Assembly (NCBI RefSeq): GCF_000283655.1
Contig: NC_016622.1
Span: 818,501 to 882,500, forward strand
DNA from: Azospirillum lipoferum 4B
Lineage (GTDB): Bacteria > Pseudomonadota > Alphaproteobacteria > Azospirillales > Azospirillaceae
Reading direction: 5' to 3'
DNA: 64,000 bases
Shown: positions 1 to 64,000 of the stretch, piece after piece
Layout of the letters: every line of letters begins with the position of its first letter
How positions within the stretch are numbered: the stretch's first letter is position 1
Notes under the pieces: generated by a model
Seen by the model: only the letters and a program-made list of their open reading frames with translations
Told to the model about the DNA's origin: nothing
Database searches by the model: none
Position numbers and translations under genes: made by a program

Positions 1-1
1 G

Positions 2-115
2 GCGTACAACGAGTGCCCGAACTGCGGCGAGCTGAAGCGTCCGCACCACGTCTGCGGGTCTTGCGGCCATTACGACCAGCGCGAAGTGGTTCAGAGCGGC
101 ACCGCGGCCGCTTGA
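2..115 (+). CDS. rpmF: 50S ribosomal protein L32, C-terminal part
   Basis: This is the C-terminal 37 residues of ribosomal protein L32; the start lies left of the window. The two zinc-knuckle Cys pairs are visible (CPNCGE and CGSCGHY), followed by the short tail YDQREVV typical of bacterial L32. L32 is a structural protein of the large ribosomal subunit. It sits directly upstream of plsX, the usual rpmF-plsX-fabH order linking translation with fatty-acid and phospholipid synthesis. Confidence 0.93.
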
Positions 116-197
116 TCCTGATCGCGTTGTCTGAGGTCCCGATGATCAGGGGCGTTTTCCGCCCCTGCCGGGGTCCTAGCCGGGGAGCCTGTTCGCG

Positions 198-1250
198 GTG
201 AGCCAGCGCCTGACCATCGCCCTGGATGCCATGGGTGGCGATCTCGGTCCCGACATGGTCGTTGCCGGGGCGGACATCGCGCGGGAGCGCCATCCCGACG
301 TCCGCTTTCTGCTGTATGGCGACCGGGAGCGGATCGAACCGCTGCTGAACCTGCGTCCCGCGTTGAAGGCGGTGGCGGAGATCCGCCATACCGCCGACTT
401 CGTGGCCGGGGATGCCAAGCCCGCAATCGCGTTGCGCGCCGGACGCCAGTCCAGCATGAGGCTTGCCATTGACGCCGTGGCGTCGGGCGATGCCGCCTGC
501 GTGGTTTCGGCCGGCAATACCGGCGCCCTCATGGCGATGGCGAAGTTCGTGTTGAAGACGCTGCCGGGCATCGACCGGCCGGCGATGGCGTCCTTCTTCC
601 CGACGCAGCGGGGCGAGAGCGTGATGCTGGACCTCGGCGCCAATGCCGAATGCCAGCCGGAGAACCTCGTCCAGTTCGCCGTGATGGGTGCCGTCTTCGC
701 GCGCGCCATCCTGGGGCTGCCGGAGCCGTCGATCGGCGTGCTGAACATCGGCTCGGAAGACATGAAGGGCAACGAAGTGGTGCGTGCCGCGGCGGCCAGC
801 CTGCGCGACATGCCGCTGCCCGGCCGTTTCCATGGCTTCGTCGAAGGCACCGACATCGGGCTGGGCACGGTGGACGTCATCGTCACCGACGGCTTCACCG
901 GCAATGTCGCGCTGAAGACAGCGGAGGGGACGGCCAAGCTGTTCTCCGAATTCCTGCGCCGCACCTTCGCGACGTCCTTCCTGGCACGGATCGGTTATCT
1001 GCTGGCACGCGGCGCCTTCAAGCGCTTCCGCGAGCGGATCGACCCGCGGCGCTACAACGGCGCGATGTTCCTGGGCCTGCGCGGCGTCTGCGTGAAGAGC
1101 CATGGCGGTACCGACCCGGTCGGATTCGCCAATGCCGTCGCGGTCGCCATCAATCTGGCGACTCACGGTTTCAACGAGCGCATCAAGGAAGAGATGGGGC
1201 GCATTGCCGACGCGACCCCTCTTCCCGACACGAAGGCGGCGGCGGGCTGA
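198..1250 (+). CDS. plsX: Phosphate acyltransferase PlsX
   Basis: A 350-residue protein with a GTG start. PlsX converts acyl-ACP and phosphate to acyl-phosphate, the donor used by PlsY in phospholipid synthesis; it is a peripheral membrane enzyme. The N-terminal ALDAMGGDLGPD motif, the central SAGNTGALMA stretch and ANAECQPENLVQFA are family hallmarks, and the length is standard. It lies between rpmF and fabH, with 3 bases separating its stop from the fabH start, so it is almost certainly co-transcribed with them. Confidence 0.97.
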   Translation: MSQRLTIALDAMGGDLGPDMVVAGADIARERHPDVRFLLYGDRERIEPLLNLRPALKAVAEIRHTADFVAGDAKPAIALRAGRQSSMRLAIDAVASGDAACVVSAGNTGALMAMAKFVLKTLPGIDRPAMASFFPTQRGESVMLDLGANAECQPENLVQFAVMGAVFARAILGLPEPSIGVLNIGSEDMKGNEVVRAAAASLRDMPLPGRFHGFVEGTDIGLGTVDVIVTDGFTGNVALKTAEGTAKLFSEFLRRTFATSFLARIGYLLARGAFKRFRERIDPRRYNGAMFLGLRGVCVKSHGGTDPVGFANAVAVAINLATHGFNERIKEEMGRIADATPLPDTKAAAG

Positions 1251-1253
1251 ACC

Positions 1254-2225
1254 ATGGTCATGCGTTCCCGAGTTCTTGGTTGCGGTACCTTCCTGCCGGC
1301 CAACATCGTCACCAACCAGGATCTGGAACAGCGGGTCGACACGTCGGACGAGTGGATCGTCCAGCGTACCGGCATCAGGTCGCGCCACATCGCGGCGGAG
1401 GGGGAGAAGACCTCCGACCTCGCCATCGCCGCGGCGACCCGCGCGCTTGAGCATGCCGGCGTGCCGGCGGGCAGCATCGACTGCATCGTGCTGGCCACCA
1501 CCACGCCCGACAACACCTTCCCGGCCACGGCGACCAAGGTGCAGGCGGCTCTGGGGACCAAGGGCTTTGCCATGGACATCCAGGCGGTCTGCGCCGGGTT
1601 CGTCTATGCCATGGCGGTCGCCGACAATTTCCTGCGCAACGGTCAGGCGCGCCGCGCGCTGGTGATCGGGGCGGAGACCTTCTCCCGCCTGCTGGACTGG
1701 AACGACCGCACCACCTGCGTACTGTTCGGCGACGGTGCCGGCGCCATCGTGCTGGAGGCCTATGAGGCCAAGGGCGATTCGACCGACCGCGGCGTGCTGT
1801 CCACCCATCTGCATTCCGACGGCAGCCAGTACGACCTGCTCTATGTCGATGGCGGCGCGTCCTCGACCGGCACCATTGGCCATGTCCGCATGCACGGGCA
1901 GGAGATCTTCCGCCACGCCGTGTCCAAGCTGTCGGCGGTGGTGGAGGAGGCGCTGGTCGCCAACGGTCTGGAGTCCACCGACATCGACTGGATGGTTCCG
2001 CACCAGGCGAACCGTCGGATCATCGACGGGCTGGCCCGCAAGATGAAGCTGTCGCCGGAAAAGGTCGTGCTGACGGTCGACCGCCACGGCAACACCTCTG
2101 CCGCGTCGATTCCGCTGGCGCTGGGCGAGGCAGTGGCCGATGGCCGGGTCAAGCGCGGTGACCTGATCCTGATGGAAGCCATCGGCGGCGGCCTGACCTG
2201 GGGTTCGGCGCTGGTCCGCTGGTAG
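1254..2225 (+). CDS. fabH: 3-oxoacyl-[ACP] synthase III
   Basis: A 323-residue ketoacyl-ACP synthase III, which condenses acetyl-CoA with malonyl-ACP to start fatty-acid synthesis. The catalytic triad is visible: Cys113 in AVCAGFVYA, His in HQANRRI, and Asn in [11 protein letters not shown]. The length is normal. It begins 3 bases after plsX. The ATG at 1254 is used; the second Met, two codons later, is an alternative start that changes nothing functionally. Confidence 0.97.
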
Positions 2226-2378
2226 GCGGCCCCTCCTTTTTCCACTCCGGATTCAATGCTGCACCGCACGCCCAACCCGGCTTTGGCCGGGCTGTATGCG
2301 GCTGCCAAGCTTTTGAATTGACGGACCTTCTTTCCCCGGATTACCGTCTTCGCAACGGTTGCGGGGGGAGGTCGAACC

Positions 2379-2711
2379 ATGTCTCAGAACACCGTCACGC
2401 GCGCCCAATTGAGCGAGGCCGTCTACCAGGAAGTCGGACTTTCGCGGAACGAATCGGCCGATCTGGTCGAAACCGTCCTGGACGAGATTTCCGACGCGCT
2501 CGCCCGGGGGGAGATGGTGAAGATTTCCTCCTTCGGCAGTTTCCAGGTTCGCCAGAAGGGTGAGCGAATCGGCCGGAACCCCAAGACCGGGGAAGAGGTT
2601 CCGATCTTGCCGCGGCGGGTGCTGGTCTTCCGCGCCAGCCATGTGCTGAAGAACCGCATCAACGATGTCCAGGAGGGTGGGGCGCCGACGCCTGCGCGGG
2701 CTCTCTCCTGA
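2379..2711 (+). CDS. ihfA: Integration host factor subunit alpha
   Basis: A 110-residue HU/IHF-family DNA-bending protein. The beta-arm intercalation motif [12 protein letters not shown] and the early alpha-helical part beginning [14 protein letters not shown] fit IhfA rather than HU. IHF alpha pairs with IHF beta to bend DNA at promoters, recombination sites and origins. The gene follows fabH after a 153-base gap that carries a GGGGGAGG-like ribosome-binding site and is followed by a merR-type gene, the usual alphaproteobacterial order. Confidence 0.95.
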
Positions 2712-2814
2712 CGCCGGTTGTCCGTTATGACCCCGGCTCATCGCCCGCCGCCGTGCCGCACCTGTCTGTGGATCCCCGCATCCGGTCGCTACCGGGTGGC
2801 GGCCTGATCCTGCC

Positions 2815-3279
2815 ATGAAGTCCGCCACGGCCTATCGCACCATCAGCGAGGTATCGACCGACCTGAACGTGCCTCAGCATGTGTTGCGCTTTTGGGAAAC
2901 CAAGTTTCCCCAGATCCGCCCGCTGAAGCGCGGCGGCGGCCGGCGCTTTTACCGGCCGGAGGACGTTGAGCTTCTGCGCCGAATTCAGGCCCTGCTGTAT
3001 GAGGACCGCTACACCATCAAGGGCGTGCAGCGCCTGCTGAAGGAAGGGCGCATGTCCGACCCGACGCCGCCTTTGCCCGAGGATGCCGATGAGCCGCAAG
3101 ACTCCGATGCTGGACAGTTGGGCGAAGAGGCGTTTGACGGCGATGGCGGCCCGGATGACGGGCAACATCCTCCTTTGTCCGCCGCCCTGCGGCACGAGAT
3201 CACCATGGTGGTCGACGAGTTGAAATCTCTGCGGTCGATGCTGTCGCGTCTGTCCGAAATCGGGGACAAAAAAAGCTGA
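2815..3279 (+). CDS. MerR-family transcriptional regulator
   Basis: A 154-residue regulator. The N-terminal winged helix is clear: [20 protein letters not shown], then [10 protein letters not shown] and [15 protein letters not shown]. No C-terminal Cys cluster for metal sensing is seen; the middle is acidic ([14 protein letters not shown]) and the tail a predicted helix ([13 protein letters not shown]). It belongs to the small MerR subgroup found next to ihfA in many alphaproteobacteria, whose effector is not established. Transcription probably runs on from ihfA, about 100 bases upstream. Confidence 0.9.
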
Positions 3280-3373
3280 AAAATCATTACGGGAGATGTT
3301 GCATCGGCAAAAGTCCGCGGCTATAGTCCCGTTCCCTTCCGGAGCCAAGCCGCAAGCACTGCGGTGAAGTTGA

Positions 3374-3450
3374 CGGAGCGTAGCGCAGCCTGGTAGCGCA
3401 TCAGACTGGGGGTCTGGGGGTCGCAGGTTCGAATCCTGTCGCTCCGACCA
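3374..3450 (+). tRNA. tRNA-Pro (anticodon GGG)
   Basis: A 77-nt gene with encoded CCA. The acceptor stem CGGAGCG pairs with CGCTCCG; the anticodon loop is CTGGGGG with anticodon GGG; the T arm contains GGTTCGAATCC. It reads proline codons CCC/CCU. The 3' half is overlapped on the other strand by the end of a decayed integrase gene, the usual sign of a tRNA used as an integration site. Confidence 0.96.
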
Positions 3451-4377
3451 GTTCCGGAAGGACCGAAAAAGCCTTGGAACCCAACGGTTCCAGGGCTTTT
3501 TCTTTGCCCGCGTCCTGGGTTGCTTTCGGCGCTGCTGCTCCGTCCGTTTGCGACTCTTGTTTGCGACTTGGCGACGCCGCCGCATTGGCGAAGACCTTCA
3601 TCGGGATCGCCTCCACCGCGTTGCGCGCCGCTTCGTCGGCCACCGGGAGATACCGCTTCGTCGTTTCGTAACTCCGGTGCCGGGCCAGTTGCTGGGTGAC
3701 GGCGGCGGTTGCCACACGGGCCACGGCGGTCACATAGCTCGCTTTCGTGTCGTGGAAGCGGTATTGCAGCCCCAGCGCCTTCATGGCGGTCGGCAACGCT
3801 CGCTTTGGGGGTTTTCACCGGCTGACGCTTGCCCTTCTCGCCACGTTGATAGGTCAGCAGATGCTGTTGCCTCCAGCCGCGAGCCTGGGCGAGCAGCCGG
3901 GTGAGCAATTCCATGGCCTCCGCTCCGGCGGCGATGAGCTCGGCCCGGTTCGCCTCCGTCGAACTGGCCTCCAGCCACACCCCGCGGTTCTGGAAATCGA
4001 CCTGATCGACCCCGTAAGGGCGAAGACCTCCCCCTTCCGGAAGCCCATGAGGCGGGCCAGCAGGATGCCGTCGGCAAGATGCTGGGGAACCCGTTGCATG
4101 ATCGCCTGGAGGTCATCGTCGGACACCGGGCGGGGCAGATGTTCCGGTTCGGCCAGCCGGGGTACCTTCGGCAGTTCGGCAAGGAGCGGACGCCCGCCGG
4201 CATCCTTCAGCCCATGAACCAGCCGCATGGCCTCGCCCAGGCAGACGAGATAGCGGTTGATGGTCGAGTCGGCGCGCTTGCGGTCGGATGGCCGGAAGAG
4301 CTTTGCCGGATCGGACTCGGGAGCCTGCTTCTTCGATCCGCCGATGTAGATCATGACCGGCTGCTCACGCGACCAGG
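3401..4377 (-). pseudogene. Tyrosine integrase remnant, C-terminal part (frameshifted)
   Basis: The catalytic part of a phage-type tyrosine recombinase, spread over three frames. Upstream (about 4354-4015) the reading MIYIGGSKKQ...LMGFRKGEVFALT matches a core-binding domain running into box I, but the Arg context is damaged. A second frame (about 3980-3800) has VWLEASSTEANRAELI and QQHLLTYQRGEKG. A third (3796-3401) carries FHDTKASYVTAVARV, QQLARHRSYETTKRYL and the catalytic Tyr region. It ends inside tRNA-Pro on the opposite strand. Two frameshifts are needed, and its 5' part is cut off by the IS66 insertion at 4378, so the gene is dead. Confidence 0.85.
4370..4377. repeat. Left 8-bp target duplication of the IS66 element
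   Basis: CGACCAGG immediately precedes the left inverted repeat and is repeated exactly at 10893-10900. IS66-family elements make 8-bp duplications, so the pair fixes the element ends. Confidence 0.93.
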
Positions 4378-4474
4378 GTACGCCTCCGGTGAGTGCCGCC
4401 TTGGCAAAGTAGGGTCCGGCGTCTGAGTTTTGCGTTGCGCGTCATCGCGCGGACGCAAACGAGTTGCAAACGTC

Positions 4475-4592
4475 ATGGCTTACCAGCGTATCGAGGTTTT
4501 GACGGGCCGGGAACGGCGGCGGAGCTACACGCCGGCGGAGAAGGTGCGGATGGTTGAGGAGGCGTTCCGGCCCGGCGTGGTGGTGACGGAGG
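4475..4592 (+). pseudogene. IS66 tnpA, 5' part (split by IS3 element)
   Basis: The first 39 codons of the IS66 accessory protein TnpA, with MAYQRIEVLTGRERRRSY and the KVRMVEEAF helix of its DNA-binding domain. The frame continues exactly at 5921 once the IS3 element and one copy of the GAGG duplication are removed (VVVTE joined to AARRLGVHES), giving a 136-residue product. As it stands the gene is disrupted. Confidence 0.92.
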
Positions 4593-4631
4593 TGAACCGC
4601 GCCGGTTTTCCCGGAGACCATTTGTGTTGAG

Positions 4632-5537
4632 TCACGCCGCCCTGGCGACGTCCTCGGTTTGGGCATAGTAACGCGCTTCGGCCTCGGCGGGAGGAATGTT
4701 GCCGATGGGTTCGAGGAGGCGCCGGTGGTTGAACCAGTCGACCCATTCCAGAGTGGCGAACTCGACAGCCTCCAAGGTGCGCCATGGCCCGCGGCGCCGG
4801 ATCACCTCGGTCTTGTAGAGACCGTTGATGGTCTCGGCCAACGCGTTATCGTAGGAATCGCCAACGCTGCCCACGGAAGGCTCGACCCCAGCTTCGGTGA
4901 GACGCTCGGTGTAGCGAATCGCAACGTATTGCGATCCCCTGTCGGAGTGATGGATGAGGCCGCAGCCCTTGGCCGGTCGGCGGTCGTGAAGTGCCTGTTC
5001 GAGCGCATCCAGAACGAAGCCGGCGTGGGCTGTGCTGGACACCCGCCAGCCCACGATGCGGCGCGCGAAGGCGTCGATGACGAAGGCCACGTAGACGAAG
5101 CCCTGCCATGTCGATACGTACGTGAAATCGGCCAACCACAGGGCGTTTGGGCGTGGCGCCTGGAATTGGCGGTTCACCCGGTCAGCAGGGCATGACGCCG
5201 CCCGGTCGCTGATCGTGGTGCGCACCACCTTGCCACGCATCGCTCCTTTCAAGCCCATCTGCTTCATCAGTCGAGCCACTGTGCAGCGTGCCACGTCGAT
5301 ACCCTCCCGCCGCAACTGCCGCCAAACTTTACGTACCCCATAGACCTGGAAGTTCGCGTCCCAGACCCGCCGGATAGCCTCCCTCAGCACTGCGTCGCTT
5401 CGCGAACGGGCCGGCGCCTTGGACGGATCGGCCTGTCGGGCGGCATGGGCGTAATAGGTGGACGGGGCGATCGGCAGCACTCGGCAGATCGGCTCGACCC
5501 CGTGAACGGCGCGGTGCGCGTCGATGAAGGCGATCAT
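4632..5537 (-). CDS. IS3-family transposase OrfB (DDE catalytic subunit)
   Basis: A 301-residue integrase-core transposase. It has an N-terminal HTH_21-like region ([34 protein letters not shown]) followed by the rve catalytic domain. The DDE residues are visible: Asp in LWLADFTYV, Asp in [10 protein letters not shown], and Glu in [12 protein letters not shown]. The tail [20 protein letters not shown] is typical. Its ATG overlaps the orfA stop (ATGA); in IS3 elements the active transposase is usually an OrfAB fusion made by frameshifting, but no obvious A6G slippery run is seen here, so coupling is also possible. Confidence 0.95.
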
Positions 5538-5863
5538 TTCTTGAACGGGCGGTCGAGCTCCGCCTGGGCGAAATACGCCGACGCCTTGCGTAGGATCTCA
5601 TTCGCCTGGCGCAGCTCCCGCACCTCACGCTCCAAAGCCTTGATCCGTTCCTGCTCGTCCGTTGTCGGCCCCGGCCGCTTGCCCTGGTCACGCTCGGCCT
5701 GCCGGACCCAGCCCCGCAGCGTTTCCGGAGTGCAGCCGATCTTCGCCGCGATCGAACTGATCGCCGCCCACTGCGAGGCATGCTCGCCTTCGTGCTCGAA
5801 CACCATCCGAACCGCGCGCTCGCGCACTTCAGGGGCGTATTTGGGTGATGCCTGTTTCGTCAT
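5534..5863 (-). CDS. IS3-family transposase OrfA (HTH subunit)
   Basis: A 109-residue HTH_Tnp_1 protein beginning [20 protein letters not shown]. It has a helix-turn-helix ([20 protein letters not shown]) and a C-terminal leucine-zipper-like coiled coil ([20 protein letters not shown]). It binds the element ends and is the N-terminal partner of OrfB. It starts about 50 bases inside the right inverted repeat and overlaps orfB by 4 bases. Confidence 0.94.
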
Positions 5864-5916
5864 GATGACCCCAGTCTCTCAGAAGATGGGGCCTCCGACA
5901 AACCCGGGGCGGTTCA

Positions 5917-5920
5917 GAGG
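5917..5920. repeat. Right 4-bp target duplication of the IS3 element
   Basis: GAGG directly follows the element end and matches the GAGG at 4589-4592 before its other end. Removing one copy restores the tnpA reading frame. Confidence 0.9.
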
Positions 5921-6213
5921 CGGCCCGTCGGCTGGGCGTGCACGAAAGCCTGCTGTATCGCTGGCGGGACCTGATGAAGGTCGGCGGGACCTCCGTGGCC
6001 GAACCGCCCAGCTTTGTCGCGGTGACCATCGCGCCGGAGCCGAGCGTGATGGAACCGCCGGTCGCGGAGCCTCATACGCCATTGCCGCCTCCGGCGGCGC
6101 CGGAGATGAGCCCAGCGATCCTCGAGGTCATCCTGCCCAGCGGGGCACGTCTGCGTCTGGAAGGGCCGGTCGACCCGGCCCTGGCGGCGGCCGTTGTCGG
6201 TGCCCTGGCATGA
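5921..6213 (+). pseudogene. IS66 tnpA, 3' part
   Basis: The remainder of TnpA: ARRLGVHESLLYRWRDLM completes the helix-turn-helix, then a proline-rich linker and the tail ILEVILPSGARLRLEGPVDP typical of IS66 TnpA. Its stop overlaps the tnpB ATG (ATGA). It is separated from the start of the gene by the 1.3-kb IS3 insertion. Confidence 0.92.
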
Positions 6214-6361
6214 TTCCGGTGCCGAGTGGCGTGCGGGTGTGGCTGGCCAGCGGGCACACCGACATGCGCAAGGGCTGGGCAAGCTTGGCGCTGCTGGTGC
6301 AGGAACGCTTCGCCCAAGACCCGCACAGCGGTCATCTTTTCATTTTCCGCGGGCGCCGGGG
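6210..6361 (+). pseudogene. IS66 tnpB, 5' part (split by recombinase module)
   Basis: The first 50 codons of IS66 TnpB: MIPVPSGVRVWLASGHTDMR, then KGWASLALLVQE and HLFIFRGRR. Homology stops after 6361 and resumes at 8965 (GDLVKIIWYDGQG). Joining the two pieces gives a 115-residue protein in frame, the usual TnpB length. Confidence 0.93.
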
Positions 6362-6402
6362 GGATTGAGCGTCATTCAGCATACAGTTTCGAGTCGGCTC
6401 GC

Positions 6403-6846
6403 GTGGAGTATCCGTGGCACCCGCTGTACGGGAAGACATTGAGGGTGGTGAGCCGGACAGTACGTGGTGGCCACTCCGTCCTGTGGCTCGAGGAACGCCC
6501 CGATACCGCCCGGGAATTGCCGGCCTGGATGTGCGACCCGGCTTACTGCCTTGATATGGCGGCATTGGGTCCGCCGCAGACCACAGTCGCAGCCCTTAGC
6601 GCATTGGCGGCAGTTCTCTCGGATCTGCGGGACTCGATCGGCGGCGGCGCAGCATCGGACAACTCACCCACGGAGGAGGTTGCCGATGACCAGACGACCG
6701 CGGCCGACGTCCCAACTCTTGCTCGACCTCACGGTTCCACTCCCGGGTCTCGTGGTTCCGGACGAGGTCGTGCAGGTCCTGGCGGACCTCCTCCTGGAAG
6801 CCGTCGGAGCCCGGCTGGGCACGAAGAAAAAGGAGGACGGCCATGA
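6403..6846 (+). CDS. DUF5372-like protein of the recombinase module
   Basis: About 147 residues from a GTG start inside the module. The N-terminal WHPLYGKTLRVVSR, the central SVLWLEERP and RELPAWMCDP resemble small DUF5372-type proteins encoded next to serine recombinases. The function is unknown; an accessory role in recombination or target choice is inference from context. The C-terminal third (after TEEVADDQT) is low complexity (Gly, Pro, Arg) and overlaps the next gene in another frame, so the true end may be earlier. The start is uncertain because the frame is open leftwards into IS66 sequence. Confidence 0.6.
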   Translation: MEYPWHPLYGKTLRVVSRTVRGGHSVLWLEERPDTARELPAWMCDPAYCLDMAALGPPQTTVAALSALAAVLSDLRDSIGGGAASDNSPTEEVADDQTTAADVPTLARPHGSTPGSRGSGRGRAGPGGPPPGSRRSPAGHEEKGGRP

Positions 6847-6865
6847 GCCCCAAGATCACCGCTGA
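6686..6865 (+). CDS. Small protein of the recombinase module
   Basis: A 59-residue reading frame with a good ribosome-binding site (GGAGGAGG, 6-13 bases upstream). It begins MTRRPRPTSQLLLDLTVPLP and has a predicted helix DEVVQVLADLLLEAVGARLG and a basic tail. It overlaps the DUF5372-like frame and the start of the recombinase gene, which suggests translational coupling. No family is recognised; it may be an accessory factor of the recombinase. Confidence 0.55.
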   Translation: MTRRPRPTSQLLLDLTVPLPGLVVPDEVVQVLADLLLEAVGARLGTKKKEDGHEPQDHR

Positions 6866-8933
6866 TCACCTCGGCCGCGGTGCCGCGATCTATGTCCGCC
6901 AGTCCACACCCGGCCAGCTGATCAATCATACGGAAAGCCGTCGTCGACAGTATGACTTGGCTGACGCCGCACGGGCGGCTGGGTTCGTCGATGTCATGAT
7001 CATCGATGAGGACCTTGGCCGCTCTGGTTCCGGCCTCGAAAGCCGTCCTGGCTTTCAGAAGCTGGTGGCGGCGGTCTGCGCCGGCACCGTCGGTGCCGTC
7101 TATTGCATCGAGGCATCGCGGCTGGCCCGCAACGGCCGGGATTGGCACCACCTCATTGACCTCTGTGCTCTGGCAGGGGCGTTGGTCGTCGACCCAGATG
7201 GGGTCTATGATCCAAGGCTGCTGAACGACCGCCTTCTGCTCGGCCTGAAGGGAACAATGTCGGAGTACGAACTCAGCCTGCTGCGTCAACGCGGCATCGA
7301 AGCCCGAGACGGAAAAGCCCGCAGGGGGGAACTGCGGTTCACGCTACCGCCCGGCTACTGCTGGAACGAGGCCGGACGGATCGAAATCGATCCTGACGAG
7401 CGCGTTGCCGGCGCGATCCGGATGCTGTTCAGCAAGTTCCGAGAACTGGGCAGCGCCCGCCAGGTTTTTCTCTGGGCGCGCGCCGCCGAACTGTCGCTCC
7501 CCGTCGTGCGGCGCAACCTCATCGCCTGCAAAATCCTCTGGCAGCCGCCGGCGTACCACACGGTGATCCAGGTCCTGCAGAACCCGATCTATGCCGGCGC
7601 CTATGTGTTCGGCCGGCGGGGTAACCGGACTCGCGTTGTCGAGGGCCGGGCTCGGAAGACGAGCGGGCATAAACGGGAGCGCACCGAGTGGAATACCCTG
7701 CTGCGCGACAACCACGAGGGCTACATCACCTGGGCCGAGTTCGAGGAACATCAGCGCATGCTGGAGGAAAACGCCCACATGCAGAAGCGTGCCGCCCGCA
7801 AGGCCGGCCGGGGCGGCCGGGCACTGTTGACCGGGCTGGTCCGGTGCGGGCACTGCGGTCGCAAGATGCGGGTCTTCTACGGCATGCAGTCGGGGCATGC
7901 CCACCGTTACCAATGCCGAGGTGACGATGCCCATGTCGGTGTCGGTCTGTGCATCGGCATCGGCGGTATTCGTGTCGATCGGGCGGTCGTGGCGCAGATG
8001 CTGGAAGCCGTCTCTGCCAGAGCGGTGGAGGCTGCCCTGCTTGCCGCCGACCAGGCGGCTGCGGCGGGGGCGGAAGAGCGGGCAGCGCTGGAGCGCGAGT
8101 TGGAGGCGGCCCGCTATGATGCCTCGTTGGCGGCTCGCCGGTACGACCTCGTGGAGCCGGAAAAGCGCCATGTCGTGAGAGAACTGGAAGCGCGCTGGAA
8201 TACGGCTCTGGAACGGGTGGCGCAGATCGAACGTCGGATTGCCGAGGCCGAGGCGCGCTCATCGGCGCGCCCAAGGGTGAACAGGGCGGCTCTTCTGGGG
8301 TTGGCTCACGATCTGTCGGCGGCCTGGAATGCACCGACAGCGGACGCGCGAACTCGGCAACGTCTGACCCGGCTACTCGTGGAGGAGGTGGTGATCGACC
8401 TCGACGACGCGGCGTACGAGGCGGTGCTGCGGATTCATTGGATAGGTGGCCGACACACCGAACTGCGTGTCCCACGGGCCAGGACCGGGCGTCGAGCGGA
8501 CAAAGCACATCCAGGAGCGGTGGAGGTCGTGCGCAAGCTGTCCGGACATTGGCCGGATCATGAGATCTCCGTCACGTTGAACCGCATGAAGTGCCGGAGC
8601 GATAACGGAGAGACCTGGACGACCGTGAAGGTTCGGCTGTTGCGGGAGCGACTTGGCCTTTCCGATTTCGACCCGACCGTGCCCCGTCCCGAGACGCTGA
8701 CGGCCGACAAGGCGGCGAAGCGGCTCGGCATCTCCATTCCCTCCGTGCACCGCCTTATTCAGCGTGGGATCCTGCCGGCAACGCAGCTTGTCCCATCAGC
8801 CCCGTGGCACATTCCCATGGCAGCCTTGGACACGGACGCCGTGCAAACGGGCGTGAACGAGATTAAGGCGCGGCGCCCCAAGAACCTCATTGATTATCAA
8901 AGAGATGAGACGATGCTGTTGCCAGGATTGTGA
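6843..8933 (+). CDS. Large serine recombinase
   Basis: A 696-residue recombinase. The resolvase domain has the catalytic Ser near residue 21 (YVRQSTPGQ), the IDEDLGRSGSG loop and the Arg motif EASRLARNGRDW. A recombinase domain follows (residues about 165-290, with NPIYAGAYVFGRRG), then a zinc ribbon (CGHCGRKMRVFY...YQC) and a long coiled coil rich in Glu and Arg. The C-terminal end carries a MerR-like helix-turn-helix (TADKAAKRLGISIPSVHRLI). Such enzymes integrate and excise DNA by 2-bp staggered cuts. It appears intact and could mobilise the module it sits in. Confidence 0.93.
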   Translation: MSPKITADHLGRGAAIYVRQSTPGQLINHTESRRRQYDLADAARAAGFVDVMIIDEDLGRSGSGLESRPGFQKLVAAVCAGTVGAVYCIEASRLARNGRDWHHLIDLCALAGALVVDPDGVYDPRLLNDRLLLGLKGTMSEYELSLLRQRGIEARDGKARRGELRFTLPPGYCWNEAGRIEIDPDERVAGAIRMLFSKFRELGSARQVFLWARAAELSLPVVRRNLIACKILWQPPAYHTVIQVLQNPIYAGAYVFGRRGNRTRVVEGRARKTSGHKRERTEWNTLLRDNHEGYITWAEFEEHQRMLEENAHMQKRAARKAGRGGRALLTGLVRCGHCGRKMRVFYGMQSGHAHRYQCRGDDAHVGVGLCIGIGGIRVDRAVVAQMLEAVSARAVEAALLAADQAAAAGAEERAALERELEAARYDASLAARRYDLVEPEKRHVVRELEARWNTALERVAQIERRIAEAEARSSARPRVNRAALLGLAHDLSAAWNAPTADARTRQRLTRLLVEEVVIDLDDAAYEAVLRIHWIGGRHTELRVPRARTGRRADKAHPGAVEVVRKLSGHWPDHEISVTLNRMKCRSDNGETWTTVKVRLLRERLGLSDFDPTVPRPETLTADKAAKRLGISIPSVHRLIQRGILPATQLVPSAPWHIPMAALDTDAVQTGVNEIKARRPKNLIDYQRDETMLLPGL

Positions 8934-8964
8934 AAGGAGAGATGCACTATGTCACGCGATTTGG

Positions 8965-9160
8965 CGATCTGGTGAAGATCATCTGGTATGACGGCCAGGG
9001 CAGTTGCCTGTTCATGAAGAGGCTGGAGCGGGGCCGGTTCATCTGGCCGAGGCCGGCGGACGGTGCGGTGTCCATCTCGGTTGGACAGATGGGCTATCTG
9101 CTCGAGGGCATCGACTGGCGCAACCCGCAGAAGACCTGGCGCCCCGAGGCCGCGGGGTGA
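8965..9160 (+). pseudogene. IS66 tnpB, 3' part
   Basis: The C-terminal 65 residues of TnpB: DLVKIIWYDGQGSCLFMKRL, ERGRFIWPRPADGAVSIS and the tail QMGYLLEGIDWRNPQKTWRP. It is detached from its start by the recombinase module. A weak new ORF runs into it from an ATG near 8943, but that would lack the N-terminal half. Confidence 0.93.
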
Positions 9161-9239
9161 CTGCGACACGGTGAATCGACGCACCGGTTCAGGGGCGATT
9201 GCGGCGGCTCAACGGCGCGTTTCCAGGTAAACTGGCGCC

Positions 9240-10868
9240 ATGACCGCCGCCCCGCCCGACGACATTGCCAGCCTGCGCGCCGCCTTGGCGCAGGCCGAGG
9301 CGCGGGCGGACGCGGCGGAAGCCGACGCGGCCCGGGCCAGGGCGATGGCATCCAACACCGAGGCGCTGATCGCCAGCCTGAAGCTGGAAATCGAGAAGCT
9401 CCGGCGCGAGCTCTACGGCACGCGTTCCGAGCGCAAGGCGCGTCTTCTGGACCAGTTGGAGTTCCAACTCGAAGAGCTGGAAGCGACGGCCAGCGAGGAC
9501 GAGCTGGCGGCCGAGCAGGCTGCGGCCAAAACTACCGCGGTGGCGGCCTTCACCCGCAAGCGGCCGTCGCGCCAGCCCTTTCCCGAGCATCTGCCGCGCG
9601 AGCGCGTCGTTGTGCCGGCCCCGGCGAGCTGCCCGTGCTGCGGCTCGGACAAGCTGTGCCGGCTGGGCGAAACGATCACCGAGACGCTGGAGGTGATCCC
9701 GCGCCAGTGGAAGGTGATCCAGACGGTGCGCGAGCGGTTCTCTTGCCGGGCCTGCGAGACGATCAGCCAGCCACCGGCGCCGTTCCACGCCACCCCGCGC
9801 GGCTGGGCCGGCCCCAACCTGCTGGCCACCCTGCTGTTCGAGAAGTTCGGCCAGCATCAGCCGCTGAACCGGCAGGCCGAACGCTTCGCACGGGAGGGTG
9901 TGCCGCTCAGCCTGTCCACCCTGGCCGACCAAGTGGGCACCGCCGCGGCGGTGCTGAAGCCGCTGCACGACCTGATCGCCGCGCATGTACTGGCAGCCGA
10001 GCGGCTGCATGGGGACGACACGCCGGTGCCCGTGCTGGCCAAGGGCAAGACAGACACCGGGCGGTTGTGGGTGTATGTGCGTGATGACCGGCCATTTGCC
10101 GGCCAAGCCCCACCGGCAGCGCTGTTCCACTATTCGCGAGACCGCAAGGGCGAACATCCCGAACGGCATCTGGCCGGCTTCACAGGCTGGCTGCAGGCCG
10201 ATGCGTTCGCCGGCTATAACCGGCTGTACGAACCCGACCGCCAGCCGGGGCCGATCAGCGACGTGCTGTGCTGGGCGCATGCCCGGCGCGGCTTCTTCAA
10301 GCTGGCCGACATCGCCGCGAACACCAGACGTGGCAAGGACGCCCCGCCGATCTCACCGCTGGCCCTGGAAGCCGTAAGGCGCATCGACGCCCTCTTCGAT
10401 CTCGAGCGCGCCCTGAACGGCAAGCCAGCGGCCGAGCGGCTGGCGGCCCGCCGGGAACACGGAGTCACCCTGGTAGCCGCGCTGGAGGACTGGATGCGGA
10501 CGGAACGCGCCCGGCTCTCCCGCCATGCCCCCGTGGCCAAGGCGATGGACTACATGCTGACCCGCTGGGACGGCTTCACCAAGTTCCTCAGCGACGGCCG
10601 GCTGTGCCTGACAAACAACGCAGCCGAACGTAGCCTGCGCGGGATCGCTTTGGGCAGAAAAGCGTGGCTGTTCTGCGGCTCCGATCGCGGCGGGCAGCGA
10701 GCGGCGATCATGTACGGCCTGATCATCACGGCGAAGCTCAACGACGTCGATCCCCAGGCGTGGCTCGCCGACGTGCTCGCCCGCATCAACGACATCCCCC
10801 AGACCCGCCTGCACGAACTACTGCCCTGGAACTGGAAGGCAATCCGCGAGAAGACGAAAGCTGCCTAA
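9240..10868 (+). CDS. IS66-family transposase TnpC
   Basis: A 542-residue IS66 transposase, apparently full length. The N-terminal coiled coil (LEIEKLRRELYGTRSERKAR) is followed by a zinc-binding region (CPCCGSDKLCRLGE...CRAC). The DDE-type core includes LHGDDTPVPVL, GWLQADAFAGYN and the C-terminal LTNNAAERSLRGIALGRKAW. It ends with the IS66 C-domain (NDIPQTRLHELLPWNW). It starts 79 bases after tnpB and its stop is 24 bases from the end of the element. Confidence 0.96.
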   Translation: MTAAPPDDIASLRAALAQAEARADAAEADAARARAMASNTEALIASLKLEIEKLRRELYGTRSERKARLLDQLEFQLEELEATASEDELAAEQAAAKTTAVAAFTRKRPSRQPFPEHLPRERVVVPAPASCPCCGSDKLCRLGETITETLEVIPRQWKVIQTVRERFSCRACETISQPPAPFHATPRGWAGPNLLATLLFEKFGQHQPLNRQAERFAREGVPLSLSTLADQVGTAAAVLKPLHDLIAAHVLAAERLHGDDTPVPVLAKGKTDTGRLWVYVRDDRPFAGQAPPAALFHYSRDRKGEHPERHLAGFTGWLQADAFAGYNRLYEPDRQPGPISDVLCWAHARRGFFKLADIAANTRRGKDAPPISPLALEAVRRIDALFDLERALNGKPAAERLAARREHGVTLVAALEDWMRTERARLSRHAPVAKAMDYMLTRWDGFTKFLSDGRLCLTNNAAERSLRGIALGRKAWLFCGSDRGGQRAAIMYGLIITAKLNDVDPQAWLADVLARINDIPQTRLHELLPWNWKAIREKTKAA

Positions 10869-10892
10869 CCGCGGCATTCACCGGATGCGTAC

Positions 10893-10900
10893 CGACCAGG
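10893..10900. repeat. Right 8-bp target duplication of the IS66 element
   Basis: CGACCAGG, identical to 4370-4377. Joining the flanks across one copy restores the integrase reading (GYVAWSREQPVMIYIGG on the minus strand). Confidence 0.93.
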
Positions 10901-11069
10901 CCACATATCCTCATATGCGCTGTTCAGTGACTTCCGATATCGGCAGGTCCACACCGAACCATGCCAGCATCTCGCGGATATAGACCCACGGCGCCGAAGC
11001 CGGCCACCAAAAGCGAGGAGCGCCGACACCGAAGCCAGTGCTTAGCCCTGCAAACCATCCGGGGATTTT
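10901..11069 (-). pseudogene. Tyrosine integrase remnant, upstream part
   Basis: This continues the integrase across the IS66 insertion in the same frame: FWWPASAPWVYIREMLAWFG, then VDLPISEVTEQRI, a TGA stop where CGA (Arg) would be expected, and GYVAWSREQPV leading into the 3401-4377 part. The nonsense codon is a third inactivating change besides the two frameshifts. The N-terminus is not recognisable beyond an in-frame stop at 11070, close to an IS3 fragment. Confidence 0.75.
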
Positions 11070-11107
11070 TCATCCGACCGTTCTCATGAAACTTCATTCG
11101 GCCTTTA

Positions 11108-11283
11108 CAGTCGAATTCGCCACCATGGAATGGGTCGACCGGTTCAACAACCGGCGCCTCCTAAAGCCCATCGGCAACACTCCGCCCACCCGGGCCGAAG
11201 CGCGCCACTATGCCCAAACCGGGGGCGTCGCCATGGTGGCGTGACTCAACACAAATGGCCTTTGGCAAACCCGGCGCGGATCA
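11108..11283 (+). pseudogene. IS3 OrfB C-terminal fragment with element end
   Basis: Encodes only the last part of an IS3 OrfB: VEFATMEWVDRFNNRRLLKP, then IGNTPP and HYAQTGGVAMVA, followed by an element end matching that of the IS3 at 4593-5916 (ACTCAACACAAATGG near 11244-11258). The rest of the element is absent. It marks the right edge of the mobile-element stack. Confidence 0.85.
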
Positions 11284-11334
11284 GCAGCATGAACCGAATT
11301 TCTCGACAACGCCCCAACGTCGCGCAAGATCATG

Positions 11335-12486
11335 TCATGCATCCAGCGTGGCGATGGTGATCGCCAGAGCTTGGGCGCGCGGCACCAGAGTGTCGAGCCG
11401 GCACCATTCCCGCTCCGTATGCGCCGCCCCGCCGACCGGTCCCAGCCCGCACAGCGACGGAACGCCCAGCGCCCCGGTGAAGCCGGAATCGGCACAGCCG
11501 CCGGTGAACTCTCCATCCACCTCGAATCCAACCGCCGCCGCCGCTGCCTTGTAGCGGGCGAACAGATCGGCCGAATGCCGTTCCTCCAGCGGCATGAACA
11601 GGTGTCCCCGCCGGTAGGTCGCGCTGGTGCCCGGCACGTCTTCCGCCGCCAGGATCGCCTCGACTCGAGCCAGTATGGCGTCGAGCTGCTCGACCGAGCG
11701 GAAGCGGATGTCGAGCGCCGCCTCGGCATGGTCGGCGACTGTGTTGTGGGTCCGGCCGCCGCGGATGACGCCGACATTGGTGGTGATGCCGCTTGGATAG
11801 TCGGTCAGCGCATGCAGAGCGGTGATCTTCGCCGCCAGTGCGCCGATGGCGCTGGCGCCGTCAGCGTGGTTGACGCCGGAATGGGCCGCCCGCCCGGTCA
11901 CCGTGATGTCCAGCGTCAGCCCACCCTTGCGCGCGGTGACCACATTGCCCGAAACCCGCCCCGGTTCGGCGTTGAAGGCGGCGCGAGCCCCCCGCGCCAC
12001 CTCCTCGATGATCTTGCGGCCGGAGGGCGAGCCGATCTCCTCGTCGGCGGTGAACAGGCCGATCAGTGGAAAGCCGGTGCCGCCCGCCGCCTTCAGCGCC
12101 CGCAGCACGAAGACGTCGACGACCAGCCCGCCCTTCATGTCGGCCACCCCCGGCCCGTGCGCGGTGTCGCCGTCGCGGGTGAAGGGCCGGGCCGCCACCG
12201 TCCCGTTGGGATAGACGGTGTCGCGGTGCCCCATCACCAGCACCGGCGCCCCGCCCGTGTTACCGGGGATATCGGCCTTCAGCACGGCGCCGTAGGTCTC
12301 GTTCGGGAAGCGCGTCACGGCGATGCCGTCGGCCTCCAGCATCGCGGCCATGATGTCGCCGACCGCATCGATGCCGGCGCCGTCGCGGCTGCCGGAATCG
12401 ATGTCGACGAGGCGCTGGAGCATGTCCTCCATCTCCGCGCGGCGGGTCGCCAGCCAGTCGCTGGCGCGTTGGGCGAGCGGGGTCAT
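11335..12486 (-). CDS. M20 family metallopeptidase (glutamate carboxypeptidase-like)
   Basis: A 383-residue zinc-dependent peptidase of the M20 family, closest in style to carboxypeptidase G2. Metal-ligand motifs are seen in VLVMGHRDTVYP, VADMKGG and the catalytic Glu pair FTADEEIGS. The middle (ITVTGRAAHSG) is the dimerisation domain, and the last ligand His lies near GGAAHTEREW. No signal peptide is apparent, so it is likely cytoplasmic. The ATG overlaps the stop of the preceding M20 gene (ATGA). Together with the ABC genes upstream it probably hydrolyses imported peptides or glutamyl compounds. Confidence 0.88.
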   Translation of the reverse strand: MTPLAQRASDWLATRRAEMEDMLQRLVDIDSGSRDGAGIDAVGDIMAAMLEADGIAVTRFPNETYGAVLKADIPGNTGGAPVLVMGHRDTVYPNGTVAARPFTRDGDTAHGPGVADMKGGLVVDVFVLRALKAAGGTGFPLIGLFTADEEIGSPSGRKIIEEVARGARAAFNAEPGRVSGNVVTARKGGLTLDITVTGRAAHSGVNHADGASAIGALAAKITALHALTDYPSGITTNVGVIRGGRTHNTVADHAEAALDIRFRSVEQLDAILARVEAILAAEDVPGTSATYRRGHLFMPLEERHSADLFARYKAAAAAVGFEVDGEFTGGCADSGFTGALGVPSLCGLGPVGGAAHTEREWCRLDTLVPRAQALAITIATLDA

Positions 12487-13916
12487 GCGCGGCAGGCCTC
12501 CTTGCGGGCGTCCATGATGCCGGGGCCGGTTTCGCCCAAGTCCCAGAACAGCCCGGCCATCACTCGCAGGGCCTCCTCGACGACCGGCGCCAGCAGATGC
12601 TCGTCGGGCGCGTGCTGGGAGCAGGCGGGGTAGGAATGCGGCACCCAGATGGTCGGCAGCCCCAAAATCTCGGAGAAGACATCGTTGGGGATCGAGCCGC
12701 CCAGGTTGGGCAGCAGCGCCGGCTTCTTGCCCGTCGTCCGTGCCAGCGACTCCAGCGCCCAGCCCACCCACGGGTCGTTGGGATCCAGGCGGGTTGCGGT
12801 GAAGGCCTCCATGCGGCTGGGCGTCACCTGCACCCGGTCGAAGCCGTTGGCGGCGAGATGGGCGCGCACGGCGTCGATCACCGTCGCCGGATCGGTGCCG
12901 ACGACGAAGCGCAGCTGCAGCGTCGCCCTGGCGATGCCGGGCACGGCATTGACCGGCGCGCGCGGATTGCCGGTCTCGAATGCCAGCACCTCCAGCGCGT
13001 TCCAGCCGAACACGCGTTCCTCCGGCGTCAGGCCCGGCTCGCCCCAGTCACGGTCGATCTCCGGATCGTTCGGTCCGCCGCCGACGGACAGGTCGGCGAT
13101 GGCGGCCTTGACCGCCGGCGGGATGCCGGCCGGCTTCAGCGCATCCAGCCTGATCCGCCCCTGCCCGTCGATCAGCGAGGCGATGGCGTTGGCGAGGATG
13201 GTGCCGGGATTGGCGAGCAGCCCGCCCCAGTTGCCGGAATGGTGGGCACCCTTGCGCAGATCGACCGTCAACTCGAAATTGATGGCGCCGCGTGAGCCGA
13301 GGAACACCGTCGGCCGTTCGGCGATCACCCGCGGCCCGTCGGATGCGATCAGGACGTCGGCGGCCAACGCCTCGCCATGGCTTTCGGCCAGGGCGCGCAG
13401 GCCGGGTGATCCCGCCTCCTCACCCATCTCGATCACGAACTTGGCGTTGAAGCCCAGGCTGCCGCCGCGCTCCGCCATCACCTCGGCAAGCGCCGCGATG
13501 TTGACGGAATGCTGCCCCTTGTTGTCGGCGGTGCCGCGGCCGTACCAGCGGTCGCCCTTGACCGTCACCGTCCACGGATCGATGCCGTCGCGCCAGCGCC
13601 CCTCATGGCCCGGCACCACGTCGCCATGGCCATAGATCAGCACGGTCGGCAGATGGTCGGCCTCGTGGCGTTCGGCGATCAGGAACGGCCCGCGCCCGGC
13701 CACCGCGTTCTCCACGATGGTGCCGGTGAAGCCGAGATTGCCCAGCGACGGGATCATCTCCCCGTCCAGATAGGCGCGCAGCTCGGCCCCACGGTCGGAG
13801 GACTGGCTTTCCGACTTGATGGCGACGCGCCGCGTCAGGTCGGCCAGGAAGGCGCCGGACGCGAAATGATGGGCGGCGCGCGCGATGGCGCCGTCACGCG
13901 ATGGCTGATGGGTCAT
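12483..13916 (-). CDS. M20 family dipeptidase
   Basis: A 477-residue M20 metallopeptidase. The first metal motif is VLIYGHGDVVPG, the second GRGTADNKGQHS, and the catalytic Glu pair is in IEMGEEAGSPG. A dimerisation lid begins with LRKGAHHSGNWGG, and the final ligand is in WVPHSYPACSQHAPDEHL. The length fits the longer dipeptidase branch (CNDP/PepV type). It lies at the end of a peptide ABC transporter operon, 29 bases after the second ATPase gene, and overlaps the next M20 gene by 4 bases. Its likely role is to cleave imported di- or oligopeptides. Confidence 0.88.
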   Translation of the reverse strand: MTHQPSRDGAIARAAHHFASGAFLADLTRRVAIKSESQSSDRGAELRAYLDGEMIPSLGNLGFTGTIVENAVAGRGPFLIAERHEADHLPTVLIYGHGDVVPGHEGRWRDGIDPWTVTVKGDRWYGRGTADNKGQHSVNIAALAEVMAERGGSLGFNAKFVIEMGEEAGSPGLRALAESHGEALAADVLIASDGPRVIAERPTVFLGSRGAINFELTVDLRKGAHHSGNWGGLLANPGTILANAIASLIDGQGRIRLDALKPAGIPPAVKAAIADLSVGGGPNDPEIDRDWGEPGLTPEERVFGWNALEVLAFETGNPRAPVNAVPGIARATLQLRFVVGTDPATVIDAVRAHLAANGFDRVQVTPSRMEAFTATRLDPNDPWVGWALESLARTTGKKPALLPNLGGSIPNDVFSEILGLPTIWVPHSYPACSQHAPDEHLLAPVVEEALRVMAGLFWDLGETGPGIMDARKEACRA

Positions 13917-13945
13917 GGCGGAACTCGGGTGTGGAGGGAAATATG

Positions 13946-14902
<957 letters not shown>

Positions 14903-14926
14903 CGGTCTCCGGTCAAAAGGAGGCGG

Positions 14927-15904
14927 TCAAGCAGCGGTGGCGACGGGGTCGAGCACGCAGGCCATGCGGTGGCCGGGGCCGAGATCCCGCTCCGGAAGGT
15001 CGGCGGCACAGGCGTCGGTGGCGTGGTCGCAGCGGTTGCGGAAGGCGCAGCCGGCCAGCGGGCCGATCAGATTCGGCACCTGTCCCGGAATGGTGCCCAG
15101 CGGCTCGCCCGGCCGGGTGCGACCAGGAACCGGGATGGCGCGCAGCAGACCCTGGGTGTAGGGATGGCTGGGGGCGCCGAACACCGCCTCGACCGGGCCG
15201 GTTTCCACCAGCCGGCCGGCATACATCACCGCCACCTTGGTGGCGACGCGGGCGACGACGCCCAGATCATGGGTGACCAGGATCAGCCCCATGCCGAACT
15301 CGCGCTGGATGTCGCGCAGCAGCATCAGGATCTGCGCCTGGATCGTCACGTCCAGCGCGGTGGTCGGCTCGTCGGCGATGATCAGATCCGGTTCGCACAT
15401 CAACCCCATGGCGATCATCACCCGCTGGCGCAGGCCGCCCGACAGCTGGTGCGGATATTGCCCGAGGCGCGAGGCGGCGGCAGTGATGCCGACCCGCTCC
15501 AGCAGATGGACCGCCCGCTCCCGCGCCACCGCCCGGCTGACCGGGCGATGGCGGCGCAGCGCCTCGGCCAGCTGGTCGCCGACGGTGTAGGCCGGGTTCA
15601 GCGAGGTCATCGGTTCCTGGAAGATCATCGCCATGCGGTCGCCGCGCAGATCCTCCATCTTGCGCTGGCCGGCGGCCATCAGGTCGATGCCGTCGAAGCG
15701 CATGGAGCGCGCCTTGCGCACCGCCCTGGACGGCAGCAGATCCATCAGGGCCAGCGAGGTCAGCGACTTGCCCGACCCGCTCTCGCCGACGATGGCCAGC
15801 GTCTCGCCGCGCTCCAGCGTGAAGGAGACCCCGTTGACGGCGTTCAGCTGTCCGGCCTCGGTGGGAATCTCGATGGTGAGGTGATCGACGTCGAGCAGGG
15901 GCAT
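14927..15904 (-). CDS. Peptide ABC transporter ATP-binding protein (DppD-type)
   Basis: A 325-residue ATPase starting MPLLDVDHLTIEIP at 15904. Walker A GESGSGKSLTSLALM, signature LSGGLRQRVMIAMGL and Walker B LIIADEPTTALDV are present, and the C-terminus has the Cys-containing AFRNRCDHATDAC extension. It pairs with the DppF-type ATPase. The gene begins 5 bases after the DppC-type permease stop, so it belongs to the same operon. Confidence 0.93.
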   Translation of the reverse strand: MPLLDVDHLTIEIPTEAGQLNAVNGVSFTLERGETLAIVGESGSGKSLTSLALMDLLPSRAVRKARSMRFDGIDLMAAGQRKMEDLRGDRMAMIFQEPMTSLNPAYTVGDQLAEALRRHRPVSRAVARERAVHLLERVGITAAASRLGQYPHQLSGGLRQRVMIAMGLMCEPDLIIADEPTTALDVTIQAQILMLLRDIQREFGMGLILVTHDLGVVARVATKVAVMYAGRLVETGPVEAVFGAPSHPYTQGLLRAIPVPGRTRPGEPLGTIPGQVPNLIGPLAGCAFRNRCDHATDACAADLPERDLGPGHRMACVLDPVATAA

Positions 15905-15909
15905 GGCCG

Positions 15910-16833
15910 TCAGCTCCGGTTGTCGGGGGCGGTGACGTCGCGCAGGCCGTCGCCCAGAAGGTTGATGCCCAGGACCAGCGCCACCAGCGCCACGCCGGGG
16001 ATGGTGATGACCCAGGGGCTGAAGAACATGTACTGCTTGCCCTCCGAGATCATCAGGCCCCAGGACGGCAGCGGCGGCTGCACGCCAAGCCCGAGGAAGG
16101 ACAGCGCCGCCTCCAGCAGGATGGCATGGGCCATTTCCAGCGTGGCGACCACGATCAGCGGGTTGACGATGTTGGGCAGCACTTCGGAGAAGACGATCAG
16201 CCGGGTCGAACAGCCGATGGCGCGGGCCGCCGCGACGAAATCGGCATGGGCGATCTGCTGCGTCGTCGACCGCGCCACCACGGCGAAGCGGTCCCACAGC
16301 AGCAGCCCCAGCACGACGATGACCGTGTTCAGCGAGGTGCCGACCAGGGCGGCCACCGCCAGCGCCACCAGCACCACCGGCAGCGCAAGCCGCACGTTGA
16401 TGATGTAGCCGATGACCATGTCGACCCGCCCGCCGAAGAAGCCGGCGGCGACGCCCAGCGCCGTGCCGATGGCGCCGGACATCAGCACCGTCGCCGCGCC
16501 GATCATCAGCGAGATGCGCCCGCCATAGAGCAGCCGGGCGAAGTAGTCGCGCCCCAGCTTATCGGTGCCGAGCCAATGCTCCCAGGTGCCCTTGGGGTGC
16601 CAGATCGGCGGGATCAGCCGCTTGGAGATGTCCTGGGCATAGGGGTCGTGGGCGGTGAACAGCGGTGCGCCGATCGACATGACGAGGATGACGGCGAGGA
16701 TGAAGGCGCCGGCCATGAAACCGGGGTGGCGGGCCGCCCGCTTGGTGAAGCGGGCCAGCGGCGACCGGCGGACCGGAACGGCGTCGAAACCGGCGGCCGT
16801 GGCGGTGGCACTGGATGCGCTCGTGGTGCTCAT
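15910..16833 (-). CDS. Peptide ABC transporter permease (DppC-type)
   Basis: A 307-residue inner-membrane permease. The N-terminus has a first membrane span (FMAGAFILAVILVMSIGAPL) followed by the DppC-specific periplasmic stretch HDPYAQDISKRL and WLGTDKLGRDYFARLL. The EAA-type loop for ATPase contact is in ARAIGCSTRLIVFSEVLPNI. The ATG at 16831-16833 overlaps the stop of the DppB-type gene by 4 bases. It forms the translocation pore with that partner. Confidence 0.93.
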   Translation of the reverse strand: MSTTSASSATATAAGFDAVPVRRSPLARFTKRAARHPGFMAGAFILAVILVMSIGAPLFTAHDPYAQDISKRLIPPIWHPKGTWEHWLGTDKLGRDYFARLLYGGRISLMIGAATVLMSGAIGTALGVAAGFFGGRVDMVIGYIINVRLALPVVLVALAVAALVGTSLNTVIVVLGLLLWDRFAVVARSTTQQIAHADFVAAARAIGCSTRLIVFSEVLPNIVNPLIVVATLEMAHAILLEAALSFLGLGVQPPLPSWGLMISEGKQYMFFSPWVITIPGVALVALVLGINLLGDGLRDVTAPDNRS

Positions 16834-17747
16834 GCGACGCGGATCCTTGGGTCCAGCCAGGCGTTGAGGATGTCGGCGAGGAGGGTCAGCAGGATGTAGA
16901 TCGTGGCCAGCAGCATCACGATGGCCTGGACGACCGGGAAGTCCTTGCGCCCGATGGCCTCCCAGGCGAGTTGCCCCAGCCCCTGCATCGAGAAGACCGC
17001 CTCGACCACGATGGAGCCGCCGAGCATGAAGCCGAACTGCACCGCCGCCAGCGCCACCACCGGCACCACCGCGTTGCGCAGCGCATGCTTGAAGATCACC
17101 GTCTTTGGGCGCAGGCCCTTGGCGCGTGCCGTCCGGATATAGTCGGACGCCATCACGTCCAGCATGCCGTTGCGGGTCAGCCGCATCACCGCGGGAATGG
17201 CGTACCAGCCGAGCGCCACCGACGGCAGCACGTAATGGCTCCAGGTCGCGTTGCCGGACACCGGCAGCCAGCGCAGATTGACCGAGAAGACGATGATCAG
17301 CGTCAGGCCGAGCCAGAAGGTCGGCACCGCCTGCCCCAGCGCGCAGAAGGCCAGCGCCGCGCGGTCGAACCAGCTGCCGCGCTTCACGGCGGCCAGCGCC
17401 CCCAGCGGAATGGCGAAGACCAGGGCGAGGCCGAGCGCGATGGCGCCGAGTTTCAAAGTGATCGGAATGCGGTCGCCGACCAGCGACGCCACCGATTCCC
17501 GGAAATAGAAGGACTGGCCGAAATCGAACCGGATAGCCCCGGCCAGCCAATGGCCGTACTGGACGGCGAGAGGCTGGTCCAGGCCGTATTCGGCCCGCAC
17601 CTGCGCCACCTGTTCGGGCGACGCTTCGGGACCGGCGAGGTCGGTGGCGAGGTCGCCGGACAGATGCAGAAGCAGAAACGCGATGACCGATACGGTCAGC
17701 ACCACCGACAGCGCCACGGCGAGCCGGCGAAGCAGGAAGGCGAGCAT
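16830..17747 (-). CDS. Peptide ABC transporter permease (DppB-type)
   Basis: A 305-residue inner-membrane permease. It opens MLAFLLRRLAVALSVVLTVS, the usual DppB first span, followed by LSGDLATDLAGPEASPEQVA. Six spans are predicted, and the coupling loop is within RTARAKGLRPKTVIFKHALR. It lies about 80 bases after the substrate-binding protein gene and overlaps the DppC-type gene. Confidence 0.94.
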   Translation of the reverse strand: MLAFLLRRLAVALSVVLTVSVIAFLLLHLSGDLATDLAGPEASPEQVAQVRAEYGLDQPLAVQYGHWLAGAIRFDFGQSFYFRESVASLVGDRIPITLKLGAIALGLALVFAIPLGALAAVKRGSWFDRAALAFCALGQAVPTFWLGLTLIIVFSVNLRWLPVSGNATWSHYVLPSVALGWYAIPAVMRLTRNGMLDVMASDYIRTARAKGLRPKTVIFKHALRNAVVPVVALAAVQFGFMLGGSIVVEAVFSMQGLGQLAWEAIGRKDFPVVQAIVMLLATIYILLTLLADILNAWLDPRIRVA

Positions 17748-17826
17748 GGCGGTCTCCTGAAAAGGAGCGTGCGGAGAGGCGCTGCGGGCCGGCTATCAAC
17801 AATCATGCCGGCCCGCCGCCGCGGCC

Positions 17827-19362
17827 TCACTTCCAGCGGGCGGCGTAGAAGCGCGGAAGCTCGTCCGGCTGTGCGGTGAAGGCGAGGTCGGACGTGAAGG
17901 CGTAATTGCTGGGATAGGAGAACAGCGGCAGCAGATAGGCCTTCTGCGCGATCGTCGACAGCGCTTCCTTGTAGAGGTCCTTTCGTGCCGCGGTGTCGGT
18001 CGTCGTATCGGCCTTCTCGAGCAGAGCCCTGACCTTGGGGTCCCGGCTCATGTCGTCCTCGTTCTCCTTGAACCACACGCCGGTGAAGGCGGAGGCGTCG
18101 TTCACCGAGAAGGAGCCCCAGGTCTGGTATTGCAGCGGCACCTTGCCGGCGCGGGCGGCTTCGCGCATCGCCGCGTATTTCAGGAACCGCAGGTTGGCGC
18201 GGATGCCGACCGCGCGCAGATAGCCGATGACCGCCTCCGCGTATTCGCGCTCGCGATAGGCGTAGAGATCGGTTTCGAACCCGTTCGGATAGCCGGCCTC
18301 GGCCAGCAGCTTCTTCGCCTTTTCCGGATTGTAGTCGTAACGCGGAACGCCGTCGTCGGTGCAGCCGGTCTGGTCGATGAAGCAGGCGGAATGCATCACC
18401 CGCGCGCCCTCGCCGACCAGATTCTTGACCATCGCCTGACGGTCGATGGCATAGGCGATGGCTTGGCGGACCTTCTCGTTCTTCATCGGGGTATCGGCGG
18501 CGGTGCGGCCGGCGGAGTCGAACTGCAGGAAGCCGACGCGCATCGTCTCGGCCGACAGAACGGTGAGGTTCGGCACCGTCTTCAGCTGCTCCGCCTGGTC
18601 CTTCGGCACGCGCCAGATCCAATCGACGCCGCCGGTCATCAGTTCGGCCATGCGGGTCTCGCCGTCGGGGATGACGCGGAACTGGATCTTGCCGATGGCG
18701 GGATCGCCGAGCGGGCTGCCTTTGAAATAGCCCTTGTACTTTTCCATCATCACGCCCTTGCCGTTCTCCACCGCGGTGATGCGGTAGGGGCCGGTGCCGA
18801 TGGGCGCCTTGGAGAAGCCATCCAGCCCGACCTTCTTGAAATAGGCGGCGGGATAGATCGGGGTCGGGCCGGACAGATATTCCAGCGCCGCCGGGAACGG
18901 GCCCTTCAGCCGGACGCGCACCGTGTAGTCGTCGATCTTGTCGGTGCCGGCCATCCATTCGACGTTCTGCTTGGTCACCACCTTCGCTTCCGGCGTCAGC
19001 ACGTAATTGAAGGTGAACACCACATCGTCGGCGGTGAAGGGCGAGCCGTCCTGGAAGGTCACACCCTGGCGCAGCTTCAGTTCCAGCGTGACCGGATCGA
19101 TCCATTTCCACGAGGTCGCCAGCTCCGGCTCGTACTCGCCGGTCTTGGGATTCCGGTAGATCAGCGTATCCCAGACGAGATGGGCGATGATGACGCCTTC
19201 GCGCAGATTGTTGTGATAGGGGCTGATGTTCTCCGGCTCGCTGTCCGAAGCGTAGACCAGCGTGTCGTTCGCCTTGTTGGCAAGGGCCACCGAAGGCAGG
19301 GCCAGGGCCGCGACCGCCGCGGCTGCGAACATCATCGACTTACCGTACGCAAAGGGCGCCAT
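17827..19362 (-). CDS. ABC transporter substrate-binding protein, family 5
   Basis: About 511 residues from the ATG at 19362, chosen because it is preceded by GGAG and directly gives a signal peptide (KSMMFAAAAVAALALPSVALA). Two further upstream Met codons lie in frame but would spoil the signal. The mature part has the SBP_bac_5 pattern: LVYASDSEPENISPYHNN, YEPELATSWKW and FTADDVVFTFNY. It binds peptides or similar ligands in the periplasm for the permeases downstream. First gene of the operon, divergent from a LysR gene that may control it. Confidence 0.92.
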   Translation of the reverse strand: MAPFAYGKSMMFAAAAVAALALPSVALANKANDTLVYASDSEPENISPYHNNLREGVIIAHLVWDTLIYRNPKTGEYEPELATSWKWIDPVTLELKLRQGVTFQDGSPFTADDVVFTFNYVLTPEAKVVTKQNVEWMAGTDKIDDYTVRVRLKGPFPAALEYLSGPTPIYPAAYFKKVGLDGFSKAPIGTGPYRITAVENGKGVMMEKYKGYFKGSPLGDPAIGKIQFRVIPDGETRMAELMTGGVDWIWRVPKDQAEQLKTVPNLTVLSAETMRVGFLQFDSAGRTAADTPMKNEKVRQAIAYAIDRQAMVKNLVGEGARVMHSACFIDQTGCTDDGVPRYDYNPEKAKKLLAEAGYPNGFETDLYAYREREYAEAVIGYLRAVGIRANLRFLKYAAMREAARAGKVPLQYQTWGSFSVNDASAFTGVWFKENEDDMSRDPKVRALLEKADTTTDTAARKDLYKEALSTIAQKAYLLPLFSYPSNYAFTSDLAFTAQPDELPRFYAARWK

Positions 19363-19542
19363 GTCCGAACTCCGTCCAAGAGGGTCCATTTGCACGAAAG
19401 TTAGCCATGACACGGTATTGTGCAGATTGGCATGCCGCAATTATAATAGTTGGAAGTTCTCGTTGCTGAATCGGCAACGGCATGGTTCATGGTGCTGATA
19501 TTCAGTGATCTTACCAAATCGGCGTCGTCGAGGGGAAACGCC
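19363..19542. promoter_or_regulatory. Divergent promoter region between peptide operon and LysR gene
   Basis: A 180-base gap between two divergent genes. It includes an AT-rich stretch with TATAAT on the plus strand at 19442-19447 and, because the stretch is near-palindromic, a TATAAT on the minus strand as well. Convincing -35 boxes at proper spacing are not seen. The arrangement is typical for a LysR regulator and its target, but the operator itself is not identified. Confidence 0.4.
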
Positions 19543-20460
19543 ATGAACGCCACCGCGCTCCGTTATTTCCTTGAGGTCGCCCGCACCGGCTCCATCGCCG
19601 ACGCCTCGGCCCGGCTGCATGTCGCCTCCTCCGCCATCAGCCGGCAGATCGCCCATCTCGAAGCCGATCTCGGCGTCGAATTGTTCGAACGCCGGCCGCG
19701 CGGAATGGTGCCGAGCTATGCCGGCGACCTGCTCGCCCGCCATGCCCAGCGCCTGTTCCTGGAGGAAGAGGCCATCGTGACCGAGTTGAAGCGGTTGCGC
19801 GGGCTGGCCAGCGGACGGGTGCGTGTCGCCGCGACCGAGGGATTCGGCATGAGCCTGATCCCGGCGGCCATCCGCAGCTTCCGCGACCGCCATCCCGGCA
19901 TCCGCATCGAACTGCGCGTCGTCGCACCGGCGGCCGTCACCCGCATGGTGCGGGAGGGAGAGGTCGATATCGGCGCCACCTTCTCCTTCGCCCCCGAACC
20001 GGGGGTCAGGGCGATGGGGGAAGGCCGGGCGCCGGTCCTGGCGGTGATGGCGAAGGACCATCCGCTGGCCGGCCAGCCCGTCGTGTCGCTGGCCCAGCTG
20101 GCCCGTGAAGCCATCGCGCTGCCGGAAAAGGACACCACCGTGCGGCAGCTGTTCGATATCGCCTGCGGCCTGGCCGGGGTCGTGATCGAACCGGTGCTGG
20201 TTTCAAACTACATCGCCGGGCTGTGGGCCTTTGCAGCGGAAGGCGGCGGCATCACCGTCGCAAGTCCCTTCACCGTCCATTCCAGCACGGTGGGCCATCC
20301 GGTGGCGTCGGTCCCGATCGACTCTCCCACACTCGACCAGCGCTATTACCAGATCCAGACCATGCTCGGCCGCCATCTGCCGGAGGCGGTGTATGCCTTT
20401 GCGACCCACCTGACCGGCATCATCAAGCGCCTGGACCGCAGTGCCGAAGCGCCGATCTGA
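19543..20460 (+). CDS. LysR-family transcriptional regulator
   Basis: A 305-residue LysR regulator. The ATG at 19543 is chosen because GAGGGGAAA precedes it and MNATALRYFLEVARTGSIAD starts the usual winged helix; the frame is open further upstream but without LysR features. The HTH continues with ASSAISRQIAHLEADLGVEL. The effector domain begins near GRVRVAATEGFGMSLIPAA. Divergent from the peptide transporter operon, which is the likely target. Confidence 0.93.
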   Translation: MNATALRYFLEVARTGSIADASARLHVASSAISRQIAHLEADLGVELFERRPRGMVPSYAGDLLARHAQRLFLEEEAIVTELKRLRGLASGRVRVAATEGFGMSLIPAAIRSFRDRHPGIRIELRVVAPAAVTRMVREGEVDIGATFSFAPEPGVRAMGEGRAPVLAVMAKDHPLAGQPVVSLAQLAREAIALPEKDTTVRQLFDIACGLAGVVIEPVLVSNYIAGLWAFAAEGGGITVASPFTVHSSTVGHPVASVPIDSPTLDQRYYQIQTMLGRHLPEAVYAFATHLTGIIKRLDRSAEAPI

Positions 20461-20627
20461 GGTGGGGTGATGTGGCGGCGGCCCTTCCACCTTCTGGGAT
20501 CGGTGGCAAACCAATGCCGTCGCCGGGAGATCGCGGCGTTGGGGCATATGGTGAGGCTGATGCCGCCCGCCTGCGTCAAACCGCACGTGAAGCAGGCGCG
20601 ATCTGCGAAGCGGTCACGCGCCCGGCC

Positions 20628-21407
20628 CTACGCACCGTTGGCGATCTGGCGCCGCACCTCGTCGGCAATGGGATGCAGGAGCGCTTGTGTATCGGCGGGG
20701 CCGACCAAGCTGTAGCCCATGCCCTTGACCGCCCATGAAAAGCCGCTGGCAGCCTGCCGGCTCAAGGGCTGCATCGGGACGTCGCGATCCACCGCCATGG
20801 GGCGGCTCAGCATGACCAGACGCATGCCACGGTCATCGTCATACATGAAGAGCGCCGCCGGCCCGTGCGGGGTCGCGACGACACGTCCGCCCATGAAGCG
20901 GTAGCCCGACGCTTCGAGGTTCGGAATCCCGACCTGCCGTCCCAGACGGGTGGAAATCCAATTGGCGAGTTCGGTGCCGGCGTCGGCACGCAGTTCGACG
21001 GGACGCAGGCGGTCAGGGCTGTAGACGACGTAATTGTCCGCAGCCTCCTGGCCGAGCGAGGCGACGCCTTGCCGTGGCGGATCGGACAACCCCCGCAGCG
21101 TCCAGCCGCCGGCGCCGCCGAACCCCAACAATACGGCCGCCGCCGCGGCGGCCCACCACGGCAAGCGGGATCGGCGTTCCTGGCGTTCCACGATGTGTCT
21201 GACGTTGAGCGCCGCGGGAACCGGTTCGTCGGCGATCGGCAAGAGCAGGGCTCTGAGATCGTCGCGTTGGGCGGCATAGCCCGACACGCGCTCCGCCACC
21301 TCGGGATGGGTCTCCAGATAGGCCGCCACCTCCGCCTGCCGGACCGGATCGAGGCGCTGGTCGACGAAGGCGTTTAGATCGTCCTCGGTGATCGGACGGC
21401 TGATCAT
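20628..21407 (-). CDS. Membrane anti-sigma factor
   Basis: A 259-residue protein with a cytoplasmic N-terminal zinc-less anti-sigma domain (ITEDDLNAFVDQRLD, AAYLETHPEVAERV) and one membrane span (WWAAAAAAVLLGFGGAGGW). The periplasmic C-terminal domain contains GYRFMGGRVVATPHGPAALF and a GFSWAVKGMGYSLVGP motif. It starts within the stop of the ECF sigma gene (ATGA), so the two are translationally coupled. It presumably sequesters that sigma factor until an envelope signal arrives. A paralogue with the same architecture is at 55125-56075. Confidence 0.85.
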   Translation of the reverse strand: MISRPITEDDLNAFVDQRLDPVRQAEVAAYLETHPEVAERVSGYAAQRDDLRALLLPIADEPVPAALNVRHIVERQERRSRLPWWAAAAAAVLLGFGGAGGWTLRGLSDPPRQGVASLGQEAADNYVVYSPDRLRPVELRADAGTELANWISTRLGRQVGIPNLEASGYRFMGGRVVATPHGPAALFMYDDDRGMRLVMLSRPMAVDRDVPMQPLSRQAASGFSWAVKGMGYSLVGPADTQALLHPIADEVRRQIANGA

Positions 21408-21922
21408 TTCACCCTCCGCAAATGGGACCGTCCGGCAGCTTCGGCCGGCATCTCCTTGATGCTTTTCAGCAGCTTTTCGCGCGCACGCGACAGTCGCGAC
21501 ATGACGGTCCCTATCGGCACATCCAGAACCCTGGCCGCATCCGCATAGGAGAGGTCTTCTATGCTGACAAGCAGAATGACCGCGCGCTGGTCCTCGGGAA
21601 GTGCTTCGAGCGCACGCAACAGGGCGCGGTGATGCAGGCCATCCTCCTGCGACGCGGGCGTCGAGAGCCAATTCTCGGCGGACTCGACGTCGATGTCCGA
21701 GGATCGTGTGGACCTGCGCTTCAATTCGGTCATGGCGAGGTTGTGCAGGATGGTGAAGACCCATCCGCGGGTGTCGCCGCCGACCCGGCGCTGGTTCCAG
21801 TGGGCGATGGCGCGTTCCAGGCAGTCCTGGACCAGATCGTCGGCCGCCGTGCGATCGCGGAGCAGCGAGCGCGCGTATCGGCGAAGCGCCGGTATGAGGG
21901 GTTCAAGCAGTTCGATCATCAT
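21404..21922 (-). CDS. ECF-type RNA polymerase sigma factor
   Basis: A 172-residue ECF sigma. Region 2 is LIPALRRYARSLLRDRTAAD with DLVQDCLERA and DTRGWVFTILHNLAM; region 4 is EALPEDQRAVILLVSIEDLS, then YADAARVLDVPIGTVMSRLS. Two consecutive Met codons (21920-21922 and 21917-21919) are possible starts; the first is used. It is followed by its anti-sigma gene and lies about 70 bases downstream of the beta-propeller gene, with which it may be co-transcribed. Confidence 0.92.
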   Translation of the reverse strand: MMIELLEPLIPALRRYARSLLRDRTAADDLVQDCLERAIAHWNQRRVGGDTRGWVFTILHNLAMTELKRRSTRSSDIDVESAENWLSTPASQEDGLHHRALLRALEALPEDQRAVILLVSIEDLSYADAARVLDVPIGTVMSRLSRAREKLLKSIKEMPAEAAGRSHLRRVK

Positions 21923-21995
21923 CGGGCATCGTGCGACCATGAATGCTGGGTCCCAAGCCGGCCCGCCTCCGGTTCGAGGGCGGGCCGGCCGCCTG

Positions 21996-23459
21996 TCACC
22001 GCGCCTGGATCTGGACGACGGCACCGGGCTGTGCCGCCGTGCCCTCGGTTATGACCAGATACCGCTTCTCGGCTTTCGCGGTGCTCTGCACGATCTGCCG
22101 GATCGGTCCGGCTGTGTTGACGATTGCCGATCCGGCCGGATTCGTCATGAACGCGGCGAGCGGCTGCAGCGTACCCTTGCCGGTTTCGGTCTCGGCCAGC
22201 GCCAGCACATAGGGCTTTCTGGGTTCGAGGTTCGTCACGGCGGCCTGGAGAACCTGGATCAGCCCCTGGTCGAACAGCGTCACCGTCGTGACGGCCTTGC
22301 CGGGCTTTCCGTTCGCCGAGACCGCGAGGTCGAGATGCGTCGCCTGCCCGGCGCCCCCGAGGGGGGTCAGGTTGTCGGTTCCCGCACCTTCGGGCACGGC
22401 CTCGGGCACATAGACGATCGCCTGCGGCGCCTGGCCGACCGGCACGGTCGCGATCACCGTGTTCGTCATGGTGTCGATCGCAGCCATAGCGTCCGCATTC
22501 TCCAGCCCGACATAGATGCGGCTGCCGTCGCCGGACGGCCAGATGCCATGCGGCAGGTTGCCGACGGGAATCGTTGCGACATGCTCGAAGCTGTCGGTGC
22601 GAAACACCTTGACCTCGTTCAGGCCGCCGATGGTGACGTAGGCGAACGTCCCATTGGCGTTGTGCGCGAAATTGACGTGGTTGGTGATCGGGCCGGTGTC
22701 GAGCGTCTTGATCGGGTCGAATGGTGGCTGGGCATTGAAGACCTGCGTCTTGCCGATATCCTTCAGGGTGAGCCAGACCTGCCGGCCATCCGGGGTCGCC
22801 GCGATGTTGGGACAGAAGGGGCTGGCCTGCTGGATGCGCGCGACGATCCGGTGATCCGCCACGCTGACGACGTCCGTCTCCGGGTTGAAGGAGGAGCAGA
22901 TGTAGCCGTATTTTCCGTCCGGCGAGAAGATCTGCATGCCGGGACCGTTGGGCGTCTTGATCCGGGTCTTCTCTTCGAAGGTCTTTGCATCGAGGACGGC
23001 GACATAGTTCTCGCCCCGCACCGTGACCCAGACCTCGCTGCCGTCCGGGGTGAAGAACGCCTCGTGAGGCGAGCGCCCGACATAGGTGGTGTGCTTGACC
23101 GTATTGGTGGCCGTATCGATGAAGCTGACCGAATTGGAGCCGATCGACACGACCGCGATGGTCTTGCGGTCGGGGGAGAAACCCATGCCATGGACCAGCA
23201 CCTGTCCCTTGTAGAGCGGGCTGAAGTTCGCCGGCTGCGGGTCTCCCAGGCGAATGACGCCGAGCAGCTTGTTGTCGACGGGATCGATGACCGAAACCGT
23301 GTTCGAGAACTGTTCGGCCGCATAGACGCGATCGCGGTGGCTGATCGGAAAATCCGGCGCCGTGCCGGCGTAGGGTGCTTGCCCGGCATAGGCGGGCAGA
23401 TGTCCCGCAAGCATCGAGCCGGCGATCATCGCCAGGGTGGAAAGCAGACGGATCTTCAT
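21996..23459 (-). CDS. Secreted YVTN-type beta-propeller protein
   Basis: A 487-residue protein with a signal peptide (MKIRLLSTLAMIAGSMLAGH). Repeated blades of the YVTN/cytochrome-D1-like type are evident: VYAAEQFSNTVSVIDPVDNK, IAVVSIGSNSVSFIDTATNT, VWVTVRGENYVAVLDA, and IYVGLENADAMAAIDTMTNT. Conserved blade elements include FSPDG and PDGRQVW. It is periplasmic or extracellular; a redox or metal-handling role is possible but unproven. Its ATG overlaps the stop of the DUF305 gene, indicating coupled expression. Confidence 0.85.
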   Translation of the reverse strand: MKIRLLSTLAMIAGSMLAGHLPAYAGQAPYAGTAPDFPISHRDRVYAAEQFSNTVSVIDPVDNKLLGVIRLGDPQPANFSPLYKGQVLVHGMGFSPDRKTIAVVSIGSNSVSFIDTATNTVKHTTYVGRSPHEAFFTPDGSEVWVTVRGENYVAVLDAKTFEEKTRIKTPNGPGMQIFSPDGKYGYICSSFNPETDVVSVADHRIVARIQQASPFCPNIAATPDGRQVWLTLKDIGKTQVFNAQPPFDPIKTLDTGPITNHVNFAHNANGTFAYVTIGGLNEVKVFRTDSFEHVATIPVGNLPHGIWPSGDGSRIYVGLENADAMAAIDTMTNTVIATVPVGQAPQAIVYVPEAVPEGAGTDNLTPLGGAGQATHLDLAVSANGKPGKAVTTVTLFDQGLIQVLQAAVTNLEPRKPYVLALAETETGKGTLQPLAAFMTNPAGSAIVNTAGPIRQIVQSTAKAEKRYLVITEGTAAQPGAVVQIQAR

Positions 23460-23986
23460 TGGGGCTGACCCTCTTTCATATGCATGTGCATCGGAGACGG
23501 AGGGGTCTGCGAGGCGGATGCTTGAGGCGGGACTTGCGGCGGTGAGATCTGGGGCGGTGAGATCTGGGGCCGTGAAACCTGGGTCGGTACCGGCACGGAC
23601 GGCGGCAGCGGCTGGCCCAAGGCCATGCGCATGGCGGCGATCTCCTGCTGCTGCTCGACGATGATCTCCTGCGCGATGCGCCGAAGCTGCTCGTTCTTCC
23701 CGTACCGCAGTTGGGCGAGCGCCATGTCGATCGCGCCCTGGTGATGGGGAATCATCATCGCCGCGAAATCGGCGTCGACGTCGCCCGTTGGCTTCACCGC
23801 CATATCGGACATCATTCTGTCCATAGCGGCGCTGTTTTCCGCCAGGAACGGCGCTTCGTCGTCGAGCGCCGATGCCATGGCCGGCCCGGCTGAGTGTGCG
23901 TGGGCAGTTTGGGCACCGGCCAGCGTCGACGCGGCCATTCCCGTTGTCAGGGCGAGGGCCACGGCTATCAATATCGGATATCGCAT
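23456..23986 (-). CDS. DUF305-family periplasmic protein
   Basis: A 176-residue protein with a signal peptide (ILIAVALALTTGMAASTLAG). The DUF305 core is seen as FAAMMIPHHQGAIDMALAQL and EIIVEQQQEIAAMRMAL, with the His pair of MIPHHQG. A proline-rich tail contains three short SPPQI-type repeats from a 15-bp tandem repeat (23541-23585), and the C-terminus is Met/His-rich (PMHMHMK), suggesting metal binding, perhaps copper. First gene of a four-gene set with the beta-propeller and the sigma/anti-sigma pair. Confidence 0.88.
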   Translation of the reverse strand: MRYPILIAVALALTTGMAASTLAGAQTAHAHSAGPAMASALDDEAPFLAENSAAMDRMMSDMAVKPTGDVDADFAAMMIPHHQGAIDMALAQLRYGKNEQLRRIAQEIIVEQQQEIAAMRMALGQPLPPSVPVPTQVSRPQISPPQISPPQVPPQASASQTPPSPMHMHMKEGQPQ

Positions 23987-24173
23987 AGGAGGCTCTTCGG
24001 TCTGTCTCGTCGCGGTCTCGACGGGGTGGACTGGCCGGCCATACGATTATTCCGCGCGGCGTCGATTATTTTTATGCAAACGATGGGGCGTTCATCCGAC
24101 GGGGTGCTGAATCGGGCCGTTCTTGAGGAGTGTGGATCGTCAGCCGGCGCGAGGCCCGCCATGGACTCGAGCG
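23987..24173. other. Intergenic region before IS256 remnant
   Basis: Together with 24422-24668 this makes a gene-poor stretch of about 680 bases around an IS256 remnant. The first part should hold the promoter of the DUF305 operon; no clear -35/-10 pair was picked out. The stretch 24480-24670 contains partial IS-end-like sequence (TTTGTCGGGAAACCCGCC, twice in variant form near 24546 and 24598) but no gene. Confidence 0.4.
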
Positions 24174-24421
24174 TCAGCTATCGGTACGGCGCTTGACCTC
24201 CTTGTTCAGGCGCTCGATGGGATTTGTGCTGTGCAATTCGGTACGGAGCGCCCGTTCTGGCGGACCTCGAGGCGGGTGGGGCGCGTATCGCTGCGTTCGT
24301 GACGCGCGGCGCCGATCAGCGCCTCGACCTCTAAGTCCATCAACCGGTGCAACGCCTGCTCGGCAATCGCGCGCAGGAAATCGCCGTCGGTGCTCTTCTG
24401 GATCTGCTCGATCAGTGCCAT
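24174..24421 (-). pseudogene. IS256-family transposase remnant (internal deletion)
   Basis: The N-terminus of an IS256-type transposase, MALIEQIQKSTDGDFLRAIA then MDLEVEALIGAARHERSDTR, is followed almost at once, in a shifted frame, by the C-terminal motif LHSTNPIERLNKEVKRRTDS and a stop. That motif contains the catalytic Glu of the family. About 300 residues between them are missing, so this is an inactive deletion product. Confidence 0.82.
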
Positions 24422-24668
24422 GACGTGAGTCGCGTGTGGCAACTCGACCTTACCGAAGATGCGCGATGGCCACCTCACGCTGCCCCGTCACCGCCCGAGG
24501 GGCGGAGGATCGGGCGCATTTTCCACCACGTCCCTGGACGTTGGCTTTGTCGGGAAACCCGCCCGACAAGCATTGTGTCCGGAAAGCCGCCGTCAACGCG
24601 GGTTTCCGGACAATTGGGCGGCTGGCCGCCAAACGGCGGCTTCGCCGACAAGGGCATGCCGTCCTTGT

Positions 24669-25382
24669 TCAGAACCTGGCTTTTCCGATCGAAGCCCCAC
24701 CGTCGACATGAATCGTCTGGCCGGTGATGAAGCCCGCCTCGTCGGACAGGAGAAAGGCGATCGCCGCCGCAACTTCATCGGGCTTGGCGAAGCGGCCCAT
24801 CGGCACACCTGCGAGATATCGTGCCTCGCCGATGCTGCCGGGCGGATTGTTGGCACGAAACAACTCGGTTTCGGTTGGACCCGGCGACACAGCGTTCACG
24901 GTGATCCCGTTGCCGGCCAGTTCCAGTGCCCAACTTCGTGCAAAGCTGACCAAAGCGGCCTTTGCCGCGGCATAGGCGGTGCGCTCCACGGCACCCAGCA
25001 CGGTAAGGCTCGATATGTTGACGATCCGGCCCCAGCCGCGCGCCTTCATTGCCGGCAATGCCGCCTGGGCCGCCGTCAGCGCCGGGTGGAGATTGAGCCG
25101 CAGCACTTCGTCCAGCACCGCCGGGTCAACCGCGCCGAGCGGCTGCGGGCGGACGAGTCCGACATTGTTGACCACGCCATCGACGGCATGACGCGTGACG
25201 ACGTCCGCGAGTGTGCCGGCCGCCGTATCGCCGGCCATGTCGAGCGGGTAGAGCGTTCCCGGAAAATCATCGGTCAAGGTGCGCGCGATGCCGATGACGG
25301 CGTGACCGTGCGCGGCGAGCCGATGCGCGAGCGCCAGGCCGATGCCCTTGCTGGCACCGGTGATCAGGAAGCTGCGTTTCAT
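24669..25382 (-). CDS. SDR-family oxidoreductase
   Basis: A 237-residue short-chain dehydrogenase. The NAD(P)-binding motif is ITGASKGIGLALAHRLAAHG; VNNVGLVRP corresponds to the NNAG motif; the catalytic residues are Ser in VNISSLTVLG and Tyr/Lys in YAAAKAALVSFA. The C-terminal VSPGPTETELFRANNPPGS and ITGQTIHVDGG are typical of the family. Substrate unknown. It is followed upstream (on the same strand) by a peroxiredoxin-like gene 69 bases away. Confidence 0.9.
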   Translation of the reverse strand: MKRSFLITGASKGIGLALAHRLAAHGHAVIGIARTLTDDFPGTLYPLDMAGDTAAGTLADVVTRHAVDGVVNNVGLVRPQPLGAVDPAVLDEVLRLNLHPALTAAQAALPAMKARGWGRIVNISSLTVLGAVERTAYAAAKAALVSFARSWALELAGNGITVNAVSPGPTETELFRANNPPGSIGEARYLAGVPMGRFAKPDEVAAAIAFLLSDEAGFITGQTIHVDGGASIGKARF

Positions 25383-25451
25383 CGTTGATCTCCAGCCCCC
25401 GCTCCAGTGTTGGGTTGGGGGCGTTATTGACGCGAGGGGAATTGACAGGGG

Positions 25452-26144
25452 TCAGGCGGCCGCCGTCCGGCTGGCGCTGCGCAGTGCCGGCAGCATGTCT
25501 TCGGGCTCGGGGCGGCGGGTGTAGTCCGGATTGACCTCGGCATAGAGGATCGTGCCGTCCTGTCCGATGACGAAGCGGGCCGGCATCGGCAAGGTCCAGT
25601 TCGCATCGCCGTTGAACGCCGGCAGGTCGTTCTTCAGCCCCTTGTACAGCTCGACCAGATAATCGGGCAGCGCGAAGCGCAGGCCAAATGCGGCGGCGAC
25701 GTCGTTGCCCGGATCCGACAGGATCGGGAAATCGAGCGCGTTTTGGCGCACCGACTTGCGGCTGTTCGGGGCCGTCTGCGGCGAGATGGCGACCAGATTC
25801 GCACCGAACGACAGGAAGGTCGGCAACGCCGCCTGCAACGACTGCAGCTCCATGTTGCAGTAGGGGCACCAGACGCCGCGGTAGAAGCTGACCACCAGCG
25901 GTCCCTCCGCCAGAAGTGCGGCGGACGACACCGCCTTGCCGTCGGGATCGTCGAGCGTGAAGGCGGGGGCCTTGTCCCCTGCCTTGAGCGCAAGGCCGGC
26001 GGCGCCCGAGGCGATCAGTTCGGCGGTGGCGCGGTGCATCGTCTCGATCGCCGAGCGAGGGACGTTGTAGGGCGGCTTGCCCGCCTGGAAATCGGCCTTG
26101 AAGGCGTCAAGCTTGTCCTGAAGCGACTTATGGGGGAGCGACAT
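25452..26144 (-). CDS. Peroxiredoxin-like (AhpC/TSA) protein
   Basis: A 230-residue thioredoxin-fold protein. The redox motif FYRGVWCPYCNMELQ carries a Cys pair in the CxxC arrangement, preceded by the AhpC-like GDKAPAFTLDDPDG. Downstream, PMPARFVIGQDGTILYAEVN is the conserved cis-Pro region. It probably reduces peroxides or disulfides in the cytoplasm. It lies between the SDR gene and a truncated GST-like gene, divergent from a LysR regulator. Confidence 0.88.
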   Translation of the reverse strand: MSLPHKSLQDKLDAFKADFQAGKPPYNVPRSAIETMHRATAELIASGAAGLALKAGDKAPAFTLDDPDGKAVSSAALLAEGPLVVSFYRGVWCPYCNMELQSLQAALPTFLSFGANLVAISPQTAPNSRKSVRQNALDFPILSDPGNDVAAAFGLRFALPDYLVELYKGLKNDLPAFNGDANWTLPMPARFVIGQDGTILYAEVNPDYTRRPEPEDMLPALRSASRTAAA

Positions 26145-26184
26145 GGGGAAGTCCTCTGTCGTATGGAGTCGAGGGAAATGCGGA

Positions 26185-26454
26185 TCAGCCGTTCGCGGCG
26201 GCGGAGCGGGCGACCTCGGCCGCGCTGATGCCTTCCAGCGCCCGGCCGTAACCGGCGCCTTCGTCGACGATCCGGCGCAGCTTCTGCGTCAGCGCGATGC
26301 GCGTGTGGCGGCTGGTGAGCGGCGGCAGCCTGCCGGTCTTCTGTTCGCCCTGGCGGATGTTGACGGGTTTCAGGACATGGGAGAGGTCCATCTCCTCCAA
26401 GGCCGCCGGAACCTTGACGCTGTTCGGCGTGGCAAACCCACAAAGCTCGATCAT
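26185..26454 (-). CDS. Truncated glutathione S-transferase-like protein
   Basis: An 89-residue frame. The first 40 residues, MIELCGFATPNSVKVPAALE and VLKPVNIRQGEQK, look like the first half of a GST thioredoxin-fold domain. The remainder (LTSRHTRIALTQKLRRIVDE and YGRALEGISAAEVARSAA) does not match the rest of GST, and the alpha-helical domain is missing. It may be a deletion remnant or a small derived protein. Translation seems possible: GGGAGAAG lies upstream of the ATG. Confidence 0.5.
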   Translation of the reverse strand: MIELCGFATPNSVKVPAALEEMDLSHVLKPVNIRQGEQKTGRLPPLTSRHTRIALTQKLRRIVDEGAGYGRALEGISAAEVARSAAANG

Positions 26455-26563
26455 GTTCGCTTCTCCCTTGCAGCGTCGCCGCCGATGGGAGAGTTATCGC
26501 CATTCCAATCTCCGGGCGGCAGCCCGGCCGGAGCGATAACGGCAATTCCCGTCAGGAATAACG

Positions 26564-27511
26564 ATGGACCGATTGCAGGCGATGGCCAGCTTCGTGCGGG
26601 TGGTGGAGACCGGCTCCTTTTCGGGCGCGGCGCGGCAGCTGGGGGTTGGCCAGCCGGCCATCTCCAAGACCATCGCGCAGCTGGAGGAGCGATTGCAGGT
26701 GCGCCTGCTGCTGCGGTCGACGCATGGCCTGACGCCCACCGAAGCGGGACTGCGCTTTTACGAGCGCGCCCGGCTCGCCATCCGGGAGGCCGATGAAGCG
26801 GAACAGGAGGCGCGGGGTGCCGGTGCGGGCCTGTCGGGCCGGTTGCGGATCTGCGCGGCGACCACCTTCGCCCGGCTGCTGATCGTGCCGCGGCTGCCCG
26901 AATTCCTGAGCCGTCATCCGGCGTTGGACATGGAGGTGATTCTGGACGACCGGGTGATCGATCTGGTGTCCGAGGGGATCGACGTTGCGCTGCGCATGGG
27001 CACGCTGTCGGACTCGACGGCGGTGGCCCGGCGGATCGCCAGCGGTGGCCGCTCTGTCGTGGCGACGCCCGCCTATCTTGCCCGCGCGGGCGTGCCGCGC
27101 ACCCCGGCCGACCTCGCCGATCATGACGCGGTGGTCTACAGCCAGCTCAGCAACAGCTGGGCTTTCCGGCAGGGCGGAACCGAAGCGTCGGTCGTGGTGC
27201 GCGGCCGGCTGCGGGTCAGCGCGGCGGAAGGAATCCGGGCGGCGGTGCTGGCCGATCTGGGGCTGGCGGTGGCGTCCGACTGGATGTTCGGTCCCGAGCT
27301 TGCAAACGGTTCGGTGCGGCGCGTGCTGGAAGACTGGACGCTGCCGCCGGTCGACCTGTGGGCGGTGTTTCCCACCGGCCGGCTGGCCAGCACCAAGGCG
27401 CGCGCCTTCGCCGAGTTCGTCGCCGCCATCGTGAACGGCGACGATGCGCCTGCGGAGGAAGCGGAGTCCGGGGAACGCCATTTCAACGGCGGTCATTCCC
27501 AGGAGGCATAG
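26564..27511 (+). CDS. LysR-family transcriptional regulator
   Basis: A 315-residue regulator with the LysR winged helix MDRLQAMASFVRVVETGSFS and GVGQPAISKTIAQLEERL. The effector domain runs from about residue 90 (GRLRICAATTFARLLIVPRL). It is the CrgA/PtxR-like subgroup in style. It is divergent from the GST/peroxiredoxin/SDR genes and upstream of a carboxymuconolactone decarboxylase-like gene and a second SDR, the most likely targets. Confidence 0.92.
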   Translation: MDRLQAMASFVRVVETGSFSGAARQLGVGQPAISKTIAQLEERLQVRLLLRSTHGLTPTEAGLRFYERARLAIREADEAEQEARGAGAGLSGRLRICAATTFARLLIVPRLPEFLSRHPALDMEVILDDRVIDLVSEGIDVALRMGTLSDSTAVARRIASGGRSVVATPAYLARAGVPRTPADLADHDAVVYSQLSNSWAFRQGGTEASVVVRGRLRVSAAEGIRAAVLADLGLAVASDWMFGPELANGSVRRVLEDWTLPPVDLWAVFPTGRLASTKARAFAEFVAAIVNGDDAPAEEAESGERHFNGGHSQEA

Positions 27512-27603
27512 GCATTAGTCGCGCAGCCCGCCTACGCGCCGCCTCTGGATTGGGTCAGGGTCCGATCCGTCGAACGCAACCGACGGAACAAGGAACCGCC
27601 ACC

Positions 27604-28164
27604 ATGACCCAGTTCACCAGCCACACCCTCGATACCGCCCCGGATGGCGCAAAGCCGATTTTCGAGGGCGTGAAGGCCGCTTTCGGCTTCGTGCCCAACC
27701 TGCAGTCCTATATGGCGGAATCGCCGGAACTGCTGGCCGGCTATACGGCGCTGTGGGATCTGTTCGCCAAGACCACGCTCACCGTCCATGAGCAGCAGGT
27801 CGTGTATCTGACCGCCAATTTCGAGAACGAGTGCCACTATTGCATGGCCGGTCACACCACGCTCGCCCGGATGCAGAAGATGGGCGAGGACGTGATCGCC
27901 GCGCTGCGGGCCGGCAGCGAACTGCCCGACGCCCGGCTGGAGGCTCTGCACCGCTTCACCACGCTGGTGGTCCGCAATCGCGGCTGGGTCGCCGACGCGG
28001 ACGTCGATGATTTCCTGGCGGCCGGCTTCACCCGCCGCAACGTCCTGGAGGTGGTGCTCGGCGTCGCCACCAAGGTGATGAGCAACTACACCAACCACAT
28101 CACCCACACGCCGCTCGACGCCTTCATGAAGGGCAACGAGTGGAGCAAGCCGGCCCGTGCCTGA
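27604..28164 (+). CDS. Carboxymuconolactone decarboxylase / AhpD-like protein
   Basis: A 186-residue alpha-helical protein of the CMD/AhpD superfamily. The redox/proton-relay motif is NECHYCMAGHTTLARMQKMG, with the CxxC pair and following His. The N-terminal FVPNLQSYMAESPELLAGY is typical of the peroxidase-related subgroup. Its likely role is alkylhydroperoxidase-like reduction. It starts at the ATG at 27604 after GGAAC; the frame is open upstream but carries no family features. Confidence 0.88.
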   Translation: MTQFTSHTLDTAPDGAKPIFEGVKAAFGFVPNLQSYMAESPELLAGYTALWDLFAKTTLTVHEQQVVYLTANFENECHYCMAGHTTLARMQKMGEDVIAALRAGSELPDARLEALHRFTTLVVRNRGWVADADVDDFLAAGFTRRNVLEVVLGVATKVMSNYTNHITHTPLDAFMKGNEWSKPARA

Positions 28165-28236
28165 CACAGGGCGGAGCGCCGTTCTCGTCACGCACCCGAC
28201 AGGTCTCGTCACCGAATCGATCCATATGGGGTTGAC

Positions 28237-29043
28237 ATGATTCTCTCCGGAAAACGCGCACTCATAACCGGCGGCTCCAGCGGCATCGGCTTTGCCGCCG
28301 CCCGGGCGTTGAGCGAAAAAGGAGTGGCCCTTGCCATCACCGGCCGGCACCCCGACCGGCTGGCCGCGGCGGTCGACGCCTTGCAGAAGGCTGGATCGTC
28401 GGTGACCGGCATCGTGGCCGACGTCGCCACCGTCGACGGGCGCAAGCAGACGCTCGAACGCGCACTCGGCGCACTGGGCGGGCTCGACATCCTTGTCAAC
28501 AATGCCGGCGGTGTTCGCGCCGGGCGACTGGAGCAGGTCACCGAGGAGGACATCCTCGCGATGATCGCCGTCGACCTGACCGCGCCGATCCTGCTGACGC
28601 GGGCCGCCCTTCCGGCGCTGCGCGCCAGCGGCGAGGGGATGGTGGTGAACATATCGTCCGGCCTGGGGCTTGTCGGCGCTCCGTTCTACGCCAGCTATGC
28701 CGGCGCCAAGGCCGGTTTGGCCCGGTTCGGCGAGGCCTTGCGCCGCGAACTGAAGGGCGAGGGCGTCCATGTGCTGACCGTCTATCCCGGCGCCACCGAC
28801 ACCCCGATGATGGCGTCGAACAACGCCGGTCCGGAGCTGGGCTTCACCCGCGAGAGCGCCGAGGCCGTGGCCGCGGCCATCGTGGCGGGGATCGAAACGG
28901 ACGCGCTGGAGGTGATCCGCGGCGGCGAAGCGCGGGCGGCGATGATCGCGCTCAACCGGGACGACCCGCTGGCCATCGATGCGCGGTTCCTCGATCTCAA
29001 GGTCCGCCTTGAGTCGGCGGTCAGGGAGCATGCCGCCATGTGA
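28237..29043 (+). CDS. SDR-family oxidoreductase (DltE-like)
   Basis: A 268-residue short-chain dehydrogenase. The cofactor motif is ITGGSSGIGFAAARALSEKG, with ILVNNAGGVRAG, Ser in VNISSGLGLVG and the catalytic Tyr/Lys in YASYAGAKAGLARFG. The C-terminal half (YPGATDTPMMASNNAGPELG) resembles DltE-type SDRs. Substrate unknown. Its stop is directly followed by the terminal repeat of an IS3 remnant. Confidence 0.9.
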   Translation: MILSGKRALITGGSSGIGFAAARALSEKGVALAITGRHPDRLAAAVDALQKAGSSVTGIVADVATVDGRKQTLERALGALGGLDILVNNAGGVRAGRLEQVTEEDILAMIAVDLTAPILLTRAALPALRASGEGMVVNISSGLGLVGAPFYASYAGAKAGLARFGEALRRELKGEGVHVLTVYPGATDTPMMASNNAGPELGFTRESAEAVAAAIVAGIETDALEVIRGGEARAAMIALNRDDPLAIDARFLDLKVRLESAVREHAAM

Positions 29044-29044
29044 G

Positions 29045-29588
29045 TGAACCGCACCGGGTTTGTCGGAGGCCATTTGGCTCGAGTCACGCCGCGATGGCGA
29101 CGTCCTCGGTTTGAGCATGATGGCGCGCTTGGGCCTTGGCGGGCGGAATGTTGCCGATGGGTTCGAGCAGGCGCCGGTTGTTGAACCAGTCCACCCATTC
29201 CAGGGCGCGCCATGGCCTGCGGCGCCGGATCACCTCGGTCTTGTAGAGGCCGTCGATGGTCTCGTTCGTGCCGCGTTGCCATGGACTGCGCGGATCGCAT
29301 AAGTAGACGCACAGCCCGGTATCGATCCGGATATTGGCGTGTTGGGCCGGGCCGCTTCCCCTGGTCGCGTTCGGCCTGCCGGACCCAACCCCGCAGCGTC
29401 TCGGGATTGCGGCCGATCTTCGCCGCGATCGAGCCGATCGCCGCCCACTGCGAGGCATGCTCGCCAGCGTGTTCGAACATCATCCGCACCGCGCGCGGGC
29501 TTCAGGGGCGTATTTCGGTGACCCCTGTTTCGTCATGCTGACCCCATCCTCTCAGGAAACGGGGCCTCCGGCAAATCCGGCGCGGTCT
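29045..29588 (-). pseudogene. IS3 remnant with an IS30-like fragment inside
   Basis: Ends resemble those of the intact IS3 at 4593-5916: TGAACCGCACCGGGTTTG on the left and an imperfect match at the right near 29588. Inside, on the minus strand, an orfA fragment ([37 protein letters not shown]) leads to a short piece reading CVYLCDPRSPWQRGTNE. This is the catalytic-Glu region of IS30-family transposases. It then joins in frame to [18 protein letters not shown] and [16 protein letters not shown] of IS3 OrfB. Most of both transposases is missing. No matching target duplication was found. Confidence 0.8.
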
Positions 29589-29632
29589 CTCTCCAAGGCG
29601 AAGGGGAGCACCGGCCGCCATGTGAAGAATGC

Positions 29633-29678
29633 ATTGCGCGCAATTGAGTTTCGCATGGCTTAATAAATTGCGTGCAAT
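29633..29678. promoter_or_regulatory. Paired palindromes upstream of ohr (candidate OhrR operators)
   Basis: ATTGCGCGCAAT (29633-29644, a perfect 12-bp palindrome) and ATTGCGTGCAAT (29667-29678, one mismatched pair) are 22 bases apart in the ohr upstream region, near an AT-rich TTAATAAA segment. OhrR-family repressors bind AT-flanked palindromes next to ohr, so these are the natural operator candidates. The assignment rests on position and symmetry only. Confidence 0.55.
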
Positions 29679-29777
29679 TCGATTGTGAGCGATGTTTCTT
29701 CTCACGAGATCATAGGCGGCAATGCTTCCCGCCGCGCCGCCGACCGAACCCCCATATGCAATGAAGGAGAGCACACC

Positions 29778-30197
29778 ATGAAGACCCTGTATTCGACGAA
29801 GGTGTCCGCCACCGGTGGCCGCGACGGCAAGGCCGTCAGCGAGGACGGGCTGCTGTCGGTCGCGCTGGCCGCGCCGAAGGAATTGGGCGGGCAGGGCGGG
29901 GCCACCAACCCCGAGCAGCTGTTTGCCGCCGGCTATTCCGCCTGCTTCATCGGCGCCATCAAGTTCGTCGGCAACCGCGACAAGATCGCCGTTCCGGCCG
30001 GCCTGTCGGTGACCGCCACGGTGGGCATCGGCGCCCGTGACGATGGCGAGGGCTTCGGCCTGACTGTGGACTTCGTCGTGTCGCTGCCGGGCATGGACAA
30101 GGCTGCGGCCGAGGATCTGCTGGCCCGCGCCCACAAGGTCTGCCCCTACAGCCATGCCACCAAGGGCAACATCCCGGTCACCACGACGGTTGCCTGA
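29778..30197 (+). CDS. ohr: Organic hydroperoxide resistance protein
   Basis: A 139-residue OsmC/Ohr peroxidase. The N-terminal MKTLYSTKVSATGGRDGKAV is diagnostic of Ohr. The two reactive Cys residues are in AGYSACFIGAIKF and AHKVCPYSHAT. It reduces organic and fatty-acid hydroperoxides in the cytoplasm. It has a strong ribosome-binding site (AAGGAGAG) and is followed by an OhrR-type MarR regulator on the same strand, an arrangement common in alphaproteobacteria. Confidence 0.95.
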   Translation: MKTLYSTKVSATGGRDGKAVSEDGLLSVALAAPKELGGQGGATNPEQLFAAGYSACFIGAIKFVGNRDKIAVPAGLSVTATVGIGARDDGEGFGLTVDFVVSLPGMDKAAAEDLLARAHKVCPYSHATKGNIPVTTTVA

Positions 30198-30269
30198 GGC
30201 TGTTCCCTCCGGGGTGTTGCCCCAGGGTATAGCATCGGGTGAATACCTGAAGCGAAACGCTTCGGGATT

Positions 30270-30339
30270 GCGCCGCCGGGCTGTTGCGCGCGATTGTGCC
30301 GAACGCATGATCGACCGGCGCGCAACAGCCCGGCGGCGC
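30270..30339. repeat. 22-bp perfect inverted repeat between ohr and ohrR
   Basis: The arms at 30270-30291 and 30318-30339 are exact reverse complements, G+C rich, with a 26-base loop. There is no T-tract after it, so it is not a classical terminator. The inner ends read TTGCGCGC and GCGCGCAA, the same core as the palindromes before ohr. A smaller hairpin, AAGCG-AAA-CGCTT, lies at 30250-30262. Confidence 0.85.
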
Positions 30340-30366
30340 TCGCCGTTTCGAAGGTTCCACAAAGCC

Positions 30367-30822
30367 ATGACTGCCGACAGGAACGATCCGCTTCTGCTCT
30401 CCAACCAGGCCTGCTTCGCCCTGTATTCGGCGAATCTGGCGATGACCCGTGTCTACCGTCCGCTGCTGGAGTCGCTCGGCCTGACCTACCCGCAATATCT
30501 GATGATGTTGCTGCTGTGGGAGGAGGACGGGCAGTCGATGAAGGCGCTGGGCGAAAGGCTGGGGCTGGACAGCGGCACGCTGACCCCGCTGCTGAAACGG
30601 ATGGAAGGGCAGGGGCTGGTCACCCGCGCCCGCGATCCGCAGGACGAGCGGCTTGTCCGCATCCGCCTGACGCCAGAGGGGGCGGCGTTGCGCGGCAAGG
30701 CCGCCTGCGTGCCGACCCACATCGCTGCCGCTGCCGGCTGCTCGGTCGAGGAACTGTCCGCCCTGCGCGAGGTGTTGCTGAAGCTGCGCGACGATCTCAA
30801 TCGGGCCGCAGACCACAACTGA
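30367..30822 (+). CDS. ohrR: MarR-family regulator, OhrR-type
   Basis: A 151-residue MarR regulator. The N-terminal NQACFALYSANLAMTRVYRP contains the peroxide-sensing Cys of OhrR in its usual position. The winged helix is seen in MKALGERLGLDSGTLTPLLK and GLVTRARDPQDERLVRIRLT. Oxidation of the Cys by organic hydroperoxides releases the repressor from DNA. The ATG at 30367 is chosen because it gives the conserved N-terminus. It follows ohr and probably represses both ohr and itself. Confidence 0.92.
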   Translation: MTADRNDPLLLSNQACFALYSANLAMTRVYRPLLESLGLTYPQYLMMLLLWEEDGQSMKALGERLGLDSGTLTPLLKRMEGQGLVTRARDPQDERLVRIRLTPEGAALRGKAACVPTHIAAAAGCSVEELSALREVLLKLRDDLNRAADHN

Positions 30823-30905
30823 TCCCGCGGTGTCGAAAGGGGCTGGAAATCGGCGGCCGGACGGCCTTTCCTGATCGGCCGCTCCCCGGAAGGAAGGTGC
30901 CTGCC

Positions 30906-31508
30906 GTGACCTCTCATATCATCGACGACCGTCTCCGCATCCGTGCGGCCGATGCCGACGACGCACCGGACCTTGCCCGGCTGATCGACATCGCCGGCGG
31001 CGGGGTCTACGGCTTTCTTCTGGACGGGCTGATGCCGGGGCTGACGGCGGCGGAAATGCTGATGCCGGGCCTTGCCGGGCGCAGCGGTTCGCTGTCGCAC
31101 CGGCAGAGCGGGGTCGCCGAACTGGACGGGCGGGTCGTCGGCGTCACCCACGGCTATCCCACCGACTGGATCCGGACGGAGGATTACAGCGGCCTGCCGC
31201 CCGACCGCGTCGCCCATATGGCCGCATTCTCCGAAACGCTGGACTGGGGCAGCTATTTCCTGTCGGCCCTGGCGGTCGATCCGGAGCAGCGGCGCCACGG
31301 CATCGCCGGCCGGTTGCTCGGCTGGTTCTACGAACGGGCGCGGACCGGCGGTTTCGACCGGGTCACGCTGCATGTCTGGGCCGACAACGACCCGGCCCGT
31401 CGTCTTTATGCCGGCGAAGGGTTCGAGGAGATCGGCCGCGCCGACATCCCCTGGCACCCCCGCCTGCCACACCAGGGCGGCAGCATCCTGATGCGGCGCT
31501 ATCTCTGA
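30906..31508 (+). CDS. GNAT-family N-acetyltransferase
   Basis: A 200-residue GNAT protein. A GTG start at 30906 is preceded by GGAAGGAAGG; the frame is open further upstream without family features. The acetyl-CoA site is seen in LSALAVDPEQRRHGIAGRLL and the beta-5/helix region TLHVWADNDPARRLYAGEGF. The N-terminus (IRAADADDAPDLARLID) is typical. Substrate unknown. It overlaps the convergent hydrolase gene by 10 bases. Confidence 0.88.
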   Translation: MTSHIIDDRLRIRAADADDAPDLARLIDIAGGGVYGFLLDGLMPGLTAAEMLMPGLAGRSGSLSHRQSGVAELDGRVVGVTHGYPTDWIRTEDYSGLPPDRVAHMAAFSETLDWGSYFLSALAVDPEQRRHGIAGRLLGWFYERARTGGFDRVTLHVWADNDPARRLYAGEGFEEIGRADIPWHPRLPHQGGSILMRRYL

Positions 31509-32479
31509 GCGGCGACCCGCAGCGGCGCGCCTTCGGCCGACAGCTCGTCGATGCGGCGCTCCACCTGCTCCGGGTCGGCGTGATGCACCATATGCCCGCA
31601 GTCCGGCACCCAGTGCAGGGTGCTGTTCGGCAGTACGTGATGCAGGCGGCCGCTCTGCTCCTCCTGCGAAACGATGCGGTCCTCATGGCCGGCGAAGATC
31701 GCCACCGGGACGGCCAGATCGGCGTAGCGGTGCTGCAGCCGGTCGGTGGCCGGCGCCATGGTGACGCCGTCCTGGGCGTTGGCGCGCAGCTGGCCGGGGC
31801 GGGTGGTCAGGGCGGCCGGGAAGGTCTCCGTCAGATGGTCGGGCACCGGCCGGGGCGAGAACATCGTCTTCAGCAGCGCCGGCATCACCGCCTTGGAGAA
31901 GGGCGGCGAGACCGTGTAGCGCAGCAGGTCACCCAGCACCGGCGCCGCAACCGGCGCCACCATCACCGCGTCCACCCGCTTGGTCGGGAAGTAATAGCCG
32001 GCCAGCAGAGCCAGCCCCTTGACCGTCCGCGGATGGTCCAGCGCCAGGGCTAGGGCCACCAGTGTCGCATAGGAATGGCCGGCGACCACCGCGTTCTCGA
32101 TCCCCAGCACCGCGAAGGCCTCGGCCAGCAGATCCGCCTGATCTTCCGGCGTCCAGGCGCGGTCGCGGGGACGGTCGCTGTGGCCCATGCCGGGACGGTC
32201 GAAGGCGATGACACGGTGGTTCTGCGCCAGCCGGTCGAACAGCCCGCTCGCCAGCCAATCGCCGAGGGCGGAGACGTTGCCGTGCAGCAGCACGACCGGC
32301 GGCCCTTCGCCGGCCTCCATATAGTGCAGCCGGACGCCGTCGACGGTCACGAAGCGCCCGTCGGGCGGATAGCGCCGCTCCGCCGCGCGGGCCGCCAGCG
32401 TATTGGTGACGGCCAGCCCGCCCAAGGCGAGCGCGGTGATGCCCAGGGTTTTGAGGATGGTGGATTGGCGGTCGGTCAT
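31499..32479 (-). CDS. Alpha/beta hydrolase
   Basis: A 326-residue alpha/beta-hydrolase. It has an N-terminal hydrophobic segment (LKTLGITALALGGLAVTNTL) that may be a signal anchor. The oxyanion motif is VVLLHGNVSALGDWL, with RVIAFDRPGMGHSDRP, the nucleophile Ser in VAGHSYATLVAL, and the catalytic His in WVPDCGHMVHHADPE. Substrate not predictable. It lies convergent to the GNAT gene with a short overlap. Confidence 0.88.
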   Translation of the reverse strand: MTDRQSTILKTLGITALALGGLAVTNTLAARAAERRYPPDGRFVTVDGVRLHYMEAGEGPPVVLLHGNVSALGDWLASGLFDRLAQNHRVIAFDRPGMGHSDRPRDRAWTPEDQADLLAEAFAVLGIENAVVAGHSYATLVALALALDHPRTVKGLALLAGYYFPTKRVDAVMVAPVAAPVLGDLLRYTVSPPFSKAVMPALLKTMFSPRPVPDHLTETFPAALTTRPGQLRANAQDGVTMAPATDRLQHRYADLAVPVAIFAGHEDRIVSQEEQSGRLHHVLPNSTLHWVPDCGHMVHHADPEQVERRIDELSAEGAPLRVAAQR

Positions 32480-32577
32480 GGTGGTTGTCCTCTCAAGCGG
32501 CTGCTGCGATGCAGCATCGTCGGGAGGACAACCGAGGGGCGGGGGGAAGGGTTCCCGGGGGTGGGAGCTTTAGCCCC

Positions 32578-33510
32578 TCACTTCCCCGCCTTCAACTGCT
32601 CCCGCGTCAGCCAGAACACCTCGCCGAAGCTGTTGGCCGTCTGCAGCCACAGGAAGTCCAGGTGGGGATATTCCGCCTCCAGGATCTCCCGGCCGGTGCC
32701 GAACTCGCACAGCAGGCCACCGTCCGGGGTCAGGTGCTTGGGCGCTTCCTTCAGGATGCGGCGGACGATGTCCAGCCCGTCGTTACCGCCGGCCAGCGCC
32801 ATCTCCGGCTCGGCCCGGAACTCGGGCGGCAGGGCGTCCATCGCTTCGGCGTCGACATAGGGCGGGTTGGTGATGATGACGTCGTATTTCCGCGTCTTCA
32901 GCGGCGCGAACAGGTCGCCCTGGTGCAGGGCGATGCGGTCCTCGAACCCGCTGTCGGCGACGTTGCGCTTGGCCACCTCCAGCGCGTCCGGCGACAGGTC
33001 GACCGCGTCCACCTGCGCCTCCGGGAAGATGCGGGCGGCCAGGATGGCGAGGCAACCGGAACCGGTGCACAGGTCCAGCACCCGCTCCACCGAGGTCGGG
33101 TCCTCCACCAGCGTGAAATCGTCGCCGCCGAACAGGTCGGAGAACAGCAGTTCCCCGATGTAGGAGCGCGGGACGATCACCCGCTCGTCCACATAGAAGG
33201 GGATGCCCTGGATATAGGCCTTGTTCAGCAGGTAGGGCGCCGGCTTGCGGGTGTCGATGCGGGCGTGGAGGATGCCGGCCACCGCCTCGCGCTCCGCCGC
33301 GGTCAGCCGGGCGTCGAGATAGGGGTCGAGCTGGTCGACCGGCAGGTGCAGCGATTCCAGCACCAGGAACACCGCCTCGTCGAAGGCCGTGGTGGTGCCG
33401 TGGCCGTAATCGAGATCGGCCTCGTTGAAGCGGCTGACGCCGTAGCGCAGGAAATCGCGGATGGTCGACAGCTCGGCGGCTGCGGCGGCGGCGGTGTGCT
33501 TGGCAGTCAT
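32578..33510 (-). CDS. prmB: 50S ribosomal protein L3 N(5)-glutamine methyltransferase
   Basis: A 310-residue SAM-dependent methyltransferase of the HemK/PrmB group. The glutamine-binding motif ITNPPYVDAEAM and SAM motif LDLCTGSGCLAILAARIFP are present. The N-terminal domain with VFLVLESLHLPVDQLDPYLD and YVDERVIVPRSYIGEL favours PrmB over PrmC. It methylates Gln in ribosomal protein L3. The arsC-like gene lies 34 bases upstream on the same strand, so the two may be co-transcribed. Confidence 0.92.
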   Translation of the reverse strand: MTAKHTAAAAAAELSTIRDFLRYGVSRFNEADLDYGHGTTTAFDEAVFLVLESLHLPVDQLDPYLDARLTAAEREAVAGILHARIDTRKPAPYLLNKAYIQGIPFYVDERVIVPRSYIGELLFSDLFGGDDFTLVEDPTSVERVLDLCTGSGCLAILAARIFPEAQVDAVDLSPDALEVAKRNVADSGFEDRIALHQGDLFAPLKTRKYDVIITNPPYVDAEAMDALPPEFRAEPEMALAGGNDGLDIVRRILKEAPKHLTPDGGLLCEFGTGREILEAEYPHLDFLWLQTANSFGEVFWLTREQLKAGK

Positions 33511-33544
33511 GGGGCGCTGGCTCCGGTCAGGGGCGGGAATGGGG

Positions 33545-33886
33545 TCAGAGGAGGTCCAGCACCGACTCCGGCGGACGGCCGACGCGGGCGCGGTCGCCCT
33601 TCACCACGATGGGGCGTTCGATGGCGGACGGATTGGCCGACAGGGCGGCGATCAGCGCCTCGCCGTCCAGATCCTTGGGCAAGCCGGCCTCCGCCGCCTC
33701 CTTGGCGCGGGTGATGTCGCGCGGACCCTTGCCCAGCTTGGCGAGGATGGCGGACAGCTCCGCCGGGCTGGGCGGGGTCTTCAGATACTCCACCACCGCC
33801 GGTTCGACGCCGCGGGAGCGCAGGAGGTCCAGCGTCTCGCGCGATTTGCTGCAGCGCGGGTTGTGGTAGATCGTCACGTCGCTCAT
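33545..33886 (-). CDS. ArsC-family (glutaredoxin-type arsenate reductase-like) protein
   Basis: A 113-residue protein with the ArsC fold. The active-site Cys is in YHNPRCSKSRETLDLL, and ERPIVVKGDRARVGRPPE is the conserved second half with the Arg residues that bind arsenate. The ATG at 33886 gives the normal length. No arsR or arsB is near, so it may act as a Spx/ArsC-like reductase of unproven substrate rather than in an arsenic operon. It precedes prmB. Confidence 0.88.
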   Translation of the reverse strand: MSDVTIYHNPRCSKSRETLDLLRSRGVEPAVVEYLKTPPSPAELSAILAKLGKGPRDITRAKEAAEAGLPKDLDGEALIAALSANPSAIERPIVVKGDRARVGRPPESVLDLL

Positions 33887-34095
33887 GGCGGGTTTCCAGA
33901 TTGGATGGTCGATCCGACTGATACACCCAACCCGCGTCCTGCGCCAATCCGGCATGCGGAAAGCTCTGTGGCGGCGCAACATCCGTCAGGTGACAAGGGC
34001 TGCCTTTGGTATTATTTTGCGCGCTCGCTTTTCCGTGGCCCATCGCGCCGTTTCAGGCAGGCGGGCTGCCGATCAGTCCCGATGCCCAGATACGG

Positions 34096-35349
34096 ATGCC
34101 GGCCGTGACCAAGCTCTCGCTCTCCAAGGACAAGATCAACATCCTTCTTCTGGAAGGTGTCCACGACAACGCCATCGACGAGCTGGCCCGCGGCGGCTAT
34201 GCCTCGGTCGAGCGGCTGCCGCGCGCCCTGGACGAGGATGAGCTGCTGGAGCGCATCGGGTCCGTCCACATCCTGGGCATCCGGTCGCGCACCCATCTGA
34301 CCGCCAAGGTGTTCGAGGAGGCAGCCAAGCTGATCACCGTCGGCTGCTTCTGCATCGGCACCAACCAGGTCGACCTGAAGGCGGCGCGCCGCACCGGCGT
34401 CCCGGTGTTCAACGCCCCCTATTCCAACACCCGGTCGGTGGCGGAGCTGGTGATCGGCGAGATCATCATGCTGATGCGCGGCATCTTCGAAAAGTCGCAG
34501 CTGGTCCATGGCGGCGGCTGGATGAAGTCGGCGAAGGACTCTTACGAGATCCGCGGCAAGACGCTGGGCATCGTCGGCTATGGCCATATCGGCACGCAGG
34601 TGTCGATCCTGGCGGAAGCGATGGGCATGCAGGTCCGCTTCTACGACGTCGTGCGCAAGCTGGCGCTCGGCAATGCTCGCGCCTGCGATTCGCTGGAGGA
34701 ACTGCTGTCGGTGTCCGACGTGGTGACCCTGCATGTGCCGGACACCCCGCAGACCCGCAACATGATCGGCGAGCGTGAACTGGCGGCCATGAAGAAGGGC
34801 AGCCACCTGATCAACGCCGCCCGCGGCCAGGTGGTGGACATCGAGGCGCTGGCCGCCGCGATGAACAGCGGCCATGTCCTGGGTGCCGCCATCGACGTCT
34901 TCCCGGTGGAGCCCGGTTCGGACAAGGAAGAGTTCCAGAGCGCGCTGCGCGGCATCAAGACCGCCATCCTGACCCCGCACATCGGCGGTTCGACGATGGA
35001 GGCGCAGGCCAACATCGGCACCGAGGTGGCGCAGAAGCTGCTGGAGTATTCGGACAACGGCTCCACCGTCGGCGCGGTCAACTTCCCGCAGGTGGCGCTG
35101 CCGGTTCAGGCCGGCTGCACCCGCTTCCTGCACGTCCACGAGAACCGTCCGGGCATCCTGCGCAAGGTGAACGAGGTGTTCTCCGGCCGCGACCTGAACA
35201 TCGCGGCCCAGTATCTCCAGACCGATCCGGAGCTGGGATATGTGGTGGTCGACGTCAACGGCGATGTCGAGGAGTTGGAGGTCGTCAACGACCTGCGCGC
35301 CATCGAAGGCACCCTGAAGGCGCGCTTCCTGTTCCCGGCGCATCAGTGA
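34096..35349 (+). CDS. serA: D-3-phosphoglycerate dehydrogenase
   Basis: About 417 residues from the ATG at 34096; an upstream in-frame Met (34006) would add 30 residues without family similarity. SerA oxidises 3-phosphoglycerate to phosphohydroxypyruvate, the first step of serine synthesis. It has the NAD motif GIVGYGHIGTQVSILAEAMG, the catalytic Arg/Glu/His regions INAARGQVVD and TPHIGGSTMEAQ, and a C-terminal ACT domain (HVHENRPGILRKVNEVFSG) that binds serine for feedback inhibition. The domain layout matches the short E. coli-type enzyme. Confidence 0.93.
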   Translation: MPAVTKLSLSKDKINILLLEGVHDNAIDELARGGYASVERLPRALDEDELLERIGSVHILGIRSRTHLTAKVFEEAAKLITVGCFCIGTNQVDLKAARRTGVPVFNAPYSNTRSVAELVIGEIIMLMRGIFEKSQLVHGGGWMKSAKDSYEIRGKTLGIVGYGHIGTQVSILAEAMGMQVRFYDVVRKLALGNARACDSLEELLSVSDVVTLHVPDTPQTRNMIGERELAAMKKGSHLINAARGQVVDIEALAAAMNSGHVLGAAIDVFPVEPGSDKEEFQSALRGIKTAILTPHIGGSTMEAQANIGTEVAQKLLEYSDNGSTVGAVNFPQVALPVQAGCTRFLHVHENRPGILRKVNEVFSGRDLNIAAQYLQTDPELGYVVVDVNGDVEELEVVNDLRAIEGTLKARFLFPAHQ

Positions 35350-35372
35350 GGTAGGCTGGGGGAGCTGTGGCT

Positions 35373-35482
35373 TTGCCCCCTCCCTAACCCTCCCCCGCCT
35401 CTGGCGGTGGAGGGGACAGCCGCCGATTCGCGGAAGGCACCCTCTCCCTCGAAGAGGGGGAGGGATGGGGAGGGGGCATTGC
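35373..35482. repeat. G+C-rich intergenic palindromic repeat
   Basis: Alternating CCCTCCC and GGGGAGGG blocks form imperfect inverted repeats between serA and the next gene (CCCCCTCCCTAACCCTCCCC at one end, and GGGGAGGGGGCA at the other). A closely similar block lies at 59214-59345. This looks like a dispersed intergenic repeat family of the genome rather than a unique regulatory site. Confidence 0.75.
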
Positions 35483-35550
35483 CGCAACTTGCCCACTCCA
35501 CCCCCTCCATGTCTCTTGTCCGCGGACGGTTTCCTGATATCTGTATCGGG

Positions 35551-36285
35551 ATGACCGTTCGCCTCCTGTTCCTCTTCCTTTCGGGTGTCCTGCTCGCCGC
35601 CCTGCCCACCGCTTCGCCGGCGGCGGCGCAGTCCAATGGCTGCAGCGGGTTTCCGCCGACGAAGCTCGTGTTCGACAGCATGCTGGCACCGATCCAGCGT
35701 GACGACGGGCGAACGATCGCGCAGCTCACCCGGCTGCCGGGACGCACGCCGGGACCGGTCGGGAGCGCCGGTGGCCATGTGCTGGGGCTGACCCTGGCCC
35801 GCTATGGCGAGCAGTCGCAGGTTTCCGCCCTGTTCAGGACCATGGGCGACGGCACCTATTGCGCGTCGGCCAGCACGGTGACCATCAGCTTCGGCTTCCA
35901 GCAGCGCATCGTCCATGTCGCCAGCGAAATCCCGGTGAACTCCTGCCTGCATGGTGAGGTGCTGGCCCATGAGATGCGCCATGTCGCGGTGGACGAGGCG
36001 TTGCTGCGCGAGATGATGCCGCAAATCCGCATCCGGCTGGATCAGGTTATGGATGGCATGGCGCCGGTGCGGTCGCGCAGTCAGGCCCAGGCGATGGCAG
36101 CGATCCGCCGGCCGCTCGAATCGGCGATGCGGCGGATCATGCAGGAGTTCGGGCGCGAGCGCGACCGCCGGCAGGCCCAGGTCGATACGGTGGAGGAGTA
36201 TGAGCGGGTCAGCCGCGTCTGCAACGGCGAGGCCCGCAACTATCTGCCGAAACCCGCCCAGCGGCAGACCGTGCGCCGGGGGTGA
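35551..36285 (+). CDS. Putative secreted zincin-like protein
   Basis: A 244-residue protein with a signal peptide (VRLLFLFLSGVLLAALPTAS). The start at 35551 is chosen because it directly gives that signal. The motif EVLAHEMRHVAVDEALL contains an HExxH signature (HEMRH) typical of zinc metallopeptidases. Three Cys residues (NGCSGF, TYCAS, NSCLHG) may form disulfides, and a late Cys is in SRVCNGEA. The family is not recognised with certainty. It is isolated between serA and an HNH gene on the other strand. Confidence 0.68.
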   Translation: MTVRLLFLFLSGVLLAALPTASPAAAQSNGCSGFPPTKLVFDSMLAPIQRDDGRTIAQLTRLPGRTPGPVGSAGGHVLGLTLARYGEQSQVSALFRTMGDGTYCASASTVTISFGFQQRIVHVASEIPVNSCLHGEVLAHEMRHVAVDEALLREMMPQIRIRLDQVMDGMAPVRSRSQAQAMAAIRRPLESAMRRIMQEFGRERDRRQAQVDTVEEYERVSRVCNGEARNYLPKPAQRQTVRRG

Positions 36286-36305
36286 GTCGGGGGGGTGAGC
36301 CACTT

Positions 36306-36656
36306 TCAGCGCTTGCGCCGCCGACGGTCGGTGGCATGGCCGTCGGTGAACTCCGGCGGCTTGCGGCGGACCCAGCGGATGAAGGCGGCGATGTCGGGAT
36401 GGCCGCGCAGGGCTTCGATCTCGTGGTAGTGGTCGCGCAGCTGCTGCTCGGTCAGCACCGCGTGGATCTTGGCGTGGCAGATGCGGTGCATCGTCACCGT
36501 GTCCCGTCCGCCATAGGTGCGCGGGACCAGATGGTGTTCGTTCAGGCTGGCCCCCGGCACCATCGGCCGGCCGCAGAGAGGGCAGGCGGGACGGTCCTCC
36601 TGTGGGGCGGCGGGAGCAGCAGGGATGGCGATGGGCGGTGGCGGCAGGCGGCGCAT
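36306..36656 (-). CDS. Small HNH endonuclease domain protein
   Basis: A 116-residue protein. The HNH core is seen: CPLCGRPMVPGASLNEHHLV, PRTYGGRDTVTMHRICHAKI and HAVLTEQQLRDHY. CxxC and a following H..CH.KIH give the zinc and metal ligands. The proline-rich N-terminus may belong to the protein or mean a later start. It is a free-standing nuclease with no mobile-element neighbours; a role in DNA processing is only inferred. Confidence 0.78.
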   Translation of the reverse strand: MRRLPPPPIAIPAAPAAPQEDRPACPLCGRPMVPGASLNEHHLVPRTYGGRDTVTMHRICHAKIHAVLTEQQLRDHYHEIEALRGHPDIAAFIRWVRRKPPEFTDGHATDRRRRKR

Positions 36657-36733
36657 GAGGTCCGGGGCAAAGGACGAAGCAGCGGGCGGGGCCTGGAAGA
36701 TATGGCACGATCCCGCCGGGCAAAAAGCTGCCT

Positions 36734-37621
36734 TCAGCTCCGCGCGTCTGCCGTGGCCTCGACTGGCGGGGCTGGTGCAGCCTGCGCCCGTTGGCCGACC
36801 CAGACGCTGCCGAGCGCCAGCACGATCCCGGCGATCTGATAGCCGGTCAGCGATTGGCCGAGCAGCGCCCAGCCCAGAACCACCGCCGTTACCGGGCTGA
36901 GGAAGCCGAGCGGCGCCACCGCGGACGGCTCCAGCCGCGACAGGCCGCGGAACCACAGGATATAGGTCAGCGCCGCGCCGATCAGGCCGAGATAGACGAA
37001 GCCCATCAGGTTGGCCGCCGTCGGCACCGGCAGCGCCGGTTCCAGCAGCAGCGCCACCGGCACCAGCAGCACTCCGCCCGCGGTCAGCTGCCAGGCCGTG
37101 AAGGTCAGCGGCGACACCGGTGGGCGCCAGCGCCGGCTCAGCACCGTGCCCGCCGCCATCGATCCGGCGCCGGCCAGCGCCGCGAGCACGCCGATCCCGT
37201 CCAGCGCGGCGCTGGGCTTGAGGACCAGCAGGGCCACCCCGCCGATGCCGGCCATGGCGGCGGCGACCGCCAGCGGGCGGATCGGCGTGCCCAGCAGCGG
37301 GCGCGACAGGGCGATGACGATCAGTGGCTGGACCGCCCCCACCGTGGCGGCGACACCGCCGGGCAGGCGATAGGCCGACACGAACAGCATCGCCCAGAAG
37401 AAGGAGAAGTTCAGCGCCCCCAGCACAAGCGAGCGCCCCCACCAGCACCCCCACGGCAGCCGGCGGACCAGCAGCAACAGCAGAAGCCCGGCCGGCAGGG
37501 CGCGCAACAGCGCCACCGTCATCGGGTAGCCCTGCGGCAACAGTTCGGTGGTGACGATGTAGGTGCTGCCCCAGATCGCCGGTGCGATGGCGGTCAGCAG
37601 CAGGTCGGTGGACCGGGCCAT
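36734..37621 (-). CDS. EamA/DMT-family transporter
   Basis: A 295-residue inner-membrane protein with ten predicted spans in two EamA repeats. The first repeat opens LLLTAIAPAIWGSTYIVTTE, the second has GVLAALAGAGSMAAGTVLSR. Members export amino acids or other metabolites, but the substrate cannot be told. It is preceded by a strong hairpin (37653-37682) separating it from carA. Confidence 0.9.
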   Translation of the reverse strand: MARSTDLLLTAIAPAIWGSTYIVTTELLPQGYPMTVALLRALPAGLLLLLLVRRLPWGCWWGRSLVLGALNFSFFWAMLFVSAYRLPGGVAATVGAVQPLIVIALSRPLLGTPIRPLAVAAAMAGIGGVALLVLKPSAALDGIGVLAALAGAGSMAAGTVLSRRWRPPVSPLTFTAWQLTAGGVLLVPVALLLEPALPVPTAANLMGFVYLGLIGAALTYILWFRGLSRLEPSAVAPLGFLSPVTAVVLGWALLGQSLTGYQIAGIVLALGSVWVGQRAQAAPAPPVEATADARS

Positions 37622-37652
37622 GATCCGGCTTTCTCTTGATTAGGGCACCAGC

Positions 37653-37682
37653 AAAAAGGGCGCCCCATCGGGACGCCCTTTT
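37653..37682. terminator. Intrinsic terminator after carA
   Basis: AAAAAGGGCG-CCCC-ATCG-GGGACGCCCTTTT forms a stem of about 13 pairs with one mismatch and A/T tracts on both sides, so it can terminate in both directions. It ends the carA transcript (minus strand) at 24-54 bases after its stop. Confidence 0.88.
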
Positions 37683-37706
37683 CAGCGGGACTGTTCCGCT
37701 CGGCCG

Positions 37707-38879
<1,173 letters not shown>

Positions 38880-39253
38880 TCCTGTGAACCTTCCCAAAAA
38901 CCGCGGCCGGCGACGGATCGGCTGATCGGCGGAACGGCGACGGCCAAGCGTCCCGCCGGGCGCGCACACGGAACCGCTCGCACCCCACCTCCGCCGGTAC
39001 GGGCAGTGACGTGGGATCGAGTGGGCTTATCGGGTGGGCCGGACATCCTATATGACGATTGGATGCGGAATTTCCAGCAATAGCTTTGCAAGGCCGCTCT
39101 GAAGCCGCGGCAAAGTCGGCCGGCGCCATGGCCGGGCGTTTTCCGGCCGGGCTTTTGTATGGAAATCGACGGGCGCTTTCCGGATAGTCGCCAAATCCGG
39201 CTGGATACGGGGCCCGGCCGCATGCCGGGCACGATGAACAAGGAAGACAGGAC
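38880..39253. promoter_or_regulatory. Divergent intergenic region carA / yqeY
   Basis: A 374-base gene-free stretch between two divergent genes; it should contain both promoters. An AT-richer spot with CATATAGG on the minus strand lies near 39047-39054. No convincing -35/-10 pair, attenuator or riboswitch was recognised. Confidence 0.4.
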
Positions 39254-39718
39254 ATGACTCTGCGCACGCAGTTCAACGACTCCCTGAAGGACGCGATGCG
39301 CGCCAAGGACACGCGCGCGGTCTCCACCATCCGCATGATCCTTGCCGGGCTGAAGGACCGCGACATCGCCGCCCGTCCGCGCGGTGTGACCGACGGCATC
39401 GACGAGGCGGAGATCCTGTCGATGCTCCAGGCGCTGGTGAAGCAGCGCAACGAATCGGCAGCGCTGTACGAGCAGGGCGGTCGTCCCGAACTGGCCCAGC
39501 AGGAGCGCGAGGAGATCGCGGTCATCGAACGCTTCCTGCCCAAGCAGATGACCGACGAGGAGTCCGCCGCCGCCATCGACGCCATCGTGGGTGAGCTCGG
39601 CGCGTCCAGCATCAAGGACATGGGCAAGGTGATGGCCGAGCTGAAGGCCCGCCATGCCGGCCAGATGGATTTCGCCAAGGCCGGCGGTCTGGTGAAGGCG
39701 CGGCTGTCGGGCAAGTAA
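39254..39718 (+). CDS. GatB/YqeY domain-containing protein
   Basis: A 154-residue YqeY-type helical protein: RTQFNDSLKDAMRAKDTRAV, RMILAGLKDRDIAARPRGV, and ERFLPKQMTDEESAAAIDAI with GKVMAELKARHAGQMDFAKA. This matches the tRNA-binding C-terminal domain of GatB, but is free-standing; its exact role is not established. It has a clean GGAAGACAGG ribosome-binding region and is usually found beside carA and dnaG, as here. Confidence 0.92.
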   Translation: MTLRTQFNDSLKDAMRAKDTRAVSTIRMILAGLKDRDIAARPRGVTDGIDEAEILSMLQALVKQRNESAALYEQGGRPELAQQEREEIAVIERFLPKQMTDEESAAAIDAIVGELGASSIKDMGKVMAELKARHAGQMDFAKAGGLVKARLSGK

Positions 39719-39810
39719 AGCAAGGGGTGCTGGCCGCAGAGGGGCGACTCAGGCTAGGCTGAGGTCTGGCGCCCCTCCGGCGAACGGGGTGGCGGCAGGA
39801 GGACACTCGA

Positions 39811-40407
39811 ATGGTCGCGGTCCGCAAATCCACCTTTTCGGGCATGACCGTCGCCCAGTTCCTGGACTGGAACGGCGACGGCACCGACACGCGCTATGAG
39901 TTGGTGAACGGCGAACCTCGCGCCATGGCGCCGGCGAGCATCACCCACGGCATCCTGCAAAGCACCGTCGCCCGCCTGATCGGCAATCATCTGGCCGAGC
40001 GGGCACCCAGCTGCCATGTCGTAACCGCTCCCGGCGTTCAGCCGCGTGTGCGGTCCAGCCACAATCTGCGCATTCCCGATCTGGGCGTGACCTGCGCCGC
40101 CGATGAAAGAGGTCTGCGCACGCTCCCCGATCCGGTCCTGCTGATCGAGATCCTGTCGCCCAGCAACGAGGCCGAGACCTGGGAGAATGTCTGGACCTAC
40201 ACCACGCTGCCGTCGGTCAGCGAAATCCTGGTGCTGTGGACCGCCGGCATCGGTGCGGAGCTTCTTCGGCGTCAGGCGGATGGAAGTTGGCCGGAAAGTC
40301 CGCTGGTGATGGTCGGGGAGGACGTGCTGAGTTTGGACAGCATCGGCTATCGGGCGCCCCTGCGCGCGCTCTATGTCGGGACGCATCTTTTCCGGCAACC
40401 CGACTGA
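39811..40407 (+). CDS. Uma2-family (DUF820) putative endonuclease
   Basis: A 198-residue protein of the Uma2/DUF820 group, a PD-(D/E)XK nuclease fold. The motifs RYELVNGEPRAM, RIPDLGVTC-like IPDLGVTCAADE and LLIEILSPSNEAETWENVWT (Glu, Asp and later Lys/Tyr positions) fit. Biological role unknown; such genes are abundant in cyanobacteria and some alphaproteobacteria. It stands alone between yqeY and dnaG, and may be a late insertion in that cluster. Confidence 0.85.
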   Translation: MVAVRKSTFSGMTVAQFLDWNGDGTDTRYELVNGEPRAMAPASITHGILQSTVARLIGNHLAERAPSCHVVTAPGVQPRVRSSHNLRIPDLGVTCAADERGLRTLPDPVLLIEILSPSNEAETWENVWTYTTLPSVSEILVLWTAGIGAELLRRQADGSWPESPLVMVGEDVLSLDSIGYRAPLRALYVGTHLFRQPD

Positions 40408-40525
40408 CGCATTCCACCTGCGCCATCTGAACCCCTTGGGGCCGGCGGCGCTGGTTCCCATACTATGCCTCTGCTATAGCCTAGCGCCCGTCGCACTCCC
40501 TTCGTTCCCCGGTGACCGTTCGACC

Positions 40526-42436
40526 ATGGCCTTCCCGCCCCAATTTCTGGAAGAACTGCGCAGCCGGCTGACTCTGTCGGAAGTGGTCTCCAAGCGGCTG
40601 CGCCTGATCCGCGCCGGCCGCGAGTACAAGGCCCCCTGTCCGTTCCACAACGAGAAGTCGCCGTCCTTCTACGTCAACGACCAGAAGGGCTTCTTCCATT
40701 GTTTCGGTTGCGGTGCCCATGGCGACATCATCGGTTTCGTCATGCGCCACGACAATCTCGGCTTCCCCGAGGCGGTCGAGCATCTGGCCGGCGAAGCCGG
40801 ATTGCCGGTGCCGCGCCCGACGGAAGAGGACCGGCAGCGATACGAGCGGCGCAAGACCCTGCACGATCTCGTCGAGCAGGCGGCCCGCTGGTTCGAGCAG
40901 CAGCTCCACAGCTCCGCCGGCCGGGCTGGCCTGGACTATTTCATGCGGCGTGGGCTGGACGGCGAAACCATCGCCCGCTTCCGGCTGGGCTACGCGCCCG
41001 GCGATTCAAACGCGCTGCGCACCCATCTTGGCAAGCAGGGCTTTTCCGACGAGGACATGGTCAATGCCGGGCTGTTGAAGCGGCCGGACGACGGCAGGTC
41101 GCCCTACAGCTTCTTCCGCAACCGGGTGATGTTCCCGGTCACCGACCGGCGCGGGCAGGTGGTGGCCTTCGGTGGGCGCATCCTGGAGGGCGACGGGCCG
41201 AAATACGTAAACACCGCCGACACGCCGCTCTTTCACAAGGGCACGCTGCTCTACGGCCTGTCGCGGGCGCGGCAGGCGGCGGCGGACGGCAAGCCGGTGA
41301 TCGTCGCCGAAGGCTATATGGACGTCATCGCCCTGGTGCGCGCCGGTTTCGAGGGGGCGGTGGCGCCGCTGGGCACCGCGCTGACCGAAACCCAGGTGCA
41401 GGAGCTGTGGAAGCTGATCCCGGCGGCGGAGAAGGTGCCGTTCCTGTGCTTCGACGGCGACAATGCCGGCCGGCGCGCGGCGTGGCGGGCGGTTGAACGC
41501 ATCCTGCCGCACCTCGCCCCCGGCCAGTCGGCCCGCGTCGCCTTTCTGCCGGAGGGCGAGGATCCCGACAGCCTGATCCGCGCGCAAGGCGCCAAGGCGA
41601 TGGGCGCGGTGCTGGAGGCCGCCATCCCGCTGTCCGACGCCCTGTGGCGGATGGAGAGCGAAGGCCGGCCGACCGACACGCCGGAGGCCAAGGCCGCGGT
41701 CAAGGCGGCGCTGGAGGCCCGCGTCGCCACCATCGCCGACCGCGACGTGCAGGGCTTCTACCGGACCGAGATGCGCCGCCGCGTCGACGAGGCCTTCGCG
41801 CCCGTACGGGCGGCCTACAACCGCGGTCCCTGGGTGCCGGGGCAGGGGCGGGGGCGCTTCGGCGAACCGCCGCGCCGCCATGTGCCGGGCGTGCCCGGAC
41901 GCCTGACCTCCAAGCCGGCGGGGGAGGGACGTGGCCGCGCCTCCCGCCTCGCCTCGGTGCGGGAGCGGATCCTGCTGGCGACGATCATCAACCATCCCGA
42001 GCTGTTCGGCGAATTGGCCGAGCCGTTGGGGCTGTTGCCGTTCGGTGACCCGGAGCTCGAAAAACTGCGCTGGGCGGTGATCGAATGTCTTTCGGACGAT
42101 CGTAACCACGACTCGACACTTGACGCCGCTGCGCTTTGTCGCCACTTGTCATCCGCCGGCCATGAGACGATGGTCGGTGCTTTGCTAGGCGAGTCGACCT
42201 ATGTCCATGCCGGCTTCGCCCGTCCGGAGGCCTCTACGGAGGACGCCCGGAAGGGATGGTGGCCTGCGTGGCGGCATCTGCATCACGAGCGGGTGCTCGA
42301 CGATCTTAGAGAAGCGAAGGCGGCTTTGACCCGTGACAACAGCGAGGTGAACTTCGCGAGGGTCGTGGCTCTTCAGCAGGAGGTCATCAGGTCCGGCCAG
42401 GGTATGACGGACGATGGTGACTCTGACGATGTCTGA
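40526..42436 (+). CDS. dnaG: DNA primase
   Basis: A 636-residue primase that makes RNA primers at the replication fork. The zinc domain has Cys38, His41, Cys59 and Cys62 (APCPFHNEK, HCFGCGAHGD). The catalytic TOPRIM region is in KPVIVAEGYMDVIALVRAGF and LCFDGDNAGRRAAWRA. The C-terminal helical part (ERILLATIINHPELFGELAE) is for DnaB binding. The ATG at 40526 is preferred over an earlier in-frame Met because MAFPPQFLEELRSRL begins the family alignment. It is followed by rpoD, the usual macromolecular-synthesis order. Confidence 0.96.
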   Translation: MAFPPQFLEELRSRLTLSEVVSKRLRLIRAGREYKAPCPFHNEKSPSFYVNDQKGFFHCFGCGAHGDIIGFVMRHDNLGFPEAVEHLAGEAGLPVPRPTEEDRQRYERRKTLHDLVEQAARWFEQQLHSSAGRAGLDYFMRRGLDGETIARFRLGYAPGDSNALRTHLGKQGFSDEDMVNAGLLKRPDDGRSPYSFFRNRVMFPVTDRRGQVVAFGGRILEGDGPKYVNTADTPLFHKGTLLYGLSRARQAAADGKPVIVAEGYMDVIALVRAGFEGAVAPLGTALTETQVQELWKLIPAAEKVPFLCFDGDNAGRRAAWRAVERILPHLAPGQSARVAFLPEGEDPDSLIRAQGAKAMGAVLEAAIPLSDALWRMESEGRPTDTPEAKAAVKAALEARVATIADRDVQGFYRTEMRRRVDEAFAPVRAAYNRGPWVPGQGRGRFGEPPRRHVPGVPGRLTSKPAGEGRGRASRLASVRERILLATIINHPELFGELAEPLGLLPFGDPELEKLRWAVIECLSDDRNHDSTLDAAALCRHLSSAGHETMVGALLGESTYVHAGFARPEASTEDARKGWWPAWRHLHHERVLDDLREAKAALTRDNSEVNFARVVALQQEVIRSGQGMTDDGDSDDV

Positions 42437-42646
42437 CGGTTGATGGCTTGTGCCGTCGGCGGTTCGGCATCGGTTGACGGGACACAGGGTAACAGGAAGC
42501 AGTGATGGGACAGGGCCGCATGACAGTTTCTGTGATGGCGGGTTCTGGGTAGATACATGGTTGGGGGTGGGGCGGACGGGCCGGGCAACCGGGACCGGGC
42601 GCTCCTTTCGTCTTTTTCAATGGGGTAATGCGGGGGCACCGATCGC

Positions 42647-44653
<2,007 letters not shown>

Positions 44654-44694
44654 TTGGGACACCTGATCCGGAAGCCGTATCGTTCGAGACGAAG

Positions 44695-44721
44695 CGGGGG
44701 CCATTCGGCCCCCGTTTTTTT
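44695..44721 (+). terminator. Rho-independent terminator of rpoD
   Basis: CGGGGGCC-ATTC-GGCCCCCG (8-bp perfect stem) followed by seven T. The stop codon of the convergent ParB-domain gene lies inside the T-tract. Confidence 0.95.
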
Positions 44722-46171
44722 AGTATTGAGCATCTTCTGCGATATATCTGATGAATGGCCTTAGGTCTCCAGCAATTTCTCTTAATCTTTCGGGGGAGTG
44801 ATTGCCAATGCTGTCGTGAGCATTGTAATTTAGGTCGTTGATTCGTCCTTGGCTGATCATGTCTTGCACTTTGTTTGCCATGTTTTCGTTGGGGAAAACT
44901 TTATTCTCTCTGATCGCTGCATATGACATCATGTGGGAGAGTTTTGGCTTTTTGTGTTTTTCCTCCAATATTTTCCAATGACCAGTTTGTATAAGGTGGT
45001 AACGTAGACACCACTCAAATGTAACCCTCATTAGAAAAGATGCTGAAAACCTAAAGTCCTCAACATTAACTCTTCGTAGCTCTCGACAGAGAAGCCTCAT
45101 ATGAACATCATTTTGACGGCAATTCAGATGCTCAAAAAATAACTCCGGCCGATGATGTGTAGTGCTTTGAGGGGAAATTTTCCGTTCCTCGGCTTGCTGT
45201 TGACTGTGTTCTGGAATATTTTTTTCTGATTCTGATTTATCTATGTTTTTCTTGCTAGGTGCTGGTAATTTTTTTTCGAAAAAGTCTATCTGCTTTTCTT
45301 TATCAGTATTTTTGCGTGGAAACACCTCGTTCAAGTAATCTTGTATATTTGCGTCTTTATAGACTCTTCTCATTTCCTTTATGCGCTGAGAAATTATACA
45401 ATGCTTAGTGATTGCTCGTAAGACTTTCTCGAAATCTTGGAACATGTAATTCAGAGATCCGTCATGCAGAAATAGCTCCACACCAAAGTGCTTTTTTATC
45501 AAGGGCGAGAAGCAAATTCTCATTAGCGGTTGTATATCAATTCTAAAGTCCCAGAGTATATCGCGTTCGTGGCTCTTCCATTCTAGGCCTTGTATGGCTC
45601 GGTAAGCTTTTCCACGGGAAAGTAGGTTTTTGATGGTTTCCTCGGTAACTGATAACTCTCTTGCTAGTTCTTCTATCGAGCGCCCCATTAGAAATCGGCT
45701 TTCTGTATATCTAATTTGGCCGATATCAGTCCAATCTAGTTTTCCGCCATTAAGGTGTAGGCTGGCAACTACTTCATCTGCAATTGCTCGTGTTGCTGCG
45801 ATGGTCGCTGGTATGGACCGGATATTGTTTCTAGTTATATCATCAATTATCGGAATTTCTTTTTCCCAATGGCTATGCACTGATAAGTATGGCTTCAGAA
45901 GAATCTTACATGCCGTTACACGACGATTTCCTTCAATTACAGTATATCCTGAAGATCCTGGAATAAGTATAACTCGCTCCTGCGGGAAGAGCCCTTTGAA
46001 ACTATTAATCTGCTTTGCTAGCGGAATTACGCCTTCATGCTCAATTAGATACTGAATGATTGCGTCCTGGGAGCTTCTGGAAAATGGATCTAGGCGCGGG
46101 TTCTCATCATCTAAAGCGATTTCAAGAGTAGGTACGTCGATATCTTCCCATTGGTCCTTATACAGAGTCAT
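44720..46171 (-). CDS. ParB/Srx-domain protein, stand-alone, AT-rich
   Basis: A 483-residue protein. The N-terminal 100 residues form a ParB/Srx-like domain ([20 protein letters not shown], and [17 protein letters not shown] corresponding to the GxRRxxA motif). A helix-turn-helix follows at about residue 165 ([20 protein letters not shown]). A Lys/Glu/Ser-rich linker (residues about 290-335) leads to a C-terminal helical domain ([40 protein letters not shown]). Base composition is near 40% G+C by eye, unlike the flanking rpoD, so recent transfer is likely. There is no ParA partner. Similar ParB-plus-helical-tail proteins occur in defence islands, but function here is unknown. Confidence 0.82.
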
Positions 46172-46378
46172 AATCCCTCCATATGTAAAGTTCGTTGAAT
46201 TATCCCGTGATGATGCAAAAAATCAAGGGAACGCAAAAGCCGTAGGGCTACCGTAAGGGAGAGTGTTGCGCTAATTTTTCTCAGCGATGCTGCGCGGGGC
46301 CAACGAGCACTCTCCAGTTGAGTGGCTCAGAAAATGCTCTTGCGGAAAAAAACATTTCAGAGCAGATTGCGAGCCCTC
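46172..46378. other. Intergenic, AT-rich, before the tRNA
   Basis: Gene-free. The part next to the ParB-domain gene shares its low G+C content and should hold its promoter (minus strand). Composition changes toward the tRNA near 46290. Confidence 0.4.
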
Positions 46379-46454
46379 GGGCCTGTAGTTCAGCGGTTAG
46401 AACGCGCCGCTCATAACGGTGTTGTCGTCGGTTCGAATCCGGCCGGGCCCACCA
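46379..46454 (+). tRNA. tRNA with anticodon CAT (probably tRNA-Ile2, lysidine-type)
   Basis: A 76-nt gene with encoded CCA. The acceptor GGGCCTG pairs with CGGGCCC (one G-T pair), the anticodon loop CTCATAA has anticodon CAT, and the T arm has GGTTCGAATCC. In sequence style it resembles the minor isoleucine tRNA whose C34 becomes lysidine; methionine cannot be excluded by eye. The last 48 bases are repeated at 54219-54266, so it served as an integration site. Confidence 0.93.
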
Positions 46455-46863
46455 AGCTTTCCAGAGGTTTCCGGCAGGCTGTCGGCGTCCTTGTCACCAT
46501 CGCGGCACGCAAGCGGCACGCAAGCGCCGAACTCCGTGTTCCGGTAGAGCGGCAGGGCCGCCGTCAGTTCCTGCCGGATCGCGCTCACCGTGCCGCTCGA
46601 CACGCCCGTCCGTCGGACCGCCTCACCTGGGCCAGGACGCCGTCGGCCATCGCCGATAGCTTGGGGGGCTGGGGAACAATGGAGCAGGAAACCGACATAA
46701 AGGGGTGGAAGCGTTGGAAAACATGGGTTTTCCGGCAGGCGCCGCAAGCCGCTTCACCTCCCGTTCCAACGCCCCGAAATCATAAACGGCAACCCCTGTC
46801 GGCCATACCTGCCGTACCATCCTCCTCCCAGGATTGTTCTGCTCTTCATTGCTTACAGGAGGA
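46455..46863. other. Island left end without intact gene
   Basis: A 409-base stretch between tRNA(CAT) and the secretion genes. A minus-strand reading contains a short helix-turn-helix-like segment (TGVSSGTVSAIRQEL near 46560-46620), perhaps a leftover of an island gene, but no convincing full gene is present. Confidence 0.45.
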
Positions 46864-48180
46864 TCATTCCTCGCGGAATGCCTTGCGGAAACTGTCCTGG
46901 ATTGGTTGCGTCAGATAGGTCAGCAGGGTGCGCTCGCCGGTGACGATCAGGGTTTCCGCCGGCATGCCCGGTTGCAAGTGAACGTCCCTCAGCGCGGCAA
47001 GCTGGGTGGCGTCCACCGTCACCCGCGCGGCGTAATAGGCTTGGCCGCTGCGCTCGTCGGTGAGCGCGTCGGCCGAGACGCGGGTCACCATGCCGTCGAT
47101 CGGCGGCGTCGTCCGCGTCTTGAACGCGGTCAGTACCACCTTGGCCGGCAGGCCGGCGTGGACGATGTCGATGTCCATCGGGTTGACCCGCGCCTCGATC
47201 ACCAGCGCGTCATCGGACGGCACGAGGTCGAGCACCGCCGCCCCCGGCGCCACCACAGCCCCCGCCGCGAAATGGCGCAGGTTCACCACCGTGCCGCTCT
47301 CCGGTGCCAGCAGGTCGCGCCGGGTCTGGCGCACCTGGGCGGCGGCCAGCTTCTCGGCGATCTCGGCCCGGCGGGTTTGCGTCTCGCGCAGTTCGGCGGC
47401 CACCTCGCTTTGGCGGTCGGCGCGCAGGCCCAGCATCTCCTGTTCCGCCTGGGCAATCCCCTCGCGCGCCTGGGCGATGCGGTTGGCAAGGTCGCCCTGG
47501 TTGCCGTCCAGCTCCGCCGCCTGACGCATGAGGCCGAGGAGGCGCGATTTGCGCTCGTAGCCCTTGGCGACGATCTCGCTGACCGCATCGACCTCCTCCT
47601 GGATCAGGACGAGCTGCCGACGGCCGGCGGAGCGTTGCGCTTCCAGCGCGGCGATCTGGGCGTCGAGTTGGGCGACCCGCTGGCGCGTCACCGCCGCGCG
47701 TCCGTCCAGGGCGGCGTTGCGGGTGGTGAAGATGCGCTCCTGACCGGCCAGGATGTCGCTCACCACCGGATGGCCGGCGCGCGTTGCCAAGACCGGCGGC
47801 ACGGCCATAACCTCCAGCCCGTCGCGCTCGGCGCTCAGTCGGGCCTGTTGCGCCAGCAGCGACCAGAGCTGCTCCTCCAGAACCGTGACGGTCGAGCGGG
47901 ATTCCAGATCGTCGAGCCGCATCAGCGGCTGCCCGGCGGCGACGCCTTGCCCTTCGCGCACCAGGATCTCGGCGATGATGCCGCCTTCCAGATGCTGCAC
48001 GCTCTTGCGGTTGCTGTCGGCCGTCACCACGCCGGGGGCGATGGCGGCGCTCGACAATGGCGCCAGAGCGGCCCAGGCGCCGAATCCGCCGAAGCCCACC
48101 ACGGCGAGAACGACGCCGGTGGCGACCAGCCGCCCGACGGGGGGATGCGGCGGGACGTCCGGCACGGCATCGCGGGTCAT
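46864..48180 (-). CDS. HlyD-family membrane fusion protein of type I secretion
   Basis: A 438-residue periplasmic adaptor (PrtE/HlyD type). One N-terminal membrane span (ATGVVLAVVGFGGFGAWAAL) is followed by the lipoyl-half motif SNRKSVQHLEGGIIAEILVR. Long coiled-coil hairpin segments rich in Ala, Glu, Arg and Gln fill residues about 100-280. The second lipoyl/beta-barrel half has RDLLAPESGTVVNLRHFAAG, and the end PGMPAETLIVTGERTLLTYL is diagnostic. The start at 48180 avoids a TTG inside the ABC gene stop region. It connects the ABC exporter to an outer-membrane TolC-like channel, which is not encoded here. Confidence 0.93.
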   Translation of the reverse strand: MTRDAVPDVPPHPPVGRLVATGVVLAVVGFGGFGAWAALAPLSSAAIAPGVVTADSNRKSVQHLEGGIIAEILVREGQGVAAGQPLMRLDDLESRSTVTVLEEQLWSLLAQQARLSAERDGLEVMAVPPVLATRAGHPVVSDILAGQERIFTTRNAALDGRAAVTRQRVAQLDAQIAALEAQRSAGRRQLVLIQEEVDAVSEIVAKGYERKSRLLGLMRQAAELDGNQGDLANRIAQAREGIAQAEQEMLGLRADRQSEVAAELRETQTRRAEIAEKLAAAQVRQTRRDLLAPESGTVVNLRHFAAGAVVAPGAAVLDLVPSDDALVIEARVNPMDIDIVHAGLPAKVVLTAFKTRTTPPIDGMVTRVSADALTDERSGQAYYAARVTVDATQLAALRDVHLQPGMPAETLIVTGERTLLTYLTQPIQDSFRKAFREE

Positions 48181-48191
48181 GGTCGGTCCTG

Positions 48192-49973
48192 TCAATCAGC
48201 GGGGAGGGCAGCGGGGAGGGCAGCGGGGAGGGCAGCGGGTTGCGCGCCGGGACGGGCGGCCGTCTGCGGTCCCGTCGGGACGCTGTGCAGGCTGCGGCGC
48301 TTCAGCCCGTCGAGCACCTCGGCGCGCGGGCCGAAGGCTTCCACCCGGCCGTCGCGCAGGGCGACGATGCGGTCGACCTGGGCCAGCGTGCCGGGCCGGT
48401 GGCCGATGACGACGGCGCAGGCGCCGCGTTCCTTCAGCGCGGCGATGGCGCGGTTCAGCGCCTGTTCGCCCTCGGCATCCAGGCTGGCGTTGGGCTCGTC
48501 GAGCACGATCAGCTTGGGATCGCCGTACAGCGCGCGGGCCAGCGCGATGCGCTGACGCTGCCCGCCGGACAGGAAGGCTCCGCCCTCGCCGATCTCGGTG
48601 TCGTATCCCTTGGGCAGGCGCAGGATCATGGCGTGGCAATCGGCCAGCCGCGCCGCCGCGACCACCGCCTCCGGATCGGGGTCGCCGAGCCGGGCGATGT
48701 TCTCCGCGACGCTGCCGGCGAACAGCCCGACCTCCTGCGGCAGATAGCCGATGTGGCGGCCGACGTCGTCGCGCCGCCACTGGAACAGGTCGGCGCCGTC
48801 CAGCCGCACCGACCCGGCCAGCGGCGGGTGCAGCCCGACCAGCAGGCGGGCCAGCGTCGATTTGCCGGCGGCCGAGGGGCCGATGATCGCCAGCGCCTCG
48901 CCCGGCTTGGCCTCGAACGACACGTTGTTCAGGATCAGCCGCTCCTGCCCGCCGACGCGGAAGGCGACGGCCTGGACGGACAGCCGCCCGGCAGGAGCGG
49001 GCAATGGCAACCCGGCGGGACGGCGCGGCGGGCGGGCAAAGACGGCGCTCAGCCGGCGCCACGCCTCGCGCCCGGCGCTGACCTGACGCCAGCCGCCGAT
49101 GGCCTGTTCGACCGGAGCGAGGGCGCGGCCGACCACCAACGAGGACGCCATCATCGCGCCGCCGCTCATCTCGTGCCGTACCACCAGCCAAGCGCCGGCA
49201 CCGAGCAGGGCGACCTGAACGATCTGGCGCAGGAACTTGGTGACGTTCAGCAGCGCCGCGCCGCGCCACTGCGCCCGGTCTTGCGACTCCAGGGCCAGGG
49301 CGTGGTCGCGGCGCCAGCGCCACGTCAGGCCGGGCAGCAGGTTCATCGCCTCCACCGCCTCGGCGTTGCGCAGGGCGGCCTCGGCGGTCGCCATGGCGCG
49401 GTTGCTGGCGGCGGAGGCGGCGCGCAGGCTGGCGCGGGTGACGCGGTCGTTGGCCAGCGCCAGCGCGAACAGCAGCACCGCCGAGGCCACCGCCAGATGC
49501 CCCAGCACCGGATGCAGCAGGTAGATCAGCGCGAGATAGACCGGGACCCAGGGCGCGTCGAACAGAAAGGCGATGCCGCCGCCGAGCACGCCGCGCAGGG
49601 TGCCCAGATCGCGCAGGATCTCGGTCCGCTCGCCTCCCGCCGCCCCTTGGCTCATCAGGGCGCCGTCCACCATGCGCTCCAGCATCGGCGGGCCGAGGCT
49701 GCGCTCCAGCCAGTCGCCGAGCGTGCCGAGCAGGCGCGCCCGGGTGAAATCCAGCGCGCTCATCAGAGCGATGGCGCCCACGGCGATCAGCGACAGATAC
49801 AGCAACGTGGACAGGCTGCCCGAGGACAGGACGCGGTCGTAGACCTGCATCATGTAGAGCGACGAAGACAACATCAGCACGTTGATCAACAGGCTGAATC
49901 CACCCACCCACAGCAACGGCGCCCGGCAGCGCGCGAGGATCGTCGCCGGAGTGTGGTCGACCTGCATTTTCAA
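48192..49973 (-). CDS. Type I secretion ABC transporter (PrtD-type)
   Basis: A 593-residue exporter with an N-terminal membrane domain (LLWVGGFSLLINVLMLSSSL, DAPWVPVYLALIYLLHPVLG, VALLGAGAWLVVRHEMSGGA). The ATPase domain has Walker A IGPSAAGKSTLARLLVG, Q-loop GYLPQEVGLFAGSV, signature FLSGGQRQRIALARAL and Walker B LIVLDEPNASLDAEG. It lacks an N-terminal peptidase, as in PrtD/AprD exporters for RTX proteins. It ends in a short repeated AALP tail. It precedes the HlyD gene by 11 bases, forming one operon. Confidence 0.94.
   Translation of the reverse strand: MKMQVDHTPATILARCRAPLLWVGGFSLLINVLMLSSSLYMMQVYDRVLSSGSLSTLLYLSLIAVGAIALMSALDFTRARLLGTLGDWLERSLGPPMLERMVDGALMSQGAAGGERTEILRDLGTLRGVLGGGIAFLFDAPWVPVYLALIYLLHPVLGHLAVASAVLLFALALANDRVTRASLRAASAASNRAMATAEAALRNAEAVEAMNLLPGLTWRWRRDHALALESQDRAQWRGAALLNVTKFLRQIVQVALLGAGAWLVVRHEMSGGAMMASSLVVGRALAPVEQAIGGWRQVSAGREAWRRLSAVFARPPRRPAGLPLPAPAGRLSVQAVAFRVGGQERLILNNVSFEAKPGEALAIIGPSAAGKSTLARLLVGLHPPLAGSVRLDGADLFQWRRDDVGRHIGYLPQEVGLFAGSVAENIARLGDPDPEAVVAAARLADCHAMILRLPKGYDTEIGEGGAFLSGGQRQRIALARALYGDPKLIVLDEPNASLDAEGEQALNRAIAALKERGACAVVIGHRPGTLAQVDRIVALRDGRVEAFGPRAEVLDGLKRRSLHSVPTGPQTAARPGAQPAALPAALPAALPAD
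48198..48233. repeat. Three tandem 12-bp repeats at the end of the ABC gene
   Basis: AGCGGGGAGGGC three times in direct succession, encoding the repeated AALP units at the exporter C-terminus on the minus strand. Being in-frame, unit gain or loss would only change tail length. Confidence 0.9.
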
Positions 49974-50052
49974 ACGTCGCTCCCCAAGCGCCGGGACCAG
50001 TTGCGCGTGTTTGACTGCGCGCCACTGTCCCTGGTCGCTTCGATGGTTGTCA

Positions 50053-51108
50053 TCAAGACGACGACGCGGTGTCGGTCTTGTCTTTACCGGCCCCGGCCTT
50101 CAGTGACCCGACCAAGGAATTCAGCACGCTGTCGGAAACGTCCTTGCCAGCGCTCGACGCGGTGTCGAGAATGCCGGTGGCCGCCGTCTTCTTCGCTCCG
50201 GCCTCCAGCGCGGATTGCAGCATGGAAGCCGCCGCCTTCGCGTTGCCGGGATCGCTGACGGCGGGCTTTGTGGCCGCCACCGCTGGCGCGTTCTGGGCCG
50301 CATTGGCGGTTGACGTTGAAGCGGAACTGTCTGCCTCAGTCGGCGCGCCGGTGGGTTGCTGAGGTGCGGTGGCTCCAGACGGAGCAGCGCCATCAGGTTT
50401 GCTGGCATCGGCGGCGTAGCGGGCGAAAGCATCGCGGTAAACCGTCTCGTCGAAGCCGGCTTGGCTCAGTTTGTCCACCGCCGCGCGATCTTCCGCAGGA
50501 ATGAGGCTTGCCGCCTTAAGGCGTTGCTGAGCGAACTGCTGAAGCCGGTCGTTGATCCCGGCGAGGGCGGGGTCGTCAATGGTTGAGCCAGAGTCGCCGC
50601 CCGCCGCCAACTCATCACTTTTGCGGGCCGCATCAATGGACTTGCCGGCCGCGCGAATTTGCACGGCATAGTCCTCATGGCTGATCTCGCCCTTTTTGAG
50701 CGCCGCATCAACAGCCCCCATGGCAGAAAGGGCCTTTCCCATATCGTCACTGATGCCCTTGAGCTTGGGGCTGGCCGCTCCGCCTGACATGGACCTGGAG
50801 GATTGACCATCGACAGCCGCCGTCGCCAGAGCCTGCAACCCCTTGACGACATCCTCCGCCTTGACCGCCCCACTGTTCACCAATCCGTCCAGCATCCCAC
50901 GCGCCTTCGCGTCAAGATGCTTGAACGCATCCGCAGCACGCCCTGTCAAAGCTTCGCCCAGCTTGCTCATCGACACTTTATCGCCAACGGGCGTATGCGC
51001 CTGGGTGGTGCCCACCCCCGCTTTTGCTGGAGAAGAGGTGGTGGATTTCCATAAGCCTGCCGATGATGATGACGCCGCCGTGAATACACCAATCTTATCG
51101 ACCGCCAT
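50053..51108 (-). CDS. Unrecognised 351-residue Ala/Ser-rich protein
   Basis: No family is recognised. There is no signal peptide or membrane span. The protein starts AVDKIGVFTAASSSSAGLWK, has predicted helical segments (KLGEALTGRAADAFKHLDAK, DDMGKALSAMGAVDAALKKG, INDRLQQFAQQRLKAASLIP) separated by Ala/Ser/Pro/Thr-rich linkers, and ends in KTDTASSS. It is followed by the type I secretion genes on the same strand, 79 bases before the ABC gene. A short hydroxyl-rich C-terminus without Cys is compatible with type I export, so it could be a substrate; this is inference from position and composition. Confidence 0.75.
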   Translation of the reverse strand: MAVDKIGVFTAASSSSAGLWKSTTSSPAKAGVGTTQAHTPVGDKVSMSKLGEALTGRAADAFKHLDAKARGMLDGLVNSGAVKAEDVVKGLQALATAAVDGQSSRSMSGGAASPKLKGISDDMGKALSAMGAVDAALKKGEISHEDYAVQIRAAGKSIDAARKSDELAAGGDSGSTIDDPALAGINDRLQQFAQQRLKAASLIPAEDRAAVDKLSQAGFDETVYRDAFARYAADASKPDGAAPSGATAPQQPTGAPTEADSSASTSTANAAQNAPAVAATKPAVSDPGNAKAAASMLQSALEAGAKKTAATGILDTASSAGKDVSDSVLNSLVGSLKAGAGKDKTDTASSS

Positions 51109-51506
51109 GACACAGCCCCCTCTCGAGCGTTACAATAATTTGTTGCCGGTTGTTCTAATGTGGCGACCAAAAGTAAACCCAAGATTAATTTAACCAATTT
51201 GCTCGCGTTTCATCTCATGCGTAAAGATGGAAACCAACTGCTTTGACAGTGAGGGCGCGCAATTTTATTACTTAGGTTCGTAACCATCAGGATAAATGCT
51301 TACATTGCTAACCTATTTCGGAAAATAGATTTAACATTAAAATGACGGATAGCGCGATTGTCATTCATATACTTTGAAATCTAATCATTCTATTAGGATC
51401 CTAACTATCGAAAATTCTATGGTATGAGTTTTTTTATTGATTCATTTAGTAGAAATACGTAAGAGATATACGCCGATTTCGGTATAACTTTGATGGGGGA
51501 TATCCA
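51109..51506. promoter_or_regulatory. AT-rich divergent intergenic region
   Basis: A 398-base region between the unknown protein gene and the RTX gene, much richer in A+T than its surroundings. A TTGACA at 51243-51248 followed after 17 bases by TATTAC (51266-51271) is a reasonable sigma-70 promoter for the RTX gene, leaving a long leader of about 230 bases. The high A+T content is typical of sites silenced by H-NS-like proteins or of horizontally acquired promoters. Confidence 0.45.
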
Positions 51507-52211
51507 ATGGCGATATGGTATGGAACTTCTGGGGACGATGTCTATGATGCCCCCACGGGCCTCAACACCCTTTTTGGGGGCGCCGGAAACGACGACATCC
51601 TTGGTAACACCGACCGGGATTATATTGATGGCGGGGATGGAAACGACATTCTCTATGGCAGTTCTGGTAATGACAGCCTCTACGGCGGAATTGGAAACGA
51701 CACGCTGAACGGCAACAATGAACATGATCTCTTAGTCGGCGAAGACGGGAACGACTTCCTCTATGGCGGAACCAACAACGATACGCTTGCCGGCGGCAAT
51801 GGTGACGATACGCTGCATGGCGATTATGGCACGGACAGCGGTGTGGATGCGCTGACGGGCGGGGCCGGCAACGATATCCTTTACGGTGGAAATGACAGCG
51901 ACAACTACTATTACACTTGCAACTCCGACGGGATCGACATCATCTCGGACACCGCAGGCGACTATGACCGTCTGCGATTGAACGGTCCGACGGCCACCAA
52001 CCAACTCGAATATTATCGAGCTGATACCTTCGGTGGCGATTACAACGACCTTCTCTTCTTTACCAAAGCTGATGCCGCCGACGGCAATATCAGCGAATAC
52101 ATCATCATAGATGATTTCTGGAGCGGCAGTTCCGCTGGCGCGGGCCGAATTGAATACCTCAATCTGAGCGGTACCGATTACTGGTTCAACAGCGTCGTCT
52201 CAGGCCTCTAA
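51507..52211 (+). CDS. Small RTX calcium-binding repeat protein
   Basis: A 234-residue protein made almost entirely of Ca-binding nonapeptide repeats from residue 5 to 130: [53 protein letters not shown] and [14 protein letters not shown]. The C-terminal 100 residues ([39 protein letters not shown]) look like the uncleaved secretion signal region of RTX proteins. There is no N-terminal enzyme or adhesion domain. It is a likely substrate of the adjacent type I exporter. Ribosome-binding site GGGGGA upstream. Confidence 0.93.
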
Positions 52212-52328
52212 AAAGCCGCGAGGATACTGGGGAATCGGATTGTTCATCGGTTCCCCAGCCCACGTTGAGCATGGCAAGGCAACAGAACATCCACTATGTC
52301 GAATTATTCGTTAAACTGATCGTTCGTG

Positions 52329-53540
52329 ATGAAAATCGTCTTCATCCACCAGAACATACCGGGCCAGTACAAGCATCTGGCGGCGGCGTTGGCTGCGGAT
52401 CCCGCCAACCATGTGGTGTTCATCACCCGGCGCTCCGACCGCGACATTCCCGGCGTCCGATGTCTGACCTACGGTGTCCGCCGCCCGCCCCAGTCGCAGG
52501 CCCACGCTTATTTGCGGTCCACCGAAGGCGCGGTCCTGCATGGACAGGAAGTCGCACGCGTGCTCCTGACGCTCAAGAAAGAGGGCTTCGTTCCCGACAT
52601 CATCGTCGGCCATCCCGGCTGGGGCGAGACGCTGTTCGTCAAGGACGTGCTGCCCGATACGCCCTATCTCAACTACTGCGAATTTTACTATAAACCGCAG
52701 GGCCAGGATTTTGGCTTCGATCCCCTCTACCCGACCAGTCTCGACGCTCAATTGACTTTGCGCATGCGCCGCGCGCCGCTGCTGCTGGCGCTGGAGGCGT
52801 GCGACCGTGGGGTGGCTCCGACCGCGTGGCAGCGCGACTCCCATCCTGCGGAATTCCGCGCGAAGATCGACACCATTCACGACGGCATCGACACCGCCGC
52901 CCTGCGCCCCGACCCGGCGGCCAGCCTCACCCTGCCCGATGGCCGCGTTCTGGTGCCCGGCGACGCGGTGGTCACCTACGCCGCCCGCAATCTGGAACCC
53001 TACCGGGGCTTTCCCTCCTTCATGCGCGCGACACCCCGCATTCTGGAGGCGCGGCCCGACGCGACCATACTGATCATCGGCGGCGACGAGGCCAGCTATG
53101 GCGCCCGCCCCAAGGAAGGCGGGACATGGCGCGAGGCGATGCTGCGGGAGGTGGACGTCGATCTCCGGCGCGTCGTCTTTCTCGGTCATCTTCCCTATGA
53201 CCGCTTCCTGGCCGCCATCGCCGTGTCGCGGGTCCATGTCTACCTGACCTACCCCTTCGTGTTGTCCTGGTCGATGCTGGAGGTGATGGCCCTTGGCCGC
53301 GTGGTGATCGGGTCCGACACAGCCCCGGTGCGCGAGGTCATCCGCGACGGCGAGAACGGCCTGCTGGTCGATTTCTTCGCGTCCGAGGCCATCGCCGACC
53401 GTGTTATCGACGTCCTGGCGGATCCCGCTGCCTTCGCCCCGCTGGGCCGCGCCGCCCGTGACACGGTGATCCAGCACTATGATCTTGCCGACTGTCTGGC
53501 CCGGCACACCCGCCTGACAATCGAAATGGCGGGGCGCTGA
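52329..53540 (+). CDS. Glycosyltransferase family 4-like protein
   Basis: A 403-residue GT-B glycosyltransferase. The N-terminal Rossmann half has MKIVFIHQNIPGQYKHLAAA and DIIVGHPGWGETLFVKDVL; the C-terminal donor-binding half has VTYAARNLEPYRGFPSFMRA, VFLGHLPYDRFLAAIAVSRV and the E-x7-E-like region SWSMLEVMALGRVVIGSDTA. The sugar donor and acceptor are not predictable. It lies 117 bases after the RTX gene on the same strand and may modify surface polysaccharide or the exported protein. Confidence 0.9.
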   Translation: MKIVFIHQNIPGQYKHLAAALAADPANHVVFITRRSDRDIPGVRCLTYGVRRPPQSQAHAYLRSTEGAVLHGQEVARVLLTLKKEGFVPDIIVGHPGWGETLFVKDVLPDTPYLNYCEFYYKPQGQDFGFDPLYPTSLDAQLTLRMRRAPLLLALEACDRGVAPTAWQRDSHPAEFRAKIDTIHDGIDTAALRPDPAASLTLPDGRVLVPGDAVVTYAARNLEPYRGFPSFMRATPRILEARPDATILIIGGDEASYGARPKEGGTWREAMLREVDVDLRRVVFLGHLPYDRFLAAIAVSRVHVYLTYPFVLSWSMLEVMALGRVVIGSDTAPVREVIRDGENGLLVDFFASEAIADRVIDVLADPAAFAPLGRAARDTVIQHYDLADCLARHTRLTIEMAGR

Positions 53541-53700
53541 AAAGCTTCTCCGTGCATATTGGGGGAGGCCTTGCACCGTGTCTTGCATCGTGTAAAGGCC
53601 GAATGAAGTTTGGCCCATCCGCATTCTCGGTGCAGGGAGCCGCCGACAAGCGCGGGGCGCCGCTGCATATCATGAACGGCATTCTCCTCGACAATCTCGC

Positions 53701-54201
53701 TGGCTCTACCATCGGGGCCAGAGTTTCGGCTGCCTGGAGCATGTTGCAACGATCAAGGTCGAAAACGCGATCTGGCGCCTGTCGGAGCGGATCTACGGCA
53801 TGCTGGTGGATATCCCTCTTCTCAGCGGTCTCCGGCAACGGAGATACGGGCTGCCGCCGGCAAGCATCGAAGCGGCAACCTCCCGCGAGGGCCGCATCTT
53901 CGCAAGCCACCTGTACGATCCCGTCGTCAGGGGCAGGCGGCATGACTGGGCCGACGCCGAGCCGGCCAATATTCTGGACGATCTTTACGAGGTCATCACC
54001 TCTTTGCAGGATGCGGTGGTGCGCGATCTGCGTGCCAGTGGCATCGTCATCGAAGCCAATCCGACCAGCAATCTGGCAACCGGTGCCGTAGGCTCGATGG
54101 AGGAGCATCCGTTGCTGCGGCACTTGCGCAACGATCACGATGCCGGGCTGTTCTCGATCAACACCGACGATCCCGGGGTGTTTGCGACCCGCTGTTCGGG
54201 A
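53701..54201 (+). pseudogene. Adenosine-deaminase-like gene fragment, cut at the island end
   Basis: Coding sequence without a plausible start reads GQSFGCLEHVATIKVENAIW, RLSERIYGMLVDIPLLSG and YEVITSLQDAVVRDLRASG. It continues to the deaminase signature IEANPTSNLATGAVGSMEEH, HPLLRHL and SINTDDPGVFATR, after which homology stops just before the tRNA-like repeat. The PTSN and TDDP motifs are typical of metal-dependent adenosine deaminases; large versions include RdrB of the RADAR antiphage system, but assignment to that group is tentative. Both ends are missing, so it is non-functional. Confidence 0.65.
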
Positions 54202-54218
54202 TGCGCGTCCTATCTCCA

Positions 54219-54266
54219 CCGCTCATGGCGGTGTTGTCGTCGGTTCGAATCCGGCCGGGCCCACCA
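54219..54266 (+). repeat. attR-like partial copy of tRNA(CAT)
   Basis: Matches 46407-46454 at 46 of 48 positions, covering the anticodon loop to CCA. The final 38 bases are identical. It lacks the 5' half of the tRNA, so it is not a working tRNA gene; it marks the right end of the island. Confidence 0.93.
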
Positions 54267-54618
54267 ATCTTGTTCCTTTCGGCTAAAGCCACCGCCATTT
54301 TGAAACACGCGCGCAGCCCCAGGGCTGACGGCGCCATTGATGTCGCACATGATCATCGACACAGGCCCGCCTGAAGCCTTTTCGGCACAAGCTTGGCGGT
54401 TCCCCATAAATTTTGCTGCAAGCCTCGGAAAGTCTGGAATAAAGGATGCGCGGCGCGCGTTCGCACCCATATGCATCGGGTCTCCGCTTCGGTTGAAAGG
54501 CCGAACGGGCCGGCCCGGCCCTGGACATGCGACGCCGTGTCGTCCCGTCCGGCCTTGCGGCCGGCGGGTGAGGCCATGGCGTGAGCCGTGGCGTGATCGG
54601 TAAGGATCGGGTGCGCGG
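54267..54618. other. Intergenic region upstream of the second ECF gene
   Basis: A gene-free stretch of about 350 bases outside the island. It contains a candidate ECF promoter (54436-54461) and G+C-rich inverted stretches near 54510-54530 (GGGCCGGCCCGGCCC). Nothing else was recognised. Confidence 0.45.
54436..54461 (+). promoter_or_regulatory. Candidate ECF/EcfG-type promoter
   Basis: GGAAT followed after 17 bases by CGTT matches the general GGAAC-N16/17-CGTT pattern of alphaproteobacterial general stress-response promoters. It is about 160 bases before the sigma gene start, which is compatible with autoregulation or stress control. One mismatch in the -35 half keeps confidence moderate. Confidence 0.45.
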
Positions 54619-55128
54619 TTGAGCAAATTCGGGGTCGATCTGGAGGTCCATATCGCGTCCTTGCGGCGCTACGCGCGTGCGCTGATGCGCAACGGTGCGG
54701 ATGCGGAGGATCTGGTGCAGGAGGCGCTGACGCGCGCGGTGGCGCGCGCCGACAGCTTCCAGGCGGGGACGAACCTGCGGGCATGGCTTTTCACCATCCT
54801 GCACAACGTCCACGTCAATCAGGTCCGTTCCAAGGCCGCCCGGCCGCAGGAGGTCGACGTCGCCGACGTCGAATCGAAGCTGGTCACCCCGGCCCGGCAG
54901 GAAGAGCGAGTCGAACTGCGCGAGATGATGCGCGCGGTCGACGAGTTGCCGGAGGAACAGCGCAAGGTGCTGCTTCTGGTGGCGCTGGAGGGCCTGAAAT
55001 ACGACGAGGTCGCCGACATGCTCGGCGTGCCGATCGGGACCGTCATGTCGCGCCTGTCGCGGGCGCGTGAGGCGGTGAGGGCGAAACTGGCGAACGAGGG
55101 TGGCGTCACCCTCCGGCGGGTGAAGTGA
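54619..55128 (+). CDS. ECF-type RNA polymerase sigma factor
   Basis: A 169-residue ECF sigma with a TTG start. Region 2 is IASLRRYARALMRNGADAED with LVQEALTRAV and NLRAWLFTILHNVHVNQVRS; region 4 is DELPEEQRKVLLLVALEGLK and YDEVADMLGVPIGTVMSRLS. It ends in the same LRRVK tail as the ECF sigma at 21404-21922. It overlaps the anti-sigma gene by 4 bases (ATGA). Confidence 0.9.
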   Translation: MSKFGVDLEVHIASLRRYARALMRNGADAEDLVQEALTRAVARADSFQAGTNLRAWLFTILHNVHVNQVRSKAARPQEVDVADVESKLVTPARQEERVELREMMRAVDELPEEQRKVLLLVALEGLKYDEVADMLGVPIGTVMSRLSRAREAVRAKLANEGGVTLRRVK

Positions 55129-56075
55129 TGAACGCGCATCAGGGCATAGGGCGGGTCACCGAGGACGAACTCCACGCCTACGTGGACGGACAGCTGGACG
55201 GCAGCCGCCGTCTGGCGGTGGAGCGATGGCTGGCCGAGGATCCCGACGCGGCGCGGCGGGCGGACGATTACCGCGCCCAGGCGATGCTGCTGCACGAGAT
55301 GTTCGACACCGTCCTGCGTGAACCGCCGAGCGATACGGTTCAGGAACTGTCCGACAAGCTGAAGGGGCGCATCGCCTTCAACGACAACCGCCCGGCTTGG
55401 CACGCCCGCCCGCTGGTCCGGTTCGCCGCCGCGGTGATGCTGGTGGTCGCCGGTGCGGCCGGCGGCTGGATGGGCCGCGGCGCCGAACAGCAGGCCGTCG
55501 CCCCCGTCGCCCAGCAGCGCCAGACCCTCGCCACCTTCGCCCAGGAAGCCACCCAGGCGCACCGCTTCTACACGTCGGACGAACGCTTCCAGGTGGAACT
55601 CGGTGCCGACAACCAGGACGAGCTGAACGGCTGGCTGTCCAAGCGGGTCGGACGCGACGTGTTCGGTCCCGATCTGGGCCGCATCGGCTACCGGCTGATC
55701 GGCGGCCGGTCGCTGCCGACCGACATGGGCGCCGGCGCGCAGTACATGTACGCCAACGACGCCAACAAGCGGATCACCCTGTTCGTCGGCGCTCCGCAGA
55801 GCGGCAACCAGTCCAGCTTCAGCTTCACCCAGAACGGCGACGTCGCCACCTTCTACTGGGTGGAAGGGCAGCTGGCCTATGCGCTGGCCGGCCGGCTGTC
55901 GAAGGAGGAGCTGCTGGAGATCGCCAAGGCCGTCTACCAGGACGTCAAGGCCGGCCCGCCGCGCCGCGAGCCGCCGCCCGACCAGCCGCAACAGCAGCAC
56001 CCCCAGCCGCAGCAGCAGGAGCAGCCGGCCGGCGTGCAGCCGGTCAGCGACACGCACAAGCCGAAGGAAAGCTGA
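55125..56075 (+). CDS. Membrane anti-sigma factor
   Basis: A 316-residue protein. The N-terminal cytoplasmic domain (VTEDELHAYVDGQLDGSRRL, AVERWLAEDPDAARRADDYR) is anti-sigma-like. One membrane span (VRFAAAVMLVVAGAAGGWMG) is followed by a periplasmic domain with IGYRLIGGRSLPTDMGAGAQ and VATFYWVEGQLAYALAGRLS. A long Pro/Gln-rich tail (PPPDQPQQQHPQPQQQEQPA) is unusual. It presumably inhibits the sigma factor encoded just upstream; same architecture as the 20628-21407 protein. Confidence 0.85.
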   Translation: MMNAHQGIGRVTEDELHAYVDGQLDGSRRLAVERWLAEDPDAARRADDYRAQAMLLHEMFDTVLREPPSDTVQELSDKLKGRIAFNDNRPAWHARPLVRFAAAVMLVVAGAAGGWMGRGAEQQAVAPVAQQRQTLATFAQEATQAHRFYTSDERFQVELGADNQDELNGWLSKRVGRDVFGPDLGRIGYRLIGGRSLPTDMGAGAQYMYANDANKRITLFVGAPQSGNQSSFSFTQNGDVATFYWVEGQLAYALAGRLSKEELLEIAKAVYQDVKAGPPRREPPPDQPQQQHPQPQQQEQPAGVQPVSDTHKPKES

Positions 56076-56104
56076 GGGCAGGGGCGGCGTTCCCGCGCTG
56101 CCCC

Positions 56105-56770
56105 CTACCGCTCCAGCAAATACGCCTTCAGCCAGTCGCGCAGCTCGCGGCAGACCGCTTCGGAGGCCTCGTCCATCGCGTGGCCGGTGCCGGGAACCAG
56201 GACCAGCTTCTTCGGTTCCCGCGCCTTGCGGTGGACGTGGATGGAGCAGTCGGGCGACAGGATCTCGTCCGCTTCGCCATGGACCAGCAGGATGGGGCAG
56301 GCGAGATCGGTCACCGGGTCGGTGCCGTAGCTCTGGGTCGCCAGCGTCACCACGGTGCGCACGGCGCTGCCGTTGGAGACCGCCGCCTGGATGACCGCCG
56401 CCTGGATCACAACGGCGCCGCCGAAGGAGTGGCCGACCAGCGCCACATGGCGGATGCCCTGGCGGCCGAGGAAGCTCAGCCCGCACAGCACGTCGTACAC
56501 CGCCTGCTCCAGGTCGCGCGGATCGCGGAACCGCAGCCGCAGCGACGCGATGCCGTCGGCGGTCAGGTCGGCGGCCAGCCGCGGATAGAGCCCGCGCGCC
56601 GGCGTGTCGAAACCGCCGCCCACCCCGCCGACCCACAGCACCGCCAGCTCCCCGTCCGGAACCGGGTAATAGCGGGCCTCCACCGGGCCGCGGTCGGTTT
56701 CCAGGGATACCGGCCGGAACCCTTCGGCGTCGGCGATGCCCATGGTGGCGTCCAGACGTGGCACGGCCAT
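56105..56770 (-). CDS. Alpha/beta hydrolase (dienelactone hydrolase-like)
   Basis: A 221-residue hydrolase. The nucleophile Ser is in HVALVGHSFGGAVVIQAAV; the acid and His lie in PILLVHGEADEILSPDCSIH and VLVPGTGHAMDEASE. An AAVIQ duplication after the nucleophile (IQAAVIQAAVSNG) is unusual. Probably cytoplasmic; substrate unknown. Convergent with the anti-sigma gene and divergent from the SRPBCC gene. Confidence 0.85.
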   Translation of the reverse strand: MAVPRLDATMGIADAEGFRPVSLETDRGPVEARYYPVPDGELAVLWVGGVGGGFDTPARGLYPRLAADLTADGIASLRLRFRDPRDLEQAVYDVLCGLSFLGRQGIRHVALVGHSFGGAVVIQAAVIQAAVSNGSAVRTVVTLATQSYGTDPVTDLACPILLVHGEADEILSPDCSIHVHRKAREPKKLVLVPGTGHAMDEASEAVCRELRDWLKAYLLER

Positions 56771-56911
56771 CCTCCCTTCCGATCCTTGCTGCCAATGGTA
56801 ACAACCGGGACGCGGCAGGGTTGCCGCGCATCCGGTCATGCGTAAGGCAACGAAGCCGCAACCCGGCTGTTCTCTGTCCACAGGCATTGCACAGACTGGA
56901 AAGGAGCGGCG

Positions 56912-57757
56912 ATGGCGTCGAACAGTTTGACCGGGCAGGGCCGCTGGCCCCAGCCGGACTCCCTGCGGTCGGGCATGAGCCTGATCGGGTCGGGCGATGC
57001 CGCGACCGGCGGGCGCTGGCTCGCCATGGTGGGCGGCACCGCGCTGGGCGTGCTGGGGCTCCGGCGGTCGGGGTGGAGCGGGGCGATGCTGGCGCTGGGC
57101 GGGGCCGGCCTGTTCGCCGCCGGTGCCCTGGGGCTGCGGCCCTTCGGCGACCGGGCCTTGCGTGCCGCCCCCGATCCCGGCGCCTGGCGCAGCCATGTTC
57201 CGGCGTCGCGCCGCCGGTCGCTGACGCCGGAACGCACCCAGGCTGTCGTGACCATCGCGTCCGAACCGGGGATGGTCTTCCGCTTCTGGCGCAACTTCGC
57301 CAACCTGCCGAAGCTGATGCCGCAGTTGGAGCGGGTCGACGTGCTGTCGGCCACCGAAAGCCGATGGATCGCCATGTCCGGGGGGAGGCCGGGCGGGGGG
57401 ACGGCGGGCGGGGAGGCGCTGAGCTGGCGCTGCGTGCTCGACCGCGTCGACGATGACCGGCTGCTGACCTGGCACACGGTGGGCGAGACGGCACTGCCGC
57501 ACCGCGCCTCGCTGATGCTGACCCCGGCGCCGGGCGACCGCGGGACGGAGGTGCGGCTGACGCTGGTCTACCGCGTCCCGGCCAGTGAGGTCGCGGCGCG
57601 TCTGGGCGTGACCCCGGAAGCGCAGGCGGAGGAGGCACTGCGCCGGCTGAAGCAGCGGGTGGAAACCGGAGAGCTGTCCACCATCGACCGCCAGCCCCGC
57701 GGAAACGGCAGTGGGAATGGCGCGGGCAATGGCTCGTTCCGGGAGGCGATGGAATGA
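56912..57757 (+). CDS. SRPBCC-domain membrane protein
   Basis: A 281-residue protein. The N-terminal part has hydrophobic spans (WLAMVGGTALGVLGLRRSG, GAMLALGGAGLFAAGALGL). The C-terminal half is a polyketide-cyclase/SRPBCC-type domain (TQAVVTIASEPGMVFRFWRN, FANLPKLMPQLERVDVLS, CVLDRVDDDRLLTWHTVG). A Gly/Asn-rich tail precedes the end. Ligand unknown. Its stop overlaps the start of the alcohol dehydrogenase gene by 4 bases, so they are co-expressed. Confidence 0.82.
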   Translation: MASNSLTGQGRWPQPDSLRSGMSLIGSGDAATGGRWLAMVGGTALGVLGLRRSGWSGAMLALGGAGLFAAGALGLRPFGDRALRAAPDPGAWRSHVPASRRRSLTPERTQAVVTIASEPGMVFRFWRNFANLPKLMPQLERVDVLSATESRWIAMSGGRPGGGTAGGEALSWRCVLDRVDDDRLLTWHTVGETALPHRASLMLTPAPGDRGTEVRLTLVYRVPASEVAARLGVTPEAQAEEALRRLKQRVETGELSTIDRQPRGNGSGNGAGNGSFREAME

Positions 57758-58935
57758 AGGCGCTCTGCTGGAACGGAACCAACGACCTGCGGGTGGAGCG
57801 CGTGCCCGACCCGGTGCTGGTCAATCCGCATGACGTGATCGTCAAGGTGGCGCTGTCGTCGGTCTGCGGGTCCGACCTGCATCTGATCGACGGCTATGTG
57901 CCCACCATGCGGCCCGGCGACATCATCGGCCATGAATTCCTGGGCGAGATCGTCGAGAAGGGGCCGGAGGTCCGCTACCTGAACCGCGGCGACCGGGTCA
58001 TCACCATCTCGGTGATCGGCTGCGGCCATTGCGGTCATTGCCAGCATGGCGAAAGCTCGCTGTGCGACAACTCCAACCCCAACCCGGACTATGCCCGCAC
58101 CGCCTACGGCCATTGCGGCGCCGGCATCTTCGGCTACAGCCACGCCTTCGGCGGCTATGCCGGCAGCCATGCCGAGTATATCCGGGTGCCCTACGCCGAC
58201 TTCAACGCCGTCCGCGTTCCGGAAGGGGTGAGCGACGAGAAGGCGCTGTTCGTGTCCGACGCGGTGCCGACCGGCTACATGGCCGCCGACATGGCCGGCA
58301 TCAAGCCGGGCGACGTGGTGGCGGTGTGGGGTTGCGGCGGCGTCGGCCAGATGGCGATCCGCAGCGCTTATCTGCTGGGAGCGGAGCGGGTGATCGGCAT
58401 CGACCGCTTCCCCGACCGGCTGCGCGCCGCCCAGATGAAGGCGGGAGCGGAGACGCTGGACTACAGCCGGGTCGACATCTTCGACGCGCTGCAGGCGATG
58501 ACCGGCGGGCGCGGTCCGGACGTCTGCATTGACGCCGTCGGCATGGAGGCCGACAGTGCGTCCAACGCAGTGGAGGACCTGTACGACCGGGCCAAGCAGG
58601 CGGTGGGGCTGCAGACCGACCGGCCGGCGGTGCTGCGCCAGATGATCGAGAGCTGCCGCAAGGGCGGCACCCTGTCGATCGTCGGCGTCTATGGCGGGCT
58701 GATCGACAAGTTCCCGATGGGGGCGGCGATGAACAAGGGCCTGACCTTCCGCATGGGCCAGCAGAACGGCCAGCGCTATGCCGAGCGCCTGTTCGAGCAT
58801 ATCCGCAGGGGCGAGTTGGACCCGTCATACCTGCTGACGCACCGGATGCCGCTGGACGAAGGACCGCAGGGCTACCGCATGTTCAAGGAGAAGGCCGACG
58901 ACTGCCTGCGCGTCGTCTTCGCCACGCAAGGCTAG
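57754..58935 (+). CDS. Zinc-dependent alcohol dehydrogenase (formaldehyde dehydrogenase-like)
   Basis: A 393-residue medium-chain dehydrogenase. Catalytic zinc ligands are seen in SSVCGSDLHLIDG and IIGHEFLGEIVEKG; the structural zinc Cys cluster is in GCGHCGHCQHGESSLCDNSN. The NAD motif is VAVWGCGGVGQMAIRSAYLL. The long loop (GAGIFGYSHAFGGYAGSHAE) resembles glutathione-independent formaldehyde dehydrogenase relatives. It is coupled to the SRPBCC gene upstream; substrate not settled. Confidence 0.9.
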   Translation: MKALCWNGTNDLRVERVPDPVLVNPHDVIVKVALSSVCGSDLHLIDGYVPTMRPGDIIGHEFLGEIVEKGPEVRYLNRGDRVITISVIGCGHCGHCQHGESSLCDNSNPNPDYARTAYGHCGAGIFGYSHAFGGYAGSHAEYIRVPYADFNAVRVPEGVSDEKALFVSDAVPTGYMAADMAGIKPGDVVAVWGCGGVGQMAIRSAYLLGAERVIGIDRFPDRLRAAQMKAGAETLDYSRVDIFDALQAMTGGRGPDVCIDAVGMEADSASNAVEDLYDRAKQAVGLQTDRPAVLRQMIESCRKGGTLSIVGVYGGLIDKFPMGAAMNKGLTFRMGQQNGQRYAERLFEHIRRGELDPSYLLTHRMPLDEGPQGYRMFKEKADDCLRVVFATQG

Positions 58936-58952
58936 AGAGAAGGGAGAGCGCG

Positions 58953-59207
58953 ATGGAACTGGTCTACGCCTATCCCGCCGAGCGCGGCCGCGGTGTGGAG
59001 GCCGAGATCGTCGGCAGCCTGCGCGACCGATTCGGCACCGTGGTGCAGACGGGGCGGGAGGAGCGCGATGCCGAACGCGGCGACCGCATGGACGTGCTGG
59101 TGACGCTGGAGGTCGCCGACGACAAGACGGAAGCGGCGCTGACCGCGCTGCGCGCCCACCCGCTGGTGATCGACGCCGCCGCGCGGAGCTTCGGCGAGCG
59201 GGTTTGA
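58953..59207 (+). CDS. Hypothetical 84-residue protein
   Basis: A short protein starting MELVYAYPAERGRGVEAEIV, with DRMDVLVTLEVADDKTEAAL and a C-terminal LRAHPLVIDAAARSFGERV. It has a good ribosome-binding site (AGGGAGAG) 17 bases after the alcohol dehydrogenase stop, so it belongs to that operon. No family recognised; the alternation of beta and alpha segments suggests a small ferredoxin-like fold. Confidence 0.7.
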   Translation: MELVYAYPAERGRGVEAEIVGSLRDRFGTVVQTGREERDAERGDRMDVLVTLEVADDKTEAALTALRAHPLVIDAAARSFGERV

Positions 59208-59213
59208 GGGGGG

Positions 59214-59345
59214 CTACGGCCCCCTCCCTCCCACGGCTTCGCCGCGGGTCCCTCCCTCCCCCGCCCTTGGCGGGAGAGGGCAAGTTTGCCATGCGGTTGA
59301 GTTCCCTCTCCCACCGCAGGTGGGGGAGGGTTAGGGAGGGGGCAT
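59214..59345. repeat. G+C-rich intergenic palindromic repeat
   Basis: Blocks such as CCCTCCCTCCC, GGCGGGAGAGGG, CCCTCTCCCACC and GGTGGGGGAGGGTTAGGGAG form several imperfect hairpins. The block resembles 35373-35482 in both sequence and position between genes. Confidence 0.75.
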
Positions 59346-59435
59346 CCGAAGCCGACACGCTCCCAAAAAAGGCCCATAGCCTCCAAGACAATTTCCCACT
59401 CCCAGCGTGACCACGCCGCCCCGCCCCTGTTGACC

Positions 59436-61475
59436 ATGACTGTAGGGCAAGTCCGCCTCACGCTTCCCGGGGCAGTTACTGTGAGAATCTCCGCCGCCAT
59501 TCCGCCTGTCGAACAGCCTCGCTCCACCGTCTCGCGCCGCTGGCCGATCGGGGTGGAGTTGCAGCCGGGCGGCGCCCACGCGCGGGTCTGGGCGCCCAAG
59601 GCCAAGCGGGTCGAACTGGTGGTGGAGCCTGACGCGCGGGTGACGGTGCTGGAGGGCGAGGGGAACGGTTATTTCTCCGGCGCCGTGACGGGACTGGAGG
59701 CCGGTGGGCTCTACCGGTTCCGGCTGGACGGCGGCGGGACGCTCTATCCCGACCCGATGTCGCGCTTCCAGCCCGACGGGCCGCATGGTCCCTCGCAGCT
59801 GGTCGATCCGCACCGCTTCGCCTGGACCGACCGGGAGTGGCGCGGCCGGTCCATCGAGGGCCAGGTGATCTACGAGATGCATATCGGCACCTTCACGCCG
59901 GAAGGCAGCTGGGACGCGGCGCTGCGGGAACTGCCGGCGCTGGCCGACCTCGGCGTCACGGTGCTGGAGCTGATGCCGGTGTCGGAGTTTCCCGGCCGCT
60001 TCGGCTGGGGCTATGACGGGGTGAACCTGTTCGCGCCGACCCGGCTCTATGGCGATCCCGACGCCATGCGCCGCTTCGTGGACGAGGCGCACCGGCTGGG
60101 GCTCGCCGTCATTCTCGACGTCGTCTACAACCACCTGGGTCCCGACGGCAATTACCTGAAATGCTTTGCCGACGAGTATTTCACCGACCGTTACAGGAAC
60201 GAGTGGGGCGAGGCGATCAATTTCGACGGTCCCGAATCCGGGCCGGTGCGGGAGTTCTTCCTGTCCAATGCCGCCTTCTGGATCGAAGAGTATCACTTGG
60301 ACGGGCTGCGGCTGGACGCGACCCAATCGATCTTCGACAGCGGTGAACCGCATATCCTGACGGAAATCTCCCGCACGGTGCGCAAGGCCGCCGGTGATCG
60401 CGCCGCCATCCTGGTGGGGGAGAACGAGCCGCAGCATGCCAGCATGGTGACGCCGGCGGATAAGGGCGGCTGCGGACTCTGCGCCATCTGGAACGACGAT
60501 TTCCATCATTCGGCCATGGTGGCGCTGACCGGCCGGACGGAGGCCTACTACACCGACTATCGCGGCACGCCGCAGGAATTCGTGTCGGCGATGAAGCACG
60601 GCTTTCTCTATCAGGGGCAGTGGTATCGCTGGCAGCGCAAGCGGCGCGGCATGCCGGCCTTCGGCCTGCGGCGGCCGGCCTTCGTCACCTTCCTGCAGAA
60701 TCATGACCAGATCGCCAATTCGGCCCGTGGGCTGCGCGTGCACGGGCTGACCGCGCCGGGCCGGCTGCGGGCGATGACGGCGCTGGCCCTGCTGGGTCCC
60801 GGCACGCCGATGCTGTTCCAGGGGCAGGAGTTCGCGGCCGGCACCCCCTTCCTCTATTTCGCCGACCACAAGCCCGAACTGGCCGAACTGGTCGAGAAGG
60901 GCAGGGCGGAGTTCCTGGCCCAGTTTCCCAGCATCGCCTCCTCGCCGATGCGCGACGGCCTGCCCAAGCCGCAAGCGGAGGAGAGCTTCAGCCGCTGCAA
61001 GCTGGATCATGGCGAGCGGGAGACGAACGCCCATGTCTGGGCGCTGCACCGCGACCTTCTGCGCCTGCGCCGGGAGGACCGGGTCTTCGCCGCCCAGCGC
61101 GTCGGCGGGCTGGACGGGGCCGTTCTGGGGGAGGAGGCCTTCGTCCTGCGCATCTTCGGCGAGGAGGAGGGCGACGACCGGCTGCTGCTGGTCAATCTGG
61201 GGCGCGACCTGACCCTGAGGGTTCTGGCGGAGCCGCTGCTCGCGCCGCCGCGGGACGGTGCCTGGACGGTTCGGTGGTCGAGCGAGGAGCCGCTCTATGG
61301 CGGCGGCGGCACGGCGCCGGTGGAACAGCCCTGCGGCGCGTGGCGGTTGCCGGGGCAGGCCGCCCTGGTTTTGGCGCCGGCGGAAGATTTTCCGACGAAA
61401 AGCGACGACACCGGGGGAAACACTACCCCCGTCATCGTGGTTTCCAAGGGGTCGGAAACCGAAAGCAGATCGTAG
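59436..61475 (+). CDS. treZ: Malto-oligosyltrehalose trehalohydrolase
   Basis: A 679-residue GH13 enzyme that releases trehalose from maltooligosyltrehalose. An N-terminal CBM48-like domain (GAHARVWAPKAKRVELVVEP) precedes the catalytic barrel with GYDGVNLFAPTRLYGDPD, VILDVVYNHLGPDG, the nucleophile Asp in GLRLDATQSIFD, Glu in LVGENEPQHASM and Asp in FLQNHDQIANSARG. The ATG at 59436 gives an extended N-terminus; a later start is possible. treY is not in view. It is followed after 7 bases by the debranching enzyme. Confidence 0.9.
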   Translation: MTVGQVRLTLPGAVTVRISAAIPPVEQPRSTVSRRWPIGVELQPGGAHARVWAPKAKRVELVVEPDARVTVLEGEGNGYFSGAVTGLEAGGLYRFRLDGGGTLYPDPMSRFQPDGPHGPSQLVDPHRFAWTDREWRGRSIEGQVIYEMHIGTFTPEGSWDAALRELPALADLGVTVLELMPVSEFPGRFGWGYDGVNLFAPTRLYGDPDAMRRFVDEAHRLGLAVILDVVYNHLGPDGNYLKCFADEYFTDRYRNEWGEAINFDGPESGPVREFFLSNAAFWIEEYHLDGLRLDATQSIFDSGEPHILTEISRTVRKAAGDRAAILVGENEPQHASMVTPADKGGCGLCAIWNDDFHHSAMVALTGRTEAYYTDYRGTPQEFVSAMKHGFLYQGQWYRWQRKRRGMPAFGLRRPAFVTFLQNHDQIANSARGLRVHGLTAPGRLRAMTALALLGPGTPMLFQGQEFAAGTPFLYFADHKPELAELVEKGRAEFLAQFPSIASSPMRDGLPKPQAEESFSRCKLDHGERETNAHVWALHRDLLRLRREDRVFAAQRVGGLDGAVLGEEAFVLRIFGEEEGDDRLLLVNLGRDLTLRVLAEPLLAPPRDGAWTVRWSSEEPLYGGGGTAPVEQPCGAWRLPGQAALVLAPAEDFPTKSDDTGGNTTPVIVVSKGSETESRS

Positions 61476-61482
61476 GCTCACC

Positions 61483-63519
61483 ATGGCTGATTTCGTTCGC
61501 ACCCTATCGCACGACGTGCTGGCCACCGGTCCCGACAGTGCGGGAACCCGGGAATGGCTGGTCGCAAACGGCCTCGGCGGCTATGCCTCGGGCGCCGTAT
61601 CGGGGGCGGTGACCCGGCGCTACCACGGGCTTCTGATCGCGGCGTTGCCGGCTCCGCTGGGCCGGGTGCTGATGTTGAGCCAGCTGAGCGACGTCGTCGT
61701 CGATGCCGACGGCCATGAATACTGGCTGAGCAGCCGCGAGGCGAACGGCGACCCGCGGGAGGATGCGCAGACTGCCGCCCTGCAGGAATTCCGCATGGAG
61801 GCGGGACTTCCCGTCTGGCGGTTCCGCGCCGGTGGTGCGGTGATCGAGAAGCAGGTCGTCCTGCCGCATGGCCAGAACATCGTCCATGTCACCTACCGCG
61901 TGCTGGAAGCCAAGGAACCGGTGCAACTGCGGCTGCGGCCGGTGTTGGCCTTCCGCACGCAGGAATCGGCGGTGGACCAGCCCTTGGCCGGCGCCTATCG
62001 CATCACCGCGGCGGGCCAGCGCTACGAGGTATCGGCCGGTCCCGACCTGCCGGTTCTGCGCATGGCGATCGAGGGCGGCGACTTCCCGATGACGCTCGAC
62101 GGCGGTGTTCGCAGCGAGGTCTACTACCGGGTGGAGGACGAGCGCGGCTATCAGGCCCGCGGCTCGCTGTGGACGCCCGGCTATTTCAGTGGCGAGGTCG
62201 GGGCCGGACAGAGCATCACCTTCGCCGCAGCGACCGAGGAGTGGTGGCGGCTGGAGGCGCTGCCGCCGGCCGACGTGCTGGGGTTCGAGACCGAACGCCG
62301 CCGCCGCATCATCCAGAACGCCCATCCCAGCCTGCGCTACGGCGCGATGGCGGAGTTGGTGCTGTCCGCCGACAGCTTCTTGTTCGTGCCGGCCGGCCGT
62401 GTCGCCGACCAGATGCGGGCACGGGCGGAGGGGGACGAGGTGCGGACGGTGATCGCCGGCTACCACTGGTTCACCGACTGGGGCCGCGACACCATGATCG
62501 CGCTGGAAGGGCTGACGCTGGCCACCGGACGCCACATGGAGGCGGGGTGGATCCTGCACACCTTCGGCCATTACATCCGCGACGGCCTGATCCCCAACAT
62601 GTTCCCCGACGGCAAGGACCGCGGGCTGTACCACACCGCCGACGCGACGCTCTGGTTCTTCCACGCGCTGCACCGCTATCTGGGCGTCACCGGCGACCGC
62701 GACACGCTGCGCCTGCTGCTGCCCAAGCTGCGCGAGGTGATCGACTTCCACCGCCGCGGCACCCGTTTCGGCATCGGCGTCGATCCCAAGGACGGGCTGC
62801 TGCGCCAGGGGCAGGAAGGTTACCAGCTGACCTGGATGGACGCCAAGGTGGACGACTGGGTGGTCACGCCGCGCCGGGGCAAGGCGGTGGAGATCAACGC
62901 GCTCTGGCACAATGCGCTTCGCCTGACGGCGGGCTGGCTGCGCGAAGAGGACGGCGAGGCCGCCGCCCGCCCGCTGGAAGAGCTGGCCGACCAGACGCGC
63001 GCCTCCTTCAACGCGCGGTTCTGGTGTCCGTCGGCCGGGCATCTGTTCGACGTGGTGGATGGCGAGCACGGCGACGACGTCGCCTGCCGTCCCAACCAGA
63101 TCTTCGCCGTCTCGCTCGACCATCCCGTTCTGGAGCGCGAACGGTGGGAGCCGGTGGTGGAGACGGTGCGCAAGCACCTGCTGACCCCGGTCGGGCTGCG
63201 GTCGCTGGCTCCCGGCAGCCGCGACTACAAGGCGAAGTATTTCGGCGACCTGCGGGCGCGCGACGCCGCCTATCACCAGGGCACCGTCTGGGGCTGGCTG
63301 ATCGGCCCCTACGTCGATGCGTGGCTGAAGCTGCACCCGCAGGACAAGGCGGGCGCACGCCGGCTGCTGGAGGGCTTCCTGCCCCATCTGGACGAGGGCG
63401 GCATCGGAACCATCAGCGAGATCTTCGACGCGGAGCCGCCCTTCACCCCGCGCGGATGCATATCCCAGGCCTGGAGCGTGGCGGAGGTGCTGCGCTGTTG
63501 GGTGAAGACCGACGGCTAG
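61483..63519 (+). CDS. Amylo-alpha-1,6-glucosidase (glycogen debranching enzyme)
   Basis: A 678-residue protein. The N-terminal domain (EWLVANGLGGYASGAVSGAV, TRRYHGLLIAALPAPLG) is the GDE_N type; the C-terminal (alpha/alpha)6 barrel has GYHWFTDWGRDTMIALEGLT and MFPDGKDRGLYHTADATLWF, with acidic catalytic positions in QLTWMDAKVDDWVVTP and GTISEIFDAEPPFTPRGCIS. It hydrolyses alpha-1,6 branch points in glycogen-like glucans. The ATG at 61483 is 7 bases after treZ, so they form an operon. Confidence 0.92.
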   Translation: MADFVRTLSHDVLATGPDSAGTREWLVANGLGGYASGAVSGAVTRRYHGLLIAALPAPLGRVLMLSQLSDVVVDADGHEYWLSSREANGDPREDAQTAALQEFRMEAGLPVWRFRAGGAVIEKQVVLPHGQNIVHVTYRVLEAKEPVQLRLRPVLAFRTQESAVDQPLAGAYRITAAGQRYEVSAGPDLPVLRMAIEGGDFPMTLDGGVRSEVYYRVEDERGYQARGSLWTPGYFSGEVGAGQSITFAAATEEWWRLEALPPADVLGFETERRRRIIQNAHPSLRYGAMAELVLSADSFLFVPAGRVADQMRARAEGDEVRTVIAGYHWFTDWGRDTMIALEGLTLATGRHMEAGWILHTFGHYIRDGLIPNMFPDGKDRGLYHTADATLWFFHALHRYLGVTGDRDTLRLLLPKLREVIDFHRRGTRFGIGVDPKDGLLRQGQEGYQLTWMDAKVDDWVVTPRRGKAVEINALWHNALRLTAGWLREEDGEAAARPLEELADQTRASFNARFWCPSAGHLFDVVDGEHGDDVACRPNQIFAVSLDHPVLERERWEPVVETVRKHLLTPVGLRSLAPGSRDYKAKYFGDLRARDAAYHQGTVWGWLIGPYVDAWLKLHPQDKAGARRLLEGFLPHLDEGGIGTISEIFDAEPPFTPRGCISQAWSVAEVLRCWVKTDG

Positions 63520-63970
63520 GCGGGGGAGCGGTTGTGGGGCTCCGCCTCGACCAAGGTCATAGGGCGACGGACGAAGGTCGCTGCACCCGTAACAATGGTG
63601 CAATGCCCTTGGAGGCAGTTGTCAACAGGGCACAACCGGGTGTGAAATCGACGGGTACAGCAGATTGTGACAGATTTCGGTTGACACGCCGGCCAAGCCC
63701 CTGGGGCTCTGAATAGAAGTTTATCGTTACAGATCAATCGCTTAACGAGAATGCCTGATTTATGGGCAAACACCATGGGGGCCTTGAATCGCCTAGTGCG
63801 AATCGGGGCTGCCCACGGCTTGCCCACACAGTTATCCACAGCCTCTGTGGAGACCGCGGGCTTTGTCGGCGGCCATGGCTTATGGTGTGCCCAATTGCCG
63901 GACCTGTACCTTCGACGCCTGTACTTTTGGCAGACCAACAGAGTGGGGCATGCGCAAGGAGGTAATCGGT
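63520..63970. promoter_or_regulatory. Intergenic region with DnaA-box-like site
   Basis: A gene-free region of about 450 bases. TTATCCACA (63832-63840) matches the consensus DnaA box exactly, with a weaker TTGCCCACA at 63820-63828. A 6-bp hairpin CCACAG-CCT-CTGTGG (63836-63850) overlaps the box, and an AT-richer stretch lies at 63710-63775. It may be a promoter region for the next gene or a replication-related site; one good box is not proof of an origin. Confidence 0.4.
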
Positions 63971-64000
63971 TTGGATTTTGGCCAAGCCGGAGAAAGCATC
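63971..64000 (+). CDS. Start of a gene cut by the window edge (tentative)
   Basis: AAGGAGG at 63956-63962 is followed after 8 bases by TTG, reading LDFGQAGESI to the window end; an ATG at 63950 in frame would add MRKEVIG. The short reading resembles N-termini of some acyl-CoA dehydrogenases, but ten residues are too few for a call. Confidence 0.3.
   Translation, partial: MDFGQAGESI

Follow-up and report, generated by a model that had tools for sequence, protein, structure and literature searches.

How did a type I secretion module come to lie behind a tRNA gene of Azospirillum lipoferum 4B, and do its genes share one history? We studied this question on a window of 64,000 nucleotides, i.e., the whole stretch of DNA that was analysed, and compared it with 45 genomes of the genus (denoted Gnnn) and with individual loci (denoted Lnnn). 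The features in and around the module, with positions counted from the start of the window, are the following:

46379-46454, plus strand: complete tRNA(CAT) gene, tRNA-Met according to ARAGORN (CAT = elongator Met or Ile2)
46397-46627, minus strand: 3' remnant of a tyrosine integrase gene, its last 76 codons, reading into the tRNA (tblastn and DNA alignment)
46407-46454, plus strand: left repeat, the final 48 bases of the tRNA
46864-48195, minus strand: HlyD/PrtE-type periplasmic adaptor (TIGR01843, 382.2 bits, cut-off 208.65; PF13437)
48192-49973, minus strand: PrtD-type ABC exporter (TIGR01842, 673.2 bits, cut-off 510.15; PF00005, PF00664)
50053-51108, minus strand: orphan of 351 aa, preceding the exporter gene at a distance of 79 bases
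51507-52211, plus strand: RTX calcium-binding protein of 234 aa (PF00353, seven stretches)
52326-53540, plus strand: GT4 glycosyltransferase (PF12000, PF00534)
54219-54266, plus strand: right repeat, a partial copy of the tRNA 3' part, 46 of 48 bases identical

A sequence-only reading of this DNA had proposed that repeats of the tRNA bracket the gene set, and the identity of 46 of 48 bases was confirmed, with adaptor, exporter, 351-aa orphan, RTX gene and glycosyltransferase inside. When both strands are searched with up to three mismatches, the 48-mer occurs twice in the window, the second copy with two mismatches, while none of 100 shuffled sequences contained two matches. Extension of the pair yields 94% identity across 53 bases, and the spacing of the repeats is 7,812 bases. 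Both base changes sit in the right repeat, beside the native flank. A common tRNA fragment as the source of the repeat was considered and rejected: among the relatives, 39 of 45 genomes contain the 48-mer (up to three mismatches) once, five contain it twice and one lacks it. In line with the same reading, according to which the gene set lacks an outer-membrane channel of its own, a TolC-like gene is absent among the ORFs tested between the repeats.

For a comparison of the same site in relatives, genome contigs were scanned with the protein of the downstream anti-sigma gene, which gave rise to 17 Azospirillum loci. The tRNA, or a partial copy of it, is visible in 10 of them. In Azospirillum sp. 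B21 (L001), the stretch ending in rpoD is 97.0% identical to the window and is followed by a single tRNA, identical over 76 bases, and then by the right flank. This is an empty site, and L003 and L010 are empty likewise, so that the check for empty sites in related strains suggested by the earlier reading turned out positive in all three. Neither the adaptor nor the RTX gene has a match in any of the 17 loci (E 1e-3), and the refuting case of that reading, in which all relatives carry these genes here, does not apply. Exporter matches in the 17 loci reach just 29-33% identity, and B21 contains no adaptor match at E 1e-100. The island is thus real, associated with the tRNA and absent from a close relative. 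Other genes follow the tRNA elsewhere, named here from their reading frames: a TPR-like protein in L004, L016 and L007, and an HlyD-like protein with an ABC set in L006 and L008. In the G025 stretch, the TPR-like gene lies 3' of the right repeat and is hence probably native flank there rather than cargo. As a side observation, L011 (A. cavernae) carries a GT4 fragment beside an orphan fragment at positions 2788-3362, with the same ECF-sigma gene located approximately 6 kb downstream.

The statement that no integrase remains inside the island had to be corrected. The C-terminal remnant at 46397-46627 (minus strand) is identical in 63 of 76 residues (83%; tblastn, E 3e-39) to the full integrase of G023 (L089), which carries PF00589 and adjoins the same tRNA in another Azospirillum. 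An intact integrase next to the tRNA of the window is absent; with the last 76 codons only, the island is a disabled member of its kind. Along this line, the first 163-168 bases 3' of the tRNA show 88.5%, 87.5% and 86.9% identity to the corresponding place in G025, G023 and G035, respectively. The five genomes with a double 48-mer reveal further states of the site. The two copies are separated by 41.5 kb in G016, 44.7 kb in G023, 43.5 kb in G029 and 7.8 kb in G025, and lie on separate contigs in G035. An integrase with PF00589 stands beside the complete tRNA in G023 and G016, although the tRNA of G016 does not follow rpoD within the stretch examined. Clear integrase relatives beside the tRNA were recognized by reading in G029 and G035, the frame of the latter diverging near its end. 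The G025 island (L095, 3353-11209) has 7,809 bases between its repeats, the same left end and different cargo. Its integrase is also truncated, at another point, and consists of a 130-aa frame that is shifted near its end; the integrases of the window and G025 therefore seem, from their sequences, to have decayed separately. A search with the integrase against phages returned 15 records, every one below 60% identity and none reaching 80% coverage. Taken with the shared tRNA site, the integrase remnant identifies the island as a disabled integrase element, at a site that other elements use as well.

We consider it probable that an element with a tyrosine integrase, targeting the 3' half of the tRNA(CAT) after rpoD, delivered the type I secretion module. 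The empty sites, the integrase remnant, the left end shared with G023 and G025 and the double 48-mer in five of 45 genomes argue for this course of events. Later losses would have removed the bulk of the integrase, perhaps some of the right end too, and with them the capacity for self-excision. Some details fit less well. The right flank of the window aligns well with that of the relatives only from approximately 85 bases past the right repeat, the right end abuts a deaminase fragment and lacks an arm such as those of G023, G025 and G035, and the foreign spacer on the left is not explained by simple integration at a tRNA 3' end. These outer parts comprise the following features:

44719-46378, no strand: separate foreign insert of 1.66 kb between rpoD and the tRNA, outside the repeats
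44720-46171, minus strand: PD-Lambda-5_A-like gene (PDLC03998, E 1.1e-34 over residues 17-454; PADLOC gives no cut-off for this model)
53591-53635, plus strand: mobile-element debris of 45 bases, recurring unchanged within an IS-rich part of the Azospirillum plasmid pAB510a (IS named by reading)
53800-54210, plus strand: adenosine deaminase fragment, RdrB-like or general (PF00962, 37 bits)

The insert has a GC content of 41.7%, compared to 66.5% upstream and 69.4% downstream. Relatives of its PD-Lambda-5_A-like protein were found in none of the 45 genus genomes and in 10 of 385 genomes of the class set. PMC9519451 names a methyltransferase part for PD-Lambda-5; Pfam revealed no methyltransferase domain in the 483-aa protein, and its gene neighbours are rpoD and the tRNA. 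The insert occupies the place of a spacer of approximately 81 bases with a promoter-like region that is found in relatives. By eye, the elements preceding the tRNA read TTGCAT-17-GCAAAG in relatives such as B21 and TTGCGG-17-CAGATT in the window. With the insert in place of the spacer, this tRNA, of which most relatives have a single copy, may be transcribed from a foreign promoter in the window.

At the opposite end, the deaminase fragment extends to the right repeat and ends there. It matches RdrB in PADLOC (E 1.5e-6) and, in NCBIfam, both RdrB (E 6.2e-9) and the general adenosine deaminase (E 1.1e-8), the latter two far below cut-off. Relatives occur in four of the 45 genus genomes, with 36% identity at best. 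Of a RADAR system, only this fragment is present, and no RdrA-like ORF was found among the scanned island proteins. The neighbouring debris at 53591-53635 may resemble an IS21 end. Elsewhere in the window, an ALIL pseudoknot was observed at 5463-5579 on the minus strand; such pseudoknots generally serve IS elements as a frameshift signal.

These outer parts are the ground for a different course, a composite replacement, in which 44719-54218 would have come in through one or more recombinations. The incoming DNA would have comprised the insert gene, the secretion genes and a complete tRNA together with the region upstream of that tRNA, leaving the right repeat as the remainder of the native tRNA. 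The compared relatives with a tRNA after rpoD all share a similar spacer and promoter-like region, which the window alone lacks, and the placement of both base changes in the right repeat, beside the native flank, as well as the remains of a deaminase gene and of an IS at the right end, are consistent with such a replacement. We regard it as rather unlikely: the GC content of the insert (41.7%) and of the exporter genes (71-73%) suggests different sources, and past the tRNA the left end corresponds to what an ordinary integrase element has there.

Turning from the site to its cargo, the exporter and adaptor score above curated cut-offs and an RTX gene is adjacent, which points to a type I system of the PrtD/PrtE kind. 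Adaptor and exporter genes overlap by four bases. The 234-aa RTX protein consists of RTX repeats only; other domains were not found in Pfam and NCBIfam, and its structure model (mean pLDDT 51.5) is too poor for a fold search. Adaptor matches with 59-75% identity occur in seven of the 45 genus genomes, followed by a second group at E 1e-100 with 41-48% identity. G018 and G007 show the gene order and strands of the window, with the GT4 gene split across two frames in G018 and the orphan shrunk to an 87-aa frame in G007. G036 has the module without GT4, G033 has all five module genes on a single strand, and in G025 the orphan is opposed to RTX gene, exporter and adaptor while GT4 is absent. In G019, exporter and adaptor are accompanied by an RTX match of lower strength, and in G037 the adaptor lies with a part of the exporter. 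In total, six of these seven other exporter loci have an RTX gene, four a full-length orphan and three a GT4 gene. The frames surrounding the modules vary between genomes, no tRNA(CAT) was found in the eight module stretches scanned (L046-L053), and the exporter protein has no match among plasmids at E 1e-150.

Exporter families above cut-off, RTX genes near six of seven exporter loci and the TolC family TIGR01844, above cut-off in 45 of 45 relatives' genomes, support an export route in which the PrtD-type exporter, the HlyD-type adaptor and a TolC encoded elsewhere would export the RTX protein, its likely substrate, which would fold outside the cell upon calcium binding. The borrowing of a host TolC, as proposed in the earlier reading, is accordingly plausible, and stays a prediction. 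We further assume, as a guess, that the orphan could be a second exported or export-associated protein and that the glycosyltransferase could modify a surface glycan or the exported protein.

The orphan might instead be the main cargo of the exporter, in place of the RTX protein. It has no match in Pfam, NCBIfam or PADLOC. When four members of its family were searched in Pfam at E 5, four Pfam families were returned, every one of them for a single member (best E 0.005), and a search against solved structures gave two matches (best E 0.75). The single-sequence structure model is all helix, with a mean pLDDT of 44.8 too poor for a fold search. Family matches are present in 35 of 45 genus genomes, frequently in several copies each, and in 41 of 82 genomes of the order set, which includes the 45. 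A general pairing of orphan and RTX genes was rejected, although several relatives of the two were noticed by eye to be neighbours. RTX genes were counted in one of 40 orphan flanks and in one of 19 control stretches, where the motif count overlooks RTX genes that are short or broken, as with the one in L138 that is evident by protein match; the 40 flanks were taken down the list of relatives, minus the loci already compared and most of the long (~550-aa) relatives. An RTX frame lies near the orphan in eight of 11 earlier loci, mostly chosen for a module or RTX match. The orphan shares the strand of the exporter and precedes it by 79 bases, which speaks for it as main cargo, as do its relatives in four of the seven other exporter loci, with an 87-aa rest in a fifth, and the four nearest RTX relatives, which have no such exporter within stretches of 19.9 kb. 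Nevertheless, RTX genes accompany six of these seven loci, RTX cargo is the established case for PrtD-type exporters, and relatives of the orphan frequently occur with no matching exporter in their vicinity. We therefore judge this assignment unlikely.

That the genes are ancestral and were lost in relatives, the second tRNA piece deriving from a local duplication, is suggested by modules at other places in seven of 45 genomes, but is nearly refuted by the empty sites, the integrase remnant and the other elements at the same tRNA.

The RTX gene and the exporter differ in their histories, which is a further point against the integration of the module as set out above. At the DNA level, identity to G018 and G007 amounts to 78-79% for the adaptor-exporter block and to 78-81% for GT4. 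The RTX gene of the window aligns to those of the same two genomes only partially, at 67-68%, and is 75-77% identical to RTX genes of G014, G043, G011 and G038, from start to stop in three of the four. The latter genes have no neighbouring exporter of the same kind in stretches of 19.9 kb. In a 12-row RTX protein tree, the window clusters with these four (100/100). Forcing it with G007 and G018 was rejected (AU p 2.2e-5), as were a grouping of the G036 RTX protein with that of G025 (p 8.6e-4) and a single clade of all five module RTX rows (p 2e-103). These p-values are indicative, given that the groups were named with the identities already in view, that the repeats are short and that one of the rows is long. 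The exporters of G036 and G025 are sisters (100/100), and in the 7-row exporter tree the window falls outside the clade of G036, G025, G007 and G018 (96/95) rather than with G007 and G018 alone.

Candidate RTX swaps thus concern the window versus G007 and G018, and G036 versus G025. There are many RTX paralogues among the genomes compared, and the mismatch between RTX gene and exporter may reflect either a swap or a different choice among them, two readings that cannot be told apart. The transfer of the module as one package, suggested by the sequence-only reading, holds insofar as the exporter pair recurs with orphan, RTX and GT4 genes in several genomes, but not for the RTX genes, which do not form one clade. 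Tentatively, and as a possibility short of an even one, we envisage a mobile exporter cassette with an exchangeable cargo slot, in which the pair is kept, the small RTX gene is swapped between lineages and the orphan family provides a second partner.

Rhizobium PrsDE, from another alphaproteobacterium, consists of a PrtD-type exporter and an HlyD-type adaptor without a channel gene of its own. The module described here agrees with it in both protein types and in the absence of a channel gene from the locus, and differs in being a variable module on an island, to which an orphan and a small RTX gene belong. Islands with type I secretion and RTX genes are also familiar from E. coli hly. Salmonella SPI-4 (PMC12607715) and EHEC O-island 28 (PMC12758282) are islands with type I secretion genes as well, and for hly TolC is encoded away from the exporter (PMC3034196). 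As far as the available parts of these sources go, the island described here resembles all three in that its cargo combines an exporter, an adaptor and a substrate of RTX type, and hly in the lack of a channel gene, TolC presumably being encoded elsewhere, judging by the relatives. In contrast, the substrate here is a 234-aa protein of repeats only, accompanied by an orphan and GT4, in a plant-associated genus and with a truncated integrase. In Sinorhizobium meliloti, tRNA genes serve repeatedly as targets of integrases, both phage-related ones and those of islands, whose att sites match (PMC11476347), and the reuse of one tRNA site by several integrase elements is in agreement with this, although the available part of that source deals with other tRNA genes and does not mention secretion. 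tRNA islands with secretion cargo are of a general kind that is already well known. In the Azospirillum literature on type I secretion/RTX, genomic islands and prophage integration, available largely short of full text, no prior report of this island was found.

For this plant-associated genus, a single integration site presents itself in several states: empty, occupied by integrase-bearing elements, and taken by two islands that differ in cargo and both have a truncated integrase. The island offers a compact case for how an exporter and its RTX substrate move and re-pair, in which the possible exchange of the RTX gene merits further attention. If the cassette reading is true, a secreted or surface calcium-binding protein would change while the export machine stays.
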